64,000 nucleotides of DNA, taken from positions 959,856 to 1,023,855 of the forward strand of contig NZ_CP090958.1 of assembly GCF_025787225.1 (NCBI RefSeq). The letters run 5' to 3'. Both the position numbers and the translations under genes were made by a program. The DNA comes from Saxibacter everestensis (GTDB lineage Bacteria > Actinomycetota > Actinomycetes > Actinomycetales > Brevibacteriaceae). How positions within the stretch are numbered: the first letter of the stretch is position 1; each line of letters starts with the position of its first letter. Under the pieces are notes generated by a model. That model was given only the letters and a program-made list of their open reading frames with translations, ran no database searches and had not been told where the DNA came from. Positions 1-64,000 of this stretch are shown here, piece after piece.

Positions 1-285
1 GATATGGAGCTTCAGCTCTATCGGGAGTACCGCGATGTCGTTGGCCTCTTCAGCTACGTTGTGGAGACCGAGCGCCGGTTCTATCTGGCGAACCATGTGG
101 ATTTGCGGGCGTGCAGCGATAACGGCGAGGTCTACTTCGAGCTGACCTTGAAGGACGCCTGGGTTTGGGACGTCTACCGCTCTGCCCGCTTCGTTAAAAC
201 AGTTCGCGTCGTCACGTTCAAGGACGTCAACGTCGAGGAACTTTCAAAGAGTGACCTGGAACTGCCGAAAGGCCTGGAAAACTAG
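1..285 (+). CDS. DUF2469 family protein, 3' part
   Basis: This is the C-terminal part of a small acidic protein of the actinobacterial DUF2469 family, cut by the left window edge. The reading frame is open from base 1 (the first codon is Asp), and the Met at base 4 lies inside the conserved block YREYRDVVGLFSYVVETERR, so it is unlikely to be the true start. The block VRVVTFKDVNVEELSKSDLE near the C terminus is also typical of the family. The biochemical function is unknown. The family usually sits just upstream of yraN, as it does here with one gene between. Family assignment is from memory of the conserved motifs and is quite secure; any functional claim would be guesswork. Confidence 0.85.
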   Translation, partial: DMELQLYREYRDVVGLFSYVVETERRFYLANHVDLRACSDNGEVYFELTLKDAWVWDVYRSARFVKTVRVVTFKDVNVEELSKSDLELPKGLEN

Positions 286-340
286 GCTGTACGTTCCGGA
301 GAACACCGCCTGAGGAGAGCTCGGCCAGAGGTCTGAAAGG

Positions 341-937
341 ATGACGCAAATGGCCGAACCCCATGTGTACAGACAGCGCTGGAGCATCGTTGTCTTGATT
401 GTCACCGCCCTCTTCAGCATCGTCGTGCCGATACTCACTTTCATCTATGAAACGCCCTTGGCAGGACTACAAGATCTAGCCCAACTGGCTGTTCTTCCGA
501 CTGCGGTGCTGTTCATCTTCGTAATTCCGAAGCTCGAGGTAGCCGCTGACTACGTCAGAATCAGGAACGTTTTTCGTACGATCACGGTGCCGTGGTCTCA
601 GATACTCGCAGTAGAAATGCGATGGGCTTTGAGAATAAGAACCCCTGAAGGCACGCACGCCGCATGGGCTGTGCCCCTCCCTGGCCGGACAACAGGGGTG
701 GGCTCACTCGTTGGCGGCAGACCATCGGTCGCTGTCCCTTTTGAACCATCGCGGACTCAGGAGATGCGCGCGGCCCCGGAGGCAGCGCAACACATACTCA
801 GGCACCTCGAGTCGACGACGCAAGAGACCGAGATCGCAAACGATCAGCGAGTGGCGGTGCGCTGGAATTGGGTGAGTGCAGTAATGCTAGCTATCACTCT
901 GACGCTCAGCCTCGCCATCAATCTTGCAACTAAATAG
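341..937 (+). CDS. PH domain-containing membrane protein
   Basis: A 198-residue predicted membrane protein. Two hydrophobic segments lie near the N terminus (about residues 15-37 and 45-65) and a third at the C terminus (about 175-195). The middle (about 65-120) has the strand-rich pattern of bacterial PH-like domains, including a PWSQI element and a short VAVPF strand. Such proteins are common, poorly characterised actinobacterial membrane proteins. Start ATG 341 follows a GAAAGG ribosome site; ATG 350 is an alternative. It is probably transcribed alone, because about 200 bp of spacer follows. No enzymatic motif is visible. The family call is moderate and no specific role can be assigned. 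Confidence 0.6.
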   Translation: MTQMAEPHVYRQRWSIVVLIVTALFSIVVPILTFIYETPLAGLQDLAQLAVLPTAVLFIFVIPKLEVAADYVRIRNVFRTITVPWSQILAVEMRWALRIRTPEGTHAAWAVPLPGRTTGVGSLVGGRPSVAVPFEPSRTQEMRAAPEAAQHILRHLESTTQETEIANDQRVAVRWNWVSAVMLAITLTLSLAINLATK

Positions 938-1040
938 GCGGTCGCGACCAGGACTGCTCGACCAGACCTGCTTCGCTGAGTAGGTGAACCAGATCGGATG
1001 TCAGAACCGGCTGAACCTTAAAGTCCTCAGAACACTGTCG

Positions 1041-1074
1041 TCCACAGGAAGCACCGCAACGTAAGTTATCCACA
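1041..1074 (+). promoter_or_regulatory. DnaA-box-like pair upstream of yraN
   Basis: The sequence reads TCCACAG, 18 bases, then TTATCCACA. The second element (1066-1074) is a perfect match to the general DnaA-box consensus TTWTNCACA; the first is a partial match. The same pair with identical 18-base spacing occurs upstream of recA at 61217-61250. Whether DnaA binds is inference. The rest of the 938-1143 spacer holds no clear gene. Confidence 0.4.
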
Positions 1075-1143
1075 ATTTCCGTTCACCTCCGCCCTGGCTG
1101 TGCCCCGCATCTCATGCTTGGTTCAGGCGGAGGTGTACGGAAA

Positions 1144-1503
1144 ATGCAGGTCAAGGACGAACTGGGGCGGTGGGGCGAGCAGCGTGCCGTGGAGCACGTG
1201 CGGTCGCTCGGTTACCGCGTGCTGGACACGAACTGGCGATGTCGGGACGGCGAGATCGATGCGGTGGCCCTCGACGGAGACTGCCTTGTGGTCGTCGAGG
1301 TGAAGACCCGGCGCGGGGTTTCGGCCGGTCATCCCTGCGAGGCGATCACCTACCGGAAGCTGGCGACACTGCGGCTGCTGGCAGCGCTGTGGTTGCGGGC
1401 GCACACGGTCGAAGCAGCGGGCATCCGGATTGATGTGATCGGCATCGTGGCACGGCGTGGATCGAGCCCGGAGCTTACGCATATCAGGGGTGCACATTGG
1501 TAG
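1144..1503 (+). CDS. yraN: YraN/UPF0102 family nuclease-like protein
   Basis: A 119-residue protein of the YraN (UPF0102) family, which has a restriction-endonuclease-like fold related to Holliday-junction resolvases. The family signature is present: GRWGE near the N terminus, then GYRVLDTNWRCRDGEIDAV and VVVEVKTR, which supply the acidic-x-lysine catalytic-type residues. ATG 1144 is chosen because it follows a GGAGGTG ribosome site at good spacing and gives the usual N terminus; an upstream in-frame ATG at 1114 would add residues not typical of the family. The stop overlaps the TTG start of yifB, so the two are translationally linked. The placement with yifB, dprA and xerC suggests a role in DNA uptake or repair, but the exact activity is not settled for the family. 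Confidence 0.9.
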   Translation: MQVKDELGRWGEQRAVEHVRSLGYRVLDTNWRCRDGEIDAVALDGDCLVVVEVKTRRGVSAGHPCEAITYRKLATLRLLAALWLRAHTVEAAGIRIDVIGIVARRGSSPELTHIRGAHW

Positions 1504-3047
1504 CGCGGGCAATTATCGGCCGAAGCAAATCGGTGTCACTTGATGCTCTGCGGGGCGACATGGTTGAGGTGCAGGCGTCGTTCAACGACGGGTTGCCCGG
1601 CATAGCCGTGGTGGGGCTGCCGGATGCGTCGGTGTCCGAGTCGAAACAACGGGTCAGGGCGGCGCTGGCTAACTCCGGTGTCACTCTGCCGGCCCGCAGG
1701 CTGACGGTCAACCTTCGTCCGGCCGACCTCAAGAAGGTGGGCACGGGGTTCGACCTCGGCATTGCGCTGGCAATCCTTGCCGCGGATTCCCGGGTCGACA
1801 ACGAAAGCACGAGCAGAACTGTCCACCTGGCCGAGCTAGGACTGGACGGGCGCCTTCAGGCGGTTCCCGGGGTGCTGCCGGCCATACTGGCAGCGAAGCG
1901 GAAGACGAACAAGGAGTTTATGGTAGCGCCCGGCAACCTGCGCGAAGCGCAGATGGTCGCCGGCGTTACGGTCAGAGCCGCCGAATCATTGGCGGAGGCG
2001 GCGAACTTACATGGCGGCGAATTCGCGGTGCCGCCCCTCCCACCCGCCGACATACAGCCACCCAGTGCTGGAACGACGGGTGCCAGCTTGGACCTGCGGG
2101 ACGTTGCCGGGCAGGAGGAAGGCCGATGGGCGCTGGAAGTGGCAGCGGCGGGCGGCCATCACCTGCTGATGACCGGACCTCCGGGCGCCGGAAAGACCAT
2201 GCTGGCCTCGAGACTCAGCGGCATACTTCCCGACCTCGACGAGGAGGCCGCCGAAGAGGTCAGCGCAATCCACTCGGTGGCCGGGATCTTTGACCCGAGC
2301 AGCGGGTTGATGACCCGGCCGCCTTACCAGGATCCGCACCACCAGTCGACCGCAGTGGCGGTGATCGGAGGTGGCCGGAGGGTTGCGAAGCCCGGTGCGG
2401 CGTCCCTGGCCCATCGCGGCGTGCTCTTTCTGGACGAGGCGCCGGAATTCGACCGACGAGTGCTCGAAGGTCTGCGGCAGCCACTTGAAAGCGGTACTCT
2501 CCACATTCTGCGCAGCGAGGGCGGCAGCGTGTTTCCGGCCAGGTTTCAGCTGGTGATGGCTGCCAACCCATGCCCATGCGGCCGCGGAACAGGCAAGGCG
2601 CTGCGCTGTGAATGCACGCCAATGCAGAAACGCCGCTACATCTCGAAGCTCTCCGGGCCGCTGCTGGACCGCGTCGACTTGCAACTTGAACTGTTTCCGG
2701 TCGGGTCGGCTCATCTGCATGACGACTCGGTCGGTGAATCGACCGCGGAAGTAGCCCGGCGGGTTCGAGCCGCCAGGGCCAGACAGATAGCACGATTCGC
2801 CGGGTGCGCCTGGACAACGAATGCGGAGGCCGAGATTCCCTGGCTCCGGGCACACCATGCGCTGTCACGAGCGGCGACAGTGGATGCCGACCGGACCCTG
2901 GAACGCGGAATGTTGAGCCTTCGTGGCTATCACCGGATCATCCGGGTGGCCTGGACTATTGCCGACTTGCGCGGGGTCGATGTGCCGGGCCGCGATGAGG
3001 TGCTCGCGGCACTTTTACTTCGGCAGCGCGGGGAGGGAATGGAATGA
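1497..3047 (+). CDS. yifB: YifB/ComM family Mg-chelatase-like AAA+ ATPase
   Basis: A 516-residue AAA+ protein of the YifB/ComM family. ComM acts as a helicase that promotes branch migration during integration of transformed DNA. The N-terminal ChlI-like domain (about 20-150) starts with the typical arrangement around VEVQASFNDGLPGIAVVGLP. The Walker A motif GPPGAGKT lies at residues 227-234, followed by a Walker B region (VLFLDEAPEF) and the cysteine-bearing PCPCG insert. The C-terminal Mg-chelatase domain follows. The start is TTG 1497 with an AGGGG ribosome site inside the end of yraN (7-base overlap), and the stop overlaps the dprA start in an ATGA junction. Length and motifs are normal for the family. 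Confidence 0.93.
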   Translation: MVARAIIGRSKSVSLDALRGDMVEVQASFNDGLPGIAVVGLPDASVSESKQRVRAALANSGVTLPARRLTVNLRPADLKKVGTGFDLGIALAILAADSRVDNESTSRTVHLAELGLDGRLQAVPGVLPAILAAKRKTNKEFMVAPGNLREAQMVAGVTVRAAESLAEAANLHGGEFAVPPLPPADIQPPSAGTTGASLDLRDVAGQEEGRWALEVAAAGGHHLLMTGPPGAGKTMLASRLSGILPDLDEEAAEEVSAIHSVAGIFDPSSGLMTRPPYQDPHHQSTAVAVIGGGRRVAKPGAASLAHRGVLFLDEAPEFDRRVLEGLRQPLESGTLHILRSEGGSVFPARFQLVMAANPCPCGRGTGKALRCECTPMQKRRYISKLSGPLLDRVDLQLELFPVGSAHLHDDSVGESTAEVARRVRAARARQIARFAGCAWTTNAEAEIPWLRAHHALSRAATVDADRTLERGMLSLRGYHRIIRVAWTIADLRGVDVPGRDEVLAALLLRQRGEGME

Positions 3048-4327
3048 CGGCATCTGACGTCGAACGACTGGCCCGGGCCGGGCTGTCCCGACTGGCAGAA
3101 CCGGGCGACGAGACTGCCTGGGCACTGGTCCAGGTGCTCGGTGCAGTCGGGGCGCTCGAACTGATCAGGTCGAATCGGCCGGCGCCACGGAAGCTGAGCT
3201 TCGCCGTTGCCCGACAGCTCGCTGGATTGGGAGAGGGCCCTTCCTCCGAGAGACCTGGTGCCGAGGGCTTGCTCAGCGACGAGCTGGCCTACCATCCGGA
3301 GCTTGCCGGGTTCATGCCCCATCTGGGCAGGGGATTGCAAAGGTGGCGGCCCCGGGTGCCCGATCTCAACCCGGAACGCGATCTTGCCACCGTGGCGCGG
3401 TTTGGCGGACGCCTTGTCATTCCGGGCGATGATGAGTGGCCAGAACGGCTGCGCGACCTCGGCCCGACCGAACCACTGGCCCTATGGGTTCGAGGTGCGC
3501 CAAGTCTGTCGGACGCGGTGCGGGAATCCGTTGCCCTGGTCGGTTCCAGGCACGCATCGGCATACGGGCGGGCGTTGGCTGCCGACTGGGCTTACGGACT
3601 GGTTGACCGAGGGTACTGTGTGGTTTCCGGCGGTGCCTACGGCATTGACGCCCAGGCACATGTTGGTGCGCTCAATGTGGGGGAGTCAGCTGGTGTCCCG
3701 ACCGTGTCGTTTCTTGCCGGCGGCATCGATCGCTTTTACCCGGGCGGGAATACTTCCCTGTTCGACCAGATCCTCGAGAACGGGCTGATCGTGGCCGAAG
3801 CAGCACCGGGCTGTTCGCCGCGGAAGTTCCGGTTCCTGTTGCGGAACAGGCTGATCGCCGCGTCGTCGCGGGCCACGGTGGTTATCGAAGCCGGTTGGCG
3901 TTCAGGTGCGCTGAATACCGCGCATCAGGCTGCCGAGCTGATGCGGCCGGTCGGTGCGGTTCCTGGGTCGGTCTTCGCGGCCACTTCGGCGGGCTGCCAC
4001 CGGCTGCTGCGCGAGGCCTGCGCGATATGCGTCACCGATATTAGCGAGCTTGTGGAACTTGCCGGTCCGCTCACAGTCACCGCGCCCGCCGCGCCGGCAA
4101 TGCTCCCCTTCGAGGCGGCGGCCGAACGTCGGGCGTCAGACGCACTGTTGCCAGCGGACGCCAGGCTGCTCGATGCACTGCCGGTGCGGCAGTACGTCGA
4201 TGTCACCGCGCTGCAGAAGTCCGCCGGGATGTCGCTGACCGAGGTGCGTTCCGGGCTGTCCCGCCTGGAACTGGCAGAACTGGCAGCTCGAGCCGGAACC
4301 GGCTGGCGGCGGACCACCCGGCGCTGA
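3044..4327 (+). CDS. dprA: DNA-processing protein DprA
   Basis: A 427-residue DprA (Smf) protein, which binds incoming single-stranded DNA and loads RecA in transformation; it is also widespread in non-competent bacteria. The Rossmann-like core (about 160-350) carries VALVGSRHASAYG and VVSGGAYGIDAQAH, and the block around FRFLLRNRLIAASS, all hallmarks of the family. A winged-helix-like C-terminal domain (about 365-420) follows. The N-terminal 100 residues form the variable helical domain. ATG 3044 overlaps the yifB stop (ATGA) after a strong GGGAGGG ribosome site. Together with yifB and yraN it forms a tightly packed DNA-processing operon. Confidence 0.93.
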   Translation: MTASDVERLARAGLSRLAEPGDETAWALVQVLGAVGALELIRSNRPAPRKLSFAVARQLAGLGEGPSSERPGAEGLLSDELAYHPELAGFMPHLGRGLQRWRPRVPDLNPERDLATVARFGGRLVIPGDDEWPERLRDLGPTEPLALWVRGAPSLSDAVRESVALVGSRHASAYGRALAADWAYGLVDRGYCVVSGGAYGIDAQAHVGALNVGESAGVPTVSFLAGGIDRFYPGGNTSLFDQILENGLIVAEAAPGCSPRKFRFLLRNRLIAASSRATVVIEAGWRSGALNTAHQAAELMRPVGAVPGSVFAATSAGCHRLLREACAICVTDISELVELAGPLTVTAPAAPAMLPFEAAAERRASDALLPADARLLDALPVRQYVDVTALQKSAGMSLTEVRSGLSRLELAELAARAGTGWRRTTRR

Positions 4328-4418
4328 GCGACCTGGCCGACTCGCGGACAGTTGTGCCGGCTACGCGGAGCGACGTGGTTAGGCTGAGGTTTATGTCCTG
4401 CGAGCTAGTGGAACCACG

Positions 4419-5426
4419 ATGACCGGCGCCAAGGGGGAGCTCGAAAGCTCCGCCCGTGCAGCATCATCCGCCGACCGACCACCAGCCGAAGGCCGCGACA
4501 CTCCGCTGCCCGAGCCATTCGCTGCCGCTATTAGCCGATTCAGCCGGCATCTGAGCGCGGAGCGCAACCGCTCAGCCAATACGGTCCGCGCCTACCTGGC
4601 CGACGTCGAGCATGCGCTCCGCTTCGCTGCCGCCCAGGGTTGCGACGACTTCGACCTGATCGATCTTGGCCTCTTACGCACCTGGCTGGGCACTATCGCC
4701 GAAGCCGGCCTGGCCAGAAGCTCCATCGGCCGGCGAGCGGCCGCCGTCCGAACGTTCTTTTCCTGGTGCCGACGTGAATCGCTGATTGAGATCGACCCCA
4801 GCTCACGGTTGAAGGCACCGAAACAGGAACGGCGGCTACCATCGGTGCTCAAGGCCGGCCAGGCTACAGACTTAATGGATGTCGCCGCGGATCGCGCATC
4901 GGAGACCGGTGGCAAACAACCCGAACACCTCCGAGACCGCGCCGCCCTTGAGATTCTGTATGCCACCGGCATTCGCGTCTCGGAACTTGTCGGCCTGGAC
5001 ATCGACGATATTGACGCCGATCGACGCCTGCTGAAGGTGATCGGCAAGGGCAACAAGGAACGGGCAGTTCCCTACGGCGTGCCCGCTTCCGTCGCTCTCG
5101 ATGACTGGCTGCGCCGAGGCCGTCCGGCACTCGTGACGGAGCAATCGCCGCCTGCCGTGTTCCTCGGTGCGCGCGGCGGTCGAATCGACCAGCGCCGGAT
5201 CCGTGACGTGCTGCACCGACTGCTCGCACAGGTGCCCGACGCCATTGACACCTCGCCACATGGTCTGCGGCACTCTGCTGCCACGCACCTGCTTGATGGC
5301 GGCGCGGACCTGCGCAGCGTCCAGGAGTTGCTAGGTCACTCGAGCCTGGCAACTACCCAGATTTACACCCAGGTCTCGATGGAACGATTGACATCTAGTT
5401 ACCGTCAGGCCCACCCCAGAGCGTAA
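4419..5426 (+). CDS. xerC: Tyrosine recombinase XerC
   Basis: A 335-residue tyrosine recombinase that, with XerD, resolves chromosome dimers at dif. The N-terminal SAM-like domain spans about 35-125 and the catalytic domain 140-330. Catalytic residues visible are R186 (GIRVSEL), H281 and R284 (HGLRHSAATHLL), H307 (LLGHSS) and Y316 (IYTQVS). The first 35 residues are an unusual Ala/Ser/Glu-rich extension before the core. Gene position after dprA is the usual actinobacterial location of xerC rather than of a phage integrase, and no attachment site or phage gene is nearby. ATG 4419 overlaps the stop of a 9-codon ORF (4393-4422). Confidence 0.9.
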   Translation: MTGAKGELESSARAASSADRPPAEGRDTPLPEPFAAAISRFSRHLSAERNRSANTVRAYLADVEHALRFAAAQGCDDFDLIDLGLLRTWLGTIAEAGLARSSIGRRAAAVRTFFSWCRRESLIEIDPSSRLKAPKQERRLPSVLKAGQATDLMDVAADRASETGGKQPEHLRDRAALEILYATGIRVSELVGLDIDDIDADRRLLKVIGKGNKERAVPYGVPASVALDDWLRRGRPALVTEQSPPAVFLGARGGRIDQRRIRDVLHRLLAQVPDAIDTSPHGLRHSAATHLLDGGADLRSVQELLGHSSLATTQIYTQVSMERLTSSYRQAHPRA

Positions 5427-5469
5427 ACCAGCGATTCCGCCGGGCGATTATTCCGCCAGCGAGGATCGC

Positions 5470-5562
5470 GGGCTGCTGGCAGGAACGCCCCTGAATGCGC
5501 GCGCGGTCTTGCACCGAGCTCGCGTTGTTTATTGCCCCCCGTGCACAAGGTTCGCGTTCTTC
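5470..5562 (+). repeat. Dispersed repeat segments in the xerC-peptidase spacer
   Basis: Three segments of this convergent spacer match segments of the infB-rbfA spacer. Bases 5470-5490 match the reverse complement of 32140-32161 (about 20 of 22). Bases 5483-5515 match the reverse complement of 31928-31960 (29 of 33). Bases 5541-5562 match 31961-31982 in direct orientation (18 of 22). All carry a GAACGC-type core. The order and relative orientation differ between the two loci. These identities were counted by eye. No gene is visible between 5427 and 5608. Confidence 0.6.
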
Positions 5563-5608
5563 AGCAGCCTGGTTGCTGTTGGCCCGAGACGTAGCTGCGT
5601 TGTCGTGG

Positions 5609-6766
5609 CTAGTTTCGGAACTCCCAATGCCACGCCTCGGGCTTGGATCCTCCCGCTCGAGCCCAGGCCGGGTGGGACCAGCCATACTTGCCGGCATGTT
5701 CCCGCATCCAAACGTGTTGCGCAGATCCGAAACGATTGATTCCGCCGCCGAAATCGATGGCGAGTCCCCAGCCGTGGTTCGATTTGCCCGGTGTCGCCGA
5801 AAGGTGTGGTTTGGTGCGTTTGAGCAGTCGCTGAGTGGCAAGGTCGCGGTAGGCATCGGTGATAACCAGGTCAACGCCGAACCGGGAGCGGAACGCGGCG
5901 TTCATCGCTGCCACCGAGCGGGCCGCATCACACCTGAGAAACTGGTGCGGCGCATGCGAGATCGGACATAGTGCTGATTTCGGTATCTGCCCGTTCCGGT
6001 GTCCGCCCCAGGCCATCGGGCCGGACCCGGATTCCGGCTTGGGATCGGGCTTCGGCTCACGTTGCCGCGGCAACAGGATGGACGAATCGGTGTTCATCAC
6101 AAAAGACATCGGATCGAGGTATCTGCCTTCCTTCCGCACGCCCCAGTGAAGACAGCCGACGCAATGGGACTCAGCTGCATCGATGGTGCCGATCACTTGG
6201 CCGGCTTCGACCCTCTTGCCCGCCTTGACCCGCGCGGCCACGGGTTCGAAACTGATCTTCGTGCCGCCATCCACGCTCAGCGTGACAACGGGACGATCGA
6301 CGACTGTGCCGGCAAACGAGACGATCCCGGCTGCCGGCGCAAGGACGACCTGCCCTGGATCGGCAGAAAGGTCGACGCCGCGATGCCCGGGAAGCCAGTT
6401 CTGCACGGGCGCGTCGAACGCCCGAAGCACTTCCGGCACCGGAAACAACGGCCACTCCCAGCGCTCCGGCGCTTCCTGAGCCGATGGCATCCCAACTTCG
6501 GCGGCAGACCCAGCGCCCGCCGCCGCAGCTACCGGGCGGGTCGACGCAGCTACCGGGCACCCCAACTGAGCGTCGGCAATAACGATCAGCAGCGTGAAAC
6601 CGACCAGCAGAAGTCCGCGACATCGCCGCCCTGCCGCCGAGGGGGCGGCAGTTGCCGAGCGCCGCCCTGCCGCCGAGGGTGCGGCAGTTGCCGAGCGCTG
6701 TAGCGCCGAGCGCTGTAGCGCCGAGCGCAGGCAGAACGTGCTCAGTCGACGAAGCAGAAGAACCAT
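5609..6766 (-). CDS. Secreted M23-M15 fusion peptidase (LytM-like plus VanY-like)
   Basis: A predicted cell-wall hydrolase with two peptidase domains in one chain (385 residues from ATG 6766). A hydrophobic segment at 51-70 anchors or exports it. The M23 domain (about 105-220) has H128 and D132 (GHRGVDLS) and H207 (CLHWGV); the first His of the usual HxH is Cys205, a change I recall in many actinobacterial M23 proteins. The M15/VanY domain (about 275-385) has SNHGWGLAID (H331, D338) and EAWH (E377, H380), the zinc and catalytic set of D-Ala-D-Ala carboxypeptidases. In-frame DNA repeats encode residues about 14-48, so the start lies upstream of them. TTG 6835 is an alternative start. It runs convergent to xerC and divergent from rpsB. 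Confidence 0.85.
   Translation of the reverse strand: MVLLLRRLSTFCLRSALQRSALQRSATAAPSAAGRRSATAAPSAAGRRCRGLLLVGFTLLIVIADAQLGCPVAASTRPVAAAAGAGSAAEVGMPSAQEAPERWEWPLFPVPEVLRAFDAPVQNWLPGHRGVDLSADPGQVVLAPAAGIVSFAGTVVDRPVVTLSVDGGTKISFEPVAARVKAGKRVEAGQVIGTIDAAESHCVGCLHWGVRKEGRYLDPMSFVMNTDSSILLPRQREPKPDPKPESGSGPMAWGGHRNGQIPKSALCPISHAPHQFLRCDAARSVAAMNAAFRSRFGVDLVITDAYRDLATQRLLKRTKPHLSATPGKSNHGWGLAIDFGGGINRFGSAQHVWMREHAGKYGWSHPAWARAGGSKPEAWHWEFRN
6624..6725 (+). repeat. In-frame tandem repeats in the peptidase N-terminal coding region
   Basis: Two 36-bp units (6624-6659 and 6660-6695, one mismatch) are followed by two identical 15-bp units (6696-6710 and 6711-6725, each CGCTGTAGCGCCGAG). Both unit lengths are multiples of three, so the peptidase frame is kept. 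On the minus strand they encode duplicated RSATAAPSAAGR and RSALQ blocks just before the membrane segment. Confidence 0.85.
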
Positions 6767-6840
6767 GCGCCAACTCTGCAGCGCATGGGCAGCGAGAATG
6801 TCCGCGGCGGGAGGATCTGTGCAGAAAGCATGCAAGCCGT

Positions 6841-6924
6841 CCGGCTGTGACGACGACTACATCAGTCCTGACGACGACTAACCAGGCTGTGACGACGACT
6901 AACCAGGCTGTGACGAGGACTACA
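6841..6924 (+). repeat. Four-unit tandem repeat of about 21 bp between the peptidase gene and rpsB
   Basis: Four units of 22, 20, 21 and 21 bp share the core TGACGACGACTA or a close variant. Units 3 and 4 (6883-6903, 6904-6924) differ at few positions. The period is about two helical turns, so a bound protein would see the same DNA face in each unit. The array lies in the 491-bp divergent spacer between the peptidase start (6766) and the rpsB start (7258). Confidence 0.7.
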
Positions 6925-6948
6925 ACCCAATAGCCGTCGGCACCTCAG

Positions 6949-6979
6949 TTGGCTCGAAAGGGGAGCACCTGGGTAAGAT
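6949..6979 (+). promoter_or_regulatory. Candidate rpsB promoter
   Basis: TTGGCT at 6949-6954 and TAAGAT at 6974-6979 resemble sigma-70 class -35 and -10 boxes, with a long 19-base spacer. If real, the rpsB mRNA leader is about 270 nt long and includes the hairpin at 7100-7123. No better-matching pair was seen in this spacer. Confidence 0.3.
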
Positions 6980-7099
6980 GAACCCCAGCGACTTAAAGAT
7001 CTAACTCTTTGGGTCGACTACGCGTGTCTAAAACCGCTGCTTGATGATCGAGTGCCTTAGTGCAGCCGACCCTCGAAGTGCGGGCCAGATTCCTTCGGT

Positions 7100-7123
7100 G
7101 CAGACATCTTGATTGATGTCTGC
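7100..7123 (+). promoter_or_regulatory. Perfect hairpin in the rpsB leader
   Basis: GCAGACATC, a 6-base loop, then GATGTCTGC forms a perfect 9-bp stem, about 135 bases before the rpsB start. No T-tract follows, so a simple terminator is unlikely. In other bacteria S2 represses its own operon through leader RNA; a similar role here is inference only. Confidence 0.5.
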
Positions 7124-7257
7124 GTAGGTTTCTCGTTGGACGCCAGGAGAAGCCCGTCAACAGGCGGGCAGCTAATTAACCGAATGCGGTCACCGCCCAC
7201 CGGGCTGGTTGCCGCGACAAGACGCGGGAAATCCGCGTGCGAAAGGAGGGCGTCGGC

Positions 7258-8265
7258 ATGGCCGTCGTCACCATCCGCCAGCTGCTCGACAGCGGCGTAC
7301 ACTTCGGGCACCAGACCCGTCGCTGGAACCCAAAGATGAAGCGCTTCATTTTCACCGAGCGCAATGGCATCTACATCATTGACCTGCAGCAGTCGCTGTC
7401 CTACATCGATCGTGCCTACGAGTTCGTCAAGGAAACCGTCTCCCACGGCGGATCCGTGCTCTTCGTCGGCACCAAGAAGCAGGCACAGGAAGCAATTGCC
7501 GAGCAGGCTCAGCGCGTTGGCCAGCCATACGTCAACCAGCGCTGGCTCGGCGGTATGCTCACCAACTTCCAGACAGTCTCCAAGCGTCTGCGCAAGCTGA
7601 AAGAACTCGAAGAACTCGACTTCGACGATGTTGCCGGTTCCGGCAAGACCAAGAAGGAACTGCTCATCCTTCGTCGCGAGAAGGACAAACTGTCGAAGAC
7701 CCTCGGCGGTATCCGCGACATGACCAAGACGCCTTCCGCGGTGTGGATCGTTGACACCAAGAAGGAACACCTCGCGGTTGACGAGTGCAAGAAGCTGGGC
7801 GTGCCCATCATCGCCATCCTGGACACCAACTGTGACCCGGACGAAGTCGATTACAAGATCCCAGGCAACGACGACGCCATTCGCTCGGTTGCCCTGCTGA
7901 CCCGCGTCGTCGCCGACGCTGTTGCCGAGGGTCTGATCGCCCGGCACAACAAGGCAAGCGGACAGGGTGAAAAGAACGTTTCGGCCGTAGAGCTGGAGCC
8001 ACTGGCCGAATGGGAGCGCGAACTCCTTGAAGGCTCCGGCGACAAGGGCCAGACGGCTCCTGCAGCCGAAACGGCCGAGGCTCCTGAAACGGCAGAGACA
8101 GCCGAAACGACAGAGGCCCCTGCAGCCGAAGCGGCAAAGGCAGCCGAAACGGCAGAGGCTCCTGCGGCTGAAGCAAGCGACGCAGCCGAGACACCGGCCG
8201 CAACCGAGGCTCCCGCAGCCGAGACGCCGGCCGCTGACGCCGAAGGCTCGACCGAGGACAAGTAA
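7258..8265 (+). CDS. rpsB: 30S ribosomal protein S2
   Basis: Ribosomal protein S2 (335 residues), a late-binding component of the small subunit. The S2 core (about 1-250) begins [19 protein letters not shown] and contains the expected [18 protein letters not shown] block. The last 75 or so residues are a low-complexity tail of Ala, Glu, Thr and Pro built from repeated AETAEAP-like units; such tails are common in actinobacterial S2. ATG 7258 is chosen over the upstream in-frame GTG 7237 because it gives the family N terminus and follows AAAGGAGGG. It heads the rpsB-tsf operon, and a strong hairpin separates the two genes. Confidence 0.97.
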
Positions 8266-8275
8266 GCCATTCGAT

Positions 8276-8310
8276 GCCGGGGGCACGTACACCTTAATCG
8301 TGCCCCCGGC
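8276..8310 (+). terminator. rpsB-tsf intergenic hairpin terminator or attenuator
   Basis: GCCGGGGGCACG (8276-8287) pairs perfectly over 12 bp with CGTGCCCCCGGC (8299-8310) across an 11-base loop. There is no T-run after it, so it may act as a partial terminator or as an mRNA stabiliser that gives more S2 than EF-Ts message. Confidence 0.75.
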
Positions 8311-8348
8311 TCACCACCCATAACCAGGGCGGAACTGACAGGAGAGAA

Positions 8349-9176
8349 GTGAAGAATTTCACGGCTGCAGACATTAAGGCACTGCGCGAGAAGACCGGCG
8401 CCGGCATGCTCGACGTCAAGAAGGCTCTCGACGAGGCAGACGGCGACCAGTCGAAAGCCATCGAGATCCTGCGCGTCAAGGGCCTCAAAGGCGTCACGAA
8501 GCGCGAAGGCCGCTCCACCACCGACGGGCTCGTTGCCGCGCACGTCGATGGCGGCGTAGGCGTTCTCGTCGAGGTGAACTCGGAGACGGACTTCGTAGCG
8601 AAGTCCGACAAGTTCATCGCGCTCGCCAACCAGGTACTCGACCTGGCCGTCAAGACCGGCGTCGAGTCCGCTGACGCACTGCTGGCGACCGAGGTCGACG
8701 GCAAGACGGTCAAGGACCTGATCGACGAGGGTGGAGCCACCCTCGGCGAGAAGGTTGTGCTCCGCCGCGTCGCCCGGGTAACCGGCGACAAGGTCGAGGC
8801 ATACCTGCACCGCACGAACAAGGATCTGCCTCCGCAGGTCGGCGTTCTGCTCGGCTACAAGGGTGATGACACCGAGGCCGCGCACGACGTCGCGGTTCAC
8901 ATTGCTGCGTTCGCACCGAAGTACTTCGACCGTGAGGAAGTTCCCGCGGGCGACGTCGAGAACGAACGCCGGATCGCCGACGAGACAGCACGTAACGAAG
9001 GCAAGCCAGAGGCTGCGCTGCCGAAGATCGTTGAAGGCCGGGTCAACGGATTCTTCAAGGAGAACGTGCTGCTCGATCAGCCTTTCGCCAAGGACAATAA
9101 GAAGTCCGTCGCCAAGGTGCTCGAAGAGGCAGGCGTAACCGCCAGCAGCTTTGCCCGGTTCCGCGTAGGCGCATAA
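8349..9176 (+). CDS. tsf: Translation elongation factor Ts
   Basis: EF-Ts (275 residues), the nucleotide-exchange factor for EF-Tu. The N-terminal UBA-like domain ends in the [18 protein letters not shown] block, followed by the signature [14 protein letters not shown] and the two-lobed core. GTG 8349 follows GGAGAGAA at normal spacing. It is cotranscribed with rpsB apart from the hairpin between them. A clear terminator follows at 9196-9225. Length and domain order are normal. Confidence 0.97.
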
Positions 9177-9195
9177 AACCGTGCCTTCACGCTTA

Positions 9196-9225
9196 GGGGC
9201 GGTCACTTCATGTGATCGCCCCTTT
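9196..9225 (+). terminator. Terminator after tsf
   Basis: GGGGCGGTCAC (9196-9206) and GTGATCGCCCC (9212-9222) form an 11-bp stem with one G-T pair and a 5-base loop, followed by TTT. This fits a rho-independent terminator ending the rpsB-tsf unit. Confidence 0.8.
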
Positions 9226-9287
9226 GCCATGTGCTGATAATTCAAAGAAACAAAGCTTGTAGAAACCGCGACGAAGGGACCCGCGCA

Positions 9288-10019
9288 ATGCTTCCGGAAC
9301 CAGCAGAGAAAATCAGTCGACGACGCGTATTGCTTAAGCTTTCCGGAGAGGTCTTCGGAGCGGGATCGGTCGGAGTCAACCCGGACGTCGTTGCACGGGT
9401 CGCCAAGGAAATCGCCAGCGTCGTCGAAGACGTCGAAGTGTCGATCGTCGTCGGCGGCGGAAACTTCTTCCGCGGCGCGGAGCTGTCCCAACGCGGCATG
9501 GAACGCACCCGCGCCGACTACATGGGAATGCTGGGCACCGTGATGAACTGTCTCGCGCTGCAGGACTTCCTCGAGCAGGCCGGTGTGGACACCCGCGTGC
9601 AGACCGCCATCACAATGGGGCAGGTCGCCGAAAGCTACATTCCGCGCCGCGCAATTCGCCATATGGAAAAGGGACGGGTCGTCATCTTCGGCGCCGGCGC
9701 CGGCATGCCGTTCTTCTCCACCGACACCGTCGCAGCCCAGCGCGCGCTGGAAATCAAGGCCGACGAGGTCCTGCTGGCAAAGAACGGCGTCGACGGCGTT
9801 TACACCGCGGATCCGCGAAAAGACCCCTCCGCAACAAAGATCGATTCGATAACGTATTCCGAGGCATTGGCCCAGGGACTGCAGTTTGCCGACCGTACGG
9901 CGTTTACGCTGTGCATGGACAACGATTTACCGATGGTGGTGTTCGGTATGGAGGGTGACGGTAACCTGAGTAGGGCGCTACGGGGCGAACGAATCGGCAC
10001 CGTCGTCGAGGCCGGCTGA
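9288..10019 (+). CDS. pyrH: Uridylate kinase (UMP kinase)
   Basis: UMP kinase (243 residues) of the amino-acid kinase fold, which makes UDP from UMP with ATP. Motifs include [11 protein letters not shown] for phosphate binding, [10 protein letters not shown], and [14 protein letters not shown] for the nucleotide site. ATG 9288 is chosen because GAAGGGA precedes it and the encoded start is typical; an upstream in-frame start at 9231 has no ribosome site. The tsf terminator just upstream means pyrH must have its own promoter, possibly with GATAAT at 9236-9241 as -10, though no good -35 is seen. Confidence 0.96.
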
Positions 10020-10041
10020 CTCACCGTAAGACACGCCCCGG

Positions 10042-10061
10042 GTGGACATGAATATGTCCAC
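10042..10061 (+). terminator. Hairpin between pyrH and frr
   Basis: GTGGACAT, a 4-base loop, then ATGTCCAC forms a perfect 8-bp stem just after pyrH. No T-run follows, so it is more likely an attenuator, processing site or weak terminator than a full stop. Confidence 0.4.
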
Positions 10062-10130
10062 AACTGGCCGGCACGCACGCAAACAAGGCCACCGGCGAAG
10101 ACACGTAAGACATAAAGAAGCGAGGACGCA

Positions 10131-10688
10131 GTGATTCAGGAAACTCTGGGCGACGCCAGGACGAAGATGGACAAGGCCGTTGAGGTCGCGAAAGAAGACT
10201 TCAGTACCATCCGGACCGGCCGCGCCAACCCGTCGCTGTTCTCCAGGGTGGTCGTTGACTACTACGGTTCGCCGACGCCACTTCAGCAGCTAGCATCCTT
10301 CCAGAACCCTGAAGCGCGCACCCTGGTGATCACCCCCTACGACCGAAGCAGCCTCGGAGCGATTGAAGACGCCCTGCGTAACTCTGACATCGGCGCGAAC
10401 CCGTCGAACGACGGCAACATCATCCGGGTCGTGCTCCCTGAGCTGACCGAGGAGCGTCGTAAAGAGTACGTCAAGGTGGTTCGCACCAAGGCCGAAGATG
10501 CGAAGATCGCGATCCGAAGCGTCCGGCGCAAGGCCAAAGAAGAACTTGACCGGATCCAGAAAGACGGCGAAGCGGGCGAGGACGAGGTGACCCGGGGCGC
10601 CAACGAACTCGAATCCATCACCAAGAAGCACGTCGAACTCGTCGACCAGCTGCTGTCCTCCAAGGAGACCGAACTTCTGGAGGTCTAG
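10131..10688 (+). CDS. frr: Ribosome recycling factor
   Basis: RRF (185 residues) splits post-termination ribosomes with EF-G. The protein shows the expected three-helix bundle with the [14 protein letters not shown] block near the N terminus and the [17 protein letters not shown] block near the middle of the long helices. GTG 10131 follows AGAAGCGAGGA. It sits 2 bases before cdsA, so the two are probably cotranscribed with pyrH. Normal length. Confidence 0.97.
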
Positions 10689-10689
10689 G

Positions 10690-11571
10690 ATGATGTCCTC
10701 CTCGCCGGAAGTTTCCCGGTCGCACGGCCGCCGACGGGCTGAACCACTCGTCATCGATCACGGACGGGCCGGAAGAGACCTCACATCTGCGATCATCGTC
10801 GGCGCCCTGATCGGGGCGACTGTGCTCTGCTCCTTGCTGATCATGCCGGACCTGTACGTTCTGGTGGTGATTGCCGGCGTGATGGCGGCGCTCTGGGAAC
10901 TAGGCGCCGCGCTGAACCGCACCGGCGCGCGGGTTGCCCGGGTTCCGGCGATGGTCGGCGGCGCGTGCATGGTCGTCGCAACGCACTTCGGCGGAGCAGA
11001 AGCACTCTGGGTCAGCTTCGCCCTCGCCTGCGGCGCGATCCTGCTCTGGGGAGTTCTGGAGCGCAAGCCGCAGGCGGTCAAGGACGTCAGCCTCGGTATC
11101 TTCGCCATCGGCTATGTCGCCCTGCTGGCCTGCTTCACTGTGCTGATGCTGGAGCATCCCGAGGGCTGGGCAAGGGTACTGATCTTCCTCGCGCTCGTCG
11201 TCGCCAGCGATCTCGGCGGCTACATCATCGGAATCTTCTTCGGCAAGCATCCGATCGCAACGAAGATCAGCCCGAAGAAGTCCTGGGAAGGCTTCGCAGG
11301 TTCGGCAGTCTTCGGGATCGGCATCGGGCTGTGGCTGGTGCCGTGGCTGTTGGATGGCCCCTGGTGGATCGCCGTCGTACTCGGGCTGGTTATGCCGGTC
11401 ACCGCCACGCTCGGCGATTTCGCCGAATCGATGATCAAACGGGACCTCCGCCTCAAGGACATGGGCACACTGCTGCCCGGCCACGGCGGCGTGATGGATC
11501 GGCTGGATTCTATTCTGCCCGCCGCTCCTGTGGCCTACCTGCTCTTCATGATCCTCCCCGGAATGAACTAG
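10690..11571 (+). CDS. cdsA: Phosphatidate cytidylyltransferase
   Basis: CDP-diacylglycerol synthase (293 residues), an inner-membrane enzyme that activates phosphatidic acid for phospholipid synthesis; PgsA (59254-59883) uses its product. About seven or eight membrane segments span residues 35-290. The CdsA signature lies near the C terminus: GDFAESMIKRDLRLKDMG followed by LLPGHGGVMDRLDS. A polar stretch KISPKKSWEGFAGS is also conserved. The start is ATG 10690 or 10693, with AGGTCTAGG just upstream. The last codons are duplicated after the stop (see the repeat at 11560-11587). Confidence 0.95.
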   Translation: MMSSSPEVSRSHGRRRAEPLVIDHGRAGRDLTSAIIVGALIGATVLCSLLIMPDLYVLVVIAGVMAALWELGAALNRTGARVARVPAMVGGACMVVATHFGGAEALWVSFALACGAILLWGVLERKPQAVKDVSLGIFAIGYVALLACFTVLMLEHPEGWARVLIFLALVVASDLGGYIIGIFFGKHPIATKISPKKSWEGFAGSAVFGIGIGLWLVPWLLDGPWWIAVVLGLVMPVTATLGDFAESMIKRDLRLKDMGTLLPGHGGVMDRLDSILPAAPVAYLLFMILPGMN

Positions 11572-11587
11572 ATCTGGAATGAACTAG
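11560..11587 (+). repeat. Direct repeat of the cdsA stop region
   Basis: GGAATGAACTAG, which holds the last codons and stop of cdsA, occurs at 11560-11571 and again at 11576-11587 just before the next start. The unit spacing is 16 bp. Confidence 0.8.
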
Positions 11588-11591
11588 GAAT

Positions 11592-12152
11592 ATGCGACTT
11601 CACTTAGTACGTCACGGCGCACCGCTTATCGACCAGGATCGGGAGCCCGCGAGCTGGGACCTCGATCCTGCGGGGCACGACGACATCGACCGGCTGCTGG
11701 CAAGCGGCGTCCTTCCGGACGACGCTCGCTGGATCTCTTCCACCGAGCCGAAGGCGCTGCAGACAGCAGAGCGGCTGACCTCCACGCCCGTCCTCCAGGT
11801 CGAGCAGCTCGGCGAACAGCGGCGGCCCAACACCTGGGTCAAGGATTTCGCCATCCACATCCACCGGGCACTTGTCACCGAGGACATGCCGGTGGCCGAG
11901 GGCTGGGAGCCGGCGCGGGAAACCAGGAGTCGGATCACCGACGCGGTCGCCAGGCTTGAGGCCGACGCCGACGGCCAGGATCTGGTGCTGGTCGGACATA
12001 GCACGCCGTGGTTGCTGCTGGTCAGCGAGCTGACCGGCGCGCCGGTCGATCTGGCCGCCTGGGAGCGACTGCTGATGCCGGATCACTGCATTCTCGAGCG
12101 CGGAGTATTGGTTCAGGGTTGGGGCGCGTGGCGGGAGGACGCAGCCTCGTGA
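11592..12152 (+). CDS. Histidine phosphatase family protein
   Basis: A 186-residue member of the phosphoglycerate-mutase-like (histidine phosphatase) superfamily. The phospho-acceptor motif LVRHGAP is at residues 5-11 (H8), and the second catalytic His is in VLVGHSTPW near residue 137. The substrate cannot be told from sequence. The stop overlaps the GTG start of the FAD oxidase gene (GTGA junction), so the two are likely cotranslated. It follows cdsA by 20 bp. Confidence 0.8.
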   Translation: MRLHLVRHGAPLIDQDREPASWDLDPAGHDDIDRLLASGVLPDDARWISSTEPKALQTAERLTSTPVLQVEQLGEQRRPNTWVKDFAIHIHRALVTEDMPVAEGWEPARETRSRITDAVARLEADADGQDLVLVGHSTPWLLLVSELTGAPVDLAAWERLLMPDHCILERGVLVQGWGAWREDAAS

Positions 12153-13579
12153 ACCCAGAACAGATCATCGAGGCGCTGGCATCGCTCGTCGCTGCCGACA
12201 GGCTGGTCACCGACCCGGACGTCATGGCCGGCTACCTGCACGACGAGGCAGAGTGGGCCGAGTATGAGCCAGCGGCTGCGGTGGTGCGTCCCCGTACCAC
12301 CGAGGACGTCGCTGCCGTCGTGCGCTGGTGCTTCGCCAACCGGGTGGCTGTTGTGCCCCGCGGCGCGGGAACCGGACTTTCCGGCGGTGCGAACGCCCTG
12401 GCCGGTTGCATCGTGCTGGCTTTTGACGCAATGAACTCGGTGCTGGAAATCAATACCGACGAGCGCCTCGCCGTGGTTCAGCCCGGAGTGGTGAACGATG
12501 ACCTTCGAGCCGCCGTCGCCGTCGACGGGCTCTGGTACCCGCCGGACCCGGCCAGTGCCCCCTGGTCCACGATCGGTGGCAACGTCGCCACTAATGCCGG
12601 CGGCGTCTGCTGCGTCAAGTACGGGGTCACCGGAGATTACGTGCTCGGACTTGAGGTCGTCACCGGCACCGGCGAGATAGTGCGGCTTGGCCGACGAACC
12701 GCGAAGGGAGTCGCGGGATACGATTTGCGCGGCCTGATGATCGGCTCCGAGGGCACGCTTGGCGTCATCACCGAGGTGACCGTGAGCCTGCGTCCGGCCC
12801 GTGCGGCGGAGCGCACCATCGCCGGCTACTTCGATTCGGTTGTCGACGCAGGCCTCGCAGTCAGCTTGGTCTCGGCGTCCGGCGTCATCCCGTCCGCGCT
12901 GGAACTGATCGACCGGCATTGCCTGAAGGCGGTAGACGACTGGAAGAACATGGGTCTCTCCGTCGATGCGAACGTCGTGCTGCTCGGCCGCTGTGACACT
13001 CCCGGCCAGGCCGGCGATGTCGAAGCTGCCACGATCGAGCGCTGCTTCACCGAGGGCGGGGCGACCTGGGCGGCGGTGTCGACCGACCAGGAAGAAGCGG
13101 ATGCGTTGTTCGCTGCCAGGCGGCTGGCCTATCCAGCTCTGGAAAGACTCGGGCCGGTGCTCACCGAGGATGTCTGTGTACCCAAGGCTCTCGTTCCGGA
13201 GATGCTGGCCCGAATCGAGGCCGCCGCGGTCCGGCACGACACTCTGATCGCCAATATTGCGCACGCCGGCGACGGCAACCTGCACCCCTTGCTGATCACA
13301 CCGGTCGGCGACACCGCTGCCCGGCACCGGGCCCAGTCCGCCTTCGAGGAGATCATCGCAGACGCGATAGCCCTCGGCGGAACCGTCACCGGTGAACACG
13401 GAATCGGCCTGTTGAAGCGGGACGGGCTGCGCGCGGAATTACAGCCGGCCGTGCTGGACATGCATTCAGCGATCAAAACCGCACTCGATCCGGCCGGCAT
13501 TCTGAATCCCGGCAAGGTTTTCAGCGCCGCGACTGTCGCGGCGACGTTACAGGCCGAGCCGCACATCGTGGAACAATAG
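12149..13579 (+). CDS. FAD-binding oxidase, GlcD / D-lactate dehydrogenase type
   Basis: A 476-residue flavoprotein of the vanillyl-alcohol-oxidase/GlcD family, which oxidises 2-hydroxy acids such as glycolate or D-lactate. The FAD-binding PP-loop region reads RGAGTGLSGGANA, followed by the GGNVATNAGG segment and IGSEGTLGVITEVT. The C-terminal cap domain has HAGDGNLHPL and the end block TGEHGIGLLK ... DPAGILNPGK, typical of the family. GTG 12149 is used because it overlaps the upstream stop (GTGA) and begins just ahead of the conserved domain. No iron-sulfur partner gene is adjacent. The substrate is not determined. Confidence 0.85.
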   Translation: MNPEQIIEALASLVAADRLVTDPDVMAGYLHDEAEWAEYEPAAAVVRPRTTEDVAAVVRWCFANRVAVVPRGAGTGLSGGANALAGCIVLAFDAMNSVLEINTDERLAVVQPGVVNDDLRAAVAVDGLWYPPDPASAPWSTIGGNVATNAGGVCCVKYGVTGDYVLGLEVVTGTGEIVRLGRRTAKGVAGYDLRGLMIGSEGTLGVITEVTVSLRPARAAERTIAGYFDSVVDAGLAVSLVSASGVIPSALELIDRHCLKAVDDWKNMGLSVDANVVLLGRCDTPGQAGDVEAATIERCFTEGGATWAAVSTDQEEADALFAARRLAYPALERLGPVLTEDVCVPKALVPEMLARIEAAAVRHDTLIANIAHAGDGNLHPLLITPVGDTAARHRAQSAFEEIIADAIALGGTVTGEHGIGLLKRDGLRAELQPAVLDMHSAIKTALDPAGILNPGKVFSAATVAATLQAEPHIVEQ

Positions 13580-13582
13580 GCG

Positions 13583-14749
13583 ATGATGTCTACCACCGAA
13601 ACGCAAGTCACGCCCAATGCCGGCGATCGCCCGCTGCTGCAGTTCCGATCGCCGCGGCGCAAGAAGCCGCCGCAGCACCTGGCCGACCTGACCCTGGCCG
13701 AGCGTCAGGAGAGGGCCGGGGAGCTCGGCGTCCAGGGGTTTCGGGCCAAGCAGCTCTCGCAGCACTACTTCGGGCACAACACTGTCGATCCCGAAGAGAT
13801 GACCGATCTGCCGAAGAGCACCAGGGAACAGCTGGTCGGCGAGATGCTGCCGCCTCTGCTGCACAAGGTGCATCAGCTGCGCACCGATGACGGCAACACG
13901 ATCAAGTTCCTCTGGAAGCTGTTCGACGGAGCGCTGGTCGAATCCGTTCTGATGCGCTACCCGGGACGCATCACGCTGTGCGTCTCGAGCCAGGCGGGCT
14001 GCGGGATGAACTGCCCCTTCTGTGCGACCGGGCAGGCTGGGCTGACCCGCAACATGTCGACGGCCGAAATCGTCCATCAGGTGATCGAGGCGAACCGGGT
14101 GATCGCCGCGGGCGACCTGAGCGGACTGGCCAGGGGCGATGACGCTCCGGCCGACAAGGTCACGAACATCGTCTTCATGGGTATGGGGGAGCCGCTGGCA
14201 AACTACAAGTCGGTTATGGCCGCGGTTCGCCGATTCGTTTCGGACGTTCCCGAAGGGCTGGGGCTCTCCGCCCGCCACATCACTGTGTCCACCGTCGGAC
14301 TTGTTCCGGCGATCAACAAGCTGGCCGCGGAAGACATCCCAGTGACGTTCGCCCTTTCCCTGCATGCTCCCGACGACGAGCTGCGCGACGAGATCATTCC
14401 AGTGAATACCCGTTGGAAAGTTGACGAGGCGCTGGACGCGGCTTACAACTATTTTGTGCAAACCGGTCGTCGCGTCAGCATCGAGTACGCCCTGATCAAG
14501 AATATGAACGATCACGGCTGGCGGGCCGACCTGTTGGCGAAGAAACTCAATAAGCGCGGGCGCGGCTGGGTTCATGTCAACCCGATTCCGCTCAACCCGA
14601 CCCCTGGCTCGATCTGGACGGCATCCGAGCCAAGCGTCGAGGCGGAGTTCATCCGGCGGCTGCGCGACGCGGGGATCCCCACCACGCTGAGGGACACCCG
14701 CGGACGAGAAATTGACGGAGCATGCGGCCAGCTGGCGGCGGCGGAGTAA
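13583..14749 (+). CDS. rlmN: Dual-specificity RNA methyltransferase RlmN
   Basis: A radical-SAM enzyme (388 residues) that methylates C2 of adenine 2503 in 23S rRNA and A37 in some tRNAs. The cluster-binding motif is C140-x3-C144-x2-C147. The helper cysteines corresponding to E. coli C118 and C355 are C133 (TLCVSSQAG) and C381 (GACGQL). The [11 protein letters not shown] block, which binds SAM, is present. The start is ATG 13583 or 13586, three bases after the FAD oxidase stop. Length and motifs are normal. Confidence 0.96.
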
Positions 14750-14761
14750 GGAGACATTTCA

Positions 14762-15319
14762 ATGAGCACCACGTTTCCCACTATGTCGGGCTGGAAAAAC
14801 GGTTACGACCCCGATCAGGTCGACAGGTTCTTCACCAAGGCCCGGGAGTCTTTTGAACGTGACGTACCGGAAGCCGATGATCTGACGGCGCAGTCCGTCC
14901 GGACAGTCGGCTTCGATCTGGTCCGAAAGGGCTACCACGTCGCCGTGGTCGACGCGGCCCTCGACCGACTGGAAGACGCCTTCGCCCAGCGCCAGCGCGA
15001 CCGGCTAATCCAGCAGCGCGGCCAGGATGCCTGGATGGCCGAGCTCTCGCGGTCCGCGGCATCGCTGCGCGGCCGGTTGGAACGCCCGGACGGCGAGCGC
15101 TTCAATCGCGCCGCCCGGGGAGAAGTTGGTTACGAGCCCGCCGATGTCGATGCACTCTGCGAAAAGCTGAGGGGCTACTTCAACGACGGCGTCAGCATGA
15201 GCGTGGACGAGTCCCGTCGTGCGGTGTTCCGGACCTGCAAAGGCGAAAAAGCCTATGACGAAGATCAGGTCGATGCCTTCCTGGACCGGGTCGTCGAAGT
15301 CATGGCCGCGGTCGACTAG
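14762..15319 (+). CDS. DivIVA-domain protein with four short repeats
   Basis: A 185-residue soluble protein. Four units, at about residues 6-24, 51-70, 114-136 and 156-177, share the pattern aromatic-x-x-x-x-x-x-x-(G/A)Y-x-x-x-x-VD-x-x-hydrophobic. This is the short DivIVA (DivI1A) motif that many actinobacteria carry in small proteins without the long DivIVA coiled coil. The segment 75-110 may form a short coiled coil. True DivIVA/Wag31 is much longer and lies in the dcw cluster, so this is an accessory relative of unknown role. ATG 14762 follows AAGGAGAC. It is 6 bp ahead of the acyl-CoA synthetase gene. Confidence 0.7.
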   Translation: MSTTFPTMSGWKNGYDPDQVDRFFTKARESFERDVPEADDLTAQSVRTVGFDLVRKGYHVAVVDAALDRLEDAFAQRQRDRLIQQRGQDAWMAELSRSAASLRGRLERPDGERFNRAARGEVGYEPADVDALCEKLRGYFNDGVSMSVDESRRAVFRTCKGEKAYDEDQVDAFLDRVVEVMAAVD

Positions 15320-15325
15320 GACGTA

Positions 15326-17224
15326 ATGGCCGAGCCGATGACGTACCAGCAGGCGTATCAGGAAAGCATCGGCGATCCCGAGGGCTTCTGGATGCGAGCC
15401 GGCAGGGATATCCGCTGGATCAGGAAGCCCACCCGGGCTCTGGACAGTTCGAACCCTCCCTTTTACCAATGGTTCCCAGACGGCACGCTCAACGTCTCCT
15501 ACAACGCGCTCGACCGGCACGTGATCGAGGGCCGTGGCGAGCAGGCCGCGTTGATCTACGATTCGCCGGTCACCAACTCGAAGGTCAGCTACAGCTACAT
15601 CGAACTGCTCGACCGGGTGGCGAAATGCGCCGGTGTGCTCCGGGTGTTCGGGGTGGAACGCGGCGACCGGGTCGTCATCTACATGCCGATGATCCCCGAG
15701 GCCGTGATCACCATGCTTGCCTGCGCCAGGCTCGGCGCGATTCATTCGGTGGTCTTTGGCGGCTTCGCGGCGGGCGAGATAGCTAGCCGGATCGACGACG
15801 CAAAGCCCAAGGTCGTGGTCGCGGCTTCGGCGGGGATCGAGCCGAGCCGGATCGTGGAGTACAAGCCGATGATCTCTGCCGCGCTGGAGCGCGCTGAGCA
15901 CTCGCCGGCCGCACTTCTCGTCTTCCAACGTCCGCAGGCAGTTGCTGAGCTCGGCGAAAACGAGTACGACCTTGAACGGCTGATGCGTGACGGCTCGATC
16001 CAGCCGGCCGAGGCGGTCGAGGTCGCGGCCACCGACCCGCTGTACGTGCTGTACACCTCCGGAACCACCGGCAAGCCGAAGGGCATCGTCCGCGCCTGTA
16101 GTTCCGCGGTGGCCCTACGCTGGTCGCTGCCAAACCTGTACGACGTCGGCGCCGGCGACGTGATGTTCACCGCCAGTGACGTCGGCTGGGTGGTCGGTCA
16201 TTCGTATATCGTTTACGGTCCGCTGCTGGCTGGTGCGACAACCGTGCTTTACGAGGGTAAGCCGGTGGGTACCCCGGACGCCGGGGCGTTCTGGCGGATC
16301 GTGGCCGAGCACAACGTCAAGGCACTCTTCACCGCGCCAACCGCCATCCGCGCGATCAAGAAAGAAGACTTCGACGGCGAGCGTCTCGCCGAGCACGACA
16401 TCAGCAGCCTGGAGACCCTTTTCCTGGCCGGTGAACGACTCGACCCTGACACGTTCGAGTGGGCGGGCAGACTGCTCGGGGTACCGGTCGTGGACAACTG
16501 GTGGCAGACCGAAACCGGCTGGCCCATCGCCAGCAGCCCTCGGGGCCTGGAAACACTCCCGCTGAAACCCGGCTCACCGTCGGTCGCGGTGCCGGGATAC
16601 GACGTGAGGGCGCTCGACGCCGAGGGGCGACAGCTGCCGCCGGAAGTCGAGGGTGAGCTGGTGATCAAACTGCCGCTCCCGCCCGGAACGCTCAGCACGG
16701 TCTGGGGTGATGACGCGCGCTACGTCGACGGATACCTCTCGACCTTCGATGGCTACTACCTCACCGGCGACGGCGGTTACATCGATGAGGACGGCTACAT
16801 CTTCGTGATGGGCCGGACCGACGATGTGATCAGCGTCGCCGGCCACCGGCTGTCGACCGGATCACTGGAAGCCGTGCTGTCAGCCCACGCGGACGTCGCC
16901 GAGTGTGCCGTGATCGGGGTGGCCGACCGGCTCAAGGGACAGCTGCCGCGCGGGCTCGTCGTGCTCAAGGCCGGCATTCCCAGTTCGGAGAACCCGCGGA
17001 TCTGCTCGGAGCTCGTCGATCTGGTCCGCGCCGAGATCGGTCCGGTGGCAGCGCTCAGCCGGATCGACGTCGTCGCCGCCTTGCCGAAGACGCGGTCCGG
17101 CAAGATCCTGCGGAAGACAATGCGGCAGATCGCCGAGGGCACTCAGCCGCTGGTTCCAGGGACGATCGAGGATGCCGGAGTGCTCGACGCACTGACTCCT
17201 GTGCTGCGTGGCGACCCTGCCTGA
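15326..17224 (+). CDS. prpE: Propionyl-CoA synthetase-like AMP-forming ligase
   Basis: A 632-residue AMP-forming acyl-CoA synthetase. The N-terminal ACAS_N-type region is followed by the P-loop YTSGTTGKPKG (about 237-247), the VVDNWWQTETGWP motif, YYLTGDGGYIDEDGY, and the C-terminal lysine block TRSGKILRKTMR (about 590). Overall pattern and length fit the PrpE/acetyl-CoA synthetase branch; the FWMRAGRDIRW start resembles PrpE more than Acs. ATG 15326 lies 6 bp after the DivIVA-like gene. No methylcitrate or methylmalonyl gene is nearby, so the use of propionate is inferred from the family only. Confidence 0.75.
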   Translation: MAEPMTYQQAYQESIGDPEGFWMRAGRDIRWIRKPTRALDSSNPPFYQWFPDGTLNVSYNALDRHVIEGRGEQAALIYDSPVTNSKVSYSYIELLDRVAKCAGVLRVFGVERGDRVVIYMPMIPEAVITMLACARLGAIHSVVFGGFAAGEIASRIDDAKPKVVVAASAGIEPSRIVEYKPMISAALERAEHSPAALLVFQRPQAVAELGENEYDLERLMRDGSIQPAEAVEVAATDPLYVLYTSGTTGKPKGIVRACSSAVALRWSLPNLYDVGAGDVMFTASDVGWVVGHSYIVYGPLLAGATTVLYEGKPVGTPDAGAFWRIVAEHNVKALFTAPTAIRAIKKEDFDGERLAEHDISSLETLFLAGERLDPDTFEWAGRLLGVPVVDNWWQTETGWPIASSPRGLETLPLKPGSPSVAVPGYDVRALDAEGRQLPPEVEGELVIKLPLPPGTLSTVWGDDARYVDGYLSTFDGYYLTGDGGYIDEDGYIFVMGRTDDVISVAGHRLSTGSLEAVLSAHADVAECAVIGVADRLKGQLPRGLVVLKAGIPSSENPRICSELVDLVRAEIGPVAALSRIDVVAALPKTRSGKILRKTMRQIAEGTQPLVPGTIEDAGVLDALTPVLRGDPA

Positions 17225-17287
17225 CCTCAACGCGCACGGCTTGACCTTAAGAGCCAACACACAGGCGGAGATGGCAGGATTGGCCCC

Positions 17288-18472
17288 GTGAATATTCGCA
17301 ATATCGTCCTGCTTGGCAGCACGGGCTCGGTAGGAACGCAGGCAATAGAGGTCGTCGAAGCGAATCCGGAGAGATTCCGGATCATCGCGCTGTCTGCCGG
17401 TTCGAACCTCTCTCTGCTGGCCGAACAGGCTGTGACGCTCGGCGTCGATGCCGTGGCGCTTGCCGCCTCGCCGCCCGGAGGAGTGGGCGAAGTCAGGGAG
17501 GCGATCGCTGCCGCTGCCGGCCGACTCGGCACAGCCGTGCCACAGCCGGAGATTCTGCTCGGCGAACGGGCCGCCGCGGACCTGGCTGCCACTAGCTGTG
17601 ACATGGTACTCAACGCGATAACCGGCTCGGTGGGACTCGAACCGACACTTGCCGCCCTGGCCCGTGGAACCGACGTGGCGCTGGCGAACAAGGAATCCCT
17701 GATCGTCGGCGGGCAGCTGGTTCTCGACGCCGCGCAACGCAACGGAGCCAGCCTGATTCCGGTTGATTCCGAACACTCCGCCATCGCCCAGGCCCTGCGC
17801 TCCGGTTCGCCGGAGGAGGTGCAGCGGTTGGTGCTGACCGCCTCGGGGGGGCCATTTCGCGGGTACAGCGCAGAGCAACTCGCGGACGTGACTCCGGCAC
17901 AGGCACTCGTGCATCCCACCTGGGACATGGGCCGGGTTATCACCACCAACTCCGCAACTCTGGTGAACAAGGGCCTCGAGGTGATCGAGGCCCACCTGCT
18001 GTTCGGCATTCCCTTTGAACGGATCGACGTGGTGATCCACCCTCAGTCGCAGATCCATTCGATGGTGCAGTTCGTCGACGGCTCGACAATTGCCCAGGTA
18101 TCGCCGCCGGACATGAAGCTCCCGATCGCGCTCGCGCTGGGCTGGCCGCGCCGGGTGCCCGGCTCGGTCACCCCGAACGACTGGTCGTCTCCCGCGAACT
18201 GGACCTTCGAACCTGTCGACGACGCGGCGTTCCCCGCCCTCCAACTTGCCCGAAAGGTCGGAACGGCAGGAGCGACATTCCCCGCCGTTTTCAACGCCGC
18301 GAACGAAGAGTGCGTCGAGGCCTTCCACCAGGGCAGACTCTCCTTCGTGGACATTGTCCGGGCGACCGCCGACATCGTCGCCGAGCACGTTCCCGATGAC
18401 GAGCTGACCCTCGATGGAGTTCTTGCCGCCGAAAAGTGGGCTCGCACCCAGGTAGGGCGGCGACTGCGATGA
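17288..18472 (+). CDS. dxr: 1-deoxy-D-xylulose 5-phosphate reductoisomerase
   Basis: Dxr (394 residues) catalyses the NADPH-dependent conversion of DXP to MEP in the non-mevalonate isoprenoid pathway. Motifs are LLGSTGSVGTQAIEVV (NADPH), ALANKESLIVGG, and the substrate-metal block around PVDSEHSAIAQAL and LTASGGPF. GTG 17288 is chosen as the only start just before the nucleotide-binding strand. The stop overlaps the rseP start (ATGA). With ispG two genes on, it forms the conserved actinobacterial dxr-rseP-ispG operon. Confidence 0.96.
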   Translation: MNIRNIVLLGSTGSVGTQAIEVVEANPERFRIIALSAGSNLSLLAEQAVTLGVDAVALAASPPGGVGEVREAIAAAAGRLGTAVPQPEILLGERAAADLAATSCDMVLNAITGSVGLEPTLAALARGTDVALANKESLIVGGQLVLDAAQRNGASLIPVDSEHSAIAQALRSGSPEEVQRLVLTASGGPFRGYSAEQLADVTPAQALVHPTWDMGRVITTNSATLVNKGLEVIEAHLLFGIPFERIDVVIHPQSQIHSMVQFVDGSTIAQVSPPDMKLPIALALGWPRRVPGSVTPNDWSSPANWTFEPVDDAAFPALQLARKVGTAGATFPAVFNAANEECVEAFHQGRLSFVDIVRATADIVAEHVPDDELTLDGVLAAEKWARTQVGRRLR

Positions 18473-19812
18473 CCGGGCTTCTTTACGCCGCAGGTGTGAT
18501 CCTGATCATCCTCGGGATTGCTGTGTCGATCGCGCTGCACGAAATCGGGCACCTGGTGCCTGCAAAGCTGTTCGGGGTGAAGGTCAGTCAGTACATGGTC
18601 GGCTTCGGTCCGACGATCTTCAGCCGCAAGCGCGGTGACACCGAGTACGGGCTGAAGGCACTGCCGCTCGGCGGCTACATCGCCATGGCCGGCATGTACC
18701 CGCCGGCAAGGGACGGCTCGGTGCGCCGGTCAACGACCGGGATGTTCCAGACAGTGATGGACGACGCACGCAAACTGTCGAACGAGGATGTGGCCCCCGG
18801 CGAGGAGCGCAGGACCTTCTACAGCCTCTCCGTGCCGAAGAAGCTTGTCGTGATGCTCGGCGGTCCGGTGATGAACCTGCTGATCGCCGTCGTCCTGCTC
18901 GGCGTGGTGTTCAGCGGATTCGGCACTCTGCAGCCAACCACAACCGTGAGCAGCGTGTCGGAATGTGTTGTGAGCGCGGACGAGGCGCAGAAGCGCTCGG
19001 CGGAGAGCCGCAACAAGTGCCTCGCGGCCGATCCGAAGGCACCCGCCGCGTTGGCCGGTATCAGGCCGGGCGACGTCATCGTGTCGGTGGCGGACACCGG
19101 GGTGGCCAGCTGGAAAGAGCTGCAAGACGCCATCCGCGCCCAGGCTGGGAAGACCGTGCCGGTCGTCATCGAGCGCGGCGGCGAGACAGAAACCCTTCGG
19201 GTAGCGATCATCGCCTCCCAGCAGGCGGTCGTCGACGACGAAGGAAGGGCCGTCGTCGATGACTCGGGTGCGGTGAAGACAGTCGAAGCCGGTTTCCTCG
19301 GCGTGAGCCCGACGAATGAGCGGGTGCAACTGCCCCTGACCCAGCTGCCCGGCGAGATCTGGGGCACGTTCACCACGATCGTCGACGCGATAATTCACCT
19401 GCCAACCCGGCTCGTCGACGTTGGCAAGGCGGCGTTCTCCTCGGAAGAACGTGACCCGGAAGGCCCCGTGGGACTGATCGGCGTTGGCCGAGTCGCCGGC
19501 GAAATCGCGAGCACCGACAAGCTCGATATCGTGGACAAGTCCCAGATCGGGATCAACCTGCTTGCGACCCTGAACATGTTTCTTTTCGCGTTCAACCTGG
19601 TGCCGCTGCTTCCGCTGGACGGCGGGCATGTCGCCGGTGCGCTGTGGGAAGGGCTTCGGCGCTGGGTTGCGAAAATCTTCAGACGGCGGGATCCCGGCCC
19701 GGTAGACACCGCGCGGCTGCTGCCCCTGACATACGTCGTCGTGGGAGTCATGCTCGTGATGACTGTGCTCCTGGCATACGCCGACATCGTTAAACCAATA
19801 ACACTCTTCTAG
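18469..19812 (+). CDS. rseP: Site-2 protease RseP/Rip1 (M50B metallopeptidase)
   Basis: A 447-residue intramembrane zinc protease that cleaves anti-sigma factors and signal peptides within the membrane. HEIGH is at residues 24-28 in the first membrane segment, and the distal metal motif NLVPLLPLDGGH lies in the C-terminal part (about 375-386). A PDZ domain with an AGIRPGDVIVSVADT block lies near 190-260. Final membrane segments close the protein. ATG 18469 overlaps the dxr stop; an earlier in-frame start would lie inside dxr. Normal architecture for actinobacterial Rip1-type proteases. Confidence 0.93.
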   Translation: MTGLLYAAGVILIILGIAVSIALHEIGHLVPAKLFGVKVSQYMVGFGPTIFSRKRGDTEYGLKALPLGGYIAMAGMYPPARDGSVRRSTTGMFQTVMDDARKLSNEDVAPGEERRTFYSLSVPKKLVVMLGGPVMNLLIAVVLLGVVFSGFGTLQPTTTVSSVSECVVSADEAQKRSAESRNKCLAADPKAPAALAGIRPGDVIVSVADTGVASWKELQDAIRAQAGKTVPVVIERGGETETLRVAIIASQQAVVDDEGRAVVDDSGAVKTVEAGFLGVSPTNERVQLPLTQLPGEIWGTFTTIVDAIIHLPTRLVDVGKAAFSSEERDPEGPVGLIGVGRVAGEIASTDKLDIVDKSQIGINLLATLNMFLFAFNLVPLLPLDGGHVAGALWEGLRRWVAKIFRRRDPGPVDTARLLPLTYVVVGVMLVMTVLLAYADIVKPITLF

Positions 19813-19821
19813 GATTGAACA

Positions 19822-20976
19822 GTGAATGTGAATCTCGGAATGCCCGCCCTGCCCCCACCGGTGCTCGCGCCTCGCAGGGCTACCCGCAAGATCAAGGTCG
19901 GCAAGGTCGAGGTCGGCGGGGACGCGCCAATCAGCGTGCAGTCAATGACTACGACTCCGACAACGGATATCGACGCGACCCTGCAGCAGATCGCGGAGCT
20001 GACGGCGGCAGGCTGCGACATAGTTCGTGTTGCCTGCCCGAGCGCGGATGACGCCGAGGCGCTTCCAGCCATCGCAAGAAAGTCGCAGATTCCGGTCATC
20101 GCGGACATCCACTTCCAGCCGAAGTATGTCTATGCCGCGATCGATGCCGGTTGCGCCGCGGTACGGGTCAATCCGGGAAACATCCGGAAGTTCGACGACC
20201 AGGTCAAGCAGATAGCCGATGCGGCGCGCGATGCCGGTGTATCGATCCGGATCGGCGTCAATGCAGGCTCGCTCGATCCGCGCCTGATGGAAAAATACGG
20301 CAAGGCAACTCCCGAAGCCCTCGTCGAGTCGGCCGTGTGGGAGGCATCGCTCTTCGAGGAGCACGACTTCCACGATTTCAAGATCTCGGTCAAGCACAAC
20401 GACCCCGTCGTCATGGTGCGTGCCTATGAGCTGCTTTCCGAACGTGGCGACTGGCCGCTGCACCTCGGCGTGACCGAGGCCGGCCCGGCATTCCAGGGCA
20501 CGATCAAGTCGGCCACCGCGTTCGGCGCCCTGCTGTCCCAGGGGATAGGCGACACGATCCGGGTTTCGCTATCAGCGCCACCGGTCGAGGAAATCAAGGT
20601 CGGTACCCAGATCCTGCAGTCGCTGAACCTGCGGCCCCGGAAGCTCGAAATCGTTTCCTGCCCGTCCTGCGGCCGGGCCCAGGTCGACGTGTACACCCTG
20701 GCCGACAAGGTGACGGCCGGTCTGGAGGGCATGGAGATCCCGCTACGGGTGGCGGTAATGGGCTGTGTCGTCAACGGGCCGGGTGAGGCACGCGAGGCCG
20801 ACCTCGGAGTGGCGTCCGGAAACGGCAAGGGCCAGATCTTCGTCAAGGGTGAGGTGATCAAGACGGTGCCGGAGGCGCAGATCGTCGAGACCCTGATCGA
20901 AGAGGCGATGAAGATCGCCGAGTCGATGGAGGCCGACGGCACGCCCTCAGGCGTACCCGAAGTGTCAGTCTCCTAA
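19822..20976 (+). CDS. ispG: 4-hydroxy-3-methylbut-2-en-1-yl diphosphate synthase
   Basis: IspG/GcpE (384 residues), the iron-sulfur enzyme that reduces MEcPP to HMBPP in the MEP pathway. The TIM-barrel N-terminal domain begins around [13 protein letters not shown]. The [4Fe-4S] ligands are C280 and C283 (SCPSCGR), C315 ([11 protein letters not shown]) and E322. GTG 19822 follows the rseP stop by 9 bp, with GATTGAACA rather than a strong ribosome site, so translation may be coupled. Normal length. Confidence 0.96.
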
Positions 20977-20998
20977 CCGGCCGAGGCAACGGAGCACC

Positions 20999-21865
20999 GT
21001 GGGCTCATCGTTAAGGCTGCTCGGCCGATCAGACACGGCCGCCGTGCGCGCACTGTGCGATCTGGACCCGGTGACGAATGTCTTCGTCGCGGGGCGGATC
21101 GAAGGCGCCGGAAGCGCGGATCCGCATTCAATGGCGGGGGAGTTGTGGGGCTACTTCCGGGACAGCACGCTGGTGTCGGCGTTATGGAACGGTGCGAATG
21201 TCATCCCGGTCAACGCCCAGCCTGATGCCATAGCCGCCTTCGCTAAGCATCTGGCCAGCCGGCCGCGCCGATGTTCGTCGCTCGTCGGCCTCTCCGCTCC
21301 GGTGCTGGATTTGGCGTCCCAGCTTTCCACCTGGCCGGATCCGCGCGAGATCCGGGCAAATCAGCCACTGATGCTGCTCAACCGGCCGCCGCGGATAGCT
21401 GCTGATCCCGGGGTGACCCGGGCTAGAAAGCGCGATCTCGACGTGATCTTCGCCGCGTCTGTTGCGATGTTCGAAGAAGAAGTCGGGTACTCGCCGGTCA
21501 GCTCCGATGGCGGTAACGACTACCGGCGCCGGGTTGAATCCCTGATCTCACGCGGACAGTCATTTGCCCGGATCGAGGACGACGTCGATGGCTGGCCGGC
21601 AAAAGGGGCCCGGCAGGTTGTGTTCAAGGCCGACATCGGCGCCAGCAGCTCGTCCGCTGTTCAGATTCAGGGTGTCTGGGTGCACCCGAGTCGGAGGGGC
21701 GAGCAGCTGGCAGCTCCGGGGATGGCGGCCGTTGCGATGGCGGCCAGGCGCGAAATTGCGCCGCTGGTCAGCCTGTACGTCAACGATTACAACCAGCGGG
21801 CGCTTGCCGCCTATCGCCGGGTCGGTTTCGAGCAGATCGGCTCGTTCGCCACCGTTTTGTTTTGA
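20999..21865 (+). CDS. GNAT acetyltransferase with N-terminal DUF4081-like domain
   Basis: A 288-residue protein found next to ispG/proS in many actinobacteria. The N-terminal half (about 5-125) fits the DUF4081-type domain and the C-terminal half (about 135-288) a GNAT acetyltransferase fold: IQGVWVHPSRRGEQLA supplies the acetyl-CoA-binding loop and YVNDYNQRALAAYRRVGFE the closing helix. The acceptor substrate is unknown. GTG 20999 follows GGAGCACC. The stop codon lies inside the first unit of the 20-bp tandem repeat at 21860-21919. Confidence 0.8.
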   Translation: MGSSLRLLGRSDTAAVRALCDLDPVTNVFVAGRIEGAGSADPHSMAGELWGYFRDSTLVSALWNGANVIPVNAQPDAIAAFAKHLASRPRRCSSLVGLSAPVLDLASQLSTWPDPREIRANQPLMLLNRPPRIAADPGVTRARKRDLDVIFAASVAMFEEEVGYSPVSSDGGNDYRRRVESLISRGQSFARIEDDVDGWPAKGARQVVFKADIGASSSSAVQIQGVWVHPSRRGEQLAAPGMAAVAMAARREIAPLVSLYVNDYNQRALAAYRRVGFEQIGSFATVLF

Positions 21866-21919
21866 TCCGCGCCTGGTCGTTCTGATCGCGACAGTTCGGT
21901 TTTGATCCGCGAATGTCCG
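21860..21919 (+). repeat. Three 20-bp tandem units at the acetyltransferase stop codon
   Basis: Units start at 21860, 21880 and 21900, exactly 20 bp apart. Units 1 and 3 begin TTTTGATCCGCG and unit 2 begins TTCTGATCGCG. The TGA of the upstream gene lies in unit 1. The rest of the spacer to proS (to 22010) shows no T-box or other RNA element that I recognise. Confidence 0.65.
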
Positions 21920-22010
21920 TGGCCGGGGCGTGCCAAACCGATACCCCGGGCGGATGACCGCTGCGATAGGCTTGTCTGGCATTCCCATTTAGCTTCAGGA
22001 GCCCACCGCC

Positions 22011-23798
22011 ATGCCCATGCGTCTTTCCTCCCTCTTCGTGCGAACCCAGAAGGAGGATCCGGTCGGCGCCGAGGTCGCCAGTCACAAACTGCTGGTCCGC
22101 GCGGGATACATCCGGCGCGCGGCGCCGGGCATCTACAGCTGGCTGCCGCTAGGCCTGAAGGTGCTGGCCAAGGTGGAGCGAATCGTCCGGGAAGAGATGG
22201 AGGCGATCGGCGCGCAGGAGGTCCACTTCCCAGCGCTGATGCCGCGCGAGCCCTACGAGGCCAGCGGCCGCTGGACCGAGTACGGCGAGGCTCTTTTCCG
22301 GCTCAAGGACCGTAAGGATGCCGATCTCCTGCTGGCGCCAACCCACGAGGAGATGTTCGCGCTGCTGGTCAAGGACCTGTATTCGTCATACAAGGACCTG
22401 CCGGTGATGCTCTATCAGATCCAGAGCAAGTACCGCGACGAGGCTCGGCCGAGGGCCGGCCTGCTCCGCGGCCGCGAGTTCAGCATGAAGGACGCCTACA
22501 GCTTCGACATCGACGATGCCGGGCTGGACCGGTCGTACCAGGCGCAGCGCGCGGCGTACATCCGGATCTTCGACCGGCTCGGCCTGGACTACGTGATCGT
22601 GTCAGCCATGTCCGGCGCGATGGGCGGATCGCGCAGCGAGGAGTTCCTGCACCCGACCGCGGTCGGCGAGGACACCTACGTGCGTTCGGCGGGGGGCTAC
22701 GCGGCGAACGTCGAGGCCGTCACCACGGTGGTGCCAGACGCCATCCCCTACCAGGACGCCCCGGCGGCGCACGTAGAGGACACCCCTGACACACCGACGA
22801 TCGAGACCCTGGTTACCGCCGCCAATGCCGACCAGCCCCGCACCGACCGCGAGTGGACTGCCGCCGACACGCTGAAGAACGTGGTCGTTGCAGTGACGCA
22901 CCCGGACGGCGAACGCGAGATCGCCGTCGTCGGGCTGCCCGGCGACCGGGCAGTCGACCTCGGCCGGATCGAGGCCAGTGGCGTGTTCGGGGCCGGAGAG
23001 GTTGCCGTGGAGCAGGCCACCGAGGCGGACCTGGCGCGGAATCCGCTCCTGGTCAAGGGATACATCGGGCCGGGAATCGGCGAGGAGCAGCTTCTCGGCA
23101 TCGACCGGGCAAGCAAACTGCGCTACCTGGTCGACCCGCGCATCGTGGAGGGCACCCGGTGGATCACCGGTGCCAATGAGCACGGCAGACACGTCTTCGA
23201 CCTGGTCTATGGCCGGGACTTCACCGCCGATGGCGTCGTGGAGGCGGCGGAAATCCGGGCAGGCGACTCTGCCCCGGACGGCTCCGGCCCGCTGGAACTT
23301 GCCCGCGGTATCGAGCTCGGCCACATCTTCCAGCTCGGCCGTCGTTACGCGGAGGCACTGGACCTCAAGGTGCTCGACGTCAACGGCAAGCTGCAGACAG
23401 TCACGATGGGCTCCTACGGCATCGGCGTCACCCGCGCGCTCGCCGCGATCGCCGAGGCCAACCACGACGAGAAGGGCCTGGTCTGGCCGCGCCACCTGGC
23501 GCCGGCCGATGTGCACCTGGTGGCCACCGGCAAGGGGGAGGAACTGTTCGCGGCCGCGAATTCCATCGCCGAAAGCCTGGAAAAGAATGGCGTCACCGTC
23601 ATTTACGACGACCGGCCGAAAGTATCGCCAGGCGTCAAGTTCGGTGATGCCGAACTGCTGGGGATGCCACTTATCGTCGTCGTCGGCCGCGGCCTTGCCG
23701 ACGGCGTGGTTGAGGTGCGGAACCGGGCAACCGGCGAAGCGGAGAACATTGCGGTCGACGACGTGGTCAACCACGTGGTCGACCGTGTCCGCGCCTAA
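22011..23798 (+). CDS. proS: Prolyl-tRNA synthetase (bacterial type)
   Basis: A 595-residue class II synthetase charging tRNA-Pro. It has the bacterial-type layout: N-terminal catalytic motifs 1 and 2 (the latter around [18 protein letters not shown]), then a YbaK-like editing insertion (about 240-390) that removes mischarged Ala, then motif 3 ([14 protein letters not shown]) and the C-terminal anticodon-binding domain. ATG 22011 follows CAGGAGCC. Length is normal for the editing-positive form. The TSUP transporter gene starts 4 bp downstream. Confidence 0.96.
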
Positions 23799-23801
23799 GC
23801 T

Positions 23802-24611
23802 GTGGAGCTGAGTGGCGCCGGCATCGCCGAACTATCGCTGCTGTCCCTGGTCCTGCTCGTCATTGCCGGTTTCGCCGCCGGCTGGGTGGACGCGGTAGTC
23901 GGCGGTGGCGGTTTGATCCAGTTACCGGCATTGCTGCTGGTTCCAGGCATCTCGCCGGTACAGGCCCTGGCGACAAACAAACTCGGCTCGATCTGTGGCA
24001 CCCTCACGTCTTCCGCCACCTATGTGCGGCGGGTGAAGCCGGATCTGAAGACAGCTTTGCCAATGGCGGGGTGGGCGCTGACCGGAGCCGTCGGCGGCGC
24101 GGTATGCGCCACCCTGCTGCCAGCAGAGCTGTTCATGCCGATAATCCTCGTGGTGCTGGTCGCCGTCGCGCTGTACACCCTGTTCAAACCGTCGCTCGGC
24201 ACCGCCGCCGCGCTAAGGTTCGGGCACTCGCCGGTAAAACACCACGGCATTGCGTGGCTGCTCGGCCTGAGCATCGGGTTCTACGACGGACTGATCGGCC
24301 CGGGCACCGGGTCATTCCTGGTAATCAGCCTGGTCGGCCTGCTGGGCTATACATTCCTCGAAGGCTCCGCGAAGGCCAAGATCGTGAATTGCGCGACGAA
24401 TCTGGGTGCGCTGCTCTTTTTCGTCCCGCACGGTTCGGTGCTCTGGGGCCTCGGCTTGCTGATCGGAGCGGCCAACGTCGCCGGCGGTTACCTCGGCGCC
24501 CGGATGGCGGTCGCTCGAGGCAGCGGTTTCGTCCGGGTCATCTTCCTCGTCGTGGTTGGCGTGTTGATCGTCAAACTCGCCTTCGACGTGCTCGCGCCGC
24601 TGTTCGGCTGA
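23802..24611 (+). CDS. TSUP (TauE/SafE, DUF81) family transporter
   Basis: A 269-residue integral membrane protein with about eight hydrophobic segments and the DUF81 family pattern: GxxAGxVDAVVGGGGLI near residues 25-40 and its repeat IGFYDGLIGPGTGSF near 160-175. TSUP members export sulfite, sulfoacetate or other organosulfur anions; the substrate here is unknown. GTG 23802 sits 4 bp after proS. The next gene is convergent, ending 21 bp away, and no strong terminator was seen between them. Confidence 0.85.
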   Translation: MELSGAGIAELSLLSLVLLVIAGFAAGWVDAVVGGGGLIQLPALLLVPGISPVQALATNKLGSICGTLTSSATYVRRVKPDLKTALPMAGWALTGAVGGAVCATLLPAELFMPIILVVLVAVALYTLFKPSLGTAAALRFGHSPVKHHGIAWLLGLSIGFYDGLIGPGTGSFLVISLVGLLGYTFLEGSAKAKIVNCATNLGALLFFVPHGSVLWGLGLLIGAANVAGGYLGARMAVARGSGFVRVIFLVVVGVLIVKLAFDVLAPLFG

Positions 24612-24632
24612 GCGGCTCTGACAGCACGTGGG

Positions 24633-25658
24633 CTAGAGGCCGGCTAGCGAATGCACGTCGATCCCGCCGACGCTGTGCCCGGAGATCGCCCGCGCAACCC
24701 ACAGTGAGCGTGCCGCGTCCGCATGTGCTCGCTGATCACCCTGGGCGAAATCGGCGAGATACCAGAACAGGTTCTCGATCTCCCGGGCCACTGAAACCGC
24801 CGCGCCCTGAGCCGGGTCGATGCCTGCTGCGTGGCACAGACTTGTGCAATGCGCCCGCAGCCAGGCGGCCTGTTCCTCGGGTTCGTTGGCGGGGACTTCC
24901 GCCAACCGGTTCCAGAGCATAGGAGCCACCGCGAAAGCCACCGGGCCGCTCACCGGATACGGGTCGATCGCCTTCCAGGTCCGCTGCCCGTTCGCTGGGT
25001 CGGGATGGCTGGAGAGCACGTTGCTGTAGTGCAGGTCGGCATGCACCAGGTAGGCGTCCGGTGCCGTTGCCAGCGCGCGGGCAGTGTTCAGCGTGGCCTG
25101 CACCAGCATGTTGTCGGTGCCGGTGAACAGTCTGAAGGACGGAAGCAACTGGGCCGCCTTGCCTGGGAAATCATCGATCCAGCGTTGCGCCGTGCCCTGC
25201 ACGGTGACCAGGCCAGGAGGCGCGGGACGGGACAGCGCTCGGACCACACCGCCCCACATGGAGGCGGCCGTTTGCAGCGGAACCGAATTCAGGTCGATCG
25301 TCTGGTCGAGTCGTTCGAGCAGCGTCGCATTGTGCCCTGCGTCTGCCGCCATCAGCCGGACCGAGCCGAACCCGTCCCAGGTCTCCAGGGCGGAGCGGAG
25401 TTGCTGGTGGGCGGCTGGATTGTTTGCGATCGGCGAGGCAACCCGCAGTGCCGCAGGAACGCCGTCGACAGTGCGCACCGGCAGCACAATGCTCTGATAG
25501 CCGGCCCAGGGAGTTCCGCTCAGCGATTCGACAGTCAGCTTCCATCGGGCCAGCAGGTCGTCGACGACATCCGGTAGCGCCCGGATCCAGCGTGCGGCGT
25601 CCTCGTGGCCGAGTTCCAGCCGTACGCTGCGGGCGAGGACCTCGGGTATCGCGATCAT
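24633..25658 (-). CDS. APH(6)/hydroxyurea-type phosphotransferase family protein
   Basis: A 341-residue protein of the aminoglycoside/hydroxyurea antibiotic resistance kinase family. The kinase catalytic loop reads LVHADLHYSNVL (about 222-233) and is followed by KAIDPYPV, equivalent to the brace-DPKP motif that binds magnesium. Such genes are common in actinobacteria, and most have no demonstrated link to resistance, so the substrate is open. The start overlaps the stop of the upstream DUF4439 gene (ATGA), showing a two-gene minus-strand operon that runs convergent to the TSUP gene. Confidence 0.75.
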   Translation of the reverse strand: MIAIPEVLARSVRLELGHEDAARWIRALPDVVDDLLARWKLTVESLSGTPWAGYQSIVLPVRTVDGVPAALRVASPIANNPAAHQQLRSALETWDGFGSVRLMAADAGHNATLLERLDQTIDLNSVPLQTAASMWGGVVRALSRPAPPGLVTVQGTAQRWIDDFPGKAAQLLPSFRLFTGTDNMLVQATLNTARALATAPDAYLVHADLHYSNVLSSHPDPANGQRTWKAIDPYPVSGPVAFAVAPMLWNRLAEVPANEPEEQAAWLRAHCTSLCHAAGIDPAQGAAVSVAREIENLFWYLADFAQGDQRAHADAARSLWVARAISGHSVGGIDVHSLAGL

Positions 25659-26794
25659 GACGACGGTTCAGCGGCCTTCGAGGAACCTGGCAGCGCGACC
25701 AGAGTTCCAGACCAACTGCTGGCGAGCACGGCGGTTGTCATCATCCACTCAGCGGGCTTCATCCGAGCCCCGGCGGAGCTGCTGGCCAGAGCATCTCCGG
25801 CCAGATCCGACAGTCCGGACTCGAGCTGCCCTGCCAGGCGGGTGGCAGATTCCCGCGACGTCACCTCGAACGGCAGCGCGTAGCCGGGTTCCGGCGAGGG
25901 AACGTCGGCCTTCGCGGCGGCGAGTATGCCGGCCAGCTCGTCACCCAGCGCTTCGAGCTCGCCGATCCGTCGTTCCGCGTTGGTCCGCTCGGCGTCCCGC
26001 AGTCGCACTGCGAGCACCTGATAGCCATAGCTGGCGGCGTAACAGCCGGCCAGCAGCGCGCCGAGCGCGGACAGCTCCGCCTGGGATGCCGGCGTGTCAG
26101 TTGGTGATCCGGTTGCCGGGCCGCTTGCCGATGCCGGGTCGGTCGGGCTTGCGGACGGGGTGCTGTCCGGCCGGTCGATGGCGGCGACCCAGTCAGCGAA
26201 ATTCGTGCCCGGATCCTTCAACCGATTGACCGCCAGCCAGCGTTTCACCATGGTCGTGCCTCCGGCGGCGATGCTGGAGAGTCGCCGGGCGTACGGGCCG
26301 GACACGGTGTCGAGCGCTCCGAGCGCCGTGGTGATCGCGGTGGACTGCGAGACCACAATGCCGTTGACCAGTTCCTCGGCCGATGCGGTGGGTGTCGGCG
26401 TGGCCGAAGGAGTGGGCGTTGACGAGCCGGTGGGAGCATCCGTCGCGCTGGAGCCCCCTTTGCTGCCGAGACTTGTCAACTGGGTGGCCAGCATGTCCTT
26501 ACACTGCTGCACCAGCACGAAGGTGTCGCTTCCGGATTTGATCAGTGGCTCAAGCTCTGCGAGCTGACGCAGGCTGGACTGCAGCGGTTCGGAGACGGCC
26601 CGCCGGGCCAGCTCTGCGGCATCGGGTGTCAGTGTCTCGGCCGGACCGAAGTCGTCAACCCGGACGCCGCAGCCGGTAAGCAATGGCGATGCGATTGAAC
26701 CGAACACCGCTGTCAGGAGCATCGATCGTCGCGACGGGAGGCGGCGGGGCGCCGGCGGGTGTATTAGGTGAGCAGCCATCGTAGCTACGATCAT
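25655..26794 (-). CDS. DUF4439 ferritin-like lipoprotein
   Basis: A 379-residue predicted lipoprotein. The N terminus has an Arg-rich stretch, a hydrophobic segment and the lipobox LLTGC (Cys about residue 42). A Ser/Thr/Pro-rich linker occupies about 120-145 and another about 210-240. The C-terminal part (about 245-350) is the helical, ferritin-like DUF4439 domain seen in actinobacterial lipoproteins beside rimP. ATG 26794 or 26779 could be the start; a perfect 14-bp palindrome lies between and over them. It is divergent from rimP with only about 64 bp of spacer. Function unknown. Confidence 0.75.
   Translation of the reverse strand: MIVATMAAHLIHPPAPRRLPSRRSMLLTAVFGSIASPLLTGCGVRVDDFGPAETLTPDAAELARRAVSEPLQSSLRQLAELEPLIKSGSDTFVLVQQCKDMLATQLTSLGSKGGSSATDAPTGSSTPTPSATPTPTASAEELVNGIVVSQSTAITTALGALDTVSGPYARRLSSIAAGGTTMVKRWLAVNRLKDPGTNFADWVAAIDRPDSTPSASPTDPASASGPATGSPTDTPASQAELSALGALLAGCYAASYGYQVLAVRLRDAERTNAERRIGELEALGDELAGILAAAKADVPSPEPGYALPFEVTSRESATRLAGQLESGLSDLAGDALASSSAGARMKPAEWMMTTAVLASSWSGTLVALPGSSKAAEPSS
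26778..26791. promoter_or_regulatory. Perfect 14-bp palindrome at the DUF4439 gene start
   Basis: ATCGTAGCTACGAT reads the same on both strands. It covers the ATG at 26779 and the codons after ATG 26794, near the divergent rimP promoter region. The symmetry suits a dimeric repressor, but no regulator is identified. Confidence 0.45.
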
Positions 26795-26858
26795 GCCATG
26801 AGCGCGTCGGAACGATTATGGTTGGTGGTTGAAGTGATCAATCAACGAAGGGCAACAC

Positions 26859-27323
26859 TTGCGAACCGAGGAAGAAAGCAGCCTGGCCGGGACACTTGAG
26901 CCCGCGGTTGCCGCGCACGATTTGATTCTGGACGACATCCGGATAGTTGTCGTCGGGTCGCGGCGGGTCGTGCAACTCGTGGTTGACCTGCCCGAGGACC
27001 AGACCGGATCTGTGAGTCTCGACACGGTTGCCTCGGTATCTCGCGCAGCGAGTGACGTCCTCGATCAGGACGAACCATTCGGTGGCCGCGCCTACACGCT
27101 GGAAGTTTCTTCCCCAGGAGCGACCCGGCCGCTGACCGAACCGCGGCACTGGAAGCGGGCGCTCAACCGGCTCATTGCGGTGAAAACCCAGGAAGGCGAT
27201 AAGCTGATTGGCCGCCTGCTTGACGTCGCCGACGACGGTCCTGTGCTGGACATCGACGGTCAGCAAACCTCGCTGAAGTACCCGGAGATCAAGACCGCGC
27301 AGGTCGAACTCGAGTTCAAGTAG
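26859..27323 (+). CDS. rimP: Ribosome maturation factor RimP
   Basis: A 154-residue RimP protein, needed for 30S maturation. The N-terminal domain (about 5-75) ends with [19 protein letters not shown], and the family motif [12 protein letters not shown] follows; the C-terminal SH3-like domain (about 85-154) ends the protein. TTG 26859 is chosen: it is preceded by CGAAGGG at good spacing and gives a normal length. It heads the rimP-nusA-ylxR-infB group and is divergent from the DUF4439 operon. Confidence 0.92.
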
Positions 27324-27352
27324 CCTCGCATGCCGGCGGATCTCGCAGCCGG

Positions 27353-27378
27353 CGACAACTGAAAACGACAACTGAAAA
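27353..27378 (+). repeat. 13-bp tandem duplication before nusA
   Basis: CGACAACTGAAAA occurs twice in direct succession (27353-27365 and 27366-27378), immediately ahead of the nusA ribosome site AAGGGA. This looks like a local duplication in the leader. Confidence 0.8.
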
Positions 27379-27391
27379 CGAAGGGACCGTC

Positions 27392-28378
27392 ATGGACATC
27401 GACTTAGCCGCGCTTCGGATGCTGGAACGCGAAAAGGAAATCCCGCTCGAGGTGCTGATCACCACGATCGAGCAGGCCTTGTTGGTGGCCTATCACCGTA
27501 CCGAGGGCGCGGAACCGGTGGCGCGCGCGGAGCTTGACCGCAAAAGCGGCCACGTCACGATCTGGGCCACCGAATTCAATGACGAGAACGAGCCGGTGGG
27601 CGAATGGGACGACACGCCGAGTGGTTTCGGCCGGATCGCCGCCCAGACCGCGCGTCAGGTGATTCTGCAGCGACTGCGCGACGTCGAAGACGAGTCGGTG
27701 CTCGGCGAGTTCCGTGGCCGGGAAGGTGAACTTGTCGCAGGAGTGATCCAGCAGGGCCGCAACCCGCACATGATCCAGGTGAGTCTCGGAACCGTTGAAG
27801 CGGTTCTGCCGCCGCACGAACAGGTTCCCAGCGAGACGTACGAACACGGAGCCCGGATCCGTGCCTATGTGGTTGACGTGCACAAGGGAATGAAGGGGCC
27901 GTCGATCACGTTGTCCCGTACGCATCCGAATCTGGTCAAGAAGCTCTTCGCCCACGAGGTCCCGGAGATTGCCGATGGCACCGTGGAGATCGTATCGATC
28001 GCCCGGGAATCCGGCCATCGAACCAAGATGGCAGTGAAGGCGACGAACCCGACGGTCAACGCCAAGGGCTCCTGCATCGGTGAACTCGGATCACGGGTCC
28101 GCTCGGTCATGGCGGAGCTCAACGGAGAGAAGATCGACATCATCGACTTCGACGATGATCCGGCGAAGTTCGTCGGTAACGCTCTCTCGCCGGCCCGTAC
28201 AGTAAGCGTCGAGATCGTCGACGAAGAGGCCCGGTCCGCGCGGGTCGTCGTTCCCGAATATCAGCTGTCGCTGGCGATCGGAAAAGAAGGCCAGAACGCT
28301 CGTCTCGCGGCCAAGCTCACCGGCTGGCGGATTGACATCCAGTCCGATGGCGTCACCCCGGCGCCAGAAGCAGGGTAG
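27392..28378 (+). CDS. nusA: Transcription termination/antitermination factor NusA
   Basis: NusA (328 residues), which binds RNA polymerase and nascent RNA to control pausing, termination and antitermination. The N-terminal domain spans about 1-125, then S1 (about 130-205), KH1 and KH2 (about 205-328; [12 protein letters not shown] and [23 protein letters not shown]). The short form without the C-terminal acidic repeats is usual in actinobacteria. ATG 27392 follows GAAGGGACC. The ylxR start is one base after its stop. Confidence 0.96.
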
Positions 28379-28379
28379 A

Positions 28380-28721
28380 ATGGTCGAAGCTGTTCAACCG
28401 CGGCACGTCGTCAGGACGTGCATTGGTTGTCGTCAGCGTGCCAGCCAGCACCTGCTGTTTCGAACCGTCCTCGCGGCGGAGACGCAAGGTACGGCTGGCG
28501 CAAACGTAGTCGTTCCGGATCCGCGACGAACTTTGTCCGGGCGTGGTGCCTGGTTGCATCGCTCGGTAGAGTGCGTGGAGCTGGCGCAGCGGCGGAATGC
28601 ATTTGTTCGAGCACTGAAAGTCAGTGGGCGAACGGAAGTTGACGCCGTTGTTCAGTACGTGAAAACCAATGTGGAAGCGGGTATAGACACCGATGGACTG
28701 CAAGTGAGAACTCAGAAATGA
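28380..28721 (+). CDS. ylxR: YlxR (RnpM) family RNA-binding protein
   Basis: A 113-residue basic protein of the DUF448/YlxR family. The conserved RTCIGCRQR motif lies at about residues 11-19, followed by the [14 protein letters not shown] block near residues 49-62. YlxR homologues bind RNA, and in Bacillus one modulates RNase P (RnpM). ATG 28380 starts one base after the nusA stop, so it is translationally coupled. The 100-bp gap to infB contains a CCTGTC/GACAGG inverted repeat whose 3' arm overlaps the infB ribosome site. Confidence 0.9.
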
Positions 28722-28822
28722 GTCCCAAGTAATGACGCAGCACGAATTGAGCTATCGATGAGTTCTGCGCTGAAATAGCTGGTTCGCGCCTGTCAGGGTT
28801 TGCGGACCAAGACAGGAGAGAT

Positions 28823-31714
28823 GTGGCAAAGCCCCGTGTCCATGAGCTGGCTAAAGAGCTCGGCACAGACAGCAAGACCGTACTGGCGAAACTGAAAGAT
28901 ATGGGCGAATTCGTTCGCTCTGCGTCTTCAACAGTCGAAGCGCCGGTCGTCCGCAAACTTAAAGAGGCTTTCCCGGCAGACGCCGGTTCAGCCGAGAAGA
29001 AGGCTCCGGCAAGGAAGCCAGCAGAAAAGTCACCGGCCAGCCCGGCCCGTCCAGCGGCGAAGGCAGCACCTGCCTCCGATTCGGACACCGCGGTTAAGCC
29101 TGCTCCGGCAAAACCGGCCGCCGAAGAATCAACCGCTTCCGAGAAGCCGGCCGAGGCTACTTCGGCTCCCAAGCCTGCGGTCAGGAAGCCCGGCCCGGCG
29201 GCAAAGCCGGCTCCCGCTGCGCCCGCAGCGAAGGAAAAGCCTGCTGCGCCTGCCGCGAAGGAAGCGCCCGCCGATTCCGGCGCGGCAAAGCCTGCTCCGG
29301 CCACGAAGGAAAAGCCCGCAAGCACTCGCCCGGGCAACAATCCATTCGCCACCTCGCAGGGCATGCCCCGTCCGGGCGGTCCACGCCCGACACCGGGAGC
29401 GCGTCCGGGCAACAATCCTTTCGCTACCTCGCAGGGCATGCCCCGTCCGGGCCAGCGTAAGGACGCCGCAGACAAGCGTCCCGAAGGTCGATCCGACGCT
29501 GCCCAGAAGCCGGGCGGTCCTCGTCCGCCGGCACCACGTCCGGGCGCAGGCCCGCGTCCCGGTGCCGGACCACGTCCTAACCCCGGGATGATGCCGGGAC
29601 GCAGCACTGTCGGACGCCCAGGTGGCGGCGGCGGTGGCCGTCCGGCTCCCGGTGGTGGCGCGGGACGTCCCGGTGCCCCAGGCCGTGGCGGCGCTCCAGG
29701 CGGCGCTCCGGGTGGAGCTCCTGCCGGTGGCGGTCGTCCAGGCGGCGGCTTCGGCAAGGGTGGCCGCGGTCGCGGCGGAACCCAGGGCGCTTTCGGTCGT
29801 GGTGGCGGTCGTCCGGTTCGCGGGCGGAAGTCGAAGCGGGCGAAGCGTCAGGAGCTCGAACAGATGCAGGCGCCGAGCGTCGGTGGCGTCACGGTGCCAC
29901 GCGGCGACGGAACCACGTCGTTGCGACTGCGCCGCGGATCCTCGCTTGGCGACTTCGCAGAGAAGATCAACTGCGATCCGGCAAGCCTGGTCACCGTGCT
30001 GTTCCACCTCGGTGAAATGGCGACGGCGACACAGTCCCTCGACGAAGACACCTTCGCGGTACTCGGCGAGGAACTGGGCTACAAGATCGAAATCGTCTCG
30101 CCAGAGGACGAAGATCGAGAGCTGCTGGGTACCTTCGATATCGACCTTGAGGGCGAACTCAGTGCCGAAGACGAGGCAGAACTCATGCCACGTCCGCCGG
30201 TCGTCACCGTTATGGGTCACGTCGACCACGGTAAGACCAAGCTCCTCGACGCAGTCAGGTCCTCTGATGTGGTCGCCGGCGAAGCGGGTGGCATCACCCA
30301 GCACATCGGTGCCTACCAGGTTCACGTCGAACACGAGGACCAGGATCGTGCGATCACCTTCATCGATACGCCAGGTCACGAAGCGTTCACCGCGATGCGT
30401 GCCCGTGGTGCCAAGGTCACCGACGTCGCCATCCTGGTCGTCGCTGCGGATGACGGCGTCATGCCGCAGACGATTGAGGCGCTGAACCACGCACAGGCGG
30501 CCAATGTGCCGATCGTGGTGGCGGTCAACAAGGTTGACAAGGAAGGCGCGAACCCGAGCAAGGTCATGCAGCAGCTGACCGAGTACAACCTGGTGGCGGA
30601 GCAGTACGGCGGCGAAACGATGTTCGTCGAGATCTCCGCGCTGAAGCGTATGGGTATCAAGGAACTGCTCGAAGCTGTTCTGCTCACCGCCGACGCCGAG
30701 CTTGAGCTTCGTGCCAACCCGGAGAAGAACGCACGCGGAATCGCGATCGAAGCGAACCTCGACAAGGGACGCGGCGCGGTTGCGACAGTGCTGATCCAGT
30801 CCGGAACGCTGCGCCAGGGGGATGCCATCGTGGCCGGAACGGCTTATGGCCGCGTCCGTGCCCTGTTCGATGAATACGGCAAGTCCCTGGACGAGGCCGG
30901 TCCGGCCCGTCCCGTGCAGGTGCTCGGACTGTCCTCGGTGCCACGTGCCGGTGACACCTTCCTGGTCACCAGCGATGATCGCACCGCCCGTCAGATCGCC
31001 GAAAAGCGTGACGCCATCGAGCGCAACGCCGCCCAGGCTCGCAGCCGCAAGCGGATCAGCCTCGAAGACTTCACCAAGGCGCTCGAAGAGGGCAAGGTTG
31101 ACACGCTTAACCTCATCCTCAAGGGTGACGTCTCCGGTGCCGTTGAGGCGCTCGAAGATTCGCTGCTCAAGATTGATGTCGGCGATGACGTTGCGCTGCG
31201 GATTATTCACCGCGGCGTCGGCGCCATCACCGAGAACGACATCAACCTGGCGACGGTCGATAACGCTATCGTCATCGGCTTCAACGTCCGGCCTGAGGCG
31301 AAAGCCCGTGATCTGGCCGAGCGCGAAGGCGTCGATGTGCGGTACTACTCCGTCATCTACGGTGCGATCGACGATATTGAGAACTCGCTCAAGGGCATGC
31401 TCAAGCCGGAATACGAGGAGGTGCACACCGGGTCCGCAGAGGTCCGCGAAGTGTTCCGTTCCTCGAAGTTCGGCAATATCGCCGGTACCATCGTTCGCGA
31501 CGGCGTTATGGTCCGCAACGCCAAGGCGCGTCTGACTCGCGATGGCGTCGTCGTCGGCGAGAACCTTGCGATCGAATCGCTGCGTAGGTTCAAGGACGAC
31601 GCGACCGAGGTCCGCGAAGGGTTCGAGTGTGGTGTCGGTCTTGGGTCGTTCAACGACGTCAAGGAAGGCGACATCATCGAGACCTTCGAGATGCGGGAAA
31701 AGCCGCGTTCGTAG
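28823..31714 (+). CDS. infB: Translation initiation factor IF-2
   Basis: IF-2 (963 residues), the GTPase that brings initiator tRNA to the ribosome. The first 50 residues form the IF2_N-type domain. Residues about 50-340 are a low-complexity Ala/Pro/Lys stretch that turns into a Gly/Pro/Arg stretch, including a duplicated [16 protein letters not shown] unit often seen in actinobacterial IF-2. A second IF2_N-like domain follows at about 370-430. The G1 motif GHVDHGKT is at 465-472, and G2 to G4 follow, then domains II to IV. GTG 28823 follows AGGAGAG. Its stop codon lies inside the left end of the first palindromic element in the spacer. Confidence 0.97.
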
Positions 31715-31830
31715 TGTTTGCCGGTTGTTTCGAGCCCTGCCTCGCCCATGTCGCTCGTGCCTCGCGACAGATGCCCGAGCCACACCCTGGCAGGGCTCGA
31801 AACAACCGTCGTGTGGCCTCTCGCGAGCAG
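31704..31830 (+). repeat. Palindromic element, copy 1 (infB-rbfA spacer)
   Basis: It opens with CGCGTTCGTAGTG, which contains the infB stop. A 20-nt left arm (31722-31741) pairs perfectly with the right arm at 31789-31808. The 47-nt loop holds an inner 6-bp hairpin (TGTCGC/GCGACA) and the 19-nt conserved box 31770-31788, whose core is GATGCCCGAGCCA. The tail GGCCTCTCGCGAGCAG (31815-31830) closes the element. Copy 3 has the same layout with different arm sequences. Confidence 0.8.
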
Positions 31831-31845
31831 GTGTGGCTCGGGGTT

Positions 31846-31907
31846 GATGCCCGAGCCACACCCTGCCGGGTCTCCCAAAATCCTGCGCCATGGCCTCTCG
31901 CGAGCAG
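31846..31907 (+). repeat. Palindromic element, copy 2 (5'-truncated)
   Basis: It has the same 19-nt box (31846-31864, identical to copy 1), a 27-nt variable segment, and the identical 16-nt tail at 31892-31907. No matching left arm is present upstream, because copy 1's tail occupies that place. Its box instead can pair with GGTGTGGCTCGGG at 31830-31842 through a 7-base loop. Confidence 0.75.
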
Positions 31908-31927
31908 GTGTGGCAGAACGCGGACTG

Positions 31928-31982
31928 GGTGTAGGACCGCGCGCGTATTCAGGCGCGTTCTTGCACGAAGTTCGCGTTCCTC
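31928..31982 (+). repeat. Dispersed repeat shared with the xerC spacer
   Basis: Bases 31928-31960 match the reverse complement of 5483-5515 (29 of 33), and 31961-31982 match 5541-5562 directly (18 of 22). The two segments are adjacent here and separate in the xerC spacer. No open reading frame of interest covers them. Confidence 0.6.
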
Positions 31983-32006
31983 GCGGATGGTCCGTCCGTG
32001 ACGGGT

Positions 32007-32140
32007 CGCGTTCGTAGTGCATGTCAAGAAATCGGGGCCAACGCCTCGCCCGGCTCGGCCGCAAGCGGCCTCGCTTTGATGCCCGAACCACTCCCTGGCG
32101 CTGGCCCCGATTTCTCGAAGGTTCGGCCTCTCGCGAGCAG
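32007..32140 (+). repeat. Palindromic element, copy 3
   Basis: It opens with CGCGTTCGTAGTG, as copy 1 does. A 19-nt left arm (32027-32045) pairs at 18 of 19 positions with 32097-32115. The inner hairpin is GGCCGC/GCGGCC. The 19-nt box is at 32078-32096 (17 of 19 identical to copy 1), and the tail GGCCTCTCGCGAGCAG is at 32125-32140. The arm sequences are unrelated to those of copy 1, so base pairing, not sequence, is conserved. Confidence 0.8.
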
Positions 32141-32161
32141 GGCGTTCCTCGCCGGCAGCCC
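32140..32161 (+). repeat. Short dispersed repeat after copy 3
   Basis: This 22-nt segment is the reverse complement of 5470-5490 with about two differences. It joins the tail of copy 3 to the rbfA leader. Confidence 0.5.
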
Positions 32162-32218
32162 AGCTTGTCGTACGCTTAATCAGTTTTCTGTCGATCGAAG
32201 AATCATAGGAGTTACCAA

Positions 32219-32650
32219 ATGGCTGATCCGGCACGTGCCAGGAAGTTAGCTGACCGGATCAAGGTCGTTGTGGCCGAGACGCTGGAGAAGCGGGTCAAGG
32301 ATCCCCGGCTCGGCTTCATCACCATCACCGATGTGCGAGTGACCGGCGACCTGCAGAGCGCGACTGTGTTCTACACCGTGTACGGCGAGGACTCAGATCT
32401 TGAGGCGACCGCCGCGGCGCTGGCATCCTCGAAGGGCATGCTGCGCAGCGAGGTGGGCAAGAATCTAAACATCCGGCTTACTCCGACCCTTGAGTTCATT
32501 GCCGATGCCGTCCCCAAGAAGGCGGCCGAACTGGACCAGTTGTTGCGGGCGGCAGCCGAGCGGGATGCCGAAGTTTCGAGGCTCGCCTCCTCGGCCCGGC
32601 CGGCCGGCGAGGAAGACCCGTACCGGCAAAAGACTGACTCCGACGACTGA
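32219..32650 (+). CDS. rbfA: Ribosome-binding factor A
   Basis: RbfA (143 residues), a 30S assembly factor that binds near helix 1 of 16S rRNA. The KH-like core shows LADRIKVVVAETLEKRVKDPRLGFITITDV and the DLQSATVFYTVYG strand, then LRLTPTLEF-type sequence (here IRLTPTLEFIAD). The C-terminal 30 residues are variable and acidic. ATG 32219 follows ATAGGAGTTACC. About 500 bp of repeat-bearing spacer separates it from infB, unusual for this otherwise tight gene group. Confidence 0.95.
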   Translation: MADPARARKLADRIKVVVAETLEKRVKDPRLGFITITDVRVTGDLQSATVFYTVYGEDSDLEATAAALASSKGMLRSEVGKNLNIRLTPTLEFIADAVPKKAAELDQLLRAAAERDAEVSRLASSARPAGEEDPYRQKTDSDD

Positions 32651-32684
32651 TCCCGCGGCTCTAAGGGCCCCTGCGGTGCGGTCC

Positions 32685-32708
32685 GGTGAAAGTTCAACTT
32701 CACCTTTT
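32685..32708 (+). terminator. Possible weak terminator after rbfA
   Basis: GGTGAA (32685-32690) and TTCACC (32699-32704) form a short stem around an 8-base loop, directly followed by TTTT. The stem is short for a terminator in GC-rich DNA. Confidence 0.35.
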
Positions 32709-32745
32709 CGTTACATTGCCCTACACTCGATACGAAGGTAACGAA
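32707..32745 (+). promoter_or_regulatory. Inverted repeat before the VldE-like secreted protein
   Basis: TTCGTTAC (32707-32714) and GTAACGAA (32738-32745) are perfect 8-bp inverted repeats separated by 23 bases, in the leader of a cell-wall-type gene. GTAAC-type half sites are used by OmpR-family regulators in actinobacteria; assigning one here is inference. Confidence 0.35.
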
Positions 32746-32782
32746 TTGATCACGACTGCGATCTGTATTAGGAGTTTCAAGC

Positions 32783-33580
32783 TTGGGTAAACACACCGAA
32801 GCACGTGCCAGCCGGGCGTCGGACGCTGTCCGCGTTCTGCGGTCACCTCGAAAGGTGCTCGGGGCACGCACGCCTCGAGGCGCGGCGCTGGCAATGCCCG
32901 CCGCGCTGACGGTCGTAGTTCTCGTCGGCAGCGCCTTCGTCGGAACCAGCCAACCGACCACTGATAACGTCGCCGCACAGTCCCAGGCCTCGGTCGAGCG
33001 ATCGCAGGAACCGGCCTCGCGCAGCAGTGAGCGCCAGGCGCCGGGTCAGGCGTCCAACGACGTCGCCAAGGGTGATCAGTCGAAGGACGCCAAGCAGGCA
33101 GAGGCCAAGAAAGAGGCTGCGAAGGCCAAGGCCGGCATGGTCTCCGAGCTCGACGAGCCTGCCAAGCCGAAGCCAAGCGATGACTCGCCATCTTCGGCGC
33201 CTGACTCCGCAGCTCCGGAGGTCAGCGATGCGCCGTGCTCACACGGTTCGTCGGTCGAGCAGGGCCTGCAGTCGAACACGATCAAGATCCACCGGGCCAT
33301 CTGCAAGGCGTTTCCCGAGGTGAAGAGCTACGGCGGCATCCGGCAGGATTCCGACTCGGACCACAACGATGGACGCGCGCTCGACATCATGACGAGCGAC
33401 AAGCAGCTGGGTGACGCCATCTCACGTTACCTGCAGAACCACTCGAGCGAGTTCGGTGTCAGCTACATCATCTGGCGCCAGCGCATCTCGATGTCGGGCA
33501 GCAGCAGCTGGCGCAGCATGGCAGACCGGGGCAGCCCTACGGCGAACCACATGGACCACGTACACGTCTCGGTCAACTGA
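32783..33580 (+). CDS. Secreted M15-like (VldE/ARB_07466-type) domain protein
   Basis: A 265-residue exported protein. A membrane segment lies at about 36-57, followed by a Lys/Ala/Pro/Ser-rich linker (60-155). The C-terminal domain (about 160-265) has DHNDGRALDI and NHMDHVHVSV, the spaced His/Asp and HxH residues of LAS-type (M15-like) zinc peptidases, and matches the actinobacterial secreted domain that begins SNTIKIHRAICKAFPEVKSYGG. It probably acts on peptidoglycan, but the substrate is unproven. TTG 32783 follows TAGGAG; no ATG fits. It stands between rbfA and truB, where many actinobacteria have no such gene. Confidence 0.75.
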   Translation: MGKHTEARASRASDAVRVLRSPRKVLGARTPRGAALAMPAALTVVVLVGSAFVGTSQPTTDNVAAQSQASVERSQEPASRSSERQAPGQASNDVAKGDQSKDAKQAEAKKEAAKAKAGMVSELDEPAKPKPSDDSPSSAPDSAAPEVSDAPCSHGSSVEQGLQSNTIKIHRAICKAFPEVKSYGGIRQDSDSDHNDGRALDIMTSDKQLGDAISRYLQNHSSEFGVSYIIWRQRISMSGSSSWRSMADRGSPTANHMDHVHVSVN

Positions 33581-33589
33581 GACGTTTGA

Positions 33590-34507
33590 ATGGGCAATAC
33601 TGCGCGCGACGGTGACACTACGCCTGCGCCGACCGGGATCCTGCTAGTCGACAAGCCCCAGGGCTGGACGAGCCATGATGTCGTTGCCCGGGCACGGCGC
33701 CTACTCGGCACCAAGAAGGTCGGCCACGCCGGCACACTCGATCCGATGGCGACCGGCCTGCTGCTGCTTGGCGTGGGAAAGGGCACCCGGCTGCTGACCT
33801 ACCTGGTCGGCGAGGACAAGACATACTCCGCCGTTATCCGGCTCGGGTCCTCGACGCCCACCGACGACGCTGACAGCACGGCCGATGCCTTCGCCGATCC
33901 GACCCGCCTCGGTGGCATCACGGATGACGACATCCGCGCGGGGATCTCAGCGCTCACCGGTGACATTCAACAGGTGCCAAGCGCCGTTAGCGCGATCAAG
34001 GTGGACGGAGTGCGTTCCTATCAGCGGGTACGGGCCGGCGAGGACGTCGTGCTCAAGCCGCGCCCAGTGCTGATCCGGCGCTTTGAGTTGCTCGACGTGC
34101 AGCGTGAGGTGGGAGCCATCGACCTGAGCGTCACGGTCGAATGCACCTCCGGAACGTACGTTCGGGCGCTTGCCCGCGACCTCGGTAACGGACTCGGGGT
34201 GGGCGGCCATCTGACCGCACTCAGGCGAACACTGGTCGGACGATTCTCCGTCAATGAGGCATTGGAATTACCTGGCTGGGATGAACCGGCGGAAACTCCG
34301 GCTCTGATGTCGCTGGCCGAGGTCGCCAGGAAGTGCCTGGCCGTGCGGGATCTCAGCGACGATGATGTCCGGGCGCTGGGGTATGGGCAGTGGATTGCCG
34401 AGAGCAGTAATCCCGGCCCGGTCGCCTGCATTGGCCAGCAGGGCGACCTGGTGGCCATAGTGGAAAACATTCGGGGCAAGGCAAAGCCTGTCGTCGTTTT
34501 CAGCTAG
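33590..34507 (+). CDS. truB: tRNA pseudouridine(55) synthase TruB
   Basis: TruB (305 residues) makes pseudouridine 55 in the T-loop of tRNAs. The catalytic block KKVGHAGTLDPMATGLLLLGVGKGTR contains the nucleophile Asp (D49). The substrate loop SAIKVDGVRSYQ.R and the TSGTYVRALARDLG block follow. The C-terminal PUA-like region covers about 240-305. ATG 33590 lies 10 bp after the preceding gene. Normal length. Confidence 0.95.
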   Translation: MGNTARDGDTTPAPTGILLVDKPQGWTSHDVVARARRLLGTKKVGHAGTLDPMATGLLLLGVGKGTRLLTYLVGEDKTYSAVIRLGSSTPTDDADSTADAFADPTRLGGITDDDIRAGISALTGDIQQVPSAVSAIKVDGVRSYQRVRAGEDVVLKPRPVLIRRFELLDVQREVGAIDLSVTVECTSGTYVRALARDLGNGLGVGGHLTALRRTLVGRFSVNEALELPGWDEPAETPALMSLAEVARKCLAVRDLSDDDVRALGYGQWIAESSNPGPVACIGQQGDLVAIVENIRGKAKPVVVFS

Positions 34508-34515
34508 GTCGAACA

Positions 34516-35202
34516 ATGCAGGAAAATAGTTCGGATCTCCGACATATCGCTGACTCGTCGCGGCATCCAATAGCCATAGCGGGGGAGCCCCGACGTTGGT
34601 ATCTGCTCGGCTACCTGCTGCGCCGTTTCGGCTTTACTCTGGCACTTTTTGTCGGCGCGGTCGGCGTCATCGTGGACACCCGCGAGGTCGCGAACGTCCC
34701 GTTCAAGCCGGTCGGGGCGGTAACCGCCGTTGCGGCGTGTCTTGGGTTGTATTGGGTTGCGCATCGCTGTGTGGTCAGGTCTTCGATGTCCGATTCGGTT
34801 TCGGCCGGCGCCAAGGAGCCCGGTCGCTGGGTTCTGCTGCGACCGTTCCTCGATATGGTCCTTGCGCTGTGTGGCGCCCGGGTTCTGCAACTGCTGATCG
34901 CCGATTCCCTGACCCGGGAATGGCCCTGGATGCTGATCGTCAGAATCCTCGCCCTGGTCGCGATCACGCTTGCCGTTGTCGCTCTGGCCCGGGGTGCCTG
35001 GGAAGGCCGGCTCACGTATGCCTTCTCCTGCGTTTTCTACTTCATCGGTTTCGGGCTGCTCTGGAGCATGTCCGAGGCGGTAACGCCGATCGGCGATTAC
35101 GAGTCACAGGTCTGGTATGCCTTCGGATTCATCGTCGCTGCGTCATCGGCCTACGTGCTGAGTGAGTTCGCCTTTCGCCGGATTGATCGCAGGATCGATT
35201 AG
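34516..35202 (+). CDS. Six-segment membrane protein of unknown function
   Basis: A 228-residue protein with about six hydrophobic segments: residues 35-55, 68-88, 108-128, 135-158, 165-185 and 195-215. No family motif is recognised. ATG 34516 is 9 bp after truB, so it may be cotranscribed, but the ribosome site is weak. Its TAG stop and the TAA stop of the convergent secreted-protein gene share the four bases TTAG (35199-35202). Confidence 0.6.
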   Translation: MQENSSDLRHIADSSRHPIAIAGEPRRWYLLGYLLRRFGFTLALFVGAVGVIVDTREVANVPFKPVGAVTAVAACLGLYWVAHRCVVRSSMSDSVSAGAKEPGRWVLLRPFLDMVLALCGARVLQLLIADSLTREWPWMLIVRILALVAITLAVVALARGAWEGRLTYAFSCVFYFIGFGLLWSMSEAVTPIGDYESQVWYAFGFIVAASSAYVLSEFAFRRIDRRID

Positions 35203-35750
35203 TCGTACCGGACGTCGCCCTTTGCCACGTGCGTAGTCCGGGCGCTCTTGTCGTCGGTGAGCACGAAGTAGTAGGTCCCTTTTCTGACCAGCTTCCAGAC
35301 GTAGCTGCCCCCCGAACAACCGACCTTGCGGGTCGTGCCGACACGATCGCCCTCCCGGTCTCGAAGCTCCAGCTTGATGGCACCTCGGTTGCAACGGGAG
35401 ATCTCATTGACCTTGACGTACACGTTGGCGCGTTTACCGGTTTTCCACGACCGGGAATTCACCTTCTTCTTGAACTGGCTGCTCCACCTGAAGCTGCCGT
35501 GCCCATTGGTTCCGGCGGCGGCGATCGATGGCTGGGTGCGGAACCGCGAGCCATCCGGGTAGCGCAGTTCTTCCGAACCGTCGGCGTTCCCGGTGACCGT
35601 GGGCCGGTCGTCGCCGGACGGCGTCTGGGCGGTTGCCGCTGTTCCGGTTATCGTCCCTGCCGTGAGTGCCAGCAGGGTGGCCGCGACTGCGAGGCGCGAC
35701 GCCGCGGGTCGTCGTCGGGCCGGTCGCCGGGCAGACGGTGCTGAGAACAT
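35199..35750 (-). CDS. Secreted protein of unknown function
   Basis: A 183-residue protein with an Arg-rich N terminus, a hydrophobic segment (about 20-42) and an AxA signal-peptidase-like site, so it is probably exported. The mature part is basic, with two cysteines (in SRCNRG and VGCSGG) that could form a disulphide, and several aromatic-rich strand-like segments (YVWKLVRKGTYYFVL). No family is recognised. It is divergent from satD and overlaps the convergent membrane-protein gene by four bases. Confidence 0.6.
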   Translation of the reverse strand: MFSAPSARRPARRRPAASRLAVAATLLALTAGTITGTAATAQTPSGDDRPTVTGNADGSEELRYPDGSRFRTQPSIAAAGTNGHGSFRWSSQFKKKVNSRSWKTGKRANVYVKVNEISRCNRGAIKLELRDREGDRVGTTRKVGCSGGSYVWKLVRKGTYYFVLTDDKSARTTHVAKGDVRYD

Positions 35751-35840
35751 GGTGGGGCTTACTCCTTGCGAGGTGAGGGCGATGCGAGTCCAAAGTTGTC
35801 AGTATTCCCGGTATTGGCGGATATCGCGAGCCGCAACAGT

Positions 35841-35890
35841 CAACCTCAAGCGTTTGATTTCCAGTTATCAACCTCATGTGATTGATTTCT
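35841..35890 (+). promoter_or_regulatory. Two 22-bp direct repeats upstream of satD
   Basis: The copies at 35841-35862 and 35869-35890 agree at 18 of 22 positions, with cores CAACCTCA and TTGATTTC. They are 28 bp apart and end 26 bp before the satD start. TTGATT at 35854-35859 with TGTGAT 17 bases on could be a promoter inside them. Autoregulation by SatD is an inference. Confidence 0.45.
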
Positions 35891-35916
35891 GTAAAACAAC
35901 CGGCGAGGATGGAAGC

Positions 35917-36591
35917 ATGTTCGTACTGACGATTGACCAGCGAAACAGCCGGGACAGTGCCGATCGTGTTCCGGAACTGCTCGACGTGCTGAACTCCGGG
36001 GAGTGGGTCGGCGCAATTCCATTTGAACGCACGGTCGGCGATGAGGTGCAGGGCGTCGTTCTGCACGCCGATGCCGCCGTCGACATAACCCTGCAGCTTC
36101 TGCAGCAGGGCGACTGGTACGTCGGGATCGGGATCGGGACGATCGATTCCCCGATGCCCACCTCGAGCCGGGAAGCCCGGGGAGCAGCATTCGTTGCCGC
36201 GCGCGATGCCGTCGAAGCGGCGAAGGACGAACGCAATGGTGTGCCCGTCGCGGTCCGATCTCTGCCCGACGACATGGCCGAAGTGGATCAGACGGCACTG
36301 AGCACCGTGGACGCACAGGCCGTGCTGCGCCTCCTGGGTCGGCTCGTGCAGGAAAGAAGCGAGGCGCAATGGCGTGTCGTCAATCTGATTCGCAAGAAGC
36401 TGGGCGATGGTCGATATGAGACAGTCAGAGGCCGGCAGAAGACCGCGGCGAAGGCGCTGGGCATAACACCGCAGGCGGTGAGCAAATCGCTCAGTACCTC
36501 CGGCTGGACCGAAGAAGAGGCCGGACGGATTGCCGCCGGCCGGGTACTGGCGGCAGTGCGTGCGCGAGCTGACGATGAAGGAGAAAGCTAA
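35917..36591 (+). CDS. SatD family protein (DNA-binding type)
   Basis: A 224-residue protein matching the SatD family: the N-terminal VLTIDQRNSRDSADRVPELLDVL and the GDEVQGV core fit it, and a C-terminal helix-turn-helix (about 165-195, KTAAKALGITPQAVSKSL) suggests DNA binding. SatD was named from streptococcal acid tolerance; the biochemical role is not known. ATG 35917 follows GAGGATGGA; longer in-frame starts lack a ribosome site. It is joined to a small membrane protein by a one-base overlap (TAATG), so the pair is surely coexpressed. Confidence 0.7.
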   Translation: MFVLTIDQRNSRDSADRVPELLDVLNSGEWVGAIPFERTVGDEVQGVVLHADAAVDITLQLLQQGDWYVGIGIGTIDSPMPTSSREARGAAFVAARDAVEAAKDERNGVPVAVRSLPDDMAEVDQTALSTVDAQAVLRLLGRLVQERSEAQWRVVNLIRKKLGDGRYETVRGRQKTAAKALGITPQAVSKSLSTSGWTEEEAGRIAAGRVLAAVRARADDEGES

Positions 36592-36980
36592 TGGATGTCG
36601 TCGTGGCGCTAATCGCGGTGACCGTGTCCGGCGTCCTCGGCTGGCCGGTGACTGCAGCCTTCCTGCAGATAGCCACGTCGCGGGACGCCGCTGGTATCGA
36701 CACCATTGTGGGATCGGACCCGGCGCCATCGGAAGCGGCAGAACGTGAGGTGCTCCGCGGTGGCCTGTGGATCGGGATTCTGGAGCGGCTCGCGGTGACC
36801 ATAGCTATTCTTGCTGGCTATCCGGAAGCGATTGCCTTCGTCATCGCGGTGAAGGGACTTGGCCGCTTCGCCGAGCTGAAGAACACAGTGGGCGCAGCAG
36901 AGCGCTTCATCATCGGAACGCTCGCCTCGCTGCTCTGGGCCACCGCGATCGGCGTGCTGACCCGATGGCTGTTCATCTAA
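36591..36980 (+). CDS. Membrane protein paired with SatD
   Basis: A 129-residue protein with hydrophobic segments at about 3-27, 58-85 and 105-127. No enzyme motif is visible. Its start overlaps the satD stop by one base, after AAGGAGAAAG inside satD, so the two probably act together. I recall SatD genes with a membrane-protein partner in other actinobacteria, but the function is not known. Confidence 0.65.
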   Translation: MDVVVALIAVTVSGVLGWPVTAAFLQIATSRDAAGIDTIVGSDPAPSEAAEREVLRGGLWIGILERLAVTIAILAGYPEAIAFVIAVKGLGRFAELKNTVGAAERFIIGTLASLLWATAIGVLTRWLFI

Positions 36981-37054
36981 AGAAAATAACTGGCGCGATG
37001 ACGGAAGACGTCCTTAGAGTCGGATTACGGACCGACAGCGAGGAGGGGAATGAC

Positions 37055-37120
37055 ATGACTGTGCTCAACGACTTACCGCAAAAAGCCATAGTCGTTTCCC
37101 GTGACGCCCGCCAGCGGTAG
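37055..37120 (+). CDS. Possible 21-residue small protein
   Basis: A short ORF (MTVLNDLPQKAIVVSRDARQ and one more Arg) with a very strong ribosome site GGAGGGG seven bases upstream. The frame is open further back to ATG 36998, giving a 40-residue version. It lies between the SatD pair and rsgA. No homologue is recognised. The good ribosome site is the only support. Confidence 0.25.
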   Translation: MTVLNDLPQKAIVVSRDARQR

Positions 37121-37161
37121 AAGGACGTTCGGGGAACACCACCACATGCCTGGAGTTCCTC

Positions 37162-38220
37162 ATGTCTCTCATCGATTACGGCTGGACGCCAGACGTCCAG
37201 AGCCGATTCATCCGCATCTCGTCCGGCGCAGACCGTCTCGCCCGGGTGACCCGCGTCGACCGGTCCCGGCTACAGGTTGCCGGCGACACCGGCCTGGAGC
37301 CGGCAACTCAATACTCTGTGGCCGGCCGCCGCGCCGGCTTCGACGCCGCCCTGGCCACCGGTGACTGGGTGGCCCTGTGTGACGACCCAGACGAAGGGCC
37401 CGTCGTCGTGGGCCTGGTCGAGCGAACCTCCGTGCTTGAGCGCCGCCGCGCGCTCGATGGGCTCACCGAATCTCAGCTGATCGCCGCCAACGTGGATGTC
37501 GTCGCCATCGTCGTGCCGCTGGACCGGCCGATATCGGACAATGGCGTGGAACGCGTCATCGCAACAGTGTGGGACAGCGGCGCCGTTCCGCTGATCGTGC
37601 TCAGCAAGACCGACCTGGGCAGCGGTGGCGAACAGGCCGCCATCGCCCGGGTCGCCGCAGGGGTGGACATTGTGCCGACATCGGCACACGCCAGAGAAGG
37701 CATCGCCGAACTGCGCGCCCGGCTACAGCCCGGACAGACGGCGGTCTTCTTCGGCCAATCCGGGGTCGGGAAGTCGAGCCTCATCAACGCACTGGTGGGC
37801 GCCGAGGTTCAACCAACCAAGGACGTGCGGGAGGCCGACCACCGCGGGCGGCACACCACGACCGCGCGCGAGCTGATCCCACTGCCCGGCGGCGCGGTGC
37901 TGATGGACACGCCCGGAATCCGCAGCCTCGGGCTCTGGGATGCCGGTGACGGCATCGCCGGATCGTTCGCCGACATCGAGGACCTGGCACGACGTTGCCG
38001 CTTCACCGATTGCGCCCACGACAGCGAGCCGGGGTGTGCCGTCCGGCAGGCGATCGAGCACGGAGGGCTCACCGAGCGCCGCTACCAGAGCTACCGGAAA
38101 CTGCAGCGCGAGCTGGATTACCTCAACGACAGGAAGGACGAACGAGCCAGACGGCAGAAAGCCCGCGAGTTCCAGAAGCTGGCGAAGGCCGCGAACGCCG
38201 ACAAGCCGCGCAAGCGGTAA
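37162..38220 (+). CDS. rsgA: RsgA-type circularly permuted GTPase
   Basis: A 352-residue GTPase of the RsgA/YjeQ family, which checks late 30S maturation. The permuted order is visible: G4 (SKTDLG), G5 (PTSAH), G1 (GQSGVGKSSL), then G3 (DTPGIRSLG). The zinc finger has Cys and His in CRFTDCAHDSEPGC. The N terminus (YGWTPDVQSRF) fits the branch found as an extra copy in several actinobacteria rather than the usual copy beside aroA, and here it lies between truB and ribF. ATG 37162 follows CTGGAG. Confidence 0.88.
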   Translation: MSLIDYGWTPDVQSRFIRISSGADRLARVTRVDRSRLQVAGDTGLEPATQYSVAGRRAGFDAALATGDWVALCDDPDEGPVVVGLVERTSVLERRRALDGLTESQLIAANVDVVAIVVPLDRPISDNGVERVIATVWDSGAVPLIVLSKTDLGSGGEQAAIARVAAGVDIVPTSAHAREGIAELRARLQPGQTAVFFGQSGVGKSSLINALVGAEVQPTKDVREADHRGRHTTTARELIPLPGGAVLMDTPGIRSLGLWDAGDGIAGSFADIEDLARRCRFTDCAHDSEPGCAVRQAIEHGGLTERRYQSYRKLQRELDYLNDRKDERARRQKAREFQKLAKAANADKPRKR

Positions 38221-38239
38221 GCAGCCTGCCCAAAGCGCT

Positions 38240-38290
38240 GGGCGCGTCGGGCGTCGGGCGGGCCGGGCGCTGGGCGGGCCGGGCACAGGG
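38240..38290 (+). repeat. G-quadruplex-like tract between rsgA and ribF
   Basis: Nine GGG runs within 51 bp are separated by loops of 1-6 bases. Part of it is a 16-bp unit (GGGCGGGCCGGGC plus three variable bases) in two copies. It lies on the coding strand of ribF. Confidence 0.6.
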
Positions 38291-38306
38291 CGCGCTGGCA
38301 CTAGGT

Positions 38307-38336
38307 GCGCTGGGCGGCACGATCGCCGCCCGGCGC
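38307..38336 (+). terminator. GC-rich hairpin before ribF
   Basis: GGGCGGC (38312-38318) and GCCGCCC (38325-38331) pair around ACGATC, extended by GCGC arms on each side. There is no T-run. It may end rsgA transcription or act as an mRNA structure. Confidence 0.4.
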
Positions 38337-38412
38337 GCCTGCCGTTCCAGGCTGGCAGGTACGATCAACACGCTGAAGTCGTGCGTAAACGTGTCCAGAA
38401 AGAGGGTCGGGC

Positions 38413-39411
38413 GTGAAATTGTTCCGGGAGCTCGCGGAGATACCCGCGGATTTCGGTCCGTCAGCCGTGACAATCGGCAACTTCGATGGCGTGCACCTTG
38501 GCCACCAGAAGGTGCTCGGCGAGATCGTTGCGGACGCCCGGTCGCGAGGACAGTCTTCGATTGCCATCACCTTCGATCCGCACCCGGCCCTCGTGCACCG
38601 CCCGGACGATGCGCCGGAGCTGATCACCGGCTTGTCCGAGAAGATCAGACGGCTCGAGGCCACCGGCCTTGACGCTGTCCTGGTGCAGACCTACACCCTG
38701 GAACTAGCCCGAAACTCGCCGGAAGATTACGTGAAAGCGGTCTTCGTCGAGGCGCTGAATGCGGCGACTGTCGTGGTCGGCCGCGATGTGCGATTCGGCT
38801 GGGAAAACACCGGCGACCTCGCGACGATGCGCGCGCTCGGTGAGAAGTACGGATTCGTCGTCGAGGTGATCGACGATCTCGGCTCGTACGCTGAAGGGAT
38901 CGGCGACGATCTGCTGCCCTCCGGCGGACGGTGGTCGTCGACCCAGATTCGTCAGTTGCTGAGTGAGGGCGATGCCGGAGCCGCCGCAACGATGCTCGGC
39001 CGTCCGCATGTCGTCAGCGGCACAGTGGTGCACGGCGACGCCCGAGGGCGGGATCTGGGTTTCCCCACCGCGAATCTCGGCGAGGACACCGAGGGCCTGG
39101 TTCCGGCCGACGGCGTGTACGCCGGCTGGATCACGCTCGATGATGAAAAGCAGCGCCATCCCGCGGCGATTTCGGTCGGCACCAATCCCACATTCGAGGG
39201 CAACCGCCGCAGGGTGGAGGCGCACGTCATCGATCGTTCGGACGCAGACGTGATGGATTTCGATCTGTACGGGCGGGTGATGACGGTCGAGTTCGTCGCG
39301 CATCTTCGTCCGATGGTCGCTTACAAGGGACTTGAACCGCTGGTAGAGCAGATGACCAGCGATGTCGGCGAGACCCGAGAAGTCCTTGGGCTGCGCAGCG
39401 GCAAGGATTAG
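38413..39411 (+). CDS. ribF: Riboflavin kinase/FAD synthetase RibF
   Basis: A bifunctional 332-residue enzyme that phosphorylates riboflavin and adenylylates FMN. The N-terminal FAD synthetase domain has TIGNFDGVHLGHQ (nucleotidyl transfer) and SSTQIR (about 180-185). The C-terminal flavokinase domain has GRDLGFPTANL and GVYAGWI. GTG 38413 follows GAGGGTCGG. It leads into rpsO, which is the usual order in actinobacteria. Confidence 0.95.
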   Translation: MKLFRELAEIPADFGPSAVTIGNFDGVHLGHQKVLGEIVADARSRGQSSIAITFDPHPALVHRPDDAPELITGLSEKIRRLEATGLDAVLVQTYTLELARNSPEDYVKAVFVEALNAATVVVGRDVRFGWENTGDLATMRALGEKYGFVVEVIDDLGSYAEGIGDDLLPSGGRWSSTQIRQLLSEGDAGAAATMLGRPHVVSGTVVHGDARGRDLGFPTANLGEDTEGLVPADGVYAGWITLDDEKQRHPAAISVGTNPTFEGNRRRVEAHVIDRSDADVMDFDLYGRVMTVEFVAHLRPMVAYKGLEPLVEQMTSDVGETREVLGLRSGKD

Positions 39412-39529
39412 CGGTGCCAAGGCTCGCGCTGATAGTCTGTTAGCTGCCGTTTGATCGGCCGCGGTTCCATAGTGCTCAGGGCGAAAGCGACAGACCTGGG
39501 CGCCGCGCAACGACTTCTCAGGAGAAATC

Positions 39530-39799
39530 ATGGCACTTGCCGCTGACGTAAAGCAGCAGATCATCAACGAATACGCTACCCATGAAGGCGACACCGGTTC
39601 TCCGGAAGTCCAGATCGCCGTTCTGACGAAGCGCATTAAAGACCTGACCGAGCACTTCAAGGAGCACAAGCACGACCACCACTCACGTCGTGGCCTGCTT
39701 CTCCTGGTCGGCCAGCGCAAGCGCCTGCTGGGCTACCTCCAGAAGGTAGACATCGAGCGCTACCGTGCGCTGATCGCCCGCCTCGGCCTGCGTCGCTAA
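39530..39799 (+). CDS. rpsO: 30S ribosomal protein S15
   Basis: S15 (89 residues) binds the central domain of 16S rRNA early in assembly. The conserved [14 protein letters not shown] and [21 protein letters not shown] blocks are present. ATG 39530 follows AGGAGAA. A terminator hairpin follows at 39814-39847, ahead of pnp. The 118-bp leader may hold a regulatory RNA structure, but I see none with confidence. Confidence 0.97.
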
Positions 39800-39813
39800 A
39801 TAAAAACACGTTG

Positions 39814-39847
39814 TGAAGACGGCTACGTAGATTCGTAGCCGTCTTCA
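39814..39847 (+). terminator. Terminator after rpsO
   Basis: TGAAGACGGCTACG and CGTAGCCGTCTTCA form a perfect 14-bp stem with a 6-base loop. It is followed by TTCGTT rather than a strict T-run, yet is one of the best-formed hairpins in the window. Confidence 0.8.
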
Positions 39848-40027
39848 TTCGTTAGAGTGGAAAGTAACGAGCCCATCCGGGCTTAACGCATCGAGCGACG
39901 ATGCCACCTCGCACACCGGTCCTCGGTAGTGGCCTCCGGAAGCAGTGAAAGCTTGAGCTCCGTGGGTCTCGATCGAAGACCGGAACCAAGACGGAAGTGG
40001 CACGAGCCTCGATGGCGACAAGCAACT

Positions 40028-40046
40028 GCGCGCCTCGCCGGCGCGC
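40028..40046 (+). promoter_or_regulatory. Hairpin in the pnp leader
   Basis: GCGCGCC, TCGCC loop, GGCGCGC: a perfect 7-bp stem that ends 18 bases before the TTG start of pnp. In other bacteria PNPase controls its own mRNA through a leader stem; whether this one serves that role is unknown. The rest of the 39848-40064 leader holds no gene. Confidence 0.4.
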
Positions 40047-40064
40047 CAACGAACGGAGCATGAC

Positions 40065-42305
40065 TTGGGTCTGAACCCTGAATCCGCCGTTGCCGTCCTT
40101 GATAACGGACGCTTCGGAAAACACACTATTCGCTTCGAGACCGGCCGACTGGCCCAGCAGGCAGCAGGATGCGCCGCCGCTTACCTCGACGATGAAACGA
40201 TGCTGCTCTCGGCGACCGCCGTTGGCAAGCACCCGAAAGACAACTTCGACTTCTTCCCGCTGACGGTCGACGTCGAGGAGCGGATGTACGCTGCCGGCCG
40301 GATCCCCGGATCCTTCTTCCGCCGCGAGGGACGTCCGTCAACCGACGCGATCCTGACCTGCCGGTTGATCGACCGACCGCTGCGCCCGTCCTTCGTTTCG
40401 GGACTGCGCAACGAGGTCCAGGTCGTCATCACAGTGATGGCGATGCACCCGGACCACCTGTACGACGTGCTGGCGATCAACGCCGCGTCGATGTCGACGC
40501 AGCTTTCCGGCCTGCCGTTCTCCGGTCCTATCGGTGGCGTGCGAGTCGCCCTGATCGAAGACCAGTGGGTTGCGTTCCCGAACCACTCGGATCTGGAAAA
40601 CGCCGTGTTCGACATGGTTGTTGCCGGCCGGGTCGTCGGTGACGACGTCGCGATCATGATGGTCGAGGCCGAGGCAACCGACAACTCGTGGAACCTGATC
40701 AAGGAAAACGGTGCCACCGCACCGACTGAAGAGATCGTGGCACAGGGGCTCGAAGCCTCGAAGCCGTTCATCCGCGAACTGGTCCGGGCGCAGGCAGAGC
40801 TTGCGGAACGTGCCGCCAAGCCGGTCGCCGAGTACCCGCGCTTCCTCGACTACCAGGATGACGTGTATCAGGCGGTTGAATCCGCCGCTCATGACGAACT
40901 CGCCGCGGCATTCCAGATCGCCGACAAGCAGGAGCGCGACGACAAGTCCGACGAGATCAAGGCGCGCGTCCTTGAGCAGCTCGCAGGGCAGTTCGAAGGC
41001 CGCGAGAAGGAAATCTCCGGTGCGTTCAAGGGCCTGACCAAGAAGGTCGTGCGTAAGCGGATTCTCACCGAGCAGGTCCGGATCGACGGCCGTGGGCTGA
41101 CCGACATCCGTCCGCTGACAGCCGAGGTCGGCGTCCTTCCGCGGGTGCACGGATCGGCGATCTTCGAGCGCGGCGAAACCCAGATCCTGGGCGTGACAAC
41201 GCTCAACATGTTGAAGATGGAACAGCAGATCGATTCGCTGGCGCCGGTTACCCGCAAGCGGTACATGCATAACTACAACTTCCCGCCATACTCGACCGGT
41301 GAGACCGGCCGGGTCGGAAGCCCGAAGCGTCGCGAAATCGGTCACGGTGCGCTTGCGGAGCGTGCCCTGGTTCCGGTTCTGCCGACCCGCGAAGAATTCC
41401 CGTACGCGATCCGTCAGGTATCGGAGGCACTCAGCTCCAACGGCTCGACGTCGATGGGTTCTGTCTGCGCGTCGACGCTCGGCCTGCTGAACGCCGGTGT
41501 GCCGCTGCGCGCTCCTGTCGCCGGTATCGCGATGGGCCTGGTTTCCGATGTTGTCGAGACCGAGTCCGGTCCACAGACGGCTTACGCCGCGCTGACCGAC
41601 ATCCTCGGCGCCGAAGACGCATTCGGCGATATGGACTTCAAGGTCGCAGGTACCTCTGAGTTCGTCACGGCAATCCAGCTCGATACCAAGCTGGACGGAA
41701 TCCCGGCATCGGTTCTGGCTGCCGCGCTGACCCAGGCGCGCGAGGCACGCCTGTCCATCCTGGATGTGCTCAACGGCGCGATCTCAGCTCCGGGCGAAAT
41801 GGCTGTCACCGCTCCTCGGATCATCTCGGTGAAGATCCCGGTCGACAAGATCGGCGAGGTTATCGGGCCTAAGGGCAAGATGATCAACCAGATCCAGGAA
41901 GACACCGGCGCCGACATCTCGATCGAAGATGACGGAACCGTTCTGATCGGAGCAACGGACGGGGATTCGGCTGAAGCAGCCCGCGCCGCCGTGAACGCGA
42001 TCGCCAACCCGCAGGTCCCCGAGGTCGGCGAACGCTACCTCGGCACCGTCGTGAAGACCACCAGCTTTGGTGCCTTCATCTCGCTGACTCCGGGCAAGGA
42101 CGGCCTGCTGCACATCTCTGAGATGCGCAAGCTGGTTGACGGCAAGCGCGTCGATAACGTCGATGACGTTGTCGGTGTCGGCCAGAAAATCCAGGTCGAG
42201 ATCACCAAGGTGGACGATCGCGGCAAGCTGTCGCTGTCGCCTGTCGTCGCCGATGGTTCGGCAGACGAGTCTGCCGATTCCGCGGCCGAAGGCGCCGACG
42301 CGTAA
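40065..42305 (+). CDS. pnp: Polynucleotide phosphorylase
   Basis: PNPase (746 residues), a 3'-5' exoribonuclease that degrades RNA with phosphate. Two RNase PH-like domains (about 15-150 and 340-560) surround a helical linker, then KH (about 585-650, with [21 protein letters not shown]-type sequence) and S1 (about 655-725) domains. TTG 40065 is chosen from an ACGGAGC ribosome site; the nearby ATG at 40060 is out of frame. A short acidic tail ends the protein. The M16 peptidase gene starts at the next base after its stop. Confidence 0.96.
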
Positions 42306-43640
42306 GTGGCCGACAACGCACCGGTAACGCTGTCCGCGGAGGACGGAGCTGTAGTCAAGCGCTCCGTCCTCCCGGGCGGCGTTCGTGTTCTGACCGAATC
42401 CATGCCCGGTCTGCTATCGGCGTCGGTAGGTTTCTGGGTCGGGATCGGTTCCCGCGATGAAACCGACGGGCACCTGGGCTCGACCCATTTCCTGGAACAT
42501 CTGTTGTTCAAGGGCACCGCCGAGCGCACCGCGATGGACATCGCGAGTTCCTTCGACGCTGTTGGCGGTGAGGTCAACGCCGCGACTGGCAAGGAGCACA
42601 CCTGTTACTACGCACGTGTGCTTGCCGAAGACCTGCCGATGGCAATCGAGACAATTGCCGATATGGTCGCCGCCTCGAAGCTCGACGGCCAGGAGCTAGA
42701 CAATGAGCGGGGCGTCATCCTCGAAGAGCTGGCCATGAACGACGACGATCCGTCGGATGTCGTACATGAGCGTTTCGCGCTGGCGGTGCTGGGCGAGCAT
42801 CCGCTGGGCAGGCCGATCGGCGGAACCGCGGAGACCATTACGGCCGTGCCGCGCGAGGCCGTGTGGGAGCATTACCGGCAAAATTACGTTCCGCACGAGA
42901 TCGTGGTGTCCGCCGCGGGCGGCCTCGACCATGACGAGGTATGCCGCCTGGTCCAGGAAGGCTTGGAACGAGCCGGCTGGACGCTTGACGAAGCGGAAAC
43001 GCCCAAGGTCCGGCCCCGGCCCGAACTGCCGCTTGTTCCCGCCGAAGGCAGCACGGAACTGGTTGTCCGGCCGACCGAACAGGCCAATATCGTGCTCGGC
43101 TGTGCCGGTCTGACCGCAACCTCGCCGAAACGATTCACCATGAGCGTGTTGAACGCAGTGCTCGGCGGCGGAATGTCGTCGCGGCTCTTCCAGGAAATCC
43201 GGGAAAAGCGCGGCCTCGCGTACACCACCTACTCTTTTGCCGCCGGCTACTCGGATACCGGGTACTTCGGCATCTACGCGGGCTGCACCCCGGCGAAATC
43301 CGAGGAAGTGCTGCGACTTATCGACGCCGAGTGGAAGAAGCTCGCGCAAGAGGTCGTCAACGCAGAAGAACTCGAACGTGCCGTTGGCCAGCTGGCAGGC
43401 GGGATAGTTCTTGCCCTCGAGGACTCGGGCTCACGGATGAACCGCCTGGGCCGCGGCGAACTCGTTCGGGGCGAGTACGAAGACCTTGCCTGGGTACTCG
43501 AACAGATCCGTTCGGTAACACCTGAGGACGTCCGCGAGCTGGCATCGGAGTTGTACTTCCGTCCCCGCAGCCTCAGCCTTGTCGGGCCGTTCGAAGACGC
43601 CTCCGTCTATGAGCTTGCCGCAGGTCTGAAGCACCAATAG
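42306..43640 (+). CDS. M16 family zinc peptidase
   Basis: A 444-residue M16 peptidase, the family of pitrilysin and processing proteases. The inverted zinc motif HFLEH is at residues 61-65, and the later Glu ligand lies in the RGVILEELAMNDDDP block. The second half-domain (about 240-444) includes RLFQEIREKRGLAYTTYSF, typical of the paired inactive domain. GTG 42306 follows directly on the pnp stop, an arrangement found in most actinobacteria. The substrate is unknown. Confidence 0.9.
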   Translation: MADNAPVTLSAEDGAVVKRSVLPGGVRVLTESMPGLLSASVGFWVGIGSRDETDGHLGSTHFLEHLLFKGTAERTAMDIASSFDAVGGEVNAATGKEHTCYYARVLAEDLPMAIETIADMVAASKLDGQELDNERGVILEELAMNDDDPSDVVHERFALAVLGEHPLGRPIGGTAETITAVPREAVWEHYRQNYVPHEIVVSAAGGLDHDEVCRLVQEGLERAGWTLDEAETPKVRPRPELPLVPAEGSTELVVRPTEQANIVLGCAGLTATSPKRFTMSVLNAVLGGGMSSRLFQEIREKRGLAYTTYSFAAGYSDTGYFGIYAGCTPAKSEEVLRLIDAEWKKLAQEVVNAEELERAVGQLAGGIVLALEDSGSRMNRLGRGELVRGEYEDLAWVLEQIRSVTPEDVRELASELYFRPRSLSLVGPFEDASVYELAAGLKHQ

Positions 43641-43649
43641 GGTTTTCGA

Positions 43650-44960
43650 ATGGGCACTCGCCAGCGCGGAATCAGCAGGCGCTCTGCACTGATCGCCGCC
43701 GGCGTTGTCGGCGCGGGCCTTACCGGCGCGGGATTCGGCTGGTATCGCGGCGTGCCGCGACAGGTGGCGCTTCGATCGGCTACCGCCGCGTTCACCGGTC
43801 CCGGCAGCCGCGCCCTGGTCGACACTGCCGACGTTGCTGCGTTGTATCCCGGCAGCCGTGTACTGCGTTCAGCCGTCGGCGCGGAACGTCTGCTCAGGCA
43901 GGAGCAGGAGTGGTTCGCCACTGGTGCTGACTGGACACTGCGGCCCGGCCGGCACGCAGACCTGCTGCGCTGCGCACTACTTGACCTTCGGGTTCTGCTA
44001 CTGCCCAATGGCGCCGCGCTGGCTGGCTGGTCATCGCCGTGGCGCTACGTCTGGCCGCGTGACGCTGCCTTTGCCGCCGCAGCGCTCTCGGCGACCGGTC
44101 ATCTTGACGACGCGTGCCGGGTGCTGCAGTTTCTGGACAGTAACCTGCCCGATGAGGGCTGGCTGGAATCCCGATACCGCCCGGACGGGTCGGGCACGCC
44201 GGATGCTCGCGCCAAACAGCTGGACAGTTTTGGCTGGGTGCTGTGGTCCGCCGGGCAGCTCGCCGCCGATTGGCCCGGTGACGCCGCGGAGCTGTTGCAG
44301 CCTGTCGCATCACTGCTCCGGCACTGTGCCGCGGGCAGTATCGCCGCGGTCGATAATGAGGACGCGCTTCCGCCGCCGTCACCCGACTATTGGGAGAAAC
44401 GCGAGTTCACCCAGACGCTCGGCATAGCCGCACCCCTGCTGGCCGGACTGCGAACGGCGGCGAAAGTCCTGCCGATGCTTGGCTCGGCCGCCCTCGGCAC
44501 CGAGGCAACCCGGGCAGCATACCGGCTGCAGACCGCCATCCACGGCCGATACGGAGCAGACGGGTACCCGCGCAGCCTGGGACGCCGCGCCCGCGACACC
44601 TCGGTTGCCTTCCTGCTGCCGCCGTTTGCCGACACCGTGCATCCGGATGTCGCGAAGGCGGCCGCAGCGGCCCGGTTCGGGATGGCGCGCCCGGCCGGCG
44701 GAATCGCACCGGGGGAGTCCTGGCCGCAGGACGGCGTGAGCTGGACGCCGCAAACCGCGCTCTTCGGACTCACAGATGCCGCAATGGGCGACCGAACCAA
44801 GGCAATCGCGACGCTCGACTGGCTGAGCGAGCACAGAACCAGCGCCGGCTCGCTGCCGGAGAAGGTGCTGTTCGACGGTTCCCCGGCAGACGTCGCGCCA
44901 CTGAGCTGGACGGCATCGACGGTGCTGCTGACCCTAGCCAAGCTGCGCAAACTGACCTGA
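43650..44960 (+). CDS. GH15-like glycosidase with Tat-type signal
   Basis: A 436-residue protein with a twin-arginine-like start (SRRSALIAAGVVGAGLTGAG), so probably exported. The body has the six-hairpin (alpha/alpha)6 pattern of GH15 glucoamylase/trehalase relatives: WRYVWPRDAAFAAAAL (an acid/base-type region), QLDSFGWVLWSAGQL, and LPEKV followed by PADVAPLSWTASTVLL at the C terminus, near the usual site of the catalytic base. The substrate is not known; plausible targets are alpha-glucans or trehalose. It follows the M16 gene by 10 bp and is convergent with the TAXI gene. Confidence 0.7.
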   Translation: MGTRQRGISRRSALIAAGVVGAGLTGAGFGWYRGVPRQVALRSATAAFTGPGSRALVDTADVAALYPGSRVLRSAVGAERLLRQEQEWFATGADWTLRPGRHADLLRCALLDLRVLLLPNGAALAGWSSPWRYVWPRDAAFAAAALSATGHLDDACRVLQFLDSNLPDEGWLESRYRPDGSGTPDARAKQLDSFGWVLWSAGQLAADWPGDAAELLQPVASLLRHCAAGSIAAVDNEDALPPPSPDYWEKREFTQTLGIAAPLLAGLRTAAKVLPMLGSAALGTEATRAAYRLQTAIHGRYGADGYPRSLGRRARDTSVAFLLPPFADTVHPDVAKAAAAARFGMARPAGGIAPGESWPQDGVSWTPQTALFGLTDAAMGDRTKAIATLDWLSEHRTSAGSLPEKVLFDGSPADVAPLSWTASTVLLTLAKLRKLT

Positions 44961-44985
44961 GCGCTTTCATCCGGCCCCTTTCACC

Positions 44986-45057
44986 CGAAACGGTCCGCTC
45001 TCTGCCTGAGTGCGGCGGCCATGTCCACCGGTTTCGGGGAGAAACCGGACCGTTTCG
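44986..45057. terminator. Two-layer hairpin between convergent genes
   Basis: An outer 12-bp inverted repeat (CGAAACGGTCCG at 44986-44997 with CGGACCGTTTCG at 45046-45057) encloses an inner 8-bp hairpin CCGGTTTC/GAAACCGG (45028-45048). The arms overlap by a few bases, so the two stems compete. Placement between convergent stops suits a bidirectional terminator. Confidence 0.6.
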
Positions 45058-45074
45058 CGGTTAACCGGGCCAGG

Positions 45075-46067
45075 CTACTTCTGCAGTTCGTCCAGCGCCC
45101 GCTTGGACCCCGGATGCAGCGGAATCGGTCCCAGATCGGTGGCTGTCTTCAGGTCGATGTCTTTGGCAGCGGCGTGCACGGCGACCAGATCGTCCTTCTT
45201 ATCGAAGACCAGCTTGGTCAACGCGCAAGCGGTGCCTTCATCCATGTCGTTCTTCACCAGCAGGACGTTCGGCACGGCAACTGTCGGGACGTCCTCAGGC
45301 GTCTTGTACGTGTCCGCGGGAATGGTGCTCTGCTGGTAGACCGGGTTGATCTCCTGCAGCTTCGGCAGCAGCGGCGTGATGTCGATGAACTCGATCTGGT
45401 CCCCGATCGACGTGAACAAGTCGGTCATCGCCGCGGTCGGCAGTCCGCCGGACCACACCAGCCCATCGATCGAGCCGTCCTTCATGCCGTCGACCGTCTT
45501 GGTGAGGTCAAGGCGCTGCTTCTTCACGTCGCCATTACCGAGCCCGGCAGTTTCGATCAGCCGGTTTGCGATCACCTCGGTGCCCGAGTTGGGCGAGCCG
45601 GTTGAAATCGTCTTTCCCTTGAAGTCTTCGATCGATTTGATGTTCGAGTCCTTGCGGACGACGACCTGCGTGTAGTTGGGATAGATCCGGGTCAGCGCGG
45701 AAACGTCCTGCGGGCCGTCGAACGCGCCTTTGCCTTCGATGGCATCGGCAGCGGTATCGGCCAGTGAGAAGGCGATATCGTAATCGCCGGCGACTAGTTG
45801 CTGGACATTCTGCACGGACGCGCCGGTCTCCGCGGCGGTGGCACTGATCTTGGTGTTATCCGAAATCACTTTCGCGAGACCGCCGCCGAGGATGTAGTAG
45901 ACGCCGGTGGAGTTGCCGGTGGCAATCGTCATCCGGCCTTCGCCGGCCTCGCAGGCGCCCGCGCTTTCGCCCGAACTTTCAACGCTGCGCTTGCCGCCGC
46001 AGCCGCTTAAGGCCAGCAGCGCGACCAGGGCTGCGGCAGCAAATCGCTTCTTTCCAGGAATCTTCAT
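45075..46067 (-). CDS. TAXI-family TRAP transporter substrate-binding lipoprotein
   Basis: A 330-residue extracellular binding protein. The lipobox ALSGC (Cys about residue 22) marks it as a lipoprotein. The TAXI-type start, MTIATGNSTGVYYILGGGLAKVIS, and VQNVQQLVAGDYDIAFSLADTA are characteristic. ATG 46067 is used: AAGGAAAG precedes it and it overlaps the permease stop (ATGA). The cargo cannot be told; described TAXI proteins bind carboxylates such as glutamate or 2-oxoglutarate. It is the second gene of a two-gene transporter operon. Confidence 0.9.
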   Translation of the reverse strand: MKIPGKKRFAAAALVALLALSGCGGKRSVESSGESAGACEAGEGRMTIATGNSTGVYYILGGGLAKVISDNTKISATAAETGASVQNVQQLVAGDYDIAFSLADTAADAIEGKGAFDGPQDVSALTRIYPNYTQVVVRKDSNIKSIEDFKGKTISTGSPNSGTEVIANRLIETAGLGNGDVKKQRLDLTKTVDGMKDGSIDGLVWSGGLPTAAMTDLFTSIGDQIEFIDITPLLPKLQEINPVYQQSTIPADTYKTPEDVPTVAVPNVLLVKNDMDEGTACALTKLVFDKKDDLVAVHAAAKDIDLKTATDLGPIPLHPGSKRALDELQK

Positions 46068-48184
46068 GGCTGTACTTCTTTCCTTTTGATGTTTCGGATC
46101 ACAATGAGGTGGACGACGACGGCCAGCGCGAGGCAAGCGAATCCGAGCCCGATGGACAGCGGCTGCAGGTACAGCAGGAAGAGTGCCGCCAGCAGCGCGA
46201 GCACCCGCTCAACCGGTCCGGCCTTCCGGATGATCCAGCCACCGGCAGCCGCAGCAAGGCAGCCGACAGCGACGGCGGAGACCAGGAACGTCCAGCCGAC
46301 CGACGCAATGGAACCTTGCCAGACCAGGTGGCTTCCGTTCGCAGTCAGCACGAATGCCAACGGAACTAGGAAGGCGGGAAGCGCGTACTTGCATGCTTGC
46401 CACATCGTCGGGATCACCTTGCCGCCGGTTATCGCGGCGGAGGCAACGGCCGCGAGCGCGGTTGGCGGTGACACCTCGGACAGCACGGCGTAGTAGAAGA
46501 TGAACATTGCAACCGCTGGTTCCGGAACGCCGAGCGCGATCAACGCAGGGCCGATGATTACCCAGCTGATGATGAATGAGGCGGTGACCGGGACCGCGAG
46601 TCCGAGGATGGTGACGGCCACAGCTGCCATGATCGCCGACAGGATCAGCACTACGGTCGGATCATCGGTCACGGCACTTGCGGCGCCGATCAACATGTCT
46701 GAGAGCACCTGGCCGAGCCCGGTTTTGGTGATCGTGGAGACGATAACCCCCGCCGCCGCGCACACCGCCGCCACCGGAAGAACGGATCGGATGCCGGCGG
46801 CAAGCGCACCGAACACGATGTCCCAGAGGTCCTTCGCGATCGCCGCGACATTTCCCCTGTGCTTGACAATTGCCTCGATCACGGCGAAACCGAGCCCGAC
46901 CAGGGTCGCATAGACGACAGCCTTGAAGGGCGCGATCCCGACGGCAAGGAAAACAACGATGATTCCAAGCGACAGGAAGTGGTAGCCACCTCGCTTCAGG
47001 ATCTTCCAGGCCTTCTTATCCGCGAGCGGAACCTCTTCGACGTCGATCTTTCGCGAATCGATCTCGATGGCGAGGAAAATTCCGAGGTAATAGAGCAGGG
47101 TCGGAACTATTGCCCACAGCAGCACCGCGCCGTAGGAGACATTGAGCAATTCGGCGATGATGAACGCCGCAGCGCCAAGGGTCGGTGGTGAGAGGATTGC
47201 GCCGATGCCGGAGGCGGCCAGCATGCCTCCGGCGTTCTCCTTCGGGTAGCCCGCCTTGCGCAGCACCGGCCAGGTCACCGCGCCAAGGCTGACCGCGGTC
47301 GCGGTTCCCGAGCCGGACACGGTGCCGAGCAGGAAGCCTGACAGCGCTACGGTCCGTCCGGGCGCGGCCTTGGACTTCTTGAAGATGGAGAAGCTCAGAT
47401 CGATGAAGAACTGCCCGGCACCTGTCCGATCGAGCACCGCACCGTAAATGGTGAAAAGCACGATGTAGCTGGCGCAGACGTCGAGCGGCACGCCGTAGAA
47501 CCCGCTGGCGTCGTTGTACAGAGCGTTGACGATCTGGGAGAAGTACAGGCCGGCGTGACTGCCTGGCCAGCTGACAGGCAGGTAGCCGCCGTAGTAGGCG
47601 TACAGGAAGAACACGACGCACACTGCCGGCAGGATCCACCCGGTCGTCCGGCGAGTCGCCTCAAGGATCAGCAGCAGCAACACGCCGCCCATCACGATGT
47701 CCACCTGGCTCAGCGAGCCTTGCCGGTTCAGGAACTCGTCGAATCCGCCCCCGGACCCGAGAATCGTGAATGGAAGCACTGGATACAGGCTGGTCAGCAC
47801 GGCCAGGACGGCCAGGCCCCAGTCGACGACGCCGGGGTCGTCATGGCGGTCAATGAGCTCGGTGCCCTTTTTACGGACGAAACCGGGCCGGTAACAGACG
47901 AAGATCAGCGGCAGGATGCAGGCAAGGAAGAGCATCAGGTAGAACTGGTTGCCGCTTTGCAGCGGGAAGAACACCTGTCGCAGCACGAAGAGCGACACCA
48001 CGAAGCAAACGATCGAAATCGCGCGTTCCAGCTTCGGCGACAGCTGCCGGGAGGGTAGTTCCTCATCGAACTGCGCTATCAGCTCATCGACGCTCGCCTG
48101 GTTCGGAGCAGCCCCCGGCGTGGGTGGGGAAGGGTTGCGGGCGGTGCTGGAATTCATTTCAGCTGTATCGACTTCCTCGTTCAT
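46064..48184 (-). CDS. TRAP transporter permease, fused 4TM-12TM
   Basis: A 706-residue permease that joins the small (DctQ-like) and large (DctM-like) TRAP subunits in one chain, typical of TAXI systems. After a 55-residue cytosolic Pro/Ser-rich start, many hydrophobic segments run to the C terminus; GTVSGSGTATAVSLGAVTWPVLRKAG and the SPPTLGAAAFIIAELL block are TRAP signatures. Uptake is driven by an ion gradient. ATG 48184 has a poor ribosome site; ATG 48157 is an alternative. It is divergent from the LCP gene and precedes the binding-protein gene by a 4-base overlap. Confidence 0.9.
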   Translation of the reverse strand: MNEEVDTAEMNSSTARNPSPPTPGAAPNQASVDELIAQFDEELPSRQLSPKLERAISIVCFVVSLFVLRQVFFPLQSGNQFYLMLFLACILPLIFVCYRPGFVRKKGTELIDRHDDPGVVDWGLAVLAVLTSLYPVLPFTILGSGGGFDEFLNRQGSLSQVDIVMGGVLLLLILEATRRTTGWILPAVCVVFFLYAYYGGYLPVSWPGSHAGLYFSQIVNALYNDASGFYGVPLDVCASYIVLFTIYGAVLDRTGAGQFFIDLSFSIFKKSKAAPGRTVALSGFLLGTVSGSGTATAVSLGAVTWPVLRKAGYPKENAGGMLAASGIGAILSPPTLGAAAFIIAELLNVSYGAVLLWAIVPTLLYYLGIFLAIEIDSRKIDVEEVPLADKKAWKILKRGGYHFLSLGIIVVFLAVGIAPFKAVVYATLVGLGFAVIEAIVKHRGNVAAIAKDLWDIVFGALAAGIRSVLPVAAVCAAAGVIVSTITKTGLGQVLSDMLIGAASAVTDDPTVVLILSAIMAAVAVTILGLAVPVTASFIISWVIIGPALIALGVPEPAVAMFIFYYAVLSEVSPPTALAAVASAAITGGKVIPTMWQACKYALPAFLVPLAFVLTANGSHLVWQGSIASVGWTFLVSAVAVGCLAAAAGGWIIRKAGPVERVLALLAALFLLYLQPLSIGLGFACLALAVVVHLIVIRNIKRKEVQP

Positions 48185-48321
48185 GAGACAACGGTGCTCT
48201 GCGGTACGAATATGATCATAGTCACATCCGATTCGCCGGCCGTAGCAGGATCACCGGCCTTTCGCCATCGGCCGGGCCGGACATTCAGAAAACTCTCATA
48301 TCGGGATGTCACCATCGCCAA

Positions 48322-49638
48322 ATGTCCAAATCCACCAAGAGGCCGGCCCGGGGGCAGGCAGGCTACGTTGTGCCGATCGATGATGTGCCGCGCCATGCCA
48401 GTTCACTTCCGCGCACCCGTGCAAGGTTCGCCGTCGCCATTGCGGCGATGTCCCTGGTTGTCATGCTCGCCGGGACCGGCCTGTTCGCCTTCACCAAGCT
48501 GTCCGGAAACATCAACACCGAGGACATATCCTCGATGGTCGGCAATGACCGGCCGACGGATGACGACACCGCCGACGACCCATACGTCAACGGTGACCTG
48601 AACATTCTGGTGATGGGATCCGACTCGCGCGAGGGCACCGCGAGCTACGGCGCAGTGGAGGGCGCCCGCAGCGACACCACGGCGATAGTTCATGTTTCAG
48701 CCGACCGGAAGGACGTCGAGGTCGTCTCGATTCCGCGCGATTCCATGGTGGCGATTCCGTCCTGCAAAACCGAAGATGGCGGCACAACGCCGGCCGCGAC
48801 GGACAAGTTCAATGCCGCGTTCTCCAAAGGCGGGCCGGCGTGCACAATGAAAACAGTTGAATCGCTGACGGACATCCGGATCGACAACTATGTCGTGGTT
48901 GACTTCAACGGCTTTCAATCGATGGTCGACGGCATTGGCGGAGTAGAGGTCTGTCTTGCCGAGAGCATCCACGATCGCAAGGCAGCAATCGACCTGTCCG
49001 CCGGCAGGCAAACCCTTGACGGCAAAGAGGCCCTCGGGGTTGTCAGGTCACGGCATTCAACGGCCGACGGGTCCGACCTCAGCCGGATCAACCGGCAGCA
49101 ACAATTCCTCGCGGCCATGTTCCATGACCTGACCGCGGCGAAGACGCTCAGCAATCCGACCAAACTCTATTCGTTCCTGGACGCCGCGACCTCGTCGGTG
49201 ACGACGGACCCGGAACTCGGTGATCTGAACAACATGCGGAAGTTGGGCACCTCGATGGCCGGGTTGCCGGAAGACGGTATCAAGTTCGTCACCGTGCCCA
49301 ACGGCGATTCCGGCGATGGCTCGAGTGTGCTGTGGAAGCAGGAGGAGGCCGAATCGTTGTTCGATGCCATCCGCGGAAAGAAGCGGGACGATTCTTCGGC
49401 TGAGACGGACCAGGCCGAGAGCTCACCGGCTGCGAACGGCGACGCGGCGGGATCGAGCCCGGAAGCGGCTGCCACGGCCGGATCGGTGGATGCAACGCCG
49501 GGTGACGAAGCGGCCGACAAACCGGCTGACCCGCCTAGCGATAAGTCGACGGGCAAGTCGACGGACAGCGATGCGGTCGACGAGTCGAGCACCGACACCT
49601 CCGCCAAGGCCAAGGACTCGATGATCTGCGAAGGCTAG
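48322..49638 (+). CDS. LytR-CpsA-Psr (LCP) family protein
   Basis: A 438-residue membrane-anchored LCP protein. These enzymes transfer wall glycopolymers from lipid carriers to peptidoglycan. After a cytosolic stretch there is one membrane segment (about 36-60). The LCP domain (about 90-270) has NILVMGSDSREG, ARSDTTAIVHVSADRKDVEVVSIPRDS and LGVVRSRHSTADGSDLSRINRQQQ, with the Arg and Asp residues that bind the polyprenyl phosphate. The last 90 residues form an acidic low-complexity tail. ATG 48322 has no clear ribosome site. Confidence 0.88.
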   Translation: MSKSTKRPARGQAGYVVPIDDVPRHASSLPRTRARFAVAIAAMSLVVMLAGTGLFAFTKLSGNINTEDISSMVGNDRPTDDDTADDPYVNGDLNILVMGSDSREGTASYGAVEGARSDTTAIVHVSADRKDVEVVSIPRDSMVAIPSCKTEDGGTTPAATDKFNAAFSKGGPACTMKTVESLTDIRIDNYVVVDFNGFQSMVDGIGGVEVCLAESIHDRKAAIDLSAGRQTLDGKEALGVVRSRHSTADGSDLSRINRQQQFLAAMFHDLTAAKTLSNPTKLYSFLDAATSSVTTDPELGDLNNMRKLGTSMAGLPEDGIKFVTVPNGDSGDGSSVLWKQEEAESLFDAIRGKKRDDSSAETDQAESSPAANGDAAGSSPEAAATAGSVDATPGDEAADKPADPPSDKSTGKSTDSDAVDESSTDTSAKAKDSMICEG

Positions 49639-49733
49639 GGCGCCGCCTAGACTTAGACCTTGACGAAATCCAATGCCACCTCCCGGCTGCCCGCGGCCAT
49701 CGGGGGCCGGCGAAGCGAGGAGTACAGATTAAG

Positions 49734-50486
49734 ATGGCAGCGCTGAAAGTCGCGGTAATCGGAGCCAACGGGCGGATGGGGCAGCAGGCGGTCGCCGCCA
49801 TACGGCAAGCCGACGACCTGGAGCTCGTGGCCGAGGTTTCCCGGGGCGATGATCTTACAAATGTCGTCGATGCGGGTGCGCAGATTGCCGTGGAGCTGAC
49901 CGTCCCCGCCTCGACGAAGGAAAACCTGAGGTTCCTGGTCGGCCAGGGCATCCACTGCGTGGTTGGCACCACGGGTTGGGACGAACAATCGCTGGGCGCA
50001 CTTCGCGAGCAGGCCGCCGCCAGGCCCGGGGTGGGCGTGTTGATCGCGCCGAACTTTTCAATTGGCGCCGTACTGGCCATGCATTTCGCGGCGCAGGCCG
50101 CTCGGTTCTTTGAATCCGCTGAGGTGATCGAGTTGCACCACCCGAACAAGGTCGACGCGCCGAGCGGGACCGCGGTGCACACCGCAGAGGGGATCGCTGC
50201 GGCCCGCAGCAAAGCCGGCCTCGGCGCCAGTCCCGATGCCACCCAGCACGGTCTCGATGGCGCGCGTGGCGCCGTCGTCGGCGACGTGCACATCCACTCG
50301 GTTCGGCTCCGCGGACTGGTCGCCCACGAGGAAATCCTTTTCGGCTCACCGGGTGAGCAACTGGTGATCCGGACCGACTCTTTTGATCGCACCTCGTTCA
50401 TGCCCGGCATATTGACCGCTGTGCGCTCAGTGCAGGACCATCCGGGCGTGACCGTCGGGCTGGACAAATACCTCGACCTGCGGTGA
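49734..50486 (+). CDS. dapB: 4-hydroxy-tetrahydrodipicolinate reductase
   Basis: DapB (250 residues) reduces HTPA in lysine and diaminopimelate synthesis. The NAD(P)H motif GANGRMG (residues 10-16) and the catalytic block ELHHPNKVDAPSGTA, with its His pair and Lys, are present. The C-terminal strand region ends VGLDKYLDLR. ATG 49734 follows GCGAGGAG. DapA, the preceding enzyme in the pathway, is encoded at 52947-53861. Confidence 0.96.
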   Translation: MAALKVAVIGANGRMGQQAVAAIRQADDLELVAEVSRGDDLTNVVDAGAQIAVELTVPASTKENLRFLVGQGIHCVVGTTGWDEQSLGALREQAAARPGVGVLIAPNFSIGAVLAMHFAAQAARFFESAEVIELHHPNKVDAPSGTAVHTAEGIAAARSKAGLGASPDATQHGLDGARGAVVGDVHIHSVRLRGLVAHEEILFGSPGEQLVIRTDSFDRTSFMPGILTAVRSVQDHPGVTVGLDKYLDLR

Positions 50487-50510
50487 ACGGACACGACGTG
50501 GAAAAAAGAC

Positions 50511-50981
50511 GTGCCTTCAGCCAGGCAGGCAGCTTTGACTAAGACCAAGATCGGCGTCGCGCTGCTTGTCGCCCTGCTGCTGTTCTACCTGGTCCTGACA
50601 GCGCAGCGCGGTTGGCTGCTGCTCTCTGCCGACCAGCCGCTGTCCAAGGGGCTTGGCGCGGCTCTGTTACTGCTGCCCGTGGTCGGCGTCTGGGCGCTCT
50701 GCAGGGAGCTGATGTTCGGGGCCGCGACGGAACGCCTGGCTGGTCAGCTGGCTGCCGAGGGCGGGCTACCACCGGACGAGCTGCCAAGGACACCTGGCGG
50801 CCGGATAGTCCGCGCGGCCGCGGATGCCGAGTTCGAGAAGTATCAGCAGGAGGCCGAGGCGGCACCGGACGACTGGCGATCCTGGTTCCGGCTTTCCTGC
50901 GCCTACGACGTTTCCGGTGATCGGAAACGTGCACGGTCGACGATGCGACAGGCAGTCGCGATGGAAAAGTCCGGTCGTTAG
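50511..50981 (+). CDS. Membrane protein with two N-terminal segments
   Basis: A 156-residue protein with hydrophobic segments at about 13-32 and 45-62 and a soluble C-terminal half with a helical repeat-like pattern (SWFRLSCAYDVSGDRKRARSTMRQAV) that recalls a single TPR unit. No function is assigned, though actinobacteria often have such a gene after dapB. GTG 50511 lies 24 bp after dapB; TTG at 50536 is an alternative. Its TAG stop is in the first 20-bp tandem repeat unit. Confidence 0.6.
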   Translation: MPSARQAALTKTKIGVALLVALLLFYLVLTAQRGWLLLSADQPLSKGLGAALLLLPVVGVWALCRELMFGAATERLAGQLAAEGGLPPDELPRTPGGRIVRAAADAEFEKYQQEAEAAPDDWRSWFRLSCAYDVSGDRKRARSTMRQAVAMEKSGR

Positions 50982-51050
50982 CGCGACCCGGCGGTCGTTA
51001 GCGCGACCCTCCGGCCGTTAGCGCGACCCGGCGGCGGTTAGCGCGACCCG
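50971..51050. repeat. Four 20-bp tandem units spanning two convergent stops
   Basis: Units start at 50971, 50991, 51011 and 51031 and share GTTAGCGCGACC. In unit 1 the TAG (50979-50981) ends the plus-strand gene; in unit 4 the TTA (51038-51040) gives the TAA stop of the minus-strand gene. In units 1 and 2 each unit can fold as a short hairpin (GGTCG/CGACC). The array may act as a bidirectional terminator. Confidence 0.75.
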
Positions 51051-52183
51051 GCGGCAACGACCTTTCGCGCCGCCGATGATCCGGCGTGTGCCAGCAGTTC
51101 CAGCGGGCCACGGGAGCCGGTCGCGGCGAAGAGGCCGCCGATCGCCAGCGCAACCAGCGCGTGGATCAGGTAGAGCGTGGTCGCGCTGACCGGCACGATG
51201 AAACCGAGCATGACCACATGAGCCGAGTAGAGCGTCAATGTCATCGACCCGGCGCCGGTGAGTGGTGATATTGCTGCCTGATGCCTGCCGAGCGCCTTGC
51301 AAAGCAGCAGGCAGATGGCCAGCACCGTACCGGCTGTCCCTATCGTGTGCGCCAGGTCCAGTGGCGTACCCGAGTGCGGGCCGGCCACCGCCAGCCACCA
51401 CCAGGTGTCCGTCGGAGTCGAGCCGTAGAATCCGGTGTCCAAGGCGAGGTCGAGTCCGCCCGAGGGCTGGTCCGCCGCCAGCAGTCGGGTGTGAACAGCC
51501 GGGGTGATCAGGGCTGCGCTCGCCAGCTTCGCCAGCACGGCGACGGTTGCGGAGCAGGCGAGCAGGGCACACTGAATTCCGATCCGATCGAGGGCGAGCC
51601 TGCCGATCAGCAGGCCGGCGATCAGATAGGCCAGCCATTGCAGCACCGGGTAGTAGCCGGTGAGGAAGAGGGTGCTCAGCAGCGTTGGCAGATCAACGAC
51701 GTCCGCCCAGGTGGGATTGGCTTGCTGCAGTTCGGGCGCATTTCCGCGCAGGAGCTGCGCCAGCACAGGGGAGAGGCCGGTCCACAACACCAGCCAGATG
51801 GCGAGCACCCGCTTGCGCATGCCGAGGAACAGAGTTGCCAACCCAAAGAGCAAGCCGTAGTGCACGAGAATCACCGCGGCCGTCGTCGGCACCAGGCCGA
51901 GGGTTAGACCGATGGCGACTATGATCGCCGCCCGGGTGAGCACTCCCGCACGGGCGGCGGCCAACCCGCGACCGGAGGGCGCTGCCTCCCGCCCGGTCGA
52001 CAGTGCCAGTCCCACTCCGGCCAGCACGGCGAAAAGGGCGGAGGCCCGCCCGGAGAACAGCGCGGCCCAGCTCGGATTGCCCCAGCCGTCGCTGAGCGCG
52101 ACCAGGTGGGTTGCCATCATGCCGAGCAGCGCGAGGCCGCGGGCGGCGTCAACGCCGTGCAGGCGCTCTGTCGACTTGGGCAT
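51038..52183 (-). CDS. DUF418/DUF1624-like multipass membrane protein
   Basis: A 381-residue protein with about ten hydrophobic segments. The start block GVDAARGLALLGMMATH is typical of the acyltransferase-like membrane family that includes heparan-alpha-glucosaminide N-acetyltransferase and the YeiB/DUF418 group. The C-terminal part has GSMTLTLYSAHVVMLG, seen in DUF418 proteins. The acyl donor and acceptor are unknown. ATG 52183 is preferred because it places the conserved block near the start; ATG 52201 is also possible, and a start at 52261 would run over the next gene. Confidence 0.7.
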   Translation of the reverse strand: MPKSTERLHGVDAARGLALLGMMATHLVALSDGWGNPSWAALFSGRASALFAVLAGVGLALSTGREAAPSGRGLAAARAGVLTRAAIIVAIGLTLGLVPTTAAVILVHYGLLFGLATLFLGMRKRVLAIWLVLWTGLSPVLAQLLRGNAPELQQANPTWADVVDLPTLLSTLFLTGYYPVLQWLAYLIAGLLIGRLALDRIGIQCALLACSATVAVLAKLASAALITPAVHTRLLAADQPSGGLDLALDTGFYGSTPTDTWWWLAVAGPHSGTPLDLAHTIGTAGTVLAICLLLCKALGRHQAAISPLTGAGSMTLTLYSAHVVMLGFIVPVSATTLYLIHALVALAIGGLFAATGSRGPLELLAHAGSSAARKVVAAGSR

Positions 52184-52245
52184 GTATTCATCTTGCGGCA
52201 TGAGGCGCTGTCTCGGCACTTCGCTACGTCGCATAGGCTGGTTCG

Positions 52246-52941
52246 GTGACAAATACCCCACTTGGCGTCCTGGAAGGGCGAACCTTCGACGCTGTCCTTT
52301 TTGACCTGGACGGAACCCTGATCAGTTCGATTCCGGCCGTCGAGCGCAGCTGGCGGAAGTGGGCGGAACTCGAAGGTGTCGATCTGGCAGACCTCGAGAC
52401 GCTGCACGGCGTGCCTTCCCGGCAGATCGTGGCTTCTTTGGTGCCGCCGGAACGCGTTGAGGACTCGGTGCGGGTTATCGACGATCTGGAGCTGCAGGAC
52501 ACCGATGGCGTCATAGTGCTGCCAGGGGCCGCCGAGGCCCTGAAGACGCTCCTGGTGCCGGTTGCCGGCGCAGAGCGGCAGTGGGCCGCGATCGCCACAT
52601 CGTGCAGTCGTGCGCTGGCCGCGGTCCGGATAAAGTCCGCCGGGATCAGCCGTCCCGACCTCGTTGTCACGTCGACCGACGTCACGAAGGGCAAGCCAGA
52701 TCCGGAGCCCTACCTGCTGGCGGCCCAGCGGCTCGGCGTCAAAGCGGCGAACTGCCTTGTCGTTGAGGACGCTCCGGCCGGCGTGAGCGCTGGTCGGCTT
52801 GCCGGCGCGAGCACGCTGGCGGTGCGCACTTCGTCGTCGGCGCAGCAACTCGCCGAGGCGGATGCGGTTGTCGACGATCTCGGATCGGTTGCTTTCGTAC
52901 TGGACGATGCAGGCGTCCGGGTACGGTCGGCGGTACGGTAG
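52246..52941 (+). CDS. HAD-family phosphatase
   Basis: A 231-residue HAD subfamily IA hydrolase. Motif I is FDLDGTLISS (nucleophile Asp at about residue 20), motif II is in the AIATSCSRAL stretch, motif III is the Lys of TKGKPDPEPYLLAA and motif IV is VVEDAPAGVSAG. The cap domain spans about 28-100. Likely substrates are small phosphoesters such as sugar phosphates or phosphoglycolate. GTG 52246 follows GGTTCG. It is divergent from the DUF418-like gene and 5 bp before dapA. Confidence 0.85.
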   Translation: MTNTPLGVLEGRTFDAVLFDLDGTLISSIPAVERSWRKWAELEGVDLADLETLHGVPSRQIVASLVPPERVEDSVRVIDDLELQDTDGVIVLPGAAEALKTLLVPVAGAERQWAAIATSCSRALAAVRIKSAGISRPDLVVTSTDVTKGKPDPEPYLLAAQRLGVKAANCLVVEDAPAGVSAGRLAGASTLAVRTSSSAQQLAEADAVVDDLGSVAFVLDDAGVRVRSAVR

Positions 52942-52946
52942 GGGTT

Positions 52947-53861
52947 ATGTTTGAGATGTCTGAATCGCACACCGCGGCGATCACCGCTTTCGGCACCGTA
53001 AGCACAGCGATGGCCACCCCGTTTCGCGCGGATGGCGCCCTGGATCTGGACGGTGCAGCCAAGCTGGCGAGCTACCTCGTCGACCTGGGGAACAATTCAC
53101 TCGTCGTCAGTGGAACCACCGGGGAATCGCCGACGACGTCCGACGAAGAGCAGGACGCTCTGCTGAAGGTCGTGCTGGAAGCCGTCGGCGACCGCGCCCG
53201 GGTGATCGCGGGTGTCGGAACGAACGACACCGCACACTCCGTGCAACTGGCCCGGGTCGCCGCCGAAACCGGGGCGCACGGAGTCCTCGTGGTGACCCCG
53301 TACTACTCGAAGCCACCGCAGTCCGGAATCCAGGCACACATCGAGACGGTGGCCGATGCGACCGACCTCCCGGTGATGATCTACGACATCCCGGGTCGAT
53401 CGGGCGTGCCGATCAGCACTGAAACCCTGGTCCGGCTCGCCGAGCATCCGCGGATTCTTGCCGTGAAGGATGCCAAAGGCGACCTCTATGAGACCTCATG
53501 GGTGATGGCCCGATCGGACCTGGCCTACTACTCCGGCGAGGACGCGCTGAATTACGCACTGCTTACGCACGGCGCGGTGGGTGTGGTCAGCGTCGTCGGA
53601 CACGTTGCCGCGAAGGCATACGCCGAGATGATCGGCGCCGTCCGGGCAGGGAATCTGCTCAGGGCCCGGGAACTGCACTACGAAGTCCTGCCCGTGGTCC
53701 GGGCCATCATGACCCGGACCCAGGGCGCAATAGCTGTTAAAGCCGCTCTCGAAGCGCAAGGCGTTCTGACGAACCGCATGGTCCGTCTGCCGCTACTACC
53801 AGCAACCGATGAAGAGATCCGGGTACTCACCGAGGATCTGAGACAGAACGGATATTTGTGA
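52947..53861 (+). CDS. dapA: 4-hydroxy-tetrahydrodipicolinate synthase
   Basis: DapA (304 residues) joins pyruvate and aspartate semialdehyde in the first committed step of lysine/DAP synthesis. The Schiff-base Lys is K174 (ILAVKDAKGDL), the Tyr of the catalytic triad is in VTPYYSKPPQ, and GTTGESPT binds substrate. The C terminus is normal. ATG 52947 or 52956 may be the start. Its stop overlaps the rnj start (GTGA junction). Confidence 0.96.
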   Translation: MFEMSESHTAAITAFGTVSTAMATPFRADGALDLDGAAKLASYLVDLGNNSLVVSGTTGESPTTSDEEQDALLKVVLEAVGDRARVIAGVGTNDTAHSVQLARVAAETGAHGVLVVTPYYSKPPQSGIQAHIETVADATDLPVMIYDIPGRSGVPISTETLVRLAEHPRILAVKDAKGDLYETSWVMARSDLAYYSGEDALNYALLTHGAVGVVSVVGHVAAKAYAEMIGAVRAGNLLRARELHYEVLPVVRAIMTRTQGAIAVKAALEAQGVLTNRMVRLPLLPATDEEIRVLTEDLRQNGYL

Positions 53862-55543
53862 CAGCTACAGTTCCGGAGCTCAAGGCTCCGCCGATCGTCA
53901 AACCCGATGCCATGCGGATCGTCGCACTCGGGGGCCTTGGCGAGGTCGGTAGGAACATGACCGTTTTCGAGCACGCAGGCAAGCTGCTGATCGTGGATTG
54001 CGGTGTGCTCTTTCCCGAGGACCAGCAGCCAGGCGTCGACCTGATCCTGCCGGACTTCGACTACATCAAGGACCGGCTCGACGATGTGCTCGCCGTTATC
54101 CTCACCCACGGCCACGAGGACCATATCGGCGCAGTTCCATACCTGCTCCGGCAGCGGGCGGATATCCCGCTGATCGGCTCGCAGCTGACCCTGGCGCTGA
54201 TCGAGGCCAAGCTCAAAGAACACCGGATAAAGCCCTACACGCTGAGCGTCAAAGAGGGCCAGACCGAGCAACTTGGCCCATTCGACTGCGAATTCGTCGC
54301 GGTCAACCACTCGATTCCCGACGCGCTCGCGGTCGCCATCCGGACCAGCGCCGGCACTGTGCTGCACACCGGCGACTTCAAAATGGACCAGCTGCCGCTG
54401 GACGGGCGGATCACAGACCTTCGGGCATTCGCGCGGCTCGGCGAAGAGGGCATCGACCTGTTCATGGTTGATTCAACCAATGCCGACGTTCCCGGCTTCA
54501 CCACCGCGGAGCGCGACATCGGCCCGGTGCTCGAGGCCGAGTTCGGCCGCGCCGAACGCCGGGTCATCGTGGCGTCGTTCTCCTCGCACGTGCACCGCGT
54601 CCAGCAGGTGTTCGATGCCGCCAGTGCTCACGGCCGCAAGGTTGCGCTGGTCGGCCGGTCGATGGTGCGCAACATGAAGATCGCCGCCGACCTGGGCTAC
54701 CTCAACATTCCGCGGGGCGTACTGGTCGACCTCAAGGACCTGGGAAACCTGCCCGACGATCAAGTTGTGCTGATGTGCACCGGATCGCAGGGAGAGCCGA
54801 TGGCGGCGCTGTCCCGGATGGCGAACCAGGACCACAAGATTGACATCGGCGATGGTGACACCGTCATCCTGGCTTCTTCGCTGATCCCCGGTAACGAGAA
54901 CTCGGTGTTCCGGGTGATCAACGGCCTGATGCGGCTCGGCGCAAACGTGATTCACAAGGGGACGGCGAAGGTCCACGTCTCCGGCCATGCCTCCGCCGGC
55001 GAGTTGTTGTACTGCTACAACATCGTCAAGCCTCGTGGCGTGATGCCGGTTCACGGCGAAACCAGGCACATGCTGGCAAACGCCAAGCTCGCCGAGGCCA
55101 CCGGCGTCGCGCCGGAGAACATTGTGCTTGCCGACGACGGCACCGTGATCGACATGGTCGACGGGGTCAGCAGGATTGTCGGCCAGGTTGATTGCGGACT
55201 GGTATTCGTGGATGGATCTTCCGTCGGAGCGGTCACCGAAGCCGATCTGAAGGACCGCAGAATACTTGCCGATGAGGGCTTCGTCTCGATCTTCCTCGCG
55301 GTCGATTCAACGACGGGCCAGGTTATCGCCGGCCCGGAAATCCATGCCAGGGGTGTCGCGGAAGACGACGCGGTTTTCGACGACATCAAGCCGAAGATTC
55401 GCGCAGCAGTCCTCGACGCGCATCGCGGCGGCGGAGTCGATCAGCACCAGCTGCAGCAGGTGGTCCGGCGAACGATCGGCCGCTGGGCGGCATCGAAACT
55501 TCGTCGGCGTCCGATGATCGTTCCGATTGTCGTCGAAGTCTGA
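53858..55543 (+). CDS. rnj: Ribonuclease J
   Basis: RNase J (561 residues), a beta-CASP metallo-beta-lactamase nuclease with 5'-3' exo- and endonuclease activity. The zinc motif HGHEDH is at residues 84-89, and SFSSHVHRVQQV and VHVSGHASAGE supply further beta-CASP motifs. The C-terminal domain (about 460-561) is normal in length. GTG 53858 overlaps the dapA stop; the dapA-rnj order is widely conserved. With PNPase (40065-42305) it forms part of the RNA-decay machinery. Confidence 0.95.
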   Translation: MTATVPELKAPPIVKPDAMRIVALGGLGEVGRNMTVFEHAGKLLIVDCGVLFPEDQQPGVDLILPDFDYIKDRLDDVLAVILTHGHEDHIGAVPYLLRQRADIPLIGSQLTLALIEAKLKEHRIKPYTLSVKEGQTEQLGPFDCEFVAVNHSIPDALAVAIRTSAGTVLHTGDFKMDQLPLDGRITDLRAFARLGEEGIDLFMVDSTNADVPGFTTAERDIGPVLEAEFGRAERRVIVASFSSHVHRVQQVFDAASAHGRKVALVGRSMVRNMKIAADLGYLNIPRGVLVDLKDLGNLPDDQVVLMCTGSQGEPMAALSRMANQDHKIDIGDGDTVILASSLIPGNENSVFRVINGLMRLGANVIHKGTAKVHVSGHASAGELLYCYNIVKPRGVMPVHGETRHMLANAKLAEATGVAPENIVLADDGTVIDMVDGVSRIVGQVDCGLVFVDGSSVGAVTEADLKDRRILADEGFVSIFLAVDSTTGQVIAGPEIHARGVAEDDAVFDDIKPKIRAAVLDAHRGGGVDQHQLQQVVRRTIGRWAASKLRRRPMIVPIVVEV

Positions 55544-55559
55544 TCCAGCCAGGTGTGAC

Positions 55560-56102
55560 GTGCGGTCGCATCGACCCGTCATCGTCGGGATCGACGGTCG
55601 TTCGGGTTCCGGCAAGTCGACGCTGGCCGAGCGACTTGGCGAGCAGTGGGCCGCGCCGGTCGTCCAGCTTGACCGGCTATGCCCAGGCTGGCACGGACTC
55701 GACCGCGCCGTCGACCTGGTCAGCGACTGGGTGCTGGCACCGCTGCGCCACGGCAGCGCAGCGGTGCCGGTGCGCTGGCGCGAGTGGGACTGGGCGAAGG
55801 ACCGCTATGGTGGCTGGATCGAGGTGCCGGACAGCCGGCTGATCATTGTCGAAGGCTGCGGAATCGGCTCGGCCCGGTCCCGGCGTTATCTTGACGCGTT
55901 GCTCTGGGTCGAGGCGCCGGAGCCGGTTCGCCGCTCCCGCGCGCTCGAACGTGAACTCGAGCTCGCAGCCGCTCCCGACGCCGAATCCGCGGTGGACCCA
56001 CTCTGGTGGTGGTCGCTGTGGGCGAGTCAGGAGACAGTCGTGATCGAACGGGAGAACACTGTGAGGTACGCCACCTCGGTGAGACGCGAGCCGCCAGGTT
56101 AG
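55560..56102 (+). CDS. P-loop kinase-like protein
   Basis: A 180-residue ATP-binding protein. The P-loop GIDGRSGSGKST (about residues 9-20) and the order of strands resemble uridine-kinase or (d)NMP-kinase-like proteins. A Trp-rich segment (VRWREWDWAKDRYGGW) and the strand LIIVEGCG, in Walker B position, follow. The substrate is unknown. GTG 55560 puts the P-loop at the usual distance; a TTG at 55527 would add 11 residues and overlap rnj. It sits between rnj and ftsK. Confidence 0.6.
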   Translation: MRSHRPVIVGIDGRSGSGKSTLAERLGEQWAAPVVQLDRLCPGWHGLDRAVDLVSDWVLAPLRHGSAAVPVRWREWDWAKDRYGGWIEVPDSRLIIVEGCGIGSARSRRYLDALLWVEAPEPVRRSRALERELELAAAPDAESAVDPLWWWSLWASQETVVIERENTVRYATSVRREPPG

Positions 56103-56204
56103 CTGCCGCGCTTAAGACCGGATCGCCCCCGCCCGGCGACACGCACCCCGGCTCGGCGCCGAAAGACGGGGGATCGGATACCGCAGCGACTAGCGTGGGT
56201 AACT

Positions 56205-59132
56205 ATGGCGACTAGTACTTCTTCCCCCGCCAAACGAACGACGAAACGGGCAACCGGCGGATCGTCGCGGCCAAAAGGCGCGACGACATCGACTCGGCCC
56301 GCAACTCCTCGTGCGCAGGGGAAGCCTCAAACTGAACGCGCGGGCTCATCGATGCCGACGCGTGCCGTACGCGGTGCCTGGATGGGATGTGCTCAGATGA
56401 TTGGAAACTCAACCCGCAGAGCGGTCGAGGAGCCCGACGAGAACACGCCGCCGACCAGGCGGGATGGAACCGCCTTCTTCCTGATCGCTCTCGCCCTGGT
56501 CATCGCGGCCTTCGAATGGTGGAACGTCGGCGGCCCGGTGGGCAACGGCATCCGGAGCGTAGTCGAAGGCACCCTTGGCCGGGTCGCGCTTGCCCTGCCG
56601 CTCCTGCTGGCCGGTTACGCCATCCGGCTTATTCTGCGCGGCGACAAAAACCGGGAGAACACCCGGATCTTCATCGGAGTCCTGGCTCTCATCGTTGCGG
56701 CCTCGGGCCTGGCGCATGTGGCGGCCGGCATTCCGACACTGGCGAATTCGCGGACCGCGATGGCCGACGGCGGGGGAGTCATCGGCTTTATCGCCTCCTC
56801 GCCGCTTGTCGCCGCCTTCACTGTTTACGTCACCGTCCCACTTCTGGTGCTGCTCGGGATTTTCTCCGTCCTGGTCATCACCGCGACCCCGGTACGAGCG
56901 ATACCGCAGCGCCTGCGCGCGGGCTACGAACGGCTGACCGGTGGAGAGACCCCCGCTGGGAACGAAGCGGACGGGCAAGACGACGACTCCGACCTGGTAG
57001 CCCAGGGACGCGCTACCAACACGCTCAAGCCGGTGGGACGCAGGCGCCGGGGCGCTAAAAAGACTGACGAGGAGATCGCCGAAACCGAGGCGTTCGAGCA
57101 GGCCATCATCGCCGAGCGCGAAGCGGCGGAGGCCGGTGCGAACTCTGCAGCCGCGGCAAATGCATCAGGCCTCAAGCCGGGCCAGCGTCGTCCGACCAAA
57201 CAAGAAACCGCGATCGCGAAGCTGAAGGATTCGCTCGGCATGACCGCTCCAGATGCCGGGGGAACTGATGCCGCGGCGACAGGCATCGCCGGCCCAGCCG
57301 CCGCTGGTGCCGGAGCCGCTGCCGCTTCGGTTCCGGCGAACCCGACCGAGAAGCTCGCGCCGCCGCCGACCTCGCAGCTTCCGCAACGGGTCGAGCAGCT
57401 CTCACTTGCCGGCGACGTCACCTACACGCTGCCCCCATCTGACGCGTTGACCCCGGGCACGCCGGCAAAGGAACGTTCGGCCGCCAACGACCGCGTGGTC
57501 GAGGCACTCACAGACGTGCTGGACCAGTTCGGCATCGATGCCGAAGTCAGCGGATTCTCCCGTGGGCCGACGGTGACCCGATATGAGGTCGAACTCGGGC
57601 AGGGCGTGAAGGTGGAACGCGTCACGGCGCTGAGCAAGAACATCGCCTACGCCGTGGCTTCCGCGGACGTGCGCATCCTCTCGCCGATCCCGGGCAAGAA
57701 GGCGATCGGCATCGAGATTCCGAACGCCGACCGTGAAACAGTGTCGCTCGGCGATGTGCTTCGGTCACAGGCTGCCCGGAAGACCGAGCATCCGATGGTG
57801 ATGGGGGTCGGCAAGGACGTCGAAGGTGGCTACGTCGTCGCCAACCTGGCGAAGACCCCTCACCTCCTGGTCGCCGGAGCCACCGGCGCCGGTAAGTCGA
57901 GCTTCGTTAACTCGATGATCGTGTCAATCATGATGCGAGCCACGCCGGACGAGGTCCGGATGATCCTGGTCGATCCCAAGCGGGTCGAGCTGACGATTTA
58001 CGAGGGCATTCCGCACCTGATCACGCCGATTATCACGAACCCGAAGAAGGCCGCAGAGGCGCTTGAGTGGGTGGTCCGCGAGATGGACACCCGGTACGAC
58101 GACCTGGCCAACTTCGGCTATAAGCACATCGACGAGTTCAACAAGGCGGTGCGGTCCGGAAAGGTCCAGCCGCTGCCTGGGAGCGAGCGCGTTCTTCAGC
58201 CGTACCCTTACCTGCTCGTGGTCGTCGACGAGCTTGCCGACCTGATGATGGTCGCCCCACGCGACGTCGAGGCATCGATTCAGCGGATCACTCAGCTGGC
58301 TCGCGCCGCCGGCATCCACCTGGTCCTGGCGACCCAGCGCCCGAGCGTCGACGTCGTCACCGGGCTGATCAAGGCGAATGTGCCCTCGCGGCTGGCGTTC
58401 GCCACCTCGTCGCTCGCCGATTCCCGGGTCGTGCTCGACCAGCCCGGCGCGGAGAAGCTGATCGGCCAGGGCGATGCGCTCTTCCTGCCGATGGGGGCGT
58501 CGAAGCCGATGCGGGTCCAGGGCGCCTGGGTTACCGAGTCGGAAATCGCCGACGTCGTCAAGCATGTGAAGAGCGAGCTCAAGCCCAACTACCGCCAGGA
58601 CGTCGCGGTGCAGGCGCCGAAGAAGCAGATCGAAGACGATATCGGCGATGATCTGGATCTGTTGCTGCAGGCCACGGAGCTTGTCGTGACGACCCAGTTC
58701 GGTTCCACCTCGATGCTGCAGCGCAAGCTGCGCGTCGGATTCGCGAAGGCAGGCCGTCTGATGGATCTGCTCGAATCCCGTGGTGTCGTCGGGCCATCCG
58801 AGGGTTCCAAGGCGCGGGATGTGCTGGTCAAGGTCGACGACCTTCCGGGCACGCTTGCACTGATGCGGGGTGAGGATGTCGATCACGGTTCGGCTGAATC
58901 CGGCCCGGATCAGTCGTTGGCCGGGCTGCCTGAGGCTGGTCTTCCGGCAACGGAACCGCCGGTGGCGAACCCACCGGCGGCGAACCATACCGATCCGGTT
59001 GTCGGCGCGCCCGCGGGCCAGGGCTCGGCGATGACCAGCGGCTACCAGAATATGGGGCCGGACACCGAGGCGCTCGAGGTCGTCAACGCCGAAACGGACG
59101 AGGACGCGTGGTCGCTCACCGACCGCGGCTGA
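56205..59132 (+). CDS. ftsK: DNA translocase FtsK
   Basis: FtsK/SpoIIIE (975 residues) pumps DNA at the septum and activates Xer recombination. Four membrane segments lie at about 88-230. A Pro/Ala-rich linker (about 240-425) follows. The motor has Walker A GATGAGKS (558-565) and Walker [14 protein letters not shown] near 669-681, then the gamma winged helix with [20 protein letters not shown]. The tail beyond about residue 880 is Pro/Ala-rich. ATG 56205 is chosen; the first 60 residues are a basic, low-complexity cytosolic stretch. Confidence 0.95.
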
Positions 59133-59253
59133 TCCGTGACCCGATTGACCACCTGGTCGCGGGTTTGTTGCCGAGAAGTGGGTTGTTTCCCACGAATGCG
59201 CAATTAACCCACGACTGACGCGTCACATCCCGGGACAGGCTACGCTTGATGTC

Positions 59254-59883
59254 GTGACTCCAGCTCAATCAGAAGTGCGTGAACCAAGCGTTTGGAACAT
59301 CGCCAATCTGCTCACCGTTCTACGCATCCTGATGGTGCCGGTCTTTCTCTGGCTCCTCGTCTCGGATCTGGGCAACGACCTCGGCCTGCGGATTGCCGCG
59401 CTAGTGGTTTTCGCCGTCGCGATGCTGACCGACCGAATCGACGGAAACCTTGCCCGCAAGTACAACCTGATCACGAACTTCGGCAAGATCGCCGATCCGA
59501 TTGCGGACAAGGCGCTGCTGGGTGCCAGCCTGATCGGGCTCGCGGCGATCGACATCCTGCCCTGGTGGGTGCCTGCGGTGATACTGGTCCGCGAGGTCGG
59601 CATTACTGTATTGCGATTTGTCGTGATCCGATCCGGTGTGATGCCGGCGTCACGGGGCGGCAAGCTGAAAACTGTGCTGCAGACGGCCGCAGTCGGGCTT
59701 TTCCTGCTTCCGATCGACCTGCTGTTAGGCCAGCCCGGCGGGCTCATCGTTGCGATCGTGGCCTGGCTGGTGATGATCGCGGCAATCGTGGTGACCCTGG
59801 TAACGGGTGTCGACTACGTGCTGAAGGCCCGGGTGCTGGTTCGTGAAGCCAGCGAACATAAGGAAACAGGCCAGGCAACCTGA
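59254..59883 (+). CDS. pgsA: CDP-diacylglycerol-glycerol-3-phosphate phosphatidyltransferase
   Basis: PgsA (209 residues), a CDP-alcohol phosphatidyltransferase making phosphatidylglycerol phosphate from the CDP-DAG supplied by CdsA. The signature D-G-x2-A-R-x8-G-x3-D-x3-D is complete in DGNLARKYNLITNFGKIADP and the next Asp. Membrane segments span the protein. GTG 59254 follows CTTGATGTC. It is upstream of cinA and clgR, as in other actinobacteria. Confidence 0.93.
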   Translation: MTPAQSEVREPSVWNIANLLTVLRILMVPVFLWLLVSDLGNDLGLRIAALVVFAVAMLTDRIDGNLARKYNLITNFGKIADPIADKALLGASLIGLAAIDILPWWVPAVILVREVGITVLRFVVIRSGVMPASRGGKLKTVLQTAAVGLFLLPIDLLLGQPGGLIVAIVAWLVMIAAIVVTLVTGVDYVLKARVLVREASEHKETGQAT

Positions 59884-59884
59884 G

Positions 59885-60373
59885 GTGCCGGATTCGACTC
59901 CTCAAGCGTCGGCGACCATCGCCCTGCTTCGTGAGCGTGGCCTGACCGTCGCCGTAGCTGAATCGTTGACCGGCGGGCTGCTGGCTTCCCGGTTGATCGA
60001 CGTAGCCGGGGCATCGCAGGCGGTGCTCGGCGGAATCGTCGCCTACGCCACCGACGTCAAGGCACGGGTGCTCGGGGTGGATGCCGGCCTGCTGGCTCGC
60101 AACGGCGCCGTGGATCCGGAGGTCGCGCGGCAGATGGCGCAAGGTGTCCGTCTCGCTCTGGGTGCCGACATCGGGGTGTCGACTACCGGGGTAGCGGGGC
60201 CGGAGCCGCAGGACGGCCAACCTGTCGGCACCGTGTTCATCGGGCTGGCTGATTCGCTTGGAGTGCACGCCGCCGAACTGGGGCTTGAGGGGAGTCGTGC
60301 CCGGATCAGGACGGAGACCGTCGACCAGGCGATTCGGCTCCTTGCGGGGCATCTGCGTACGCCGTCGGATTAG
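59885..60373 (+). CDS. CinA C-terminal domain amidohydrolase (PncC-type)
   Basis: A 162-residue single-domain CinA_C protein. Such proteins (PncC) deamidate nicotinamide mononucleotide in pyridine-nucleotide recycling. The motif VAVAESLTGGLLASRL is at about residues 22-37 and STTGVAGPEPQDGQPVGTVFIGL near 99-121. GTG 59885 starts two bases after the pgsA stop; an upstream GTG (59843) inside pgsA is less likely. It is the stand-alone form without the N-terminal CinA domain. Confidence 0.85.
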   Translation: MPDSTPQASATIALLRERGLTVAVAESLTGGLLASRLIDVAGASQAVLGGIVAYATDVKARVLGVDAGLLARNGAVDPEVARQMAQGVRLALGADIGVSTTGVAGPEPQDGQPVGTVFIGLADSLGVHAAELGLEGSRARIRTETVDQAIRLLAGHLRTPSD

Positions 60374-60578
60374 CGAGCCTCCGATCGCCTGCCGGTGAGT
60401 AGAGGATTACGGCTGGTGTGACGAGTGTCGCTGCGAACCGCTAGGCTAGTGGGAACGAATTGATCACCCTGTGACGTTGTATCCATTGAATGCTGCACGA
60501 GCCAGTTGTCAGCAATCGAGGACCACCTGGTCGCAAGTGAACACGAAGATTGCTGGCACAGATTAAGGAGGGCACATC
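60374..60578 (+). other. Spacer upstream of clgR
   Basis: A 205-bp spacer with no gene. A promoter for clgR is expected. TAGGCT-type hexamers and a TGTGAC element are present, but no pair is convincing, and no copy of the known ClgR consensus fits well. The ribosome site AAGGAGGG lies at its 3' end. Confidence 0.4.
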
Positions 60579-60893
60579 ATGGTTTTGCTTCGTACTGAAA
60601 TTGGTGACGCACTCCGCAGCAACCGGCAGCGTCAGGGCCGCACCTTGCGTGATGTCTCCAACGGCGCGCGGGTCTCACTCGGCTACCTCAGTGAGGTCGA
60701 GCGTGGGCAGAAAGAGGCGTCCTCCGAGCTGTTGTCGTCCATCTGTGATGCATTGAACATGCCGCTGTCGCTGCTGCTACGCGATGTCAGCGATCGGATC
60801 GCCGTCGGCGAGGGCGTTGCCGTTCCCGACACTGTTCCGCAGTCCCTCACCGACGGCCTGCTAGTCGACGACCTCGTGTCGCCGGCGGTTTAA
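60579..60893 (+). CDS. clgR: ClgR-type XRE family transcriptional regulator
   Basis: A 104-residue regulator with an N-terminal helix-turn-helix ([41 protein letters not shown]), the standard XRE/Cro fold. Gene order cinA-clgR-DUF3046-recA matches the actinobacterial clp gene regulator ClgR, an activator of clpP and other stress genes whose level is controlled by Clp proteolysis. ATG 60579 follows AAGGAGGG. The C-terminal half is short and acidic and ends in SPAV, plausible as a degradation tag but not proven. Confidence 0.85.
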
Positions 60894-60911
60894 GCCTCGA
60901 GCCGGTAGCGC

Positions 60912-61133
60912 GTGCGTCACACCGCTTTCTGGGAACTCATGAACGATGAGTTCGGTTCCTGGCGCGCTCAGGCGCTCTTTCACGACCTGGCGTTGAGCAC
61001 GATGAGTTCCCGCACCGCGGAAGAGGCCCTTGGCGCCGGAGAGGATCCACGCCAGGTCTGGCTCGCCGTCTGCGAGGCCGCAGACGTGCCGGCCGAACGC
61101 CATCTCGGCATCTCGAAGCCGCCGAGTAAATAG
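60912..61133 (+). CDS. DUF3046 family protein
   Basis: A 73-residue protein of the actinobacterial DUF3046 family, nearly always found between clgR and recA. The start RHTAFWELMNDEFG and the block LSSRTAEEALGAGEDPRQVW-type (here MSSRTAEEALGAG) are conserved. GTG 60912 is the expected start. The function is unknown. The recA regulatory region begins just downstream. Confidence 0.85.
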   Translation: MRHTAFWELMNDEFGSWRAQALFHDLALSTMSSRTAEEALGAGEDPRQVWLAVCEAADVPAERHLGISKPPSK

Positions 61134-61165
61134 CCCCATTTCTGCCAGGACACGCCGAGCCCATT

Positions 61166-61181
61166 TCGAACACGTGTTCCC
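61166..61181. promoter_or_regulatory. LexA (SOS) box upstream of recA
   Basis: TCGAACACGTGTTCCC fits the actinobacterial SOS-box form TCGAAC-N4-GTTCNN, with a perfect GAACACGTGTTC centre. It lies 165 bp before recA and after DUF3046. Confidence 0.8.
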
Positions 61182-61216
61182 ACCGGCGTAGTAGAGTATG
61201 GCCATAAGCAGTTGCG

Positions 61217-61250
61217 TCCACAGACACCGCCGGCGGCCGGATTATCCACA
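61217..61250 (+). promoter_or_regulatory. DnaA-box-like pair upstream of recA
   Basis: TCCACAG, 18 bases, then TTATCCACA, the same arrangement and spacing as at 1041-1074 before yraN. The second element is a perfect match to the general DnaA-box consensus. Confidence 0.4.
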
Positions 61251-61271
61251 GATCAGCCAGCTGGATCGGGA

Positions 61272-61294
61272 CTGTCGGTGCCGGCAGCTAGCTT
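61272..61294 (+). promoter_or_regulatory. PafBC-type (RecA_NDp) promoter of recA
   Basis: CTGTCGGTG, eight bases, then TAGCTT. This matches the LexA-independent mycobacterial damage motif TTGTCRGTG-N8-TANNNT at all but the first position. The -10 hexamer TAGCTT lies 51 bases before the recA ATG. Confidence 0.75.
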
Positions 61295-61345
61295 GTGCTT
61301 ACACGCGGTTAACGCAACCGGCACTTAGATACTTAGGAGAACACG

Positions 61346-62383
61346 ATGGCCGCAAAACAACCGGATCGCGGAAAAGCCCTCGAAGTTGCGCTCGGTCAGA
61401 TTGACCGTCAGTACGGCAAGGGCGCGATCATGCGTCTCGGCGATGAGACCCGCGCGCCGGTCGAGGTCATTCCGACCGGGTCCATCGCGCTGGATATCGC
61501 CCTGGGTATTGGTGGTCTGCCGCGCGGACGGGTGGTAGAGATCTACGGTCCTGAGTCCAGTGGTAAAACGACCGTCGCCCTGCATGCCGTTGCCAGCGCG
61601 CAGGCGGCAGGTGGCATCGCCGGCTTCATCGATGCGGAGCACGCGCTCGACCCGGAGTACGCAAAGTCTCTTGGCGTCGACACGGATGCGCTCCTGGTCT
61701 CGCAGCCGGATACCGGCGAACAGGCGCTGGAGATCGCGGACATGCTGATTCGTTCCGGTGCTCTCGACGTGATCGTGATCGACTCCGTCGCGGCCCTTGT
61801 GCCCAAGGCAGAGATCGAAGGCGAAATGGGTGACGCGCACGTCGGTCTGCAGGCCCGTCTGATGTCGCAGGCGCTGCGTAAGATCACCGGCGCGCTTTCG
61901 CAGTCCAAGACGACAATGATCTTCATCAACCAGCTCCGCGAAAAGGTTGGCGTCTTCTTCGGCTCACCGGAAACGACCTCGGGCGGAAAGGCGCTGAAGT
62001 TCTATGCTTCGGTCCGGTTGGACGTTCGACGGATCGAGACCCTGAAGGAAGGAACCGACGCGGTCGGTAACCGTACTCGGGTGAAGGTCGTGAAGAACAA
62101 GGTTGCGCCTCCCTTCAAACAGGCCGAGTTCGACATTATCTACGGCAAGGGGATCTCCCGAGAGGGCAGCCTGATCGACATGGGCGTCGAGAACGGAATC
62201 GTGCGCAAGTCCGGTTCATGGTTCACCTATGACGGCGACCAGCTCGGCCAGGGCAAGGAAAATGTCCGCAACTTCCTGCGTGATAATCCAGACCTTGCCA
62301 ATGAGATCGAGAAGCGGATCAAGGAAAAGCTCGGTCTTGGCCCGAAGGTCGACCAGCCTGCCGAGCCCGACGTCGACTTCTAG
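61346..62383 (+). CDS. recA: Recombinase RecA
   Basis: RecA (345 residues), the strand-exchange recombinase and co-protease of LexA. Walker A GPESSGKT is at 68-75, and the Walker B strand [10 protein letters not shown] and the L1/L2 loops with [12 protein letters not shown] and [19 protein letters not shown] follow. No intein is present, unlike some mycobacterial alleles. ATG 61346 follows AGGAGAACACG. It is 8 bp before recX, the usual pair. Confidence 0.97.
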
Positions 62384-62391
62384 GTCGTCGA

Positions 62392-63069
62392 ATGGCTTCG
62401 GTGCAACCGGATGAATCGAAGCCGGAGCTCCTGGAGAAGCTCCGGCACGCCATCGCCGCAAAGAGCACGGAAACCGAACTACGGGATGGTGCCGGCACGG
62501 GCGCGATCGCTGATTGCTCGGACACGGAAGGCTCGGTTGCTGATGGCTCGGACACTGATGGCTCGGTTGCGGATGTCGAGACTGAGTCGGCATCCGCAGA
62601 CGATGCGGTCCGGCAGGCAAAGAGCCTGGCGCTGCGGCAACTAGGCATTCGCGATCATTCTCGTCACGAACTTGAGCAGAAGCTGATCGGAAAAGAAGTC
62701 GAACCCGGGGTGGCACGAGCAGTGCTCGACCGGCTCGAAGCCGTCTCCTTGATCGATGATGCCGAGTATGCGAAGAGCTATGTCCGCGCCAAGCGCGAAA
62801 ACCGGGGCCTGGCCAGGAATGCGCTGTCCCGGGAGCTGAAGACCCGTGGACTGTCGGGTGAGCATATTGCGGCGGCTCTGGACCAAGTGTGCGATGACGA
62901 CGAATTCGCCAGCGCAAGACTGCTGGTGGAGAAGAAGGCGAGATCCAGTGTGTCTCTTGACCGGGAGAAGCGAGTCCGCCGTCTGGTCAGCATGCTGGGC
63001 CGGAAGGGCTATCCGCCGGCAATGAGTTTCACGATCGTCAACGATGTCCTGGACGCGGAGCGTGAGTGA
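62392..63069 (+). CDS. recX: Regulatory protein RecX
   Basis: RecX (225 residues) limits RecA filaments. The three-helix repeat core (about 72-225) has ALRQLGIRDHSRHELEQKLI, ERLEAVSLIDDAEYAKSYVRAKR-type (DRLEAVSLIDDAEYA) and RLVSMLGRKGYP. The first 70 residues are an acidic extension with a tandem GSVAD repeat made of duplicated DNA, not seen in the short E. coli form. ATG 62392 follows recA by 8 bp; a later in-frame start cannot be ruled out. Confidence 0.9.
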   Translation: MASVQPDESKPELLEKLRHAIAAKSTETELRDGAGTGAIADCSDTEGSVADGSDTDGSVADVETESASADDAVRQAKSLALRQLGIRDHSRHELEQKLIGKEVEPGVARAVLDRLEAVSLIDDAEYAKSYVRAKRENRGLARNALSRELKTRGLSGEHIAAALDQVCDDDEFASARLLVEKKARSSVSLDREKRVRRLVSMLGRKGYPPAMSFTIVNDVLDAERE

Positions 63070-63111
63070 GTTACGGCTGCTGGGGTATTGCGGCGTATCC
63101 TTGACAGCGAT

Positions 63112-64000
63112 ATGACCACATCACTCACCACCCACAATGTCTCCGCCGACTCCGGGTCTGGCCGCAGCTACGAAGTTCGAACTTTCGGCTGCCAGATGAA
63201 CGTCCACGATTCCGAGCGGCTGTCCGGCCTGCTTGATTCCGCCGGGTATCAGCGGTCCGAGGGACGAGGTCAGGCCGATGTGGTGGTGTTCAACACCTGC
63301 GCGGTTCGGGAGAATGCCGACAACAAGCTGTATGGCAACCTCGGACAACTCGCAGAGGTCAAGCGTGAACACCCGGATCTGCAGATTGCCGTCGGCGGAT
63401 GCCTGGCGCAGAAGGACCGCGACACGATAGTGAAGCGCGCGCCCTGGGTGGACGTGGTCTTCGGAACACACAACATCGGATCGCTGCCGAGCCTGCTGGA
63501 ACGCGCACGGCACAACCAGCAGGCCGAGGTCGAAATCCTCGAGGCACTGGAGACCTTCCCCTCAACCTTGCCCACGCGTCGGGAATCGGCGTACGCGGGC
63601 TGGGTCTCCATTTCCGTGGGCTGCAACAACACCTGCACGTTCTGCATCGTCCCGGCCCTCCGCGGCAAGGAACGCGACCGTAGGCCGGGCGACATTCTCG
63701 CCGAGGTCGAGGCGCTGGTTGCCGATGGCGCCATCGAGGTCACGCTGCTTGGCCAGAACGTCAATTCGTATGGTTCCGAGTTCCGCGACAAGGGAGCGTT
63801 CGCCAAGCTGCTGCGCGCAGTCGGCCAGATTGAGGGGCTTCAACGGGTGCGCTTTACCAGCCCGCACCCGGCAGCGTTCACGGACGACGTGATCGAAGCA
63901 ATGGCCGAAACCCCGACCGTTATGCCGCAGCTGCACATGCCGTTGCAGTCTGGGTCGGACCAGATCCTGAAACAGATGCGGCGCTCGTATCGCTCGGCGA
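63112..64000 (+). CDS. miaB: tRNA-2-methylthio-N6-dimethylallyladenosine synthase MiaB, 5' part
   Basis: The first 296 codons of MiaB, a radical-SAM methylthiotransferase acting on A37 of tRNA. The N-terminal cluster cysteines are C27 (FGCQMN), C63 (FNTCAVREN) and C97 (GGCLAQ); the radical-SAM cysteines are C171, C175 and C178 (GCNNTCTFC). The end of the gene, with the TRAM domain, lies beyond the window. ATG 63112 is the start; no good ribosome site is present, and TATCCT at 63096-63101 would place a transcript start at or near the ATG. Confidence 0.95.

Follow-up and report, generated by a model that had tools for sequence, protein, structure and literature searches.

The DNA analyzed here is a window of 64,000 bp, corresponding to positions 959856-1023855 of the one contig (C1; 4,048,523 bases) of the Saxibacter everestensis genome, hereafter G000. 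Close to one end it carries, on the forward strand, yraN (UPF0102; 1144..1503), comM (yifB; 1497..3047), dprA (3044..4327) and xerC (4419..5426), the last of which may or may not belong to the yraN-comM-dprA transcript; close to the other end, and on the same strand, lie recA (61346..62383) and recX (62392..63069). The Pfam matches (PF02021, Mg_chelatase, DNA_processg_A and Phage_integrase for the first four genes, as well as those of RecA and RecX) bear out the names that an earlier note on this DNA had given to these genes. The region upstream of recA also contains an HTH_31/HTH_3 gene (60579-60893), presumably ClgR-like from its position, a word, TCGAACACGTGTTCCC (61166..61181, +), that we take to be a LexA/SOS-box-like motif, and a further one, CTGTCGGTG (61272..61280, +), that we take to be PafBC/RecA-NDp-like and that has similar words at recA of three other genomes (G002, G175 and G334).

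Both gene clusters are preceded by the same pair of words. Upstream of yraN the sequence reads CGTCCACAG (1039-1047) and then TTATCCACA (1066-1074); upstream of recA it reads CGTCCACAG (61215-61223) and then TTATCCACA (61242-61250), and the window contains no other exact copy of TTATCCACA on either strand. The earlier note had reported this pair, with the same spacing and with 18 intervening bases that differ between the two sites, and both sites are indeed exactly as it had written them. In what follows, box 1 is the TCCACA of the first word (1041..1046 and 61217..61222, both +) and box 2 is TTATCCACA (1066..1074 and 61242..61250, both +). At 38 bp past box 2 there is a putative -10 hexamer, CATGCT (1113..1118, +), in the case of yraN, where the assignment is based on the sequence and the shared spacing, and TAGCTT (61289..61294, +), common to the box and the PafBC-like motif, in the case of recA. 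A third box in the window, picked by the promoter ruler described below, precedes a gene coding for an M23 peptidase plus VanY carboxypeptidase (5609..6766, -; Pfam), whose start was chosen from the same ruler. Its halves, CGTCACAG and CTGCACAG, are 28 bp apart, with CACA cores at 6846..6849 and 6818..6821 (both -), the latter 51 bp upstream of the ATG, and a putative -10, CAGAGT (6773..6778, -), lies 6 bp upstream of the same codon. Since chance alone should give about one equally loose match in the window (our estimate), the weight of this box rests on the G002 counterpart of the gene (L013), which has a full box.

The genome-wide scan for TCCACAG-N18-TTATCCACA that the earlier note had proposed gave three matches, all on the forward strand and all located upstream of genes, versus none in the reversed control and an expectation of 0.0002 (first-order Markov model, estimated from the window). 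A looser scan (TCCACA-N10..40-TNTCCACA) gave eight matches, against one in the reversed control, and in six of the eight the TCCACA starts were spaced 28 or 29 bp; thus, the equal N18 spacing that the note had reported holds for both sites, but it is not exclusive. Besides yraN and recA, these matches lie upstream of genes coding for a secreted protein without a Pfam match (L003), a protein with an AbiEi_4 match below threshold (L004), a CpaB with a SAF domain (L005) and Ssd/TadZ (L007; TIGR03815, E 1e-88). The finding of Tad pilus genes and CpaB behind the boxes points to DNA uptake. At another place in the same genome (L008, C1:3683721), a gene read as that of the replicative helicase, dnaB, is preceded by clustered DnaA-like boxes of a different spacing.

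The pair is not confined to G000. A search of G000 and 58 relatives (59 genomes) found TCCACA-N19/20-TTATCCACA five times in G000, four times in G002 and once each in G050 and G055, with no match in the reversed controls; the G055 match adjoins several DnaA-like words and is, by our reading, near parA. With two mismatches allowed, matches and reversed-control matches stood at 5:1 in G000 and 13:3 in G002 for N19, and at 5:1 and 3:1 for N20, some of the weaker ones standing in other contexts, and two Propionibacteriaceae MAG genomes (those behind L076 and L049) gave three and four N19/N20 matches versus one and five in their controls, on the whole no improvement over the latter. At this tolerance, the orthologues boxed in both G000 and G002, which represent two genera, are yraN, recA, ssd, cpaB and WXG100, and the M23/VanY gene, with the third box of the window in G000, is also boxed in both. 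The yraN pair is exact in the G002 orthologue (L012), and at recA of G002 a variant is kept (L151), with N20 and GATATCCACA. Further boxed genes of G002 code for SSB, an M23+VanY protein, an FHA protein and four AbiEi- or REase-like proteins (two above and two below the Pfam cut-off), and two AbiEi-like genes are boxed in G000. Some of the G002 boxes form a subclass having CTTGACGGCACA as the first half (comEA, ssb, the FHA gene and an AbiEi-like gene; L142, L146, L147 and L162).

Within the family, the sample comprised 60 genomes of four genera, 57 of them in a single genus (g2). The gene comEA, which was outside the starting gene set, is the one upstream of comEC, located by PF03772 in the four genera, and its identity was confirmed by the HHH_3 and SLBB domains in the three genera tested (G000, G002 and G001). 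A box lies 50-51 bp upstream of the comEA start in all four genera, the G000 one being degenerate (GTCACA and TGCACA, 28 bp apart). The pattern CACA-N21/22-ATCCACA-N48..53-ATG matched 24 of the 60 genomes, while the reversed controls gave three hits in two genomes. Of the 32 g2 rows, 28 gave loci (26 distinct sites), and 21 of these loci precede genes coding for Ssd (nine), the L003-type secreted protein (five), AbiEi-like proteins (six) and CpaB (one), all backed by BLASTP to G000/G002 proteins, and the other seven (five sites) are elsewhere. In several g2 yraN and comEA promoters (L163, L302, L303, L193 and L196-L198; the YraN comparison covered loci from 30 of 58 YraN genomes) the pair is inverted (TGTGGA/TCCACA), which implies that more than one arrangement of the half-sites is possible. 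The conservation in relatives that the earlier note had taken as a check thus stands for G002, where both loci keep a pair, but not in the same form for those g2 genomes in which the yraN pair is inverted.

In its wider form, the element is a pair of half-sites of the TCC(A/C)C(A/C) type, spaced by 28 or 29 bp in most cases and held at a rather strict distance from the promoter. We aligned promoters on 35 start codons, 11 of which had been found by a pattern fixing the distance to the ATG and the others not, and in 27 of the 35 the starts of the two CACA cores fall at about -81..-86 and -53..-56. The downstream half is found about 50 bp upstream of the start codon in most target genes and ends about 38-40 bp upstream of the -10 hexamer, which is a strict TANNNT at -12/-13 in only nine of the 35 and a weaker hexamer in the rest; for comEA, it reads TACCGT in G000, TAGCGT in G002, TACCGT in G001 and TAAGCT in G003. 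No -35 element is evident at the box promoters. By eye, no ribosome-binding site is evident before the ATG in most of the 35 either; most box promoters therefore look leaderless, and the transcripts of most target genes are probably so. The yraN, recA, ssb and WXG100 transcripts, on the other hand, appear to have leaders, and in leadered genes it is the distance to the -10 that is kept (CATGCT at yraN and TAGCTT at recA, both after N38). Box, -10 and PafBC-type motif also occur jointly at recA of G002, G175 and G334, with N39-40.

The same arrangement was found upstream of comEC across the order, where the gene is present in 93 of 99 genomes; 79 regions were requested of the 93 and 78 were obtained. 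A regular-expression search for comEA found only 18 ORFs in the 78 regions, and a start-codon rule was used instead; in 62 regions there is a start codon that opens an ORF of at least 80 aa and has TANNNT at -12/-13. TCC(A/C)C(A/C) begins at -60..-55 from the start codon in 47 of the 78 regions and is missing from that position in the other 31, the offset window having been set after looking at the data and all windows then counted. Other peaks were found at -90..-85 (21 regions) and at -84..-79 and -78..-73 (seven each), and these are the upstream half-site; the remaining 6-bp windows from -108 to -19 hold zero to two regions each. The opposite-strand control gave 0 of 78, a weak control with five eligible starts there versus 70 on the forward strand. 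Under a stricter CACA rule 31 regions fit, 11 of them with a 27-30 bp pair. By the rule, families f2, f4, f7 and f16 gave no fit and f19 gave one out of six, looser matches being visible in some. In family f11, all five genomes of genus g14 have TCCCCA at both comEA half-sites, 17 bp apart and with box 2 in its usual place, the change from 28 to 17 bp amounting to about one helical turn; the sixth f11 region has no box.

When 297 genomes of the order were scanned blind for GTCCACAG-N20/21-GTCCACAG, 234 sites were obtained in 59 genomes (summed from the table), 160 of which in 14 genomes, versus three in the reversed control. The exact blind pattern is found in none of the 25 genomes of the family among the 297, G000 included; its second half is GTCCACAG, and that of the family is (T)ATCCACA. 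We read 60 of the 234 sites, from site-rich genomes (13/17 in G316, 7/7 in G058, 13/13 in G175, 13/14 in G334, 10/10 in G051 and 4/10 in G146), assigning the downstream genes by reading and by counting Pfam and NCBIfam matches among the 60 proteins; the consensus of their half-sites is YYGTCCACAG. Behind 25 of the 60 there is a gene for transformation or the Tad pilus, or the first gene of such an operon, and behind 19 there is an AbiEi/DUF559-like gene (AbiEi_4 in ten and DUF559 in seven according to Pfam; two of the 19, L372 and L393, lack BLASTP support). The genes include those for SSB (five), Ssd (four), ComEA, ComF, RecA and DUF4244 (two each), YraN (four, with Pfam support in three; L373 was entered as the neighbour ComM), CpaB (four, SAF in three), M23 (four), WXG-like proteins (four, Pfam in two) and DUF222 (two, L353 and L354, both in G058, one tested by Pfam and confirmed), as well as single genes for a RecQ-like DEAD helicase, a GmrSD_C nuclease, the L003-type secreted protein, a DUF4192 protein, an HTH_31 protein and, by reading, a DUF2786-like protein. 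As the first choice of starts had favoured distances of 48-53 bp, in-frame codons were recounted without that bonus: in 59 proteins (L373 left out) there are 46 in-frame ATG/GTG codons 49-55 bp past the box and 0-11 in each of the other 7-bp bins between 20 and 139 bp. In 22 of 30 first sites (L308-L337, six of them among the 60), a start codon lies 47-56 bp on.

Named genomes were scanned with GTCCACAN{19,20}GTTATCCACA, whose spacings are one base longer than those of the N19/N20 element, and at least 119 stretches, 80 of them as loci, were obtained. The matches listed are mostly from Streptomyces, and these are taken for oriC from their many DnaA-like words. Some others among the matches listed agree with the promoter ruler, namely Ssd (TIGR03815) and DUF4192 genes in Propionibacteriaceae MAGs (start at 50), a Frankia gene that is ComF-like (start at 52; Pfam just under the cut-off), comEA in Actinomyces sp. 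HPA0247 (start at 52, TAGCGT at 40) and a Mycolicibacterium frame read as DUF222-like, without a Pfam match (start at 53, TAGTGT at 40).

As for the gene families concerned, the largest class behind the box, with up to several copies per genome, consists of AbiEi_4/DUF559-like proteins with an HTH and a nuclease-like domain (L004, L137, L014, L141, L142, L345-L349, L357, L362, L363, L365, L367, L377, L382, L385, L387 and L389-L391); they are annotated as antitoxins and may have a role in transformation. A secreted family without a Pfam match (TWYGSYRT...CIDAG; L003, L206, L210, L214, L217, L225 and L375) is boxed in G000, g2 and G051. WXG100 genes are also boxed, together with the FHA-domain protein of G002, read as EccC-like (L154, L139, L343 and L147), and it is possible that a type VII-like system is co-regulated with competence.

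One element is therefore shared by comEA/EC, the dprA operon, ssb, recA and the DNA-uptake pilus genes, as befits a competence regulon with a common cis-element, and we consider it very likely, judging from sequence comparison, that the paired box is the activator site (operator) of an actinobacterial competence regulon. A transcription activator would bind the two half-sites (approximately YYGTCCACAG), usually direct repeats 28 or 29 bp apart, and would be placed near -50 and -80, immediately upstream of RNA polymerase, switching on the regulon from promoters without an evident -35; most of the targets would be leaderless, with the start codon at the transcription start. The boxes, their spacing and fixed distance to the start codon, their conservation and the classes of gene behind them are observed; binding, activating effect, leaderless transcripts and induction with competence are all inferred here. 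Conservation and promoter geometry lend good support to the earlier suggestion that one factor might bind both the yraN and the recA site. In a broader form, which we hold to be somewhat probable, a dedicated transformation activator conserved through much of the class would act on paired YYGTCCACAG boxes at mostly leaderless promoters, and its regulon would embed the Tad pilus, ComEA/EC, ComF, DprA, SSB and RecA together with WXG100, cell-wall hydrolase and AbiEi/DUF559 and DUF222 nuclease-like families that may process incoming DNA.

The main alternative is that DnaA itself, as the earlier note had proposed for repair genes, is the regulator, with the half-sites as DnaA boxes and DNA uptake coupled to initiation or to replication stress. 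Indeed, TTATCCACA is what we take to be the textbook DnaA box. Actinobacterial DnaA boxes have pyrimidines before the core, and YYGTCCACAG is close to their consensus; pyrimidines predominate at the two positions that precede GTCCACAG in the 60 blind sites, TTATGCACA and TTTTCCACA are variants that fit as well, and the oriC-side regions of the same genomes have the same words. Not all half-sites, however, keep to DnaA rules: most blind sites agree with the DnaA consensus, but the f11 sites, comEA of G000 and the GGCACA sites of G002 do not, and GGCACA, GTCACA, TGCACA and TCCACC halves occur. The five g14 genomes of f11 with TCCCCA at both comEA halves have 5-13 TCCACA and 1-3 TCCCCA at dnaA/oriC, which disfavours DnaA, as does the strict promoter ruler. 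Regulation of repair genes by DnaA finds no support, the gene set being that of a competence (DNA uptake) regulon. DnaA as the reader thus appears unlikely, and a DnaA paralogue was rejected, one DnaA C-terminal domain, and no second DnaA_C protein, being present in each of 19 genomes out of 19. LexA or PafBC as the common factor was also rejected, their motifs being found at recA only among the sites read for them. It is even less probable, to the point of being very doubtful, that the boxes are promoter elements of an alternative sigma factor: the fixed distance to the start codon and the lack of an evident -35 would suit such elements, but some 38-40 bp separate the end of box 2 from the sigma-A-like TANNNT that follows it, and box 1, 28 bp further upstream, is too far for -35/-10 recognition. 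A chance resemblance of two DnaA-box-like words, however frequent single TCCACA words may be (18 in the window), is ruled out for practical purposes by the reversed control and the Markov estimate for the exact pairs, by the 234 sites versus three of the blind scan, and by the retention of the pair at orthologous genes.

The original finding, as far as the sequences tell, is real and more general than a DnaA-box pair at two loci, that is, a promoter box of a competence regulon, of which DnaA is the less likely reader. In January 2026 the control of competence in Actinomycetota was still described as open; the same source has it that M. luteus possesses no ComK and that its transformation depends strictly on the tad loci for Flp pili (PMC12849477). 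In a second report, the RcpC/CpaB-like Mlut_14650 affects comEA/EC expression and transformation, and Mlut_14660, an HTH_17 protein, was a repeated hit in a screen for raised comEA/EC expression in M. luteus (PMC8467076); the latter protein is a candidate for the box-binding factor, as a single lead. In the literature searched, which comprised few subscription papers and no preprints, no description of such a box was found. A defined promoter box offers a bait for the regulator, a site that can be mutated in existing reporters and a target list that can be read from genomes; this list gives an indication of the actinobacteria that take up DNA, and it suggests that the little-studied AbiEi/DUF559, DUF222, WXG100 and secreted protein families belong to transformation.

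Finally, the box can be compared with known systems. The PafBC-dependent RecA-NDp promoter has the form CTGTCNGTG-N8-TANNNT, which is present at all four recA promoters examined (G000, G002, G175 and G334; recA only); in the four of them its -10 is shared with the box, but the PafBC motif occupies the -35 of recA, with the box located upstream of it. What is common with DnaA boxes and DnaA-regulated promoters is TTATCCACA, the second half-site in the window; they differ in that some of the half-sites described here vary beyond DnaA rules, with a fixed geometry and a competence gene set. The Cin-box/ComX and CRP-S/Sxy regulons co-regulate comEA/EC, ssb, dprA, recA and pilus genes, as is proposed here, although the paired box is neither a -10/-25-type sigma element like the Cin-box nor a palindromic CRP site, and the pilus is of the Tad/Flp type. 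The ComK box of Bacillus subtilis is made up of AT-rich AAAA-N5-TTTT half-sites whose spacing varies by helical turns; such half-sites are not seen in the consensus of the 60 blind sites, and the boxes described in this work, besides having another sequence, stand mostly at leaderless-looking promoters. Nevertheless, the ComK box and its K-state regulon resemble the present case in two respects, that is, a single cis-element placed upstream of both DNA uptake and recombination genes and a half-site spacing that shifts by helical turns, as it does here between 28 and 17 bp.
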